This document shows positions 1 through 32,428 of a DNA stretch of 32,428 nucleotides, piece by piece (positions within the stretch are counted from its first letter, which is position 1; each line of letters begins with the position of its first letter). Made by a program: the position numbers and the translations under genes. The notes below the pieces were generated by a model. It was not told the DNA's origin. It worked only from the letters and a program-made list of their open reading frames with translations, and searched no databases. Source of the stretch: Clostridia bacterium (GTDB lineage Bacteria > Bacillota > Clostridia > Oscillospirales > RGIG8002); the NCBI GenBank assembly GCA_017453725.1, contig JAFTEJ010000095.1:1-32428 (forward strand). Reading direction: 5' to 3'.

Positions 1-1
1 C

Positions 2-2251
2 GGCGAGTTCGATATCGACTGCGACGGCGACGGCTTCCAGGCCGACGCTTCGCTCACGATCAACGGCGGCACGTTTGACGTTCAGACGTGGAAGGGCAGC
101 GGCGTATGGAACGACACCCTCGCGGACGCCAACAGCTGCAAAGGGCTGAAGGCGGCGGGCGACCGCGCCGAAGAGGCCGGCATCGAACCGACGCTCACGA
201 TCACCGGCGGCAGTTTCACGCTCAACACCGGCGACGACGCGCTCCATTCCGACGCCTACGCCACCGTCACCGGCGGCGCCTTCACGATAAACACCGGCGA
301 CGACGGGATGCACGCCGATACATCCCTTATCCTCGGCAGCGAAAACGGACTTGCGCGCGATCCCGACGTCCGCATCGAAAGCTCCTATGAAGGCCTCGAG
401 GGCGGCACGGTCTATATCTACTCCGGACGCTATTACGTCGTCGCCTCCGATGACGGCGTGAACGCCGCCGGCGGCAGCGGAAACGGCACTGACCCAGGCT
501 TCGGCGGAGGCGGCGGCTGGAATCCGGGCGGCGGACACGGCCCCGGCGGAAACACGCCCGGCGGCTCCTCGTCGTCAAGCGATTATAACATCTATATCTA
601 CGGCGGCGAGCTTTACGTCAACTGCGACGGCGACGGGCTCGATTCCAACGGCGGACTCTATCTCTACGGCGGCACGCAGGCGGTGTTCAGTATGCGCTCC
701 GGCGGCGATAACTCCGCGCTCGACGCCGACGGCACGATCCTCGTGCAGGGCGCGACGCTCATCACCGCCGGCTCCACCGGCGCTGACGGCACGGCGCAAA
801 GCAGCTGGTTCGGCGCGGATCAAAAATACACCGCGAGCAGAACGAGCGTTTCCGCAGGCAAGGCCGTGAACGCTTCGGCAAACGGCAGCGTACTGATGAG
901 CTATACGCTGACGAAAAACGTGAGCTACGTCCTCGCCTCCTGGCCTTCCTCCGTTTCTTCCTCCGCCCCGACGATCACGACCGCAAACAGCGCGGCGGCG
1001 TGCAAGGGCGGCTCGTGGAGCCACAGCTGGGACGACGGAGCCGTTACCGCCGCGACGGCGGAAAGCTCCGGGCTGACGACCTACACCTGCTCCGTCTGCG
1101 GCGCGACCGAAACGCAGACGATCCCCGCGCTCGTCACCGTTCCCGAATGCGACCACGCGTTTGAAGGCGGCGAAGCGACCGACGAGGGCTTCACCGTCAC
1201 CTTCGCCGGCGACGAGGGAGTCAGCTCGATCACGGTTTATGAAACGCAGGACTACTCCGGCGCGAGCGTATCCGTCGCCGCCGACGGCGCGACCGTTTCG
1301 CGCAGCAGCGCCACCGGCGAGCCCGATTCGAGCGGCGACGGGCAGGTCAACTTCACCATCGTGCTCAGCGACGGATACGCGCTCAGCGGCGTGACCGTTA
1401 CGGCGGGAACGTATAAGAACATCAAGGGCCCCGCGGATACCGGTCTCGCGAACACCTACCGCATAACCAAGATAACGGCGGATACCACCGTCACGATTAC
1501 CACCGTTCAGTGCGAGCACGGCGCCGTCGCCGACGGTACGGCTCCGCTCTGGAGCTGGAGCAGCAAGTACAACTCCGCGACGTTCTCCTACGTCTGCGCC
1601 GAATGCGGCGGAACGGTAAACATCGACGGCGCGGTAACAAGCGAACTGACGGGCACGGCCGAAATCACCTTCACGGCGACCGCATCCGTGGGAGAAACCG
1701 TCTATACGGATACGCAGACCGCCGCGCCCTTCACGGCGACCTTCGTCGGCGAACACGCGAGCGTGAACGTCTACTACACGCAGGACTACTCCGCGACGGA
1801 CGAGGAAGACGCCGCGACCGCTGTCGCGCGCGACAGCGACAGCGGACGCCCGGTCGTCAGCGGCGACGGACAGATCAACCTGACGGTCGTCGTTGAAGAC
1901 GGCTACGAGCTCGAATCCGTTACCGTCACGGGCGGATACAAGAACCTGAAGGACGTTTCCGCCGACGCGGGCGTTGCGAACACCTACCGCATAACAAAGA
2001 TCACCGGCGACCTGACGGTCACAATCACCGTCAAGGCGTCCGCTCCCGAGATCATGCCCGGCGATATGGACGGCGATAACGAGATCACGGTCGGCGACGC
2101 GCTTGCGGCGCTCCGCATCGCCGCGCGGCTCGTTGAGGAAACGGACAAAGCCATTGCGGTCGGCGACGTCGACGGCGACGGCAGCATAACCGTTTCCGAC
2201 GCCCTGCGCATACTCCGCTTCGCCGCCGGACTTATGAACAGCTTCAGATAA
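2..2251 (+). CDS. Secreted carbohydrate-binding-domain protein with C-terminal dockerin (5' end missing)
   Basis: The reading frame is open from the left edge, so start and signal peptide lie outside; 749 residues are visible. The first ~310 residues are Gly/Asp-rich beta-helix-like rungs with recurring GDDG/GDGLDSNG turns, the pattern of the Cthe_2159-type carbohydrate-binding family, interrupted by a Gly/Pro/Ser linker at about residues 160-193. A CxxC finger-like segment (Cys363, Cys366) follows, then two related ~100-residue modules (about 1184-1506 and 1727-2032), each holding TQDYS-type, SGDGQ and NTYRITKIT motifs. A second CxxC segment lies between the modules. The last ~60 residues are two dockerin-like calcium loops (GDMDGDNEITVGDAL and GDVDGDGSITVSDAL), which normally bind cohesins. 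The role is inferred as glycan binding at the surface or in a cohesin-dependent complex. It is probably co-transcribed with the next lipoprotein gene 61 nt downstream. The ligand is unknown. Confidence 0.85.
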   Translation, partial: GEFDIDCDGDGFQADASLTINGGTFDVQTWKGSGVWNDTLADANSCKGLKAAGDRAEEAGIEPTLTITGGSFTLNTGDDALHSDAYATVTGGAFTINTGDDGMHADTSLILGSENGLARDPDVRIESSYEGLEGGTVYIYSGRYYVVASDDGVNAAGGSGNGTDPGFGGGGGWNPGGGHGPGGNTPGGSSSSSDYNIYIYGGELYVNCDGDGLDSNGGLYLYGGTQAVFSMRSGGDNSALDADGTILVQGATLITAGSTGADGTAQSSWFGADQKYTASRTSVSAGKAVNASANGSVLMSYTLTKNVSYVLASWPSSVSSSAPTITTANSAAACKGGSWSHSWDDGAVTAATAESSGLTTYTCSVCGATETQTIPALVTVPECDHAFEGGEATDEGFTVTFAGDEGVSSITVYETQDYSGASVSVAADGATVSRSSATGEPDSSGDGQVNFTIVLSDGYALSGVTVTAGTYKNIKGPADTGLANTYRITKITADTTVTITTVQCEHGAVADGTAPLWSWSSKYNSATFSYVCAECGGTVNIDGAVTSELTGTAEITFTATASVGETVYTDTQTAAPFTATFVGEHASVNVYYTQDYSATDEEDAATAVARDSDSGRPVVSGDGQINLTVVVEDGYELESVTVTGGYKNLKDVSADAGVANTYRITKITGDLTVTITVKASAPEIMPGDMDGDNEITVGDALAALRIAARLVEETDKAIAVGDVDGDGSITVSDALRILRFAAGLMNSFR

Positions 2252-2312
2252 AAACACGCGTCCAGCCGACTAACCCGATAAACCTACAAATTAGGAGAAA
2301 GGAACGGTTAAT

Positions 2313-3704
2313 ATGAAAAAGATACTTGCGATAATCCTCTCTGTAATTCTCGTCGCGGCGCTTGCCGCCTGCAGCGGCACGACGAACACGGCGTCAAACG
2401 GCGGCCCGACCTCCGCCTCCGGGCGCGGACCCGGCGGCTCGCCTCCGGACGCTCCCGGCGGTAACGGCGCTCCCGGCGGAAGCAGTTCCTCCGTCGTTTA
2501 CGCCGGCGCGACCGAGATAACCTCCGCCGCGAACGAAAACGGCAAGACCTACGCCTCCTCGTCCTCCGACGAGAGCGCGTTGATGATCAGCACCTCCGAC
2601 GCCGTGACCGTAACCTCCGCGACGGTCACCAAGACCGGCGACTCCGACGGAGGCGACAACTGCAACTTCTACGGGCAGAACGCCGCCGTCCTCGTCAATG
2701 GCGGCTCGACGACAACCATCACCGGCGGCACGGTTACCTCCGACGCGGACGGCGCGAACGGCGTCTTCTGCTACGGCGGCAACGGCGGTCAGAACGGCGC
2801 TACCGGCGACGGAACGACAGTCATAATCAAGGATACGGTCATAACGACTACCGGCGACGGCTCAGGCGGTATAATGACCACCGGAGGCGGAGTGACCGAG
2901 GCCTCAAACCTCACCGTAACCACAAGCGGTCGCTCCTCCGCCGCCATCCGCACCGACAGGGGCGGCGGAACGGTCACCGTCGACGGCGGAACATATACCT
3001 CCAACGGGCTCGGCTCCCCGGCGATATACTCCACCGCGGATATTACCGTTTCCGGCGCGACGCTTGTTTCAAACCTTTCCGAAGGCGTCTGCATAGAGGG
3101 ACTGAACTCCATTACGCTCAACGACTGCGATTTGACCGCGAACAACACCAAGTGCAACGGCAACGCGACCTTCCTCGATACCGTAATGATATACCAGTCG
3201 ATGAGCGGCGACGCGGCAAGCGGCACCTCGTCCTTCACGATGACCGGCGGAAGCCTGACCAGCAAGAACGGCCACGTATTCCACGTCACGAACACAAGCT
3301 GCGTCATAACTCTCTCCGGCGTCGCGATAATCAACGAGGACGGCGAAAACGTTCTTATCTCCGTCTGCGACGACGGCTGGAGCGGCGGAAGCAACGTCGC
3401 CGTGCTTAACGCCTCGGCGCAGGTCCTCGAAGGCGCGGTGCTCGTCGGCGACAACTCCTCCCTCACGCTGACGCTCTCCGACGGCTCGGCCTTCACCGGC
3501 TATGTCGGCGGCGGCATCACAAACGCGAGCGGAAGCACCGTCTCGACCGAAGTCGGCACCGTTTCCGTAACGCTCGACGGCTCAAGCGTCTGGACGCTGA
3601 CCGCGGACAGCTACGTCGCATCGTTCAGCGGCGACGCGGCGAACGTCGTCTCCAACGGCTTTACGCTCTACGTTAACGGCGTCGCGCTGACTGGCACGAA
3701 GTAA
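2313..3704 (+). CDS. Beta-helix surface lipoprotein
   Basis: The 463-residue product starts with a lipoprotein signal peptide (MKKILAI...LAAC, lipid-acceptor Cys20), so it should be anchored on the outer face of the membrane. A Gly/Pro/Ser-rich linker (about residues 28-60) leads into a long series of short beta rungs with repeated TGGT/SGG-type turns, typical of right-handed parallel beta-helix adhesin- or pectate-lyase-like folds. I see no catalytic motif and no dockerin. The start is supported by an AGGAG-type ribosome binding site about 12 nt upstream. It follows the dockerin protein by 61 nt with no terminator between, so the two are likely one operon, closed by the hairpin at 3736-3768. 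An adhesin or glycan-binding role is inferred from fold pattern and context; the function is not known. Confidence 0.8.
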   Translation: MKKILAIILSVILVAALAACSGTTNTASNGGPTSASGRGPGGSPPDAPGGNGAPGGSSSSVVYAGATEITSAANENGKTYASSSSDESALMISTSDAVTVTSATVTKTGDSDGGDNCNFYGQNAAVLVNGGSTTTITGGTVTSDADGANGVFCYGGNGGQNGATGDGTTVIIKDTVITTTGDGSGGIMTTGGGVTEASNLTVTTSGRSSAAIRTDRGGGTVTVDGGTYTSNGLGSPAIYSTADITVSGATLVSNLSEGVCIEGLNSITLNDCDLTANNTKCNGNATFLDTVMIYQSMSGDAASGTSSFTMTGGSLTSKNGHVFHVTNTSCVITLSGVAIINEDGENVLISVCDDGWSGGSNVAVLNASAQVLEGAVLVGDNSSLTLTLSDGSAFTGYVGGGITNASGSTVSTEVGTVSVTLDGSSVWTLTADSYVASFSGDAANVVSNGFTLYVNGVALTGTK

Positions 3705-3735
3705 ACCCGCGGCAAGGATAATAATCGGCGATTCT

Positions 3736-3768
3736 CGGAGCGCTCTGTACGGGCGCTCCGCGTTTTTT
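3736..3768 (+). terminator. Rho-independent terminator of the beta-helix lipoprotein gene
   Basis: A perfect 8-bp stem CGGAGCGC/GCGCTCCG (3736-3743 with 3753-3760) has a 9-nt loop and is followed by cgtttttt. It lies 31 nt after the stop codon at 3704. Confidence 0.85.
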
Positions 3769-3773
3769 CGCGC

Positions 3774-3808
3774 AAAAAGAGCGTATGATTTCGCGATCAT
3801 ACGCTCTT
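3774..3808 (-). terminator. Rho-independent terminator of the GntR-ABC-GNAT operon
   Basis: A perfect 13-bp stem (3777-3789 with 3796-3808) has loop ttcgcg. Read on the minus strand it ends in a run of five U, 49 nt after the acetyltransferase stop. It stands back to back with the plus-strand terminator at 3736-3768, separating the two convergent operons. Confidence 0.85.
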
Positions 3809-3857
3809 GATATTACGCACTGTTATAGGAAGCATTCGGCCGCGAGTCGCGCCGCCG

Positions 3858-4307
3858 TTACAGCTTCTTCTCAAAGCATACCGCGTCGGCCTCCGAATCG
3901 TAAGGCGGATAGTTTTCACAGATAACATAGCCGTTTTTCAGATAGAAGCCGATCGCGTGGGCGTTGCCCTCGCGGCACTCCAGCAGGATGCGGCGGTAGC
4001 CGAGCTCTCTCGCCTGCTCCTCGAGCGCTTTCATAAGCGCCGCTCCGGCTCCGGCGCGGTTGCTCCGCGCGTAAACGCGCTGGATCTCGCCGGTTTCGCC
4101 GTCGAACATGCGGACGCCTGCGCAGCAAACGGGCGTTTCGCCATCGTAGCCGACGAGGAAAAACGCCTTTTCGCGTCTGAAATCCTCGAGGCGGATATGC
4201 GACGTTCCGTTATGCCCGAGGATGCTCATCAGCGCGTCGTTGAGCTCCCGCAGCAGCATACGCGCATCCGGCGAATCGGCGTCGGTTTTTACAAAAGATA
4301 AACTCAT
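3858..4307 (-). CDS. GNAT-family N-acetyltransferase
   Basis: The 149-residue protein has the size and order of a single-domain Gcn5-related acetyltransferase: a central strand (FFLVGYDGETPVCCAGVR), a motif A region (IQRVYARSNRAGAGAALMKAL) in place of the usual Q/RxxGxG/A acetyl-CoA loop, and a C-terminal motif B (ILLECREGNAHAIGFYLKNGY) that matches the family's typical A..FY.K.GF. The acceptor substrate cannot be told. It starts 18 nt after the ABC permease stop, with a purine-rich GGAAGGCGGGG site upstream, and appears to be the last gene of the operon, ending at the hairpin at 3774-3808. Whether it works with the transporter, for example by modifying an exported compound or giving resistance, is only inference from position. 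Confidence 0.85.
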   Translation of the reverse strand: MSLSFVKTDADSPDARMLLRELNDALMSILGHNGTSHIRLEDFRREKAFFLVGYDGETPVCCAGVRMFDGETGEIQRVYARSNRAGAGAALMKALEEQARELGYRRILLECREGNAHAIGFYLKNGYVICENYPPYDSEADAVCFEKKL

Positions 4308-4325
4308 ATAAGCCCCGCCTTCCGC

Positions 4326-5096
4326 TCAATCGACGTTCAGCTTTTTCAGATATAGTTTTTTCCCTATCCACGCGAGCGCCGCGCAGAGGACAACGTAATA
4401 GCAGGTCAGCAGCAGACCTATCTTCCGGAAAGAAGGCGTGAAAACCTCCCCGCCGCCGGTGAATATCGCTTTTATCGCCGGATCGGTCATACCCAGCAGG
4501 TAGACGAGCGGAAGCGCCGCCAGACCCGCGACGGTATAGATCGCCGCCGCGAACAGCACGGATTTAAGCGTCCGCGATCCGTCGAAGGAATAGCCGAGCA
4601 CTGTGCCGACGATGCCGCAAAACAGAAGGAATATCATTTCCGTGACCAGCGTCGCGGCGATAAGCGCAAACGCCGCCGTCCCCGCGGCGGTCGAGAACAC
4701 CGCTTTGATTCCTTCGATAACTTCGGTATTTATAAAAAGCATAAGAATACACAGCGCGGCGAAGACCACGCTGACGGCGACCGCGATCACCGCTGATACG
4801 AGGTGCGAGCGGTAAACCGTCGAACGCGGAAGCGGCAGTGTGTGAAACAGATATGATTCATCCTTATACGAAGTGCGGTTGAAGCGTATCCAGCAGCGTA
4901 TCAGCATATTTATCACGGTGGAGACCGCCATTGATACCGCGATTCCGAAGAATAGCCTGTTGATAAACATACCGACGGCGGAATCCTTCAACGGGTCAGT
5001 CAGACGGCAGGCAATCGTGAATACAACCGCGAACGCCGCGTAGTACGCGGGAAGCTTCAGATCCCAGATAAGATGGCGCTTTATCAGATTCTTCAT
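4326..5096 (-). CDS. ABC-2-type transporter permease
   Basis: The 256-residue integral membrane protein shows about six hydrophobic segments: near residues 17-32, 45-65, 100-123, 136-168, 183-204 and 230-246. The N-terminal stretch (MKNLIKRHLIWDLKL) and the loop YLFHTLPLPRSTVYRSHL are typical of ABC-2-like permeases that pair with a separate ATPase. The start ATG overlaps the upstream ATPase stop by one base (TAATG), indicating translational coupling; an AGGAGG site lies about 13 nt upstream inside the ATPase gene. Together with the preceding ATPase it should form an exporter or envelope-stress ABC complex of the YtrBC/Ecs type. The substrate is unknown. Confidence 0.85.
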   Translation of the reverse strand: MKNLIKRHLIWDLKLPAYYAAFAVVFTIACRLTDPLKDSAVGMFINRLFFGIAVSMAVSTVINMLIRCWIRFNRTSYKDESYLFHTLPLPRSTVYRSHLVSAVIAVAVSVVFAALCILMLFINTEVIEGIKAVFSTAAGTAAFALIAATLVTEMIFLLFCGIVGTVLGYSFDGSRTLKSVLFAAAIYTVAGLAALPLVYLLGMTDPAIKAIFTGGGEVFTPSFRKIGLLLTCYYVVLCAALAWIGKKLYLKKLNVD

Positions 5097-5788
5097 TATT
5101 TTACCGTCCTCCTGAAAATCTCGTCTATCGAGGCCATTTCTCGCTCGCGCAGCTCGTCGGCCGCGCCGGAGACGGCGACGACGCCGTCCTTGAGTATCAC
5201 TACCTCGTCAAGGATGCGCTCGACCTCCGCGATCATATGCGTGGAGATGACGAGGCTCGCGCCCTCCCGGAAGTTCGAGAGAATCGTATCGAGAATCGTC
5301 TCGCGGGTGGAGGGGTCGACTCCGCCGAGCGGCTCGTCAAGCAGATAGAGGTCCGCCTCCCTGCTCATTACAAGGATGAGCTGCAGCTTTTCCTGCATTC
5401 CCTTACTCATTTTGCGGATGCGCATATCCCCGTCCAGCTCAAGCTCGCGCAGGAGCTCGCGGGCGCGGTCCGCGCTGAAGTCGCCGTAAAACTCGGCGAA
5501 AAATCTCAGCGCGCCGGAAATCTTCATATCGCGGTCGAGATAGGTGCGCTCCGGCAGATAGGAAATACGCGCCTTGCTCTTCTCCCCTATCGGCTCTCCG
5601 CGGAAAAGTATCCTGCCTTCATCAGGTACGAGCAGATCGTTCATCAGCTTGAAAAGCGTTGATTTGCCCGCGCCGTTCTTTCCCAGAAGCCCGACGATGC
5701 GGTCGGGTCGGACCGTTATATCCACGCCCTTGAGCACCTCGTGCGTTCCGTAGCGTTTTTTCATGCCCTCGCAAGTCATCAGATCCAT
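5096..5788 (-). CDS. ABC transporter ATP-binding protein
   Basis: The 230-residue nucleotide-binding subunit has Walker A GKNGAGKST (about residues 36-44), a divergent signature MSKGMQEKL in place of LSGGQ, Walker B LYLLDEPLGGVD, and an H-loop ISTH. The variant signature and short C-terminus are usual for ATPases that serve ABC-2-type permeases. It begins one base after the GntR gene stop codon and overlaps the permease start by one base, so the three genes are tightly coupled. It is predicted to sit on the cytoplasmic face and power the permease encoded next. YtrA-linked ATPases are often induced by cell-wall-active agents; that this one is so induced is inference. Confidence 0.92.
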   Translation of the reverse strand: MDLMTCEGMKKRYGTHEVLKGVDITVRPDRIVGLLGKNGAGKSTLFKLMNDLLVPDEGRILFRGEPIGEKSKARISYLPERTYLDRDMKISGALRFFAEFYGDFSADRARELLRELELDGDMRIRKMSKGMQEKLQLILVMSREADLYLLDEPLGGVDPSTRETILDTILSNFREGASLVISTHMIAEVERILDEVVILKDGVVAVSGAADELREREMASIDEIFRRTVK

Positions 5789-5789
5789 A

Positions 5790-6152
5790 TTATCTCTCCT
5801 TCCAGAGCTTTTCTATTTCTTCCTCGGTCATTCCGACGCCTTTGAGCTCGCGCCTGAAGCGTTCGAGGCTTTCCCTCGCGAGCTTCTCCTTCTCCCGCCG
5901 TATCAGCGCCTCGTCGCGGGTGACGAACTTCCCGTTCGTGCGCTCGGTGTAAAGAAGCCCCTCGTCCTCCAGCTCGGAAAGCGCGCGCTGGGCGGTGTTC
6001 GGGTTGATCCTCGCCCGCACGGCGAGCTCGCGCACCGACGGAAGACGGCTCCCCGGCTGAAGCTCGCCCGAAACGATCCCGACGCGAAGCCGACGGACAA
6101 GCTGCATATATATCGCCCGCTCGTTGTCAAACTCAAATTCCACGGCGCTCAC
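5790..6152 (-). CDS. GntR-family (YtrA-like) transcriptional regulator
   Basis: The 120-residue protein carries the GntR winged helix near its N-terminus (IYMQLVRRLR, then LPSVRELAVRARINPNTAQRAL and a wing ending in TNGKFVT) and only a short helical tail, which is the YtrA subfamily layout. I chose the GTG at 6152 because a GGAGG site lies 7 nt before it; an upstream ATG at 6194 would add 14 residues rich in Pro, Arg and Gly and has no site. The first gene of the GntR-ABC-GNAT operon, it probably represses its own promoter through the palindrome at 6195-6214, with release by an unknown inducer. The following ATPase starts one base after its stop codon. Confidence 0.9.
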   Translation of the reverse strand: MSAVEFEFDNERAIYMQLVRRLRVGIVSGELQPGSRLPSVRELAVRARINPNTAQRALSELEDEGLLYTERTNGKFVTRDEALIRREKEKLARESLERFRRELKGVGMTEEEIEKLWKER

Positions 6153-6194
6153 TCCCCTTCCTCCGCGCGGCGCTTGCGGCGTCGCGCGAATCAC

Positions 6195-6243
6195 TGTATT
6201 ACTTAACTAATACAATAATACATTGCCCCTCCGCTTTTGTCAA
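6195..6243 (-). promoter_or_regulatory. Promoter and operator of the GntR-ABC operon
   Basis: On the minus strand TTGACA (6238-6243), a 17-nt spacer and TATTAT (6215-6220) form a near-consensus sigma-A promoter. Immediately downstream of the -10, over the expected start point, is a perfect palindrome TGTATTA-6 nt-TAATACA (6195-6214). A further TAATACA half-site (6216-6222) overlaps the -10 box. This is a classic layout for autorepression by the GntR protein encoded next. Confidence 0.8.
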
Positions 6244-6302
6244 GTGTTTTTTGCAAAAAAATCAGAATGTTTTTTGAGCCGCTTTTCAAAAGATTTAACG
6301 GC

Positions 6303-6334
6303 TTCAATATCTCTTCAATCTTCGGGGGTAAAAT
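6303..6334 (+). promoter_or_regulatory. Activator-type promoter of htrA with tandem TTCAAT repeats
   Basis: Two TTCAAT hexamers (6303-6308 and 6314-6319) are 11 bp apart start to start, one helical turn. They stand where a -35 box would be, ahead of a TAAAAT -10 (6329-6334). No good -35 is present. The same arrangement precedes the lipoprotein gene at 11054. Tandem hexamers one turn apart are typical of OmpR/PhoB-family response regulator sites; the regulator is not in this window. Confidence 0.6.
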
Positions 6335-6406
6335 CTTAATCGTAAACAGGAGAGCGGAATCACCGCTCCACATTTGAAACGCTTTTACATCAAGGAGGCA
6401 ACAATC

Positions 6407-7738
6407 ATGTACGAATACGATAACAACGGCGGGATCAACTCATACGCCGAATCCGCCCCGGCGGAAAATAAGACGCGCAAGGGCGGAAAGCTCTTCAAGC
6501 GCATATGCTCGCTCATCATCTGCGGATTGCTCTTCGGAGCCTCCGCCGCAGGCGCCTTCACCGGCGTCAACGCGCTGCTCGGCGGCGGCGAGACGGAGTC
6601 CGCAGGCGCGGTTTCCCCCGTCGGCTCCGAAACCGCGCTCGACTTTTCGACTGTATCCTATTCCTCCGACTCCGACACGCAGCAGACGCTCGACGTCAGC
6701 GACATCGCCGAGGGTATGATGCCCGCGATGGTATCCATCACCAACATCAGCGTGCAGGAGGTGCAGAGCTATTTCGGCTACTTCGGCATGGGTCAGACCC
6801 AAACGCAGAAGCAGCAGAGCAGCGGCACCGGCATCATCATCGGCGCGAACGAAAGCGAGCTTCTGATCGTGACTAACAACCACGTCGTTGAGGACGCGAC
6901 CACGCTCTCCGTCTGCTTCGTCGATAACGAGGTCTGCGAAGCGACGATAAAGGGCACCGACCCCGACAACGACCTCGCGGTCATCGCGGTCAGGCTTTCC
7001 GACATAAGCGAAGACACCTCCGCCGCGATAAAGGCGGCGAAGATCGGCGATTCCGACGCGCTGAAGGTCGGACAGCAGGTCGTCGCCATCGGTAACGCGC
7101 TCGGCTACGGGCAGTCGGTCACTACCGGCATCGTCAGCGCGCTCGGGCGGCAGATCGACACCACCGACGCCATTATGATCCAAACCGACGCGGCGATCAA
7201 TCCCGGAAACTCCGGCGGAGCGCTGCTGAATATGAGCGGCGAGGTCGTCGGGATCAACTCCGCCAAGTTCAGCTCCACCGACGTCGAGGGTATGGGCTAC
7301 GCGATTTCCATCACGACCGCGATGCCCATCATCCAGGACCTCATGAACCGCACGACCAGAGAAAAGGTCGACGGCGAAAACGCCTCCTACCTCGGCGTTA
7401 CGGGCGAAGAGATAACCTCCTCCATCTCCTCCGCCTACGGCATACCGCAGGGCATCTACGTCACCTACGTCTACGGCGGCAGCCCCGCCGAGAGCGCCGG
7501 AATAACTGTCAAAAGCGTTATCACGCATTTTGACGGCATACGCGTGACGAGCTACTCCAACCTCGAGAACCGTCTGCAATACTACGCCGCGGGCGAGACC
7601 GTCGAGGTGACGCTGCAGATACCCTACGGCAGCGAATACGTCGAAAAAACGGTCAGCGTGACCCTCGGCAGCGCCTCCGACCGCGAAAGCGATCAGAACG
7701 GCGGCGGCTTCGGATACGGACCTTACGGCAGGCGCTGA
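6407..7738 (+). CDS. htrA: HtrA/DegP-like S1C serine protease with PDZ domain, membrane-anchored
   Basis: The 443-residue protein has a short cytoplasmic N-terminus, one transmembrane segment (about residues 32-52), a trypsin-like domain with His159 (TNNHVV), Asp189 (DPDNDLAV) and Ser269 (NPGNSGGAL), and a C-terminal PDZ domain (about 325-425) ending in a Gly/Tyr tail. This is the usual Firmicutes HtrA layout, acting outside the membrane on misfolded exported proteins. The ATG at 6407 is chosen for the strong AAGGAGG site before it; an upstream TTG has none. It heads the cluster with an export adaptor and a MacB-like transporter, with 49 nt to the next gene and no terminator. This suggests protease and transporter are induced together under envelope stress. 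Confidence 0.93.
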   Translation: MYEYDNNGGINSYAESAPAENKTRKGGKLFKRICSLIICGLLFGASAAGAFTGVNALLGGGETESAGAVSPVGSETALDFSTVSYSSDSDTQQTLDVSDIAEGMMPAMVSITNISVQEVQSYFGYFGMGQTQTQKQQSSGTGIIIGANESELLIVTNNHVVEDATTLSVCFVDNEVCEATIKGTDPDNDLAVIAVRLSDISEDTSAAIKAAKIGDSDALKVGQQVVAIGNALGYGQSVTTGIVSALGRQIDTTDAIMIQTDAAINPGNSGGALLNMSGEVVGINSAKFSSTDVEGMGYAISITTAMPIIQDLMNRTTREKVDGENASYLGVTGEEITSSISSAYGIPQGIYVTYVYGGSPAESAGITVKSVITHFDGIRVTSYSNLENRLQYYAAGETVEVTLQIPYGSEYVEKTVSVTLGSASDRESDQNGGGFGYGPYGRR

Positions 7739-7787
7739 CAGGCGCTTATCCTATCAAAAAACAACAACCTGAAAGGAAAAACCGACA

Positions 7788-8897
7788 ATGAAAAAAGAAG
7801 CCCAGATCAAAAACCAGCCCAAGAAACCGGTCAAAAAGAAAAAGACCGCCAAATGGATAACGATAGCGGTGATCGCCGTCGCGGTCGTCCTCTGCGCGGC
7901 GCTGCTCCTGCCGAAGCTGCTTTCGTCGGGCGACGCTTCAGCGCGTACCGTCACCTATAACGTCGAAGAGATAACCTACGGCAGCGTCAGCACCACCATA
8001 AGCGGCAGCGGCAATCTCTCCCCCGTTTCAAAGCAGACCTTCAGCGCCGAATACGACGCGGAGATAACCGCCGTCGGCTTCACCGTCGGCGACGAGGTCG
8101 CGGAGGACGACGTTATCGTCTCCCTCACCTACACAATCGTCGACCGCTTCGGCAGCGAAAGCACCGAGGACGCGGAGATAACGGCCCCATTCGACGGCAT
8201 CCTCATAGAGCTCCCCGTCTCGGAGGGCGGCGAGCTCGCGCAGGGCGACACAATCTGTATGATTATGGGCAAGGACGGCTTCGTGATGAGCGTCTCCGTC
8301 GACGAGCTAAACATCTCCAACATCGCGCTCGGACAGGACGTGAAATACACAGTCGACGCGCTCAGCGGCTCCTACACCGGCAAGGTCACGGCCATCTCCT
8401 ATAACGGCTCGACCAGCGGAAGCGCGACCACCTACAAAATCGAAACCACCCTCGACTACATCGAAGGCGTCTACCCCGGGATGAGCGCCTCCGCCGTCAT
8501 CGTTATCGAAGACAGCGGCGACGGACTGCTCGTACCCGTTGACGCGGTCTACACCTCCGGCGACGAAAGCTACGTCTACCTCGCGCCCTCCGGCGACGAG
8601 ATCGGAACGGAATACGCCGAGGAGGCGCTCGACCTGACGAAGCTGACGAAGGCGACGGTCACGACGGGTATGTCCGACGGCTCCTATATCATGATAGAGA
8701 GCGATTCGCTCGCGCAGGGCGACGGCATAATAGTCAAGAAGGTCACCTCCACCGCGACCGGCTCCGACAGCGATTCGAGAAGCGGCAGAGAGTTCCCGGG
8801 CGGAAGCGGCTTCGACTTCGGCGGCGGAGACTTCCCCGGCGGCGGAAGCGGCTTCGACCCCTCGAACAGACCGAGCGGAGGCTTTGGCGGCAATTAA
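7788..8897 (+). CDS. HlyD/MacA-like membrane fusion (adaptor) protein
   Basis: The 369-residue protein has a very basic N-terminus, one transmembrane helix (about 23-45), then two half-lipoyl motifs (IDAEITAVGFTVGDEV-like and ITAPFDGILIELPVSEGG) and beta-barrel strands typical of MacA/HlyD adaptors. The lipoyl halves are joined by only about 20 residues, so the long coiled-coil hairpin that reaches TolC in Gram-negatives is missing, as expected in a monoderm cell. The C-terminus is a low-complexity Gly/Phe/Pro/Asp tail of about 40 residues. It should couple the MacB-like ABC transporter encoded next to an extracellular substrate or to the wall. The ATPase start lies 10 nt after its stop, so the genes are one operon. 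The substrate is unknown. Confidence 0.85.
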   Translation: MKKEAQIKNQPKKPVKKKKTAKWITIAVIAVAVVLCAALLLPKLLSSGDASARTVTYNVEEITYGSVSTTISGSGNLSPVSKQTFSAEYDAEITAVGFTVGDEVAEDDVIVSLTYTIVDRFGSESTEDAEITAPFDGILIELPVSEGGELAQGDTICMIMGKDGFVMSVSVDELNISNIALGQDVKYTVDALSGSYTGKVTAISYNGSTSGSATTYKIETTLDYIEGVYPGMSASAVIVIEDSGDGLLVPVDAVYTSGDESYVYLAPSGDEIGTEYAEEALDLTKLTKATVTTGMSDGSYIMIESDSLAQGDGIIVKKVTSTATGSDSDSRSGREFPGGSGFDFGGGDFPGGGSGFDPSNRPSGGFGGN

Positions 8898-8907
8898 GGA
8901 GAACGGT

Positions 8908-9585
8908 ATGATCAACCTCAAGCACATATACAAGTCATATCCAATCGGAGACGAGGAGCTCCAGGTGCTCCACGATATAAACCTCCACATAGGAAAAAAC
9001 GAGTTCGTCTCGATACTCGGCCCCTCCGGAAGCGGAAAATCAACGCTGATGAACATCATAGGCTGTCTCGACGTGCCGGACTCCGGCGAATACATCCTCG
9101 ACGGCGAAAACGTCGATAACTGCACCGAGGACGGGCTGAGCGAAATCCGCAGCAAGAAAATCGGCTTCATCTTCCAGCAGTTCAACCTGCTGCCGGATCT
9201 GAACGCCTATGAAAACGTCGAAATGCCGCTTCTCTACCGCAAAATGTCCTCCTCGGAGCGGCACGAAAGGGTCATGGCGACGCTTGAACAGGTCGGGCTG
9301 ACGGACAGGATGCATCACAAGCCCTCGCAGCTTTCGGGGGGCCAGCAGCAGCGCGTCGCTATCGCGCGCGTCCTCGCGGCGCAGCCTTCAATCATCCTCG
9401 CGGACGAGCCGACCGGCAACCTCGACTCCGTTTCCGGCAAAGAGATAATGGAAATAATAAAAACGCTGTGGCGGCAGGGCAACACCGTCGTCGTTATCAC
9501 TCACGATCTGAACGTCGCGAAAGAAGCGCAGCGCACGCTTTACGTTTGCGACGGGGCGCTCAGCGAAAAGGAGGGCGCAAGATGA
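8908..9585 (+). CDS. MacB/LolD-type ABC transporter ATP-binding protein
   Basis: The 225-residue ATPase shows Walker [11 protein letters not shown]-loop FQQFNLLP, signature LSGGQQQR, Walker [13 protein letters not shown] and H-loop VITHD, which are characteristic of the MacB/LolD/FtsE branch. The ATG at 8908 follows an AAGGAG site by 6 nt; an in-frame TTG at 8884 lies inside the adaptor gene and is less likely. Its stop overlaps the permease start by 4 nt (ATGA), so the two are translationally coupled. With that permease and the adaptor it should form a tripartite-like mechanotransmission pump adapted to a single membrane. Such systems export peptides or antibiotics or move lipoproteins; which applies here is not shown. 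Confidence 0.95.
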
Positions 9586-10742
9586 CCCGCAAGATAATAC
9601 GCCTCTCGATGAAGGCGATATTCAACAACAAAATGCGCTCGTTCCTGACGATGCTCGGAATAATAATCGGCGTTATGGCGGTCGTTATACTCGTATCGAT
9701 AACGCAAGGGGCGTCGCGCGGCATCACGAGCAGCATATCCGATATGGGCTCCGACCGCATCACTGCGACGGTCTCCGACGAGGACGTCACCCTCTCCGCC
9801 GAGGAGGTGGAGGCGCTCTCCGCCTACTCCTCCATCGACAGCGTCTCGCCGACCGTCTCGGTAAGCAAGAGCGTCAGAAAGAAATCAAACAGCGGCAACT
9901 TCTCCGTTCTCGGAGTTACGACCTCCTACTTCGACGTGATGAACGAGGACGTACAGCGCGGAAGGCTGATACTCGATTCCGACAACGAATGGCACACCGA
10001 CGTCTGCGTTATAGGCACGGAGGTCGCCACGGAGCTTTTCGAGACCTGGGACGCCGTCGGCGGAACGATAAACATCGGCGAGAAGGTCTACAAGGTCGTC
10101 GGCGTTCTGGAGGAGCAGGGCTCCAGCCTCGTCGGCTCGGACGACAGCAAGGTGCTCATCCCCTTCACGACCGCGGCGCGGGTCAACGGCTCCGCGAACG
10201 TGACGAGCTTCTATGTCAACGCGAGCAGCACGGACGACGTCCCGGTCGCGATGAACGTCATCGAGGCTTACCTGCTCTCGGTGACGAGGGACGAGGACGC
10301 CTACTCCGTCAACAACCAGTCCGACATCCTCGACACGATGGACGACGTCAAAAACACGCTCTCGCTCCTGCTCGCGGGGATCGCGGCGATCTCGCTCATC
10401 GTCGGCGGCATCGGCATTATGAACATAATGCTGGTTTCCGTCACCGAGCGCACGAAGGAGATCGGCGTCCGCAAGGCCGTCGGCGCGAAGAGAAAGCATA
10501 TCATGATGCAGTTCCTCTGCGAATCCTGCGTGCTTTCGGTTTTCGGCGGGCTGATCGGCTTCCTGCTGTCGCTGCTGGGAATAAATATATACAACGCGGC
10601 GGCGGGGGCTTCCATCGAGATGAACTGGTCGATCGCGGCGGCGGCGATAGCGTTCTGCGCGGTGATAGGCGTGCTCTTCGGCAGCTATCCGGCGGCGAAG
10701 GCCTCCAAGCTGCAGCCCATAGACGCGCTCCACGCGGAATAG
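9582..10742 (+). CDS. MacB-like ABC transporter permease (MacB periplasmic core + FtsX domains)
   Basis: The 386-residue permease has the MacB layout: a first transmembrane helix with the motif SFLTMLGIIIGVMAVV (about residues 20-37), a large extracellular core domain of about 220 residues, and an FtsX domain with three C-terminal helices. The conserved stretch GGIGIMNIMLVSVTERTKEI precedes the last two helices. The start overlaps the ATPase stop by four bases and has an AAGGAGG site. The gene is followed by a terminator hairpin at 10785-10811, so the htrA-adaptor-ATPase-permease operon probably ends here, while the next lipoprotein has its own promoter of the same type. Confidence 0.93.
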   Translation: MTRKIIRLSMKAIFNNKMRSFLTMLGIIIGVMAVVILVSITQGASRGITSSISDMGSDRITATVSDEDVTLSAEEVEALSAYSSIDSVSPTVSVSKSVRKKSNSGNFSVLGVTTSYFDVMNEDVQRGRLILDSDNEWHTDVCVIGTEVATELFETWDAVGGTINIGEKVYKVVGVLEEQGSSLVGSDDSKVLIPFTTAARVNGSANVTSFYVNASSTDDVPVAMNVIEAYLLSVTRDEDAYSVNNQSDILDTMDDVKNTLSLLLAGIAAISLIVGGIGIMNIMLVSVTERTKEIGVRKAVGAKRKHIMMQFLCESCVLSVFGGLIGFLLSLLGINIYNAAAGASIEMNWSIAAAAIAFCAVIGVLFGSYPAAKASKLQPIDALHAE

Positions 10743-10784
10743 CGGCGGCGAAACGCGCATAAAATCAATAACTGCAAAGCAAAA

Positions 10785-10811
10785 GGGTGTGCGATTGCAC
10801 GCCCTGTTTTT
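10785..10811 (+). terminator. Rho-independent terminator after the MacB-like permease
   Basis: The stem GGGTGTGC/GCACGCCC (10785-10792 with 10797-10804, one G-U pair) has a GATT loop and is followed by tgttttt. It is 42 nt downstream of the permease stop. Confidence 0.75.
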
Positions 10812-10841
10812 ATCAAAAACTTTTTCCGGAATTTTTCGGCT

Positions 10842-10873
10842 TTCAATATCGCTTCAATCTTCGGGGTTAGAAT
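10842..10873 (+). promoter_or_regulatory. Activator-type promoter with tandem TTCAAT repeats, second copy
   Basis: TTCAAT at 10842-10847 and 10853-10858 (11 bp apart) and TAGAAT at 10868-10873 reproduce the htrA promoter in sequence and spacing. The shared stretch CTTCAATCTTCGGGG is identical in both. The ribosome binding sites also share AAGGAGGCAAC. This points to co-regulation of the lipoprotein and the protease/pump operon. Confidence 0.6.
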
Positions 10874-11053
10874 AATAATCACAGACAGGGAGAACAAACG
10901 AACCGATCCCGCGTCAAAACGAAAGGTCCGGTGGTTATTATGAACGACCAAGGCTCACACGACTCACAGCTTGCGCAGGCTGATAAAACCGTTATCGAAA
11001 CCAAACCCAAACAAAGCCAAACCAAACCTAAAAAACAAAAGGAGGCAACTGAC

Positions 11054-12823
11054 ATGAAAAACACAAATCACAACGGCAAATCCGTCAAGAAACTCACTGC
11101 CCTGATACTCATACTCTCTCTGTTATCGCTTATATTCGCCGCGCTCGCGGCGGGATGCGGCGCGACGAACGCGTCCGACTCGCCGGCGGACGGAAGGGCG
11201 GCGGAATTCACCCCGCCTTCGGTCGAAGCGCCCGCGGCGGAGCTCGCGGCGGCGACGGTGTACGACGTTTCCGACGCGACCGCCTTCGTCTTCTCCGACG
11301 CGGAGATAACGGCGGCGGACGGCGCCTACACCGGCTATAAGATCGAAGGCACGGCGCTTTCGATAACCGAAGGCGGCGTCTACGTCCTCTCCGGAAGCTG
11401 CGCGAACGGCAGCGTCGTCGTCAAAAAGAACATCTCTGACGTCACGCTCGTGCTCGACGGGCTCGACCTTTCCGCATCCGCGACCGCGCCGCTGACCTGC
11501 AACAAGGGCAGCGAGGTACGTATCATCGCGGCCGAGGGCAGCGTCAACAACCTCGCGGACGACGAATTCAACAACGACGACGTCTACACCGACGAGGAGC
11601 TCTATCCCGACATCGAGAACGCCGTCATCAAATGCAAGGACGGCTCCGACGTCACTATATGCGGCACCGGCACGATCAACGTCACATCGAACGGCAAAAA
11701 CGGCCTCAAGGGCGGCGGCGACCTCTATGAGGAGGACGAAGACGGCAACGCGACCGAAACGCTGCTTTCCGAAGGCTCGCTGACGATAAAGGAGCTGACG
11801 CTCAACGTCACCGCGAAGGTCAACGACGGGATCAAATCCGATAAGCTGCTCAACATCCTCTCCGGCAGCGTCACCGTTTCCGCCGCGGACGACGGGATCA
11901 AATCCGACTACACGCTGAACGTCGGCACGGAAGGGATCGACGGCCCGGATATAGACGTGACAGACGCCGTTGAAGGCGTCGAGGCGGCGACGCTCAACGT
12001 CTGGTCCGGCAGCGTCAAGGTCAGCGCTTCCGACGACGGAATCAACGCCGCGAACTCCGACCTCGAGGACTACGCCTTCAGCTACAACCAGTTCGGCGGA
12101 AACGTTTACGTCGACGTGACGGAGGGCGACGGCATCGACTCCAACGGCACGATCTACCTCATGGACGGCACGCTGGAGATATACGCCCCCGCGCAGGGCG
12201 ACGGCGACCCGCTCGATTCCGATAAGGGACCCTACTTCGGCGGCGCGACGGTCCTCGCCGTCGGACACGCCGGAATGCCGCAGAGATACAGCGCGGCGAC
12301 GCCTTACGCCGCGTTCAGCGGAAACGGACTCGTCTCCGCGGGCGGCGGGATAAAGCTGACCGCCGCGGACGGCGGCGTCCTCTATACCGCGACAGCGGTG
12401 CGCGACGCGAGCTACCTGCTCTTCGCGAGCCCGAAGCTCGTCTCCGGCGAGACCTATACGCTGAACGGCAACGCGACCGCGACGGCGGGTTATTCCTCCG
12501 GCAAAAACAGCTCGGACGGCGGTTTCCGGGACGGCGGTCAGCGGGACGGTGAAATGCCGGAGCTGCCCGAGGGCTTCAGCGGCGAAATGCCGACTCCTCC
12601 CGAAGGCTTCAACGGCGAAAGACCGGAGCTACCGGATGGATTCAACGGTGAAATGCCCGAACCTCCGGAGGGCTTCGGCGGAGAAAGACCGGAGTTCCCC
12701 GGTAACGGCGAGACGCCTCCCACCCCTCCGGACGGAAACGGCAATATGCCCTCGCCTCCCGACGGCTTCGGCGGCTTCGGCGGCTTCCCGAACGCCGCGG
12801 ACAGCGCCGACGGTAACGCGTAA
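11054..12823 (+). CDS. Cthe_2159-like carbohydrate-binding-domain lipoprotein with Pro/Gly-rich tail
   Basis: The 589-residue protein has a lipoprotein signal peptide with lipobox LAAGC (Cys35). Then come repeated beta-helix rungs with the motifs NDGIKSD, DDGIKSD, DDGINA and GDGIDSNG, the signature of the Cthe_2159-type family; the founding member is a calcium-rich beta-helix that binds acidic polysaccharide. The last ~75 residues are tandem ~11-residue units of the form (E)MPxPPEGFxGE, which may span the cell wall. The ATG at 11054 is chosen for AAAAGGAGG upstream; an in-frame ATG at 10931 would put 41 charged residues before the signal peptide and lacks a site. Its promoter copies that of htrA, so a role in the same envelope response is inferred. 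No catalytic motif is seen. Confidence 0.87.
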   Translation: MKNTNHNGKSVKKLTALILILSLLSLIFAALAAGCGATNASDSPADGRAAEFTPPSVEAPAAELAAATVYDVSDATAFVFSDAEITAADGAYTGYKIEGTALSITEGGVYVLSGSCANGSVVVKKNISDVTLVLDGLDLSASATAPLTCNKGSEVRIIAAEGSVNNLADDEFNNDDVYTDEELYPDIENAVIKCKDGSDVTICGTGTINVTSNGKNGLKGGGDLYEEDEDGNATETLLSEGSLTIKELTLNVTAKVNDGIKSDKLLNILSGSVTVSAADDGIKSDYTLNVGTEGIDGPDIDVTDAVEGVEAATLNVWSGSVKVSASDDGINAANSDLEDYAFSYNQFGGNVYVDVTEGDGIDSNGTIYLMDGTLEIYAPAQGDGDPLDSDKGPYFGGATVLAVGHAGMPQRYSAATPYAAFSGNGLVSAGGGIKLTAADGGVLYTATAVRDASYLLFASPKLVSGETYTLNGNATATAGYSSGKNSSDGGFRDGGQRDGEMPELPEGFSGEMPTPPEGFNGERPELPDGFNGEMPEPPEGFGGERPEFPGNGETPPTPPDGNGNMPSPPDGFGGFGGFPNAADSADGNA

Positions 12824-12959
12824 CGAATGCCTACCGACGGCAGGAGCAAAACCGCTGGCATTAGCAAGGCGCGAACGAACACAGCAAACGCAAAGCGCCG
12901 ACACATTCAATCGCTATAAACCCCTAAGGTACACGGCGCAGAATAAAAACGCATATACG

Positions 12960-13002
12960 AAGCGGGCGGAGCAAATGCTCCGCCCGCTTGTGTTATTATT
13001 TT
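12960..13002 (+). terminator. Rho-independent terminator of the carbohydrate-binding lipoprotein gene
   Basis: A perfect 13-bp GC-rich stem (12960-12972 with 12977-12989) has a 4-nt loop and is followed by a T-rich tail on the plus strand. It separates two convergent genes. On the minus strand the T-tract is poor, so it probably serves mainly the plus-strand gene. The 12824-12959 stretch holds nothing else I recognise. Confidence 0.75.
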
Positions 13003-13018
13003 ACAGCGTTAAAATGAA

Positions 13019-15055
13019 TTACTCAGCGCTATACTTATAGAAATCCATCTCAACTCCGCCAATGGTAATAGAGTTGGAGCCATTCTCATAATACGTCCAA
13101 CTGCCATTTTTATAGTTGCAATAATAGCCAACTTTGAAAACTCCGCTCATATCTTCGCCATTATTGTTTACGATTCTGGTAGCAGAGTCTACAGTTACGC
13201 TGTTATTGAGCGCCCCATACTGAATACCAAGCCAGTACTGAGTATTTCCACTCTCTGAAGAAGCATTCACGACAGAGTTCTTAATACTCAGGGTATTGCC
13301 GGATCCATACTTTCCGATATTAGCAGCATTAGAAAGCGAATTACTGTCGAAAGTTATCGTATTGAAGTTGTTCCAGCTATTCTCGCCCTTATCGTTCAAT
13401 CCGCTCAAAGTAGAATCTTCAACGATAAACGTCGAGTTATTGCTGTAGAGATTGACCGCAGCCCATCCGGCAGCAACCGTACCGTTCTTCACGGTAATCT
13501 CAATTCCGTCGGCACCGGTAACGGCATTTATGGCGTAGAACGACGCGGAAACAGTACAACCGTCAAGCAGAAGCTTCGAACCGGCAGAAGCGCCATCAAA
13601 GCTTATACCGCGAACATCCGAAGTAGCCGTGCACTTTGAAATAATCTTTGTATTATAAAAACGCACATCAAGATTCGAGGTAGTTATACGGATAACCCTG
13701 TTAGCGGTGTTGGTTATTTCATGTCCTTTGCCGTTAATTGTAACAGACTTGTCAATCAAAAGAACATTGTTCAGATTAACATCCTTCAGCAGATAAATGG
13801 TGTCGTCACTGCCGCCAAACGCAGCAATCGCGTCATTTATGGAAGTGTAAACCTTATCCTCTGACTCAACATAAGCAACGTCGTCGCTCTTGACGGTGTA
13901 ATCGCTGAAGTGGGTCGTTACGAATACCAGTTTACCGGTATCGGCGTCATAATACGCAACATATCCGGCGACAGCAGCCTCGTTAGCGGCAGAAGTCGTC
14001 CAGGTTTCAAGAGAAGCGCCCTCACCGTAGGTGACGGTCGGATTCGTCAGGCCCTTGGATATGTAGGTGGTAACCTTCGCCGATGTAAAGGTAACGTCGG
14101 CAGCTCCTGCGCCGACCGTTTCAAGGCTCAGGCTGACCTGAGCAATATCACCGGCGGTAAAGCCCGCGTTGTTAATAACGTTCTCTGTTTCAACGTTGAG
14201 AACAACCTGAGCATTCTCGTCAGCGTCTACGCCGGTAAACTCAACGACCGTGGAAGTTTCGGACGTAGCGGGCGTCGCGGCGGCGGAAATGGTCATATTC
14301 CTGCTCGCGGGAACGACGGCAGTAGTCGAAGCAGCGGATGCAAATTTCGCATTGGCGTCGTAGTCAATGCCGAAGCTGTCGGATTCCTTCGAAAGCTGGG
14401 TGGCGATGACTGTCATATCAATCTGCACACCGGCGTTCTGGAACTCGTTTCCGGCAGTTTCCTTCATATGGACGGCAAGAGCAAAATACTGGGTTTCGTC
14501 CGCAGTGCCGTTCACGATCTCATCGAGCTGACCGTTCTGGGCAGTGACAAACTGTCCAAGCATAACGTCGCCGACATTGTTTCCGGCAAGAGCCTTTACA
14601 GCATCCCAAGACATACCGGAAACGTCGGTATACTGCTGTCCATCAATGATGGCATACTCCAGAGCGGCAAAGTCGTTCTGTACCATAGAGGCATAGCCGG
14701 CGATGTCCGAGATGTTAAGAAGAATATTGTACTTCACTGCGAGTGAGCCTTCATTCTTAACACCAAGGAATGCGACCTGCGTCTTGCCGGGCTCCCAAAG
14801 GGTAGCGGTGCTGTTCTGCGCGACTTCAGCTTCATTGAAGATGTCGCCGCTGCCGCCGGCGATGGAAACGTATCCAGCGTCGCCCTTATACATAAGCAGA
14901 TCGATGTCGAGCGTACCGGAAAGGATGCGGTTGCCGGAGCTGGTCACGCTGTCGGTGAACCACGCGAAGGTGGAGCCGACCAGCATCGTGAAGCACATAG
15001 CCATAACAAGCAGAGAGCTTATCAGAGCGCGCTTCGCTGACATTTTCTTTGTCAT
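13019..15055 (-). CDS. SipW-type signal-peptide surface protein with TasA/camelysin-like N-terminus and beta-helix
   Basis: The 678-residue protein opens with a SipW-dependent type signal peptide: a basic start, a hydrophobic core, then GSTFAWFTDSVTSSGN and SGTLDIDLL, as in TasA/camelysin-family proteins cut by the ER-type signal peptidase SipW. The first ~230 residues form the TasA-like domain (TLWEPGKTQVAFLGVKNEG, YFALAVHM motifs). A Thr/Ala-rich middle follows, and residues ~395-678 look like a right-handed beta-helix. The N-terminal region closely resembles that of the 1443-residue protein at 27656-31987. AGGAGG at 15065-15070 supports the start. Expression is from the promoter at 15195-15223 through a hairpin leader. 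The role is inferred as a biofilm or surface fibre component or adhesin. No sipW gene is in the window. Confidence 0.85.
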   Translation of the reverse strand: MTKKMSAKRALISSLLVMAMCFTMLVGSTFAWFTDSVTSSGNRILSGTLDIDLLMYKGDAGYVSIAGGSGDIFNEAEVAQNSTATLWEPGKTQVAFLGVKNEGSLAVKYNILLNISDIAGYASMVQNDFAALEYAIIDGQQYTDVSGMSWDAVKALAGNNVGDVMLGQFVTAQNGQLDEIVNGTADETQYFALAVHMKETAGNEFQNAGVQIDMTVIATQLSKESDSFGIDYDANAKFASAASTTAVVPASRNMTISAAATPATSETSTVVEFTGVDADENAQVVLNVETENVINNAGFTAGDIAQVSLSLETVGAGAADVTFTSAKVTTYISKGLTNPTVTYGEGASLETWTTSAANEAAVAGYVAYYDADTGKLVFVTTHFSDYTVKSDDVAYVESEDKVYTSINDAIAAFGGSDDTIYLLKDVNLNNVLLIDKSVTINGKGHEITNTANRVIRITTSNLDVRFYNTKIISKCTATSDVRGISFDGASAGSKLLLDGCTVSASFYAINAVTGADGIEITVKNGTVAAGWAAVNLYSNNSTFIVEDSTLSGLNDKGENSWNNFNTITFDSNSLSNAANIGKYGSGNTLSIKNSVVNASSESGNTQYWLGIQYGALNNSVTVDSATRIVNNNGEDMSGVFKVGYYCNYKNGSWTYYENGSNSITIGGVEMDFYKYSAE

Positions 15056-15188
15056 AGTTGTTTTCCTCCTTGAGAATTTTTTGCAAAATATTCAAAAAGC
15101 GCATGACCGCTTTTTGACAAAACCGGAACGACATAACAGATATTATGTCGTTATCGCGCAAGCGCCCTACTAACAGGGTACTAACACA
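15056..15188 (-). promoter_or_regulatory. Structured 5' leader with two hairpins shared with the other SipW-type gene
   Basis: Between the promoter and the start codon, the transcript can form hairpin 1 (15127-15152, 10 bp, 6-nt loop) and hairpin 2 (15092-15117, 10 bp, 6-nt loop, with a short GC core and an A/U run like an intrinsic terminator). The leader at 31988-32136 forms both hairpins at equivalent places with one compensatory pair change in each. Near the 5' end GTTAGTA occurs twice 11 nt apart; CCTGTTAGTA is conserved in the other leader. The function is unknown; attenuation is one option. Confidence 0.6.
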
Positions 15189-15194
15189 TTATCG

Positions 15195-15223
15195 ATTATA
15201 TATCAAGGATTCCGAAAAATCAA
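15195..15223 (-). promoter_or_regulatory. Sigma-A promoter of the 15055 SipW-type gene
   Basis: On the minus strand TTGATT (15218-15223), 17 nt, TATAAT (15195-15200). The same -35, spacer length and -10, with TTGATATATAATC around the -10, precede the second SipW-type gene at 32143-32171. Confidence 0.8.
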
Positions 15224-15327
15224 GCCTTTTCGGGAAAAATATGAAGAAAAAACTTTCGCTCTTTTCAGCGACAAAATCTCTTTTTCCGTCGGTATCCCCC
15301 GATTTTCCACCTGCCGGGCTTATCGCG

Positions 15328-15363
15328 AAAAAAGCCGCGAAGCCGCATTGTTGCGGCGTTCGC
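15328..15363 (-). terminator. Probable terminator-like hairpin
   Basis: A GC-rich stem (15337-15346 with 15353-15363, one bulge) lies 3 nt before a run of six U on the minus strand (15328-15333). It sits between the rpoD 3'-end copy and the SipW-type promoter. The rest of 15224-15456 shows no gene. Confidence 0.45.
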
Positions 15364-15456
15364 GCAAAAACCGACATGTTATCTGTTAAGTCACGTAAAA
15401 ATCGCGAGCGGCGGCGCCGAAGTTCTGCTCCGCGGGCGGTTATCAGTGTTATACGC

Positions 15457-15489
15457 AAAAACGGGAACGGATCTATCGTCCGTTCCCGT
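15457..15489 (-). terminator. Rho-independent terminator after the rpoD 3'-end copy and the LRR gene
   Basis: A perfect 11-bp stem ACGGGAACGGA/TCCGTTCCCGT (15461-15471 with 15479-15489) ends in five U on the minus strand. It lies 27 nt past the stop codon of the rpoD stub at 15516. It may be the ancestral rpoD terminator, now serving the dockerin LRR gene. The plus-strand side has ATTTT and could work weakly too. Confidence 0.75.
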
Positions 15490-15515
15490 ATTTTATAATG
15501 CGAATTTGTGTTTAA

Positions 15516-15552
15516 TCAGTTATCGAGGAAGTCCTTGAGCTTCTTTGAGCGC
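15516..15552 (-). repeat. Duplicated rpoD 3' end (copy detached from rpoD)
   Basis: These 37 bp match the last 37 bp of rpoD (17283-17319) in the same orientation with two mismatches. Both mismatches are third-position silent changes, so both copies encode [11 protein letters not shown] followed by TGA. Similarity at the protein level stops there. See findings for the attachment-site reading. Confidence 0.85.
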
Positions 15553-15592
15553 CTTCGCCCTTATCCTCCCGACGCGTCAGCCCCGGATAACC

Positions 15593-16654
15593 TCATCGAA
15601 CAAGACCGACGGCAATGCGCAAAAGCGTGAGGGCGTCGTCAACGGTTATCCTGCCGTCAAAATCGAGATCGCCCGTCACGAGCGCGTCCTCATCCGGCTC
15701 AACGAGCTTTGCGGCGATACGCAGCGCGGTAAGCGCATCGGAAACCGTTATTTCTCCATCGTCGTCGAAATCGCCGATCGTTCCGATGATCTCAAAGCTA
15801 TAATTGAAGTATTCGGCGCTCCTGTGCGCAAAGGAAAAAGCGTAAACCTTCAGCGTTGTGCGGGCGGAATAGCCGAACGGATAAGCGGAATCCGCTTTTA
15901 CGCTCGCGGGCACCGTGACGCTCTCAAGGGAATCACAGCCGGAGAAAGCGTAATACATAATGGTTTCCAACCCGTCAGGCAGGTTAATGCTATTGAGGTT
16001 ATAGCAGCCCGCGAACGCTTCCTGACCGATACACTTCAAGCCTTCCGGCAGAGTTACGCTGACGAGGTTTTTGCAGTCGGCAAACGCTCTGTCCGCGATA
16101 GTCACGATTCCATCCGGAAGCACGATTTCCGTCAATCCTCCGCAATTTGAAAACGCGTCGTAACCGATTGAAAGGATACTGCCGTCAGTAGGGATAACGC
16201 TCGTATCGCATCCGAGGACAATCTGCGAGCCGTTTTTTATCAGGCAATCGCCGACTATCTTGAATACCTCGTTTCCCTCATCGACGGAAATGACGCCGAG
16301 GCGTCCGCCGAGAGCGCCGCGCCCGATCTCGGTCAGGCTCGCCGGTAGTGAAATCGAAACGACGGAGTCGCCCTCTTTGAAATAGGCAAATGCGTTTACG
16401 CCTAAAGAAGTCACGCCCTCCTCGACGATGATACTCGTCACGGGAAGCTCGATCCACGGCGGCATATTTCCCGGTGATGTCGAATAATAATCCGTCATTC
16501 CTCCCTCGCCGCTTACGGTGAGGACTCCGTTTTCAAAGCTCCATATCAGGTTTTCGCCGCAGGAGCCGCTTTCCGCGGCGGCGGGCATCGCGGCGATGCC
16601 GAGCAGCATCACTGCCGCTGTTAGCAAAGAGAGCATTCCGGCAAACTTTTTCAT
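15593..16654 (-). CDS. Secreted BspA-type leucine-rich-repeat protein with dockerin
   Basis: The 353-residue protein has a classical signal peptide (MKKFAGMLSLL...PAAAESG), a short N-terminal domain (LIWSFENGVLTVSGEGGM), then BspA-type leucine-rich repeats (about residues 75-265) with recurrent units like LPDGLETIMYYAFSGCDSL. The last ~60 residues are two dockerin-like loops (GDFDDDGEITVSDAL and GDLDFDGRITVDDAL). The ATG at 16654 follows TAAGGAGGTA; an upstream in-frame start would add 16 charged residues and has no such site. It is probably a cell-surface binding protein tethered through a cohesin. It is driven by the promoter at 16874-16902 with a ~210-nt leader and lies between two copies of the rpoD 3' end, which suggests arrival as an inserted cassette. 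Confidence 0.87.
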   Translation of the reverse strand: MKKFAGMLSLLTAAVMLLGIAAMPAAAESGSCGENLIWSFENGVLTVSGEGGMTDYYSTSPGNMPPWIELPVTSIIVEEGVTSLGVNAFAYFKEGDSVVSISLPASLTEIGRGALGGRLGVISVDEGNEVFKIVGDCLIKNGSQIVLGCDTSVIPTDGSILSIGYDAFSNCGGLTEIVLPDGIVTIADRAFADCKNLVSVTLPEGLKCIGQEAFAGCYNLNSINLPDGLETIMYYAFSGCDSLESVTVPASVKADSAYPFGYSARTTLKVYAFSFAHRSAEYFNYSFEIIGTIGDFDDDGEITVSDALTALRIAAKLVEPDEDALVTGDLDFDGRITVDDALTLLRIAVGLVR

Positions 16655-16686
16655 AACACATACCTCCTTATGCACATAGTCTTCTT

Positions 16687-16841
16687 TTACCCAATCTCGC
16701 ATTTTTCATTCAATTCATTTATCGCTTCATTGACGGCACCTATGTCCCCAAGATATGCGATACATCATTGAGGTTGTAAAGCGTTTTAGCCGAAGAATAT
16801 TCTGCATCGTAGTATGGATTAGATAAATCAAACACAAGCTT
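16687..16841 (-). pseudogene. Possible remnant of an unidentified coding sequence
   Basis: Upstream of the LRR gene, minus-strand codons from 16841 read KLVFDLSNPYYDAEYSSAKT and on to LNDVSHILGT before a TAG at 16740; continuing in the next frame gives GAVNEAINELNEKCEIG and a TAA at 16687. Both stretches look protein-like rather than random, with one apparent frameshift between. There is no start codon with a ribosome binding site. The segment is AT-richer than its neighbours. I do not recognise the family, and chance is possible. Confidence 0.3.
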
Positions 16842-16873
16842 TCATTTTCGATAATTTATACTAGCCCATTAAT

Positions 16874-16902
16874 ATTATATAACAAACACATATCAAAGTC
16901 AA
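16874..16902 (-). promoter_or_regulatory. Sigma-A promoter upstream of the dockerin LRR gene
   Basis: On the minus strand TTGACT (16897-16902), 17 nt, TATAAT (16874-16879), close to consensus. The leader to the start at 16654 would be about 213 nt. Between 16903 and 17031 I see no gene. Confidence 0.75.
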
Positions 16903-17031
16903 TATGATAAATCACGAATTTGGCAAATGCAGCATAATTTCCTATATTAAAAAAACAAAAATGCCGATCAAAGGGCGTGCAAATCAGGGATAAGTCGGGT
17001 TTTGAACGGCTATTTCCCGCCCAAGCTTCAC

Positions 17032-17070
17032 AAAAAACAGCGGCCATACACCAAGTATGACCGCTGTTTT
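17032..17070 (-). terminator. Terminator downstream of rpoD
   Basis: A 16-bp stem with one mismatch (17034-17049 with 17055-17070) has a 5-nt loop; the minus strand ends in a run of six U. The plus-strand side is also T-rich, so it could act both ways. It is 213 nt past the rpoD stop, with the palindromic element 17118-17223 in between. Confidence 0.7.
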
Positions 17071-17117
17071 GTTGTTTTGCCTGAACGACAAATATCTCGT
17101 TCAAAACTGCTACGCAT

Positions 17118-17223
17118 CTTAAAAAGAGAGATTTTTGTGTCGGTCAAGGCGAAAGCGTGAAGGAATACTGTATGTATTCCGAGCGCTTTCAACGCAGACC
17201 GGCGCGAAAAGATCCTTTTTAAG
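17118..17223. repeat. 106-bp imperfect palindromic element
   Basis: Nested inverted arms pair in register: CTTAAAAAG/CTTTTTAAG (17118-17126 with 17215-17223), CGGTC/GACCG (17141-17145 with 17197-17201), GAAAGCG/CGCTTTC (17151-17157 with 17184-17190) and GGAATAC/GTATTCC (17162-17168 with 17174-17180). It has no coding capacity. It resembles dispersed palindromic units or MITE-like repeats, or a structured RNA. There is no second copy in the window. Confidence 0.65.
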
Positions 17224-17282
17224 ACCGGCATATCCCTAATTTGCGCGCCTAAACCGGCGTTTTCTCGCTTTTTTATGTGTAT

Positions 17283-17319
17283 TCAGTTATCGAGGAAGTC
17301 CTTGAGTTTCTTCGAGCGC
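17283..17319 (-). repeat. rpoD 3' end, copy attached to the gene
   Basis: This is the partner of the 37-bp repeat at 15516-15552, in direct orientation with two silent differences. The two copies bracket 1.73 kb that includes the dockerin LRR gene. Confidence 0.85.
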
Positions 17320-18395
17320 ATAGGGTGGCGGAGCTTGCGGATCGCCTTGGCTTCTATCTGCCTGATGCGTTCGCGGGTGACGCCGAACTCGTCGCCGACC
17401 TCTTCGAGGGTGCGCGGTCTGCCGTCGACAAGCCCGAAGCGCAGGCGCAGCACCTTCTCCTCTCTGGGAGTCAGCGTGAAGAGCACCTCGGAGATGGTCT
17501 CCTTGAGCAGCTCGCGGGAGGCGGCGTCGGCGGGCGCGGGGGCGTCCTCATCGGGGATGAAGTCGCCGAGGTGACTGTCCTCCTCCTTGCCGATAGGCGT
17601 TTCGAGCGAGACGGGCTCCTGCGCGATTTTCATTATCTCATGGATCTTCTCGACGGACATTCCCGCTTCCTCGGCTATCTCGGCGGCGGTGGGCGTTCTG
17701 CCCTTCTCCTGCACGAGCTGTCTCTCGATGCGGACTATCTTGTTTATCGTTTCGACCATATGGACGGGGATGCGGATTATCCTCGCCTGGTCCGCGATGG
17801 CTCTCGTTATCGCCTGTCTGATCCACCACGTCGCGTAGGTAGAGAACTTATAGCCCTTTGTGTAGTCGAACTTCTCGACGGCGCGGATGAGTCCGAGGTT
17901 GCCCTCCTGGATGAGGTCGAGGAAGAGCATTCCCCTGCCGACGTAGCGTTTCGCGATGCTGACGACGAGGCGGAGGTTCGCCTCGGAAAGCTTTTTGCGC
18001 GCTTCCACGTCGCCGTTCTGCATACGGACCGCGAGCTCGACCTCCTCCTCCGCGCTGAGGAGCGGAACGCGTCCGATCTCTTTCAGATACATCTTGACGG
18101 GGTCGTCGTTGGTGGCCGCCTCGGCAAGCGCCTCTTCCTTTTTCTCGTCGTCGTAATCGTCGAGTATCTCTTTGTCGAGGTCCTTGTCGGGATCGAGGTC
18201 GTCTATCGAATCGTCGAGCTGGATATCCTCGATGATCTCTATTCCGGCTTCCTCGAAGGCTTCGTACATACGCTCGACCTGATCGACGTCGAGGTCGGAG
18301 TCGTCGAGGACGTCCATAATCTCCTTGCTCGTCAGCGAGCCCTTCGCCTTACCGTATTCGATGAGTTCCTTGACGATGTTTCTCTTTTCGCTCAT
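17283..18395 (-). CDS. rpoD: RNA polymerase primary sigma factor RpoD (SigA)
   Basis: The 370-residue protein has the length and order of a Firmicutes primary sigma factor: N-terminal region 1.1-like segment (about 1-60), an acidic linker, region 1.2 (98-130, [16 protein letters not shown]), region 2 (about 135-210, [48 protein letters not shown]), region 3, and region 4 with the -35-binding helix ([20 protein letters not shown]). It directs core RNA polymerase to housekeeping promoters, matching the TTGACA/TATAAT boxes in this window. It starts 16 nt after dnaG, the last gene of yigZ-dgt-dnaG-rpoD. Its final 37 bp are duplicated 1.77 kb downstream at 15516-15552. Confidence 0.98.
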
Positions 18396-18411
18396 AGTTC
18401 TTCCATCCCTT

Positions 18412-20187
18412 TCATTCTGCTTCCGGCTTGCGCCGACCGCCCTTTTTGAGCCCCGCTATGTAGTCTTTAAGCTCTTCGGGTGACATTTCTTTGATGGCGT
18501 CTCCGGTCAGCCTGCCCTTTTCTTCTTTCAGCACCGAAATCGCTTTTTTAAGCGCGGCCGCGTCATACGGCTCCTTATCGGCGTCCAGCATTATGCGCGT
18601 TATCGCGCTGATTTCCGCGACGGGGTCGAAATCCGCGTTGAAGTCCGACAGAGCAGGCGTTCTTCCGTCTGAAACGACGCTGACAATACAATCAAATATC
18701 CTGCGGTCGAACTCCGTGACGAAATCGGAATCCGTCAATTCGGTTTTCACAATATCGTAAGCCGAGGTGTTGGCAAACAGACAGCGCAGTATTTCTTCTT
18801 CCGCTCGTGCCGCCCTCAGATTAGCGCGTTTTTCGGGGTTTGCCTTGTCGTCGGAGCCGAATGAAACGCGCATCTGCCGCTTCTGCTCCCTGACGAGCTC
18901 CCGCCTTCCCTCGCGTTTGCGGCGGTCCTCAATTTCGGTCAGGACCGTCCGCTTATCGACGGAGGTCTGCTCCGCGACGCGGGAGGCGTAGACCTCGCGC
19001 TTCAGCGGGCTGTCCTCAGCCGCGATCACCTCGACGGCGGCGTTGATGTAACGCACCTTGCCGTCCGGCTTCGTTATGTCGTTATCCCTTTTCAGCAGCT
19101 CCAGCCGGTAGTCGACGTAGCTCCCGGAGCCGTAAAGCAGCTCGCCGAAGGCTTCGGAGCCGTAGCGGCGTATGAATTCGTCCGGGTCCTTCGCGCCCTT
19201 GTAGTCGAGGACGTTTATCGAGATGCCGGTCGGCTTGAAAAGCTCTATCGCCTTCGAGGTCGCCGTTCTGCCGGCGGAGTCGGAGTCGTAGGCGATGGTG
19301 ACTTCGTCGAAGTAGCGCGCGAGCAGCCGCGCCTGTTCCGCGGTTATCGCCGTGCCGCAGGTCGCGACCGCGCCGGTGAAGCCCGCTTCGTGAAGCGAAA
19401 CCGTGTCGAGGTAGCCTTCGGTAAGCACCAGCTTGTCCGCGCCCTTGGCGAAGTTCAGCGCGAACACCGTCTGCCCCTTGCGGTAGACGGGGGTGTTCGA
19501 GGAGTTTATGTATTTGCGCGGGTCCTCGTCGCCGACGCGTCTGCCTCCGAAGGCGACCACCCTGCCGGTTATGTCGATTATCGGGAATATCACGCGGTCG
19601 CGGAAAATATCGTAGCAGCCGCCCTTCTTGCCCTTCGAGGCGAGGAAGGCGGAGATCATTTCCTCTTCCTTGTAGCCCTTCGACTTAAGGTGATTCGTGA
19701 GCGCGTCCCAGCTGTCCGGCGCGTAGCCGATGCCGAAATGCGTTATCGTCTTCTTTTTCAGACCGCGCTTACGGAGATATTCCATCCCGCGCGCGCCGGC
19801 TTCGGAAACGAGCGTTTCGTGGAAAAACCGCGCCGCGTCCCTGTTCATCGCGAGCACGCGGGAGCGCAGGCGCATCGCCTTTTCCTCTTCCTCGTTCTGC
19901 TCAACGCGAACGCCCGCGCGGTCGGCGAGCAGCTTGACCGCCTCGGGGTATTCGAGGCTCTCCTCGCGCATAACGAAGGTTATCACGTCGCCTCCCGCGC
20001 CGCAGCCGAAGCAATAGAACGACTGCGTATCGCTGAAAACCGTGAAGGACGGCGTCTTCTCGCTGTGAAACGGGCAGAGTCCGACGTACCTGCTGCCGTT
20101 CGGCTTCAGGGTGACGTAGCGTGAAATTGTCTCCTCTATCGGGCATCTTTCCTTGATGCTCCGCAGGACGTCGTCCGAGATTCTCAT
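18412..20187 (-). CDS. dnaG: DNA primase DnaG
   Basis: The 591-residue protein has the normal length for a bacterial primase. The N-terminal CHC2 zinc finger is intact: Cys38, His41, Cys59 and Cys62 (CPFH ... CFGC). The catalytic core follows, with the Toprim motifs EGYLD (about 257-261) and DSDSAG (about 301-306), then a less conserved C-terminal helicase-binding region. It makes RNA primers at the replication fork together with DnaB. It starts 15 nt after dgt and ends 16 nt before rpoD, in the conserved macromolecular-synthesis arrangement. Confidence 0.98.
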
Positions 20188-20202
20188 ATTATTATCCTTC
20201 GG

Positions 20203-21201
20203 TCACTTATAGCTCTTCGGGATGTAGATGTCCTCGAAAACGCTGATAAGGTAGGTATCCGTCATTCCCGCGATGTAGTCGCAGACGACGCGCTCGACGC
20301 CGTCGGTCTCTATCCAGTTCTTATAGCCGTCGGGGAGCTTGTCCGGGTTCTTGCAGAAGTGCTCGTAAAGACGGATTATCGCTGCCTTCGCCTTCTTCTC
20401 CTCGCCCTTCGCAAGCGGATTGTAGTAGACCTTTTCGTAAAGGAGCGTGTGCAGCTCGTCGTAAAGCCGCTTTATCTCCGGCTCCATCGTTATTATTTCG
20501 CTCTCTTCGCTGGCGCGGACAAGGGAGCAGATCATCGTCGTTATGCGGTCGGAGTGGGATTTGCCCAGGCCTTCGAGGATATGCGCGGGGATGTCGCCGG
20601 GCTTCAGTATGCCGGCGGTCTCCGCGTCGTCGATGTCGTGGTTCATATACGCGATGTGGTCGGCGTAGCGCACGATCTGCCCCTCAAGCGTCGCCGCGAG
20701 CGGGTCGCAGGTGTGGCGGACGATGCCGTCGCGCACCTCGAAGGTGAGGTTCAGCCCCCGACGGTCGCGTTCCAGTACGTCCACGACGCGCAGCGAATGC
20801 TCGTAATGCTTGAAGCCGGTCGGCGAGACCTCGTTGAGCGCCGCTTCGCCGGAGTGCCCGAACGGGGTGTGCCCGAGGTCGTGCCCGAGGGACATGGCTT
20901 CCGTGAGGTCCTCGTTGAGGCACAGGGCGCGGGCGATGGTGCGCGCGATCTGCGCGACCTCCAGCGTATGCGTCAGGCGGGTGCGGAAATGATCGCCCTC
21001 CGGCGCGAGAAAGACCTGCGTCTTATGCTTCAGTCTGCGGAATGACTTGCAGTGGATTATCCTGTCGCGGTCGCGCTGGAAATCCGTGCGCAGCGGGCAG
21101 GGCTCGACGGGCTTGCGCCTCCCCTTCGTGTCGCGGCTCTTGACGGCGCGGGGCGAAAGGAATTCGTATTCAAAGTTTTCGTATGCTTCTCTCGGATCCA
21201 T
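20203..21201 (-). CDS. dgt: Deoxyguanosinetriphosphate triphosphohydrolase-like HD protein
   Basis: The 332-residue HD-domain protein shows the metal-binding set typical of dGTPases: His78 (TRLTHTLEV), His107-Asp108 (GHDLGHTPFGH) and a later Asp in RYADHIAYMNHDIDD. The family removes triphosphate from dNTPs, usually dGTP, and helps balance nucleotide pools. The length fits the shorter Clostridia form. AGGGGAG lies before the ATG. It sits directly upstream of dnaG, a frequent gene order in Clostridia that links dNTP pools with replication. Substrate specificity is taken from the family. Confidence 0.93.
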   Translation of the reverse strand: MDPREAYENFEYEFLSPRAVKSRDTKGRRKPVEPCPLRTDFQRDRDRIIHCKSFRRLKHKTQVFLAPEGDHFRTRLTHTLEVAQIARTIARALCLNEDLTEAMSLGHDLGHTPFGHSGEAALNEVSPTGFKHYEHSLRVVDVLERDRRGLNLTFEVRDGIVRHTCDPLAATLEGQIVRYADHIAYMNHDIDDAETAGILKPGDIPAHILEGLGKSHSDRITTMICSLVRASEESEIITMEPEIKRLYDELHTLLYEKVYYNPLAKGEEKKAKAAIIRLYEHFCKNPDKLPDGYKNWIETDGVERVVCDYIAGMTDTYLISVFEDIYIPKSYK

Positions 21202-21216
21202 CTTCTCTCCCCTCGC

Positions 21217-21834
21217 TTAAAGCGCGACGAATTCGGCTTCTTCGGAAACGGTCGTTTCCGCCGTGCCGTTTGTCGCCTCCGTGACGGAAGCGACGTATTT
21301 TTCAACGTCCTCGCTCCTGACGAGGCAGACGAGGGCGACCCTGTCGCTGTAATCTATGCCGTCGAGTCTGCCGGCCGCCTCCGCGAGCAGCGATACTCTG
21401 CCGTGGTAGGAATACTCATAACGCGAGCTGACTCTGCGGCACTCGGTCATCGTGATCTTCTTCGCCGCCGCGACGGCCTCCGCCGCCGCCTTCGTGTATG
21501 CGCGGACGAGCCCGGGCGCGCCGAGCAGTATGCCGCCGAAGTAGCGCGTGACGGTTACGACGACGTCGGTCAGACCGGCGTTTTTCAGCACCTCGAGGCA
21601 TGGCATCCCGCCAGTCCCCTGCGGCTCGCCGTCGTCGGAATAACGCACGGCGCTTCCGCCGGAGGCGATATACGCGTAGACGTTATGGCGCGCGTCGCGT
21701 TCGAGCGCGCGGATACGCGAAATGAACGCTGCGGCTTCCTTTTCGTCCGCGGCGTGCGCTATCCTGCCTATGAATTCGGAGCGTTTCTCGGTATGGCGGG
21801 CTTCCGCTTCTTCAAAAACGGTTTTATACTCCAT
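21217..21834 (-). CDS. yigZ: YigZ/IMPACT family protein
   Basis: The 205-residue protein has the UPF0029/IMPACT N-terminal domain with the family motifs FIGRIAHA, ARHNVYAYI, YSDDGEPQGTGGMP and VVTRYFGGILLGAPGLVRAY, and a C-terminal ferredoxin-like domain. The biochemical role in bacteria is not settled; translation-related and protease-like roles have been proposed for relatives. The ATG at 21834 is chosen over one 18 codons upstream because it follows a GGGGAGCAGG site and matches the family's MEYKT-type start. It is the first gene of the yigZ-dgt-dnaG-rpoD run, with 15 nt to dgt. I see no convincing promoter directly upstream. Confidence 0.9.
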   Translation of the reverse strand: MEYKTVFEEAEARHTEKRSEFIGRIAHAADEKEAAAFISRIRALERDARHNVYAYIASGGSAVRYSDDGEPQGTGGMPCLEVLKNAGLTDVVVTVTRYFGGILLGAPGLVRAYTKAAAEAVAAAKKITMTECRRVSSRYEYSYHGRVSLLAEAAGRLDGIDYSDRVALVCLVRSEDVEKYVASVTEATNGTAETTVSEEAEFVAL

Positions 21835-21876
21835 ACCTGCTCCCCAACGCTGAAACGCGATTATTTTTACTATGCC

Positions 21877-21908
21877 CGAAAAGCACAAGCCGTATTGAGC
21901 TTGTGCTT
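21877..21908 (-). terminator. Rho-independent terminator of rpmE
   Basis: A perfect 10-bp stem AAGCACAAGC/GCTTGTGCTT (21881-21890 with 21899-21908) ends in UUUU-type sequence on the minus strand. It is 94 nt after the rpmE stop and ahead of yigZ. Confidence 0.75.
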
Positions 21909-22002
21909 CGAGAACTCGTTGTATTCTTCAATAGGTCGGCTTGCATACAAACTATCGGCATATCCTCCCGTAAAAACTACGTTGGAGCAATGCTGAACAG
22001 TC

Positions 22003-22206
22003 TTATTTGTTAAGGCCGAACTTCTTGTTGAACTTATCAACACGTCCGCCGGTATCGACCAGCTTCTGCTTGCCCGAATAGAAGGGGTGGCACTTTGAAC
22101 AGATGTCAACGCGCAGGTCCTTCTTTGTGGAGGAAGTCTCGATGACTTCTCCGCAGGCGCACTTGATGGTCGTCGGCTGATAGTTAGGATGGATTCCTTC
22201 CTTCAT
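22003..22206 (-). CDS. rpmE: 50S ribosomal protein L31 (zinc-binding form)
   Basis: The 67-residue protein begins MKEGIHPNY and has four cysteines in the zinc-ribbon arrangement (CAC near the N-terminus, then [13 protein letters not shown]), the C-plus form of L31. It binds at the subunit interface of the 50S particle. The ATG at 22206 is chosen because it matches the family start and has GAGAGG upstream; an in-frame start ten codons earlier is not supported. It is monocistronic: own promoter at 22242-22270 and own terminator at 21877-21908. The zinc-containing form suggests growth without strong zinc limitation, or a second zinc-free paralogue elsewhere. Confidence 0.97.
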
Positions 22207-22241
22207 TGCACAAAACCTCTCTTTTTTAATCAGCAAGAGTC

Positions 22242-22270
22242 ATTATACTATATGACATTCATAAATGCAA
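22242..22270 (-). promoter_or_regulatory. Sigma-A promoter of rpmE
   Basis: On the minus strand TTGCAT (22265-22270), 17 nt, TATAAT (22242-22247), about 36 nt before the start codon. Confidence 0.8.
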
Positions 22271-22320
22271 GACTTTTTTTCAAAAATCCGCTGATTTTTT
22301 TGAAAGCGCCGGGAGAAGCG

Positions 22321-25300
22321 CTAAACAAGCCGCTCCCTGACCAGCCCGACGGCGCAGCGGAGCGCCGAAAGCGCGTCCGCGACGGTTATCCTGCCGTCGC
22401 CGTCAAAGTCGCCCGCGAACGCCTGCGCTTCCGAAGGCGCAAGCAGTCCCGCCGAGGCCCGGAGCGCGAGCAGAGCGTCGCTGACCGTCACTTCGCCGTC
22501 GCCGTCAAGCTCGCCGAGCTTCACAGGAGCTTCGCCGTACCAGTAGACCTCCAGCTCGGCTATCTGCATACGCTTTCTGTTCTGGTTATAGGGGTTGCCC
22601 CTGATTTTCGTCCCCTCGAGCTTCACGTACTGAGTCTCGACGCCGTCGAAACCGATAACGGCGAAGTCGGTCGGGCGCTCGAAGCCGACCGCCGTCAGCA
22701 CGGCGTCCCAGTTCTCGCCGTCGTCGCTGACGCTGACGGTGAAGTCCTCCGGCACGCCGAAGCCGGCGTCGTCGCCGTTTATGCGAGGATATACAACGAG
22801 CTGGTTTATCGCTTTGCGCTCGCCGAGGTTGATATAGACCCATTCGCTCCTGCCGCCGCTGAGGTTCTTCGACGACCAGCCCTCGTTTTCGCCGACGCGC
22901 GTTTCGCGCACGCCGTCGTTGACGAAGCGCTGGCGTAGCGCGGGATCGGTGCCGTAGGCGGTCGAAACGGCCGTGCGGCAGCCGAGCGCGTAGTTTTCGC
23001 TGACAGGCAGCGAGGTCGGCGCGAAGCGCGCGAAGAGCTCCCTGTCCGCGTCCGCGGTCAGCGTTATAACGCTTTCGCGCGAGCCGACGGAGCCGTCGAA
23101 GCCCGCGAAGCAGTATCCGCGCGCGGGTATCGCCTTCACTATTACCGGCGCGCCGGCGGCGAAGGTCTCCTCATAGGGCAGATCGACGGGGACGCCGTTT
23201 ACCTCCACCCTGCCGTTTTCCGTTTCGCCGACGCGCAGCGTGAAGCTTTCGCCGGACGGCTTCTCCGCCGCGAAGGACTCGAAGCGCCAATCGCCCGCCC
23301 CGACGTTGAAATAGATATAGCCGAAGTCGCTGTAAGCGTACCCGACGCCGGACACGTCTGCGTTCACCGCGCCGCCGTTCCAGACGGGCGCGTCGCCGCA
23401 GAGAATTGCGGTATCTCCCTCCGCCCGCGGCACGCCGACAAGCGCCTCGCTGCCATCCGGCACGTTGAAGCGCGCCGTAAAGCGCCCGTCCTTCTTCTCC
23501 GCTTCGACCTCGATAAGCCCCTTGACGGAGGGGATGCCGGCGCTGACCTTCGTTATCTGCTCTCCGAGCTGAGGCTTGACGAGGAAGCGCTCGTAGCCCG
23601 CCTCCAGCGGACGGACGCCCGCGGCGTAGCCGGAAAGCGAAACGAGTCCGCCGCCCGCCCAGCCGTGGTTCGCGCTGCCGTCCTTGTTCCAGCGTTCCGA
23701 AAGCGTCGGGTAGTCGTTCATAACGTCGTTGTAGTAGCTCTCCTTCATCCGCTGCTCGGCGGCCTCGGGGTAGCCCATTATGTAAAGCGCCTCGATGCAG
23801 TATTTGACCATATACGGACTCGCGAACCTGTTATTCACGAGTATATCGCGCAGCGCCGGGAACTTATCCGGCGAAGCGAGGCCCGCGAAGACCGCGAGCG
23901 CCTGCGCTCTGTCGTCGGCGGGGCCCGTGTAGGTCGAGGCACGGTACTCGCCGCCGTTCCAGAAGAGGCGGTCGAATTTCGAAGCCATCGCGTCGCGCAC
24001 GGAGGAGTAGTACTCCGCCGTCTCCGCGTCGCCGAGCGCGGAGGCGAAGTCGATGACGGTCTTCACCCCGATATACGCCCATATGTTAAGGCACAGGTCC
24101 TTGTCGATGTTGTCTCCCCAGTCCACCCAGCTCAGATGCTGCGTATTCGTGCCGTTCCGACGCTCGAACGGAACGGTGAAGGAGGTCCTGTCGAGCCTGA
24201 AAAGCTCTATATACTTAAGCAGCGCGGGGTAAGCCTTCTCAAGCGTCAGGCGGTCGCCCGAATAGAGATAGTACTGAAACCACGACATGACTCCCGCGAG
24301 CGACTGCCCCGGCAGCTCCGCCCACTCGTTATAGCGGAAGGTGGCGGGCGCGGTCGAAGATATGACGCCGTCCTCGTTCTGCCAGTTTACGCGGACGGAA
24401 ATATCCTTGCGCAGCGCGTCGAAGACGCTTTCGTCGAGCGTGTAGTACGCGATCTGCGCCTCGTTTACCATATCGCCGAGCCACGGCGCGCGTTCGGAGT
24501 CCGGGCAGTCCATAAACGTATCGCGGATGTTGACGTAGACGGTGTCGGCGGCCTTGCGCCAGAGCGTATCGTAGAAATCGTCGTCGCAGTCGAAGTAGCC
24601 GACCTCCTCGGCGTTGTAGCCGGAGCGGCGGTAGCCGAGCTCGACGACCTCGACGCCCTCGGGTACAGTGAAGTCCGCGTACCACCAGTTTATCCATGCG
24701 GGCGACTCGTATTCCTGCTCGACGGCTTCGCCGTCCGCGCCGCCCTTCGTCGTGTAGGTCACAGAGTATCTGCCGGCGTTAGGCACCTGTATCTTTATCG
24801 TCTTGCCCGCCGGCGCGACGACCTTCAGGTACGCGCCGAAGTGGATGTTCGTCGGGAACAGCACGCGGTAGCCGCCGGATATCGGCTGCACGAAATCGGT
24901 ATCGTCGGGCGTGTAGGTCACGCGGTCCCACACCTTCCATTCGGGGATCGGCCGCCGCCAGAGCTCGTTCCACGGCTTATCGCCCGCCGCGCCGAGCTCC
25001 GCGGCGCTTTCCCATCCGGAAGCGTCGAACTCCGGTTTGTAAAAACCGTCGAAGCCCCGGCGCGCGTCGTATACGATATGGAACTCCTGCGCGTGGACGT
25101 TCACGCGCCCCGAAGGCTGATAGCCGAAGTGACGGCTGACGCGCCAGCTCGAATCGGAAACGACGAGCCGGCCGCCCATCCGCGACTCAAAGAGGAACGC
25201 GCCCTGCCCGCTGCCGACGTGGGAGTGCCCCTCGTTGCCGTAATACCACACGAGCGCGACGACGACGTTCCCGCCCTCGCGCAGGTAAGGCGTGATGACA

Positions 25301-25773
25301 ACCTCGTCGTAGTAGGTCGCGACCTCGGTGATCATTTCGTCGAGGTCGGGCTGTTCGTCGCCGCCGGCGGGGTAAATATCCTTCTTCAGAAGCGCCGCGC
25401 CGCGCTTGAGCTGGCCCTCGTATACCGCGAGCTCGCCGTTTATCCAGAGCCAGTATTTCGTATCGGCGGCGATCTTCGCGGTTATCTCGCCCGCGAGGTC
25501 GGAAGCGTCGAGCGTGACTTCCTTGCGGAACGCCATCCAGCGGTTCTGCGCTCCATCGTCGGAGGGCGACCATATCCACTTCGCGGAGAAACCGTATTCG
25601 CTTTTCGCGAAGGCGTCCTCGCCGCGCGCGACGACCGCCGCGGCGTTGTTCGCGGAAAAGTCCGGTTTCGCCTCCCCCGCCTGCGCGAAGGAAGCCGCCG
25701 GGATCGCTCCGAGCAGCAGCGCCAACGCGAGCGCGAAGGCGCATACGCGTTTTATGATAAGGGCGTTTTTCAT
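22321..25773 (-). CDS. Secreted GH78-like alpha-L-rhamnosidase with InlB-like repeat, discoidin and dockerin domains
   Basis: The 1150-residue protein has a signal peptide (about 1-31), an N-terminal beta-sandwich region, an (alpha/alpha)6-barrel part with the GH78-type motif DCPDSERAPWLGD (about 422-434; likely acid Glu427), a later TLSERWN...SANHGWAGG stretch whose Glu (about 693) fits the catalytic base, and a beta-rich end of the catalytic unit. Then come an InlB-type repeat (ARGYCFAGFDG), an F5/8C discoidin-like module (about 935-1085, WVYINLGERKAINQLVVYPR) and a dockerin. In the first dockerin loop GELDGDG replaces the usual Asp. It is expected to cleave terminal rhamnose from plant or microbial glycans outside the cell. 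The start at 25773 follows GGAGGG; own promoter at 25816-25844. Confidence 0.85.
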   Translation of the reverse strand: MKNALIIKRVCAFALALALLLGAIPAASFAQAGEAKPDFSANNAAAVVARGEDAFAKSEYGFSAKWIWSPSDDGAQNRWMAFRKEVTLDASDLAGEITAKIAADTKYWLWINGELAVYEGQLKRGAALLKKDIYPAGGDEQPDLDEMITEVATYYDEVVITPYLREGGNVVVALVWYYGNEGHSHVGSGQGAFLFESRMGGRLVVSDSSWRVSRHFGYQPSGRVNVHAQEFHIVYDARRGFDGFYKPEFDASGWESAAELGAAGDKPWNELWRRPIPEWKVWDRVTYTPDDTDFVQPISGGYRVLFPTNIHFGAYLKVVAPAGKTIKIQVPNAGRYSVTYTTKGGADGEAVEQEYESPAWINWWYADFTVPEGVEVVELGYRRSGYNAEEVGYFDCDDDFYDTLWRKAADTVYVNIRDTFMDCPDSERAPWLGDMVNEAQIAYYTLDESVFDALRKDISVRVNWQNEDGVISSTAPATFRYNEWAELPGQSLAGVMSWFQYYLYSGDRLTLEKAYPALLKYIELFRLDRTSFTVPFERRNGTNTQHLSWVDWGDNIDKDLCLNIWAYIGVKTVIDFASALGDAETAEYYSSVRDAMASKFDRLFWNGGEYRASTYTGPADDRAQALAVFAGLASPDKFPALRDILVNNRFASPYMVKYCIEALYIMGYPEAAEQRMKESYYNDVMNDYPTLSERWNKDGSANHGWAGGGLVSLSGYAAGVRPLEAGYERFLVKPQLGEQITKVSAGIPSVKGLIEVEAEKKDGRFTARFNVPDGSEALVGVPRAEGDTAILCGDAPVWNGGAVNADVSGVGYAYSDFGYIYFNVGAGDWRFESFAAEKPSGESFTLRVGETENGRVEVNGVPVDLPYEETFAAGAPVIVKAIPARGYCFAGFDGSVGSRESVITLTADADRELFARFAPTSLPVSENYALGCRTAVSTAYGTDPALRQRFVNDGVRETRVGENEGWSSKNLSGGRSEWVYINLGERKAINQLVVYPRINGDDAGFGVPEDFTVSVSDDGENWDAVLTAVGFERPTDFAVIGFDGVETQYVKLEGTKIRGNPYNQNRKRMQIAELEVYWYGEAPVKLGELDGDGEVTVSDALLALRASAGLLAPSEAQAFAGDFDGDGRITVADALSALRCAVGLVRERLV

Positions 25774-25815
25774 AGCCGTACCCTCCAAAAGCCTTTTTTA
25801 TATGCCTGCAGATAT

Positions 25816-25844
25816 ATTCTATCACGCCGCGGGCGTTCCGTCAA
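25816..25844 (-). promoter_or_regulatory. Sigma-A promoter of the rhamnosidase gene
   Basis: On the minus strand TTGACG (25839-25844), 17 nt, TAGAAT (25816-25821), 43 nt before the start. It stands divergent to the rplU promoter. Confidence 0.7.
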
Positions 25845-25908
25845 TACGCGCGGAGGAGACTTCGCATAATATATATTGATAATTTTCGCAAATTCGCGAA
25901 AAAAACTC

Positions 25909-25937
25909 TTGACAAAAGCGCGGCGACAGTGTAAAAT
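25909..25937 (+). promoter_or_regulatory. Strong sigma-A promoter of rplU-prp-rpmA
   Basis: TTGACA (25909-25914), 17 nt, TAAAAT (25932-25937), with an A/T-rich stretch upstream that could act as an UP element, as expected for a ribosomal protein operon. Confidence 0.88.
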
Positions 25938-25950
25938 AGCCTTTGCCGCG

Positions 25951-26004
25951 TGTTGAGGGCGTGTTTTTTGCACGCGTAAAAGGCGCTTCGCCTGCCCTCG
26001 AACA
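25951..26004 (+). ncRNA. Probable ribosomal protein L21 leader (three-way junction)
   Basis: In the rplU 5' UTR, a long closing stem TGTTGAGGGC with GCCCTC(G)AACA (25951-25960 with 25994-26004, one bulge) encloses two hairpins: GCGTG/CACGC (25959-25963 region with 25971-25975) and AGGCG/CGCCT (25980-25984 region with 25988-25993). Position before rplU and a multi-branched fold fit the L21 leader known from Firmicutes, thought to be bound by L21 for autoregulation. Assignment is by position and fold only. Confidence 0.6.
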
Positions 26005-26033
26005 GCGAGTCCTAATGAAAGAGAGGCTTTGTA

Positions 26034-26384
26034 ATGTACGCTATATTCGTAACCGGCGGAAAACAGTACAAGGTTGAAAAGGGAGATCAGATCTACATCG
26101 AGAAGCTCGATGCAGCCGAAGGCGACGAGGTCGTATTCGATCAGGTTCTTTTTATCGGAGACGGCAAGAAGAACAAGATCGGCACCCCGACCGTCAAGGG
26201 CGCGACCGTAACCGCTTCCGTTCTGAAGAACGGCAAGGGCAAGAAGGTCACCATCCTGAAGTATAAGCCCAAGAAGGATTCCCGCAAAAAGCAGGGTCAC
26301 AGACAGCCTTATACGAAGGTTGAGATAACCGCAGTTTCCGCCTCCGCCAAGAAAGCGGAAAAGACGGAAGAAGCCGCCGAGTAA
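26034..26384 (+). CDS. rplU: 50S ribosomal protein L21
   Basis: The 116-residue protein starts [18 protein letters not shown] and has the L21 core motifs ([40 protein letters not shown]). It binds 23S rRNA in the 50S subunit. The C-terminus has a Lys/Glu/Ala-rich extension of about 12 residues beyond the typical end. It is the first gene of the rplU-prp-rpmA operon; its stop overlaps the prp start (TAATG). Expression is from the consensus promoter at 25909 through a probable autoregulatory leader. Confidence 0.98.
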
Positions 26385-26692
26385 TGATATCCGCGGTTTT
26401 CAAAAGATCCGGCGGGAAATACGTCGGATTTGAGGTCGGAGGACATTCGGGGCTTGCCGAAGCCGGCAGCGACGTGCTTTGCGCGGCTGTTTCGGCGGCG
26501 ACCGAGCTGGCGGCCAACCTCGCCGGAGGCGAGGCGCGCGTCGACGAAGCGGCCGCGAAGGTCGCGGTCCGTATCCCCCGCCCCGACGAAAACAGCGAGC
26601 GCGTGATAAGCGCATTGCGCGGTCAGCTCGAGAGCTATTCGGAGGAGTATCCGGATAACATCAGAATCACTGAACAGGAGTGTGTGTTATGA
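26384..26692 (+). CDS. prp: Ribosomal-processing cysteine protease Prp
   Basis: The 102-residue protein belongs to the YsxB/Prp family: the catalytic pair is His21 (GGHSG) and Cys33 ([10 protein letters not shown]), twelve residues apart as in characterised Prp. Prp removes the N-terminal extension of L27 in Firmicutes and related phyla. It lies between rplU and rpmA, overlapping the former by one base and the latter by four (ATGA), so synthesis of protease and substrate is coupled. The neighbouring L27 has the matching cleavage site. Confidence 0.95.
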
Positions 26693-26967
26693 TCAGATTA
26701 GGAATACAGTTTTTCGCTCATAAAAAGGGAATGGGCTCCACCAAGAACGGCAGAGATTCCCACTCCAAGCGCCTCGGCGCGAAGCGCGGCGACGGCCAGT
26801 ACGTCCTCGCGGGCAACATCCTCGTCCGCCAGAGAGGCACCAAGATCCATCCCGGCGTGAACGTCGGCAAAGGCTCCGACGATACGCTCTTCGCCACCGT
26901 CAACGGCAAGGTCAAGTTCGAGCGCGTCGGAAAGGATAAGAAGCAGGTCAGCGTCTACGAGGCGTAA
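26689..26967 (+). CDS. rpmA: 50S ribosomal protein L27 with Prp-cleaved N-terminal extension
   Basis: The 92-residue protein begins with an extension MIRLGIQFF followed by [15 protein letters not shown], the true L27 N-terminus. Prp is expected to cut between Phe9 and Ala10, freeing the N-terminal arm that reaches the peptidyl-transferase centre. The rest is standard L27 ([35 protein letters not shown]). The ATG at 26689 follows AGGAG; an upstream in-frame start at 26680 is less likely. It is the last gene of the operon, closed by the terminator at 26989-27022. Confidence 0.98.
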
Positions 26968-26988
26968 TTTGCTTTGATTCGAGCGTAA

Positions 26989-27022
26989 AGCGGGACAAGC
27001 GTGTGCTTGCCCTGCTTTTTTT
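26989..27022 (+). terminator. Rho-independent terminator of the rplU operon
   Basis: A 12-bp stem with one mismatch and one G-U pair (26989-27000 with 27005-27016), GTGT loop, then seven T. Confidence 0.85.
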
Positions 27023-27079
27023 GTCGCGGCGAAAAGAAGCGCGGTGGGGACGAAAGAAACGCAGGGCGCCTGCGGACTC

Positions 27080-27310
27080 GGCTCCCTCTGAGGAGGGAGC
27101 TGGATTGCCGGAGCAAAGCGAAGGCAAGACTCAGGGAGAGATAACGACGATTTTCCTAACGCATAAGCGTTGTGCCGGAGACGAGGTAAATGTGCGAGAG
27201 ATAATTTGCCGTCTTCGGAACGAAGTCCCTGCTTGAGACAGTTAGGCGTTATCTCTCCCTCAATCTCGAAGGGCTTCGCCCTTCTCGACAGCTCCCTCCC
27301 AGAGGGAGCC
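27080..27310. repeat. 231-bp palindromic MITE-like intergenic element
   Basis: The outer arms GGCTCCCTCTGAGGAGGGAGC.. (27080-27102) and its near-perfect complement (27289-27310) are each themselves partly palindromic. A second inner arm pair AGGGAGAGATAACG/CGTTATCTCTCCCT (27133-27146 with 27247-27260) is in register, and a GAAGGGCTTCGCCCTTC hairpin lies at about 27268-27284. No protein-like reading frame. The remaining gap to 27655 holds a GGGCGAT/ATCGCCC palindrome (27370-27387), a terminator-like hairpin and TTTATCTC/GAGATAAA (27558-27578), and no gene. Confidence 0.7.
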
Positions 27311-27421
27311 AAGAGGCCGCGCCGCGCCCTCAGGATGACAGAAAAACGCGAGGTTCTGCGTTTGTTCGCGGGCGATTAAAATCGCCCCTACGGTACGCTG
27401 CAAATCGCATAAACTGACAGC

Positions 27422-27450
27422 AAAAGGCCTCCCGCGAGGGAGGCCTTTTT
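27422..27450. terminator. Bidirectional terminator-like hairpin
   Basis: A perfect 12-bp stem AAAAGGCCTCCC/GGGAGGCCTTTT with GCGA loop; T-runs on either strand. On the minus strand it is the first plausible terminator after the 1443-residue protein gene, though more than 200 nt away. Confidence 0.6.
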
Positions 27451-27655
27451 GTCATAAAGGAAGAACAAAATCGGATCGGAGTCAGCGATAACCGACCCGC
27501 TTTGCCACTGAGAATCAACGCCGCAGCAGGCGCGTGGAGATAATCACCGGAACTCGCTTTATCTCACGCCGAGATAAACTATTATCTCCCCGATGAAATC
27601 GCCCGGCAAGCGTTCTCTTTCCGCGAACGCTTACCGTTCAAACGCCGCCGTCACG

Positions 27656-30600
27656 TTATTTCGGCATAAACTCGCCGTAGAGCTCAATCAGATCAATCAC
27701 GTCGCTGAAGCTGAACACTCCCTTTTCCACCGGAATCTTCAGATACGCTCCGTTGAAAGCGACGAACTGATCATAGGTCACATAATCGGCAAATACGCCG
27801 TAGTCATACAGGCCGTAAGTCTCAACGTCAGCTTCAAACTGCGCCGCGTCATATCTGAGCCTGCCGCCCATCGCAATCCAGTTATAGAAATCAGCGGGCG
27901 GAGCGACGGTCAGCAGTCCGGAGGCGAAGACGTTGAAGGCGCCGGCGGAAGTGATCGAGTAAGCCGCGGTGTATTCTTCGGTCACGGTCGCGCTTACCAG
28001 CGTAACGAGCTTGACCAAGCCGTCGGGATCGTACTGCACGAACTTGCGTCCGATATAATCGGCGTAGTTATCAGCGGTGATGTAAACGAACGCGTTCGCA
28101 TCGTAATCGAATACGCCGTGATCGCCGATGATTCTGAGTACCGTTCCGTCGGAGAACTCAAGATTCGCAACGGTATAGAGCTCGGAGCCGTGATTGACGA
28201 GGATCGCGACGCCCTGATTGGAATAGGTACCGTTGAAGAAATCCCACGCAAGGAGCCTGTCGCTGAACGCTACGTCTTCAATAGCCTTCTGAGAACCGTC
28301 AGCCAACGTGATCAGCGTTCCGGCAGCGAAGCAGCTGGAGGAAGAGGAAGCGGTAATCGTGAGGTTCGCTCTGGGCATATCAAACTCGGTATCAAGGCTG
28401 TAGGCCGTTCCGTTCTGATCTTTTATAGTGCAAGATTTCGAGTTCGACTGTTTATACACAACCGAAACTTTGATTTTATCTCCCGGCTTAACTTTGCTGA
28501 TTCTATCCCATTCTTCGCCATTTACGGTCACTGTGACAGTAGCTTCGGTCTCGGACAGATTGATCTTGAATTCTGTTATCTCTGTCCATTCAGTATGGAA
28601 CTGAACGTCTTCATCGGACGAATTGATCAACATACCGTTTTTGCCCGTGAAGGAGCTGTCGGTCGTCGACCATCCGCCAAAGATATAACCGACTTTAGTC
28701 TTGGCAGGGAGAAGGACGGTTTTTCCGGCCGGAGCAGTCAGGATATAATCATTGCCGGAGTTCTCAAGATCTCTCACTTCGAACGTATTGTCGGAATTGA
28801 TAACCAGATACTGCTCCGAAGAAACAGTCGTTTGAATATCCGTACCGCCAGTTCTCGTTGTAACCGTTCCGGAGACGGGCGCGGAGTTTTTCAGAGTAAT
28901 GAATCTGCCGCCCTGAATCTCGAAAACGTTTGCATTTCTTACATAAACCGCATTTGTTGTGGCCGACACGAAGTTGCCGCCGTATATTACGGTTTTTTCA
29001 GTATTTTTGTTATATTTCTCAAACGCATAACCGTTTGTCGCGTAGACCGTTCCGGTCTTGTCAGCGCTCGAGTCTCTGATTGCACGCTGACCGCCGTCGG
29101 TACCGGTATTGGCAGTGCAAATAATCGCTGTGCCCGAGCCGGTGTATGTGTAAGTATGACCGTTTAAATCCAAAACCATTCTTGCTGACAGATTAATGCC
29201 ATACTTATCATAGCTACTGCTTATCGATCCCTCGTCGCTTATCGTCGTATCCTTCATAAGCATTACGTAATCGCCTGTGCCGGCAGCATTAACAGCCGCC
29301 ACAAAAGAATAATACTCATCATAGGGAGTTGACGCTGTGGGAGTTTGTCTGGTATCTCCTAAGTGATAAAGACGAGCGGTAACCGCGGACTGAACCGTGT
29401 AAACCTTTTTCAGCGGATTATCCGGATCCGGGGTCACGAGAATCTCAAAGTTCTCGGGGTTCTCAACGCTCCTCGTTACGGTGGCGCCGGTCCAGGAAAC
29501 GCCGTCTGTGAGAGATACGACCGTGAACGATTCATCCTGCGCGATCTCTTTTGCCGCGGAGGCGTTTTCCACGATATAAACCGTCTCGCCGATATTCGCG
29601 AATCTGATTGCGTCGTCAGCGCCGCCGGCGTATGTGTAAATGACCTTACCGGTCTTCGCAGTGAAGGTTTCGGGTTCGGCAGCGCTGATCTCAAAGCTGT
29701 TCCCGGAAGAACCAACGAGATACTTGCCTTCTTCAACGAATCTGCCTATTGTATCGTTGGAGAAAGTGCCGCCCTTGACGGTCAGAACATCGGAATGAAT
29801 TTCGTCACTCATACGGTCCTTACCATTCTCGTCGTATTTATTCATATGCCCGGTTATGGTGTTGTTTGAAGAATAAGTTCCGCCAAGGATGGTAACACTG
29901 TCCTTATCGGTGCAAACAGTGAACACTTCGTCATATCGGGAGTTAATATACTGGTCCTTATCCACATATCCCGTCTTGTATATGTAGCGTCCGTACAAAT
30001 TGTTATCACAGTAATTTGACGGAGCGCCGCGCGTCAGATCGTCTTCGATATTCGTGAAGTAGAGCGCGGGAATGTTTCCAGACGCGACGGTCAGGTTCTC
30101 GAGAACTACGTTCTTGGCGGGAACCAACGGATGGTACCCGGAAACGGCTTCGTAATTATCGTCTCCGTAATTCAGATGCTTCCACTTAACGTTTGTCGAC
30201 TTATGCTCGCCGACGCGAATCTGGCCGTTGATCGTGCCGTCCTTGACGGTGACGGTATCGCAGTCATAGAGACGCAGGGCGTAAGCGCCGGTACCGGTGC
30301 TTGTCTGCGTAAGCGTGAAGCCGTCCATATCGAGCGTGACGTTGTTCACGCCGGTGACGGTCGCGGGATCGCTGACGTTGCGCAGGAGCGTGACGGTTTT
30401 GCCGTCCGCAGCGTCAAGAGCGTCCTGAAGGTGGAGGTAATAGGTATCGGTAGCGTAGATGACGGCGTCCGCGACCGCGGTGACGGTGCAGGTGCCGATA
30501 ACGCCGTCAGCCGTCGCGGTGATGGTGACAACGCCCGCTTTGTGCGCGGTGACTGCGCCGTTCTGATCGACCGAAATGACGGAGGGATCGGAGGAGGACC

Positions 30601-31987
30601 AGGTGATGGTCTTATAGGTCGCCTCGTCCGGCAGGACCGTTCCGGTCACGTTGGTGCTCGCGCCGACGTCGATGGTGGAATCCGCGACCTCGACGGCCAG
30701 GGACTCGACCGCGATCTTGCTGTCAAACTGAATATCGAAAATACTGTATTTATCCGACTTGATGGTCAGGATGCCGTTCTCGTGATCGTAGTAGTAGCCG
30801 ACAGCGTTTTCATCCGCGCTCGAAAGCATGCTCATTTCGACGGGGTCGGAGCCTTCGTGAGAGTGGGTGACGCTGATTATCTTGAGATCCTTGCCGATGT
30901 TCAGCTCGTTAACAACTATATTGCTGAATTCGGTAACGTCCTTGGTCTCGGAGGTGGTCTCGCCCGTCTGCCCGTCGGTCGTGGTGGTGGTATAGCTGTA
31001 GCTTATATCGTACGATACCGAGTTGATGTGGCTTTCGGATTTTATTTCGCGATTCAATACGCCGGAGGAGTCGGAGGTGTATTCCGTATCATCCGCCAGC
31101 TTCACGGACGTGTCCGCGGGGACGGTGGAAACGGCGAGCGCGTCGCGGATGACGGTTTCGCCCGCGGCGTCAACGTTAAAGTTTTCACCGGCGTTGGTGT
31201 TCATAGCGTACGCGACCGGGGGGAAGCCCGCCTGCGCGTCGTACATATTATCGAAGCTGTCGTATTCGACGGTCGCCTGCGTCGCGATGATGGTCACGTC
31301 GATGATGATCGAGGTGCCCATATATTCGTTGCCGGCTTCTTCCTGCATATGAACGGCGAGCGCGAAATAGTCGGTGCCGTCTTCGCCGTCGGTATAGCCG
31401 ACCGGGTTGATCTTACCGTAAGGCGCGGCCGTGATACGCGCGAAGGACGGGGTGACAGCTTCGCCGGAGGCGGCTCTCATCGCTTCGCCTATCGTGCCGG
31501 CGGGAGTCGTCGACGCGCTGAGGACCGCGTTCCAGTTGGAGAACTGGGTCGCGTTCGTGGCTCCGTCAACAACGGAGAAATCCAGCACGTCGGCGAGATT
31601 CACCGTGTCGTTGACGTTGACGTCTCTGACGTCGAGCAGGATATTATATCTGAGCGCAAGGTTGCCGTTGTTCTTCACGGCAAGATATACGACCTGGGTC
31701 TTGCCGGGCTCCCAGAGCGTTGCGCTGCTGTCCTGAGCGACGGCGGCTTCTCTGAAGATATCGCCTTCGCCGCCGGCGATGGATACGTATTTCGTCTGGT
31801 CGCTCTGCTCGTCATACTTATACATAAGCAGATCGACGTCCAGCGTACCGGACATGATGCGGTTGCCGGAGCTCGTGACGCTGTCGGTGTACCACGCGAA
31901 GGTGGTCCCCGCAAGCATTACGAAGCACATCACGAACGACATAAATGAGCTTATGAACGCCCGTTTCGCTGAGTGTTTCTTTGTCAT
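27656..31987 (-). CDS. Giant SipW-type surface protein with Ig-like domain, beta-helices and C-terminal Hint domain
   Basis: The 1443-residue protein has a SipW-type signal peptide and TasA/camelysin-like N-terminus (1-~240; GTTFAWYTDSVTSSGN, SGTLDVDLL), a linker region, a BIG2-type Ig-like domain (about 425-505, ITWSSSDPSVISVDQNG), beta-helix regions (about 510-800 and 900-1090), an InlB-like repeat (about 1100-1155, GYIFGGWSTT) and a Ser-rich hinge SSSSS leading to a Hint domain from Cys1219. Hint block A is CFAAGTLITLADGSQKAIED; block B is IIGDHGVFDY with His1290; the end is YSITSAGAFNVFASGLLTVAPP at about 1343-1364, where a His-Asn would normally stand. About 80 unassigned residues follow. 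N-S acyl shift and self-cleavage before Cys1219 are therefore possible, but not classical splicing. Expressed from 32143-32171 through a hairpin leader. Confidence 0.88.
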   Translation of the reverse strand: MTKKHSAKRAFISSFMSFVMCFVMLAGTTFAWYTDSVTSSGNRIMSGTLDVDLLMYKYDEQSDQTKYVSIAGGEGDIFREAAVAQDSSATLWEPGKTQVVYLAVKNNGNLALRYNILLDVRDVNVNDTVNLADVLDFSVVDGATNATQFSNWNAVLSASTTPAGTIGEAMRAASGEAVTPSFARITAAPYGKINPVGYTDGEDGTDYFALAVHMQEEAGNEYMGTSIIIDVTIIATQATVEYDSFDNMYDAQAGFPPVAYAMNTNAGENFNVDAAGETVIRDALAVSTVPADTSVKLADDTEYTSDSSGVLNREIKSESHINSVSYDISYSYTTTTTDGQTGETTSETKDVTEFSNIVVNELNIGKDLKIISVTHSHEGSDPVEMSMLSSADENAVGYYYDHENGILTIKSDKYSIFDIQFDSKIAVESLAVEVADSTIDVGASTNVTGTVLPDEATYKTITWSSSDPSVISVDQNGAVTAHKAGVVTITATADGVIGTCTVTAVADAVIYATDTYYLHLQDALDAADGKTVTLLRNVSDPATVTGVNNVTLDMDGFTLTQTSTGTGAYALRLYDCDTVTVKDGTINGQIRVGEHKSTNVKWKHLNYGDDNYEAVSGYHPLVPAKNVVLENLTVASGNIPALYFTNIEDDLTRGAPSNYCDNNLYGRYIYKTGYVDKDQYINSRYDEVFTVCTDKDSVTILGGTYSSNNTITGHMNKYDENGKDRMSDEIHSDVLTVKGGTFSNDTIGRFVEEGKYLVGSSGNSFEISAAEPETFTAKTGKVIYTYAGGADDAIRFANIGETVYIVENASAAKEIAQDESFTVVSLTDGVSWTGATVTRSVENPENFEILVTPDPDNPLKKVYTVQSAVTARLYHLGDTRQTPTASTPYDEYYSFVAAVNAAGTGDYVMLMKDTTISDEGSISSSYDKYGINLSARMVLDLNGHTYTYTGSGTAIICTANTGTDGGQRAIRDSSADKTGTVYATNGYAFEKYNKNTEKTVIYGGNFVSATTNAVYVRNANVFEIQGGRFITLKNSAPVSGTVTTRTGGTDIQTTVSSEQYLVINSDNTFEVRDLENSGNDYILTAPAGKTVLLPAKTKVGYIFGGWSTTDSSFTGKNGMLINSSDEDVQFHTEWTEITEFKINLSETEATVTVTVNGEEWDRISKVKPGDKIKVSVVYKQSNSKSCTIKDQNGTAYSLDTEFDMPRANLTITASSSSSCFAAGTLITLADGSQKAIEDVAFSDRLLAWDFFNGTYSNQGVAILVNHGSELYTVANLEFSDGTVLRIIGDHGVFDYDANAFVYITADNYADYIGRKFVQYDPDGLVKLVTLVSATVTEEYTAAYSITSAGAFNVFASGLLTVAPPADFYNWIAMGGRLRYDAAQFEADVETYGLYDYGVFADYVTYDQFVAFNGAYLKIPVEKGVFSFSDVIDLIELYGEFMPK

Positions 31988-32087
31988 TGTTTTTTCTCTC
32001 CTTTAAGGGTTTACTTTGCAAAGTATTCAAAAAGAGCGCGACCTCTTTTTGACCGGGTAAGATACAACATAATTGGCATTATGTTGT
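31965..32087 (-). repeat. Left arm of a perfect 123-bp inverted repeat (leader and start of the Hint-protein gene)
   Basis: It is identical, as reverse complement, to 32306-32428. It holds the first 23 nt of the coding sequence, the AAAGGAGAG ribosome binding site, hairpin 2 (32027-32052) and hairpin 1 (32064-32087). The identity stops exactly at the outer edge of hairpin 1. Confidence 0.95.
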
Positions 32088-32136
32088 TTATTTGCGTCGA
32101 TCCTGAAGCTGAATATACTAACAGGATACAAATATA
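31988..32136 (-). promoter_or_regulatory. Structured 5' leader of the Hint-protein gene
   Basis: Hairpin 1: ACAACATAA/TTATGTTGT (32064-32072 with 32079-32087), 6-nt loop. Hairpin 2: TCAAAAAGAG/CTCTTTTTGA (32027-32036 with 32043-32052), 6-nt loop, terminator-like. Each differs from its counterpart before the 15055 gene by one compensatory base-pair change and by loop bases. A small TTTGCAAA palindrome follows in both, then the ribosome binding site. CCTGTTAGTA near the 5' end is also shared. Confidence 0.6.
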
Positions 32137-32142
32137 TCGTTG

Positions 32143-32171
32143 ATTATATATCAAATCTTTCGGAAAATCAA
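32143..32171 (-). promoter_or_regulatory. Sigma-A promoter of the Hint-protein gene, inside the inverted-repeat spacer
   Basis: On the minus strand TTGATT (32166-32171), 17 nt, TATAAT (32143-32148), nearly the same as the 15195-15223 promoter. It lies in the 218-bp spacer (32088-32305) between the inverted arms. I see no comparable promoter on the plus strand of the spacer; its 32172-32305 part holds nothing else I recognise. Confidence 0.8.
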
Positions 32172-32305
32172 GAGTTTTCTGCAAAAAACACGAAATTTAT
32201 TCTATGGTTCTCCGGAGGCGACTGCGCTGAAAAACGCTGCGATGGGGGACACGGCGGGCGAGCACCCCTTCCCGGCGCTTTCCGCAAACGAATTCGCGCG
32301 GAGCC

Positions 32306-32428
32306 ACAACATAATGCCAATTATGTTGTATCTTACCCGGTCAAAAAGAGGTCGCGCTCTTTTTGAATACTTTGCAAAGTAAACCCTTAAAGGAGAGAAA
32401 AAACAATGACAAAGAAACACTCAGCGAA
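32306..32428 (+). repeat. Right arm of the 123-bp inverted repeat (cut by the window edge)
   Basis: It is the perfect reverse complement of 31965-32087. Contains hairpin 1, hairpin 2, ribosome binding site and the start of a second SipW-type gene. It runs to the last base of the window, so the true length is unknown. Confidence 0.95.
32406..32428 (+). CDS. Start of a second SipW-type gene (3' part missing)
   Basis: ATG at 32406 follows AAAGGAGAG at the same spacing as in the Hint-protein gene and encodes MTKKHSA before the window ends; the 23 coding bases are identical to the start of that gene. Only seven codons are visible, so the product is unknown beyond the start of a SipW-type signal peptide. 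It is either a real divergent paralogue with an identical leader, or an assembly artefact at a repeat. No promoter in the present orientation is seen upstream. Confidence 0.55.

What the first reader, a model, noticed from the sequence alone, without database searches (positions are those of the whole stretch)
27656..28333. Hint (hedgehog/intein-like) domain at the C-terminus of a SipW-exported surface protein
From Cys1219 the protein carries intein-type block A (CFAAGT...DGSQKAIED), a block B His (GDHG) and the terminal beta motif, but TVAPP replaces the His-Asn needed for Asn cyclisation. About 80 residues follow, in the position of the adduct-recognition region of hedgehog proteins. The module could cleave its own N-terminal side at the thioester and pass the ~1218-residue beta-helical ectodomain to a nucleophile on the cell surface, a possible sortase-independent anchoring or crosslinking route. 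I know Hint domains from inteins, hedgehogs, bacterial intein-like domains and polymorphic toxins; the pairing with a TasA/SipW-type N-terminus is one I do not recognise.
Basis: partly seen in the sequence, partly recalled or inferred. Interest (0 to 1): 0.8.

Follow-up and report, generated by a model that had tools for sequence, protein, structure and literature searches.

The report
Self-cleaving Hint cap on bacterial surface proteins
A gut bacterium's long secreted surface protein ends in a hedgehog/intein-type self-cleaving module with its own conserved helical tail, and the same module is found on the ends of pili, S-layer-type and fibre-type proteins of many gut Clostridia, so it may let such proteins cut or chemically join themselves at their outer ends.

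Summary
Residues 1219-1364 of the 1443-aa ORF (27656-31987, minus) are a Hint domain: the family profile matches the Tetrahymena BIL2 Hint at 1.3e-12, and an AlphaFold2 model (pLDDT 93.5) superposes on BIL2 (Z 18.9) and hedgehog (Z 17.9). Cys1219 and His1290 are present in all 43 relatives with a complete Hint. The His-Asn needed for C-side chemistry is absent, so only an N-side acyl shift is possible. The ~79 residues after it form a conserved four-helix tail without known relatives, found only with this Hint in 394 genomes of the order. The module sits at the C-terminus of many exported proteins: SipW/camelysin type (at least three), type IV pilins, SLH, dockerin and InlB-repeat proteins, and virion-module proteins of gut phages. 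So the SipW pairing is real but one case of a general cap. It is neither a hedgehog Hog domain (Thr of TxxH and the Asp missing) nor BIL A/B nor a polymorphic toxin. Most likely it self-cleaves through a thioester at Ser1218-Cys1219. Transfer to an outside nucleophile is plausible but unproven, and cell-wall anchoring is the weaker version, since several hosts already carry another anchor.

The parts
27656..31987 (-). 1443-aa ORF: exported surface protein with C-terminal Hint-tail module
31841..31918 (-). SipW-dependent-type signal region (residues 24-49)
   Evidence: TIGR04088, 19.7 bits over cut-off 19; 12 further SipW-type N-terminal matches in the genome; SipW-like peptidases on contig C60
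30500..30709 (-). Big_2 Ig-like domain (residues 427-496)
   Evidence: Pfam E 9e-11
28334..28348 (-). Ser-rich linker (residues 1214-1218); Ser1218 is the predicted scissile -1 residue
   Evidence: -1 is S/G/N/T in 26/26 relatives against 36% background, 14/17 in a second set
28331..28333 (-). Cys1219, predicted nucleophile of the N-S acyl shift
   Evidence: invariant 26/26 and 17/17
27896..28333 (-). Hint domain (residues 1219-1364), without C-terminal His-Asn
28118..28120 (-). His1290, block B histidine
   Evidence: invariant 26/26 and 17/17
27659..27895 (-). four-helix tail (residues 1365-1443), inherited together with the Hint
   Evidence: no Pfam or PDB relative

Best explanation
The C-terminal 225 residues are a self-processing Hint domain plus a family-specific helical tail, carried as an exchangeable end-cap by exported surface proteins. 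After export, Cys1219, helped by His1290, attacks the Ser1218-Cys1219 peptide bond and turns it into a thioester (N-S acyl shift). Since there is no C-terminal Asn and no downstream extein, splicing is impossible and the tail stays with the Hint. The thioester is then resolved, releasing the 225-residue module and leaving the ectodomain with a new C-terminus. I favour resolution by an outside nucleophile positioned by the tail (as cholesterol is in hedgehog or lysine in Tetrahymena BIL2), so that the distal end of the N-terminally assembled protein becomes covalently attached to something; plain hydrolysis is almost as likely. Shown: Hint fold, invariant Cys/His, purifying selection, loss of the C-side residues, obligate tail. 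Inferred: cleavage, thioester, transfer.
For: Hint fold by sequence profile and model. Cys1 and block B His are invariant in 43 modules of which the first 26 already diverge widely. The -1 residue is restricted to small residues, S/G/N/T 26/26 against 73/50/58/62% at -2 to -5 and 36% background, 14/17 in the second set. dN/dS is 0.07-0.14 in the module. His-Asn is absent at the end of the Hint in every member. The tail occurs only with this Hint: 16 of 17 hits of the tail-only profile in 394 genomes, the 17th a chance match to an unrelated enzyme. The module moved between host types: SipW, pilin, SLH, dockerin and Sec hosts are mixed in the tree. Precedents: the hedgehog Hog domain uses only the N-S acyl shift (PMC7664689); BIL2, the best match here, forms an isopeptide to lysine without ATP (PMC8616854).
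Against: No cleavage has been seen. The Thr of the TxxH block B motif is replaced by Ile/Val in most of the family, and the Asp that serves hedgehog transfer aligns with Asn in the window and is not conserved, so transfer would have to work differently. No Lys or other nucleophile in the tail is invariant. The -1 rule has three exceptions (V, L, P) in the second set. One host (L125, TIR-TPR-LRR) has no evident export signal.
Confidence: 0.6

Rival explanations
1. Plain hydrolytic self-cleavage: the module is a removable cap or export/folding helper that cuts itself off, leaving a free carboxylate; no adduct is made.
For: N-side residues kept, C-side lost; hydrolysis is the default fate of a Hint thioester when no acceptor is present (general knowledge of the family); the Asp linked to hedgehog transfer is not conserved.
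Against: An obligate, conserved 79-residue tail is more than N-side cleavage alone needs.
Confidence: 0.35
2. Catalytically silent structural cap: a Hint fold kept for stability or binding, never cleaved.
For: Thr of block B lost; one remnant lacks block A altogether (L127); in L063 the module is internal, with about 260 residues after it.
Against: Invariance of the Cys1/His pair in 43 divergent modules and of small -1 residues in most is not needed for a mere fold.
Confidence: 0.18
3. Polymorphic-toxin arrangement (PT-HINT): the tail is a toxin released by the Hint.
For: Hint close to the C-terminus of a long secreted protein.
Against: The tail is the same family everywhere instead of being swapped; the Hint cannot cut on its C side because His-Asn is absent; no recurrent immunity-like neighbour; the window's downstream genes are L27 and Prp on the other strand.
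Confidence: 0.03
4. Remnant or active mobile intein.
For: Fold.
Against: Lies at the end of the protein, no C-extein, no endonuclease, differing hosts.
Confidence: 0.01

Closest known systems
Hedgehog Hog domain (Hint + sterol-recognition region)
   Same: C-terminal position on a secreted protein; Hint of ~146 residues followed by a shorter helical region; N-side chemistry only; evolves with new N-termini (PMC2362128)
   Different: no Thr in block B, no conserved Asp base, no SCYA, tail without sequence or fold match; bacterial hosts
Tetrahymena BUBL1 BIL2 (6y75, 6tmm)
   Same: closest solved Hint by profile and fold; thioester chemistry; BIL2 conjugates its N-extein to lysines (PMC8616854)
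   Different: BIL2 lies between two ubiquitin-like domains and keeps the C-terminal Asn; no helical tail
Bacterial intein-like (BIL) domains A/B, e.g. C. thermocellum 2lwy; BIL in cellulosomal ScaO (PMC4582956)
   Same: bacterial, found in modular cellulosome-associated proteins of Clostridia, mainly cleave
   Different: BILs cleave on both sides; here His-Asn is gone and a conserved tail follows
Divergent bacterial C-terminal Hint group of Burglin 2008 / Dassa & Pietrokovski (PMC2362128)
   Same: Hint-like domain at the C-terminus of secreted bacterial proteins, outside Hog/BIL/intein
   Different: that group shares an N-terminal region with two conserved Cys; its alignments were not available to me, so identity with the present family could not be tested
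Internal-thioester adhesins (SfbI, PMC4450167)
   Same: idea of a reactive thioester at the far end of a Gram-positive surface protein
   Different: unrelated fold; side-chain thioester, no backbone cleavage

Membership tests
Hint fold superfamily | Hint fold with N-terminal Cys/Ser and block B His | tested here: met
Hedgehog Hog domain | block B TxxH with Thr | tested here: not met
   I-x-x-H in the window (IGDH), mostly I/V-x-x-H in the family
Hedgehog Hog domain | Asp base (fly D303) | tested here: not met
   aligns with Asn1265 in the window by profile alignment, variable in clade A; in clade B an Asp lies one column away, so ambiguous there
Hedgehog Hog domain | SCYA plus sterol-recognition region | tested here: inconclusive
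   no SCYA; the tail has no sequence match in Pfam or PDB and no fold match, but a missing match is not proof of absence
Bacterial intein-like domain type A/B | C-terminal His-Asn for C-side cleavage | tested here: not met
   absent at the Hint end in 26/26
Intein | C-terminal Asn and +1 nucleophile, interrupts a conserved host protein | tested here: not met
Polymorphic toxin PT-HINT | variable toxin after the Hint and a neighbouring immunity gene | tested here: not met
   one conserved tail; no recurrent downstream partner
Vint | VWA plus Vwaint upstream of the Hint | tested here: not met
   no VWA in the window or in the 15 relatives scanned
SipW-dependent/TasA-type exported proteins | SipW-cognate signal region | tested here: met
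   TIGR04088 over cut-off; also L121, and L120 by camelysin PF12389

The most novel reading that the evidence does not exclude
The module is an ATP- and sortase-independent acyl-transfer device at the distal end of pili, TasA-type fibres, S-layer-type and cellulosome-associated proteins of gut Clostridia: self-cleavage passes the C-terminal carboxyl of the surface protein to a specific nucleophile on a neighbouring protein, glycan or foreign surface selected by the helical tail, giving covalent cross-linking or covalent adhesion.
Probability: 0.25. Interest if true: 0.85.

Novelty: new variant of a known kind. Interest (0 to 1): 0.6.

Why it matters
If the module cleaves, it is a new Hint class with its own tail, present in 3.6-4.6% of the sampled genomes of its class and order and in gut phages. 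If it also transfers, it would be a bacterial counterpart of hedgehog lipidation: a third route, besides sortases and isopeptide or thioester domains, by which Gram-positive surface fibres become covalently joined. Two questions become testable with a single expressed fragment: whether Hint can act on the outside of a bacterial cell, and what the acceptor is.

Tried and rejected
Tail as a known domain: no Pfam, no PDB sequence match of note, no fold match of the tail predicted alone (a missing match does not show a new fold). Tail without Hint: one weak hit (G391) proved to be an unrelated enzyme. Toxin-immunity pairing: no recurrent neighbour. Need for an anchor in a sortase-less organism: rejected, two sortase hits on contig C22. 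Plasmid or isolate-phage carriage: none on plasmids, one Hint-only match in isolate phages. Literature: no paper in the held library joins SipW with intein, nor Hint domain with Firmicutes adhesins.

Full report
What is there. The window is a complete contig (C56) of a 1.64-Mb, 75% complete metagenome-assembled genome.

Is it a Hint domain? Yes. Alone, the sequence scores below Pfam's cut-offs, but its relatives match Hint, Hom_end_hint, Intein_splicing and Vint models. The family profile finds the Hint of the Tetrahymena BUBL1 locus (6y75, 6tmm) at about 1e-12 across the whole domain. The model of Hint plus tail is confident (pLDDT 93.5, pTM 0.89). It superposes on BIL2, inteins, hedgehog 1at0 (139 residues, rmsd 1.9, Z 17.9) and the C. 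thermocellum BIL; the matched range ends at model residue ~151, that is protein residue ~1364.

Catalytic residues. In 26 distinct modules Cys1 and the block B His are invariant. In 17 further modules found later in the class sample and in phages, both are again present without exception. The residue before Cys is S, G, N or T in 26/26, compared with 73, 50, 58 and 62% at -2 to -5 and 36% in the rest of the proteins; in the second set it is 14/17, with V, L and P as exceptions. The module is under purifying selection (dN/dS 0.07-0.14 in three pairs). The C-terminal His-Asn is absent in all. The block B Thr is replaced, mostly by Ile or Val, and the Asp of the hedgehog active site has no conserved counterpart (the recalled fly sequence used for this comparison was checked against 1at0, 145/145). 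So an N-S acyl shift is chemically possible, splicing is not, and hedgehog-type transfer cannot simply be assumed.

The tail. Residues 1365-1443 form four helices. A profile of the tail alone hits 17 of 394 genomes of the order. Sixteen belong to Hint-bearing genes (or, in G075 and G166, to their remnants), and the seventeenth is a chance match to an unrelated enzyme. The tail has no Pfam, PDB-sequence or fold match. Among predicted viral structures the best match, to a Gaeavirus Hint protein, covers Hint and tail together (228 columns, TM 0.76), so the pair may be older and wider than the gut Clostridia.

Distribution and hosts. The module occurs in 18 of 394 genomes sampled in the order (two of them weak partial Hint hits), 14 of 391 in the class, and 1 of 398 across the phylum, the window's own; also in MAGs named Clostridia, Ruminococcaceae, Oscillospiraceae and Bacilli. 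It almost always ends the protein (219-231 residues after Cys in 24 of 26). Hosts differ: SipW/camelysin type (window, L121, L120; L121 beside another SipW-cognate gene and one with a partial BsaA-like match), type IV pilin (L007, L115), SLH (L114), dockerin (L008), InlB repeats (L118, L123, L007), Big_2 (window, L009). In the tree these host types are intermixed within two main clades, so the module has moved between hosts. In the same genome, a dozen other SipW-type N-termini were found, and those whose C-termini could be read carry no Hint.

Phages. In metagenomic phages (L060-L062, L150-L152) the same Hint-tail ends a 766-823-aa protein. In the two loci read in full it is encoded directly after the portal-like gene and before a very long protein that in L060 carries ART-PolyVal domains, that is, in the virion module.

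Mechanism. I infer self-cleavage at Ser1218-Cys1219 through a thioester. Most hosts with a recognised N-terminal module share one trait: they are assembled or held at their N-terminal end (pilus, S-layer, cellulosome, TasA-type fibre), so the module marks the distal end. That argues against wall anchoring as the general purpose and fits either removal of an end-cap or attachment of the distal end to an acceptor. BIL2 (isopeptide to lysine, PMC8616854) and hedgehog (sterol ester, PMC7906309) show that both kinds of transfer are within reach of the fold. I put cleavage at about 0.75, and transfer at about a third overall.

Relation to the known. BIL domains in clostridial cellulosome proteins (PMC4582956) and a divergent bacterial group of C-terminal Hint proteins (PMC2362128) are on record, so a Hint on a secreted bacterial protein is not new. 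New here, as far as my tools reach: the obligate helical tail, the loss of all C-side chemistry in a bacterial family, and its use as an exchangeable end-cap of SipW, pilin, SLH and dockerin proteins and of phage virion-module proteins.

Noticed in passing
31965-32087 and 32306-32428: Exact 123-bp inverted repeat holding the ribosome-binding site, start codon and first codons of the Hint gene, with 218 bp between the arms; the contig ends exactly at the outer arm's end. Either an invertible promoter between two divergent SipW-type paralogues or an assembly-graph hairpin.
   Followed up: partly
L060:4228-6696 and L151:3922-6225: Gut phages encode a Hint-tail protein between the portal and a very long protein (ART-PolyVal in L060); a possible self-cleaving virion or ejected protein.
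   Followed up: partly
L125 (genome G197, contig C7), gene on the minus strand: Hint-tail at the end of a TIR-TPR-BspA-LRR protein without an evident export signal.
   Followed up: partly
viral structure library, A0A3G5A239 (Gaeavirus): Giant-virus Hint protein matches Hint plus tail over 228 columns, suggesting the pair also exists outside bacteria.
   Followed up: no
L064-L071: Phage proteins, some with collagen-like or repeat regions, ending in a related Hint but with other tails.
   Followed up: no
22321-25788: Alpha-L-rhamnosidase with F5/8 C and a weak C-terminal dockerin match, suggesting a cellulosome-like system.
   Followed up: no
L128 (G075) and L127 (G166): Broken copies: a SipW-type gene with an internal deletion leading into the tail, and a frameshifted gene lacking block A.
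   Followed up: yes
L170 and L171: Pilin-like hosts with long runs of Ser shortly before Cys1.
   Followed up: no
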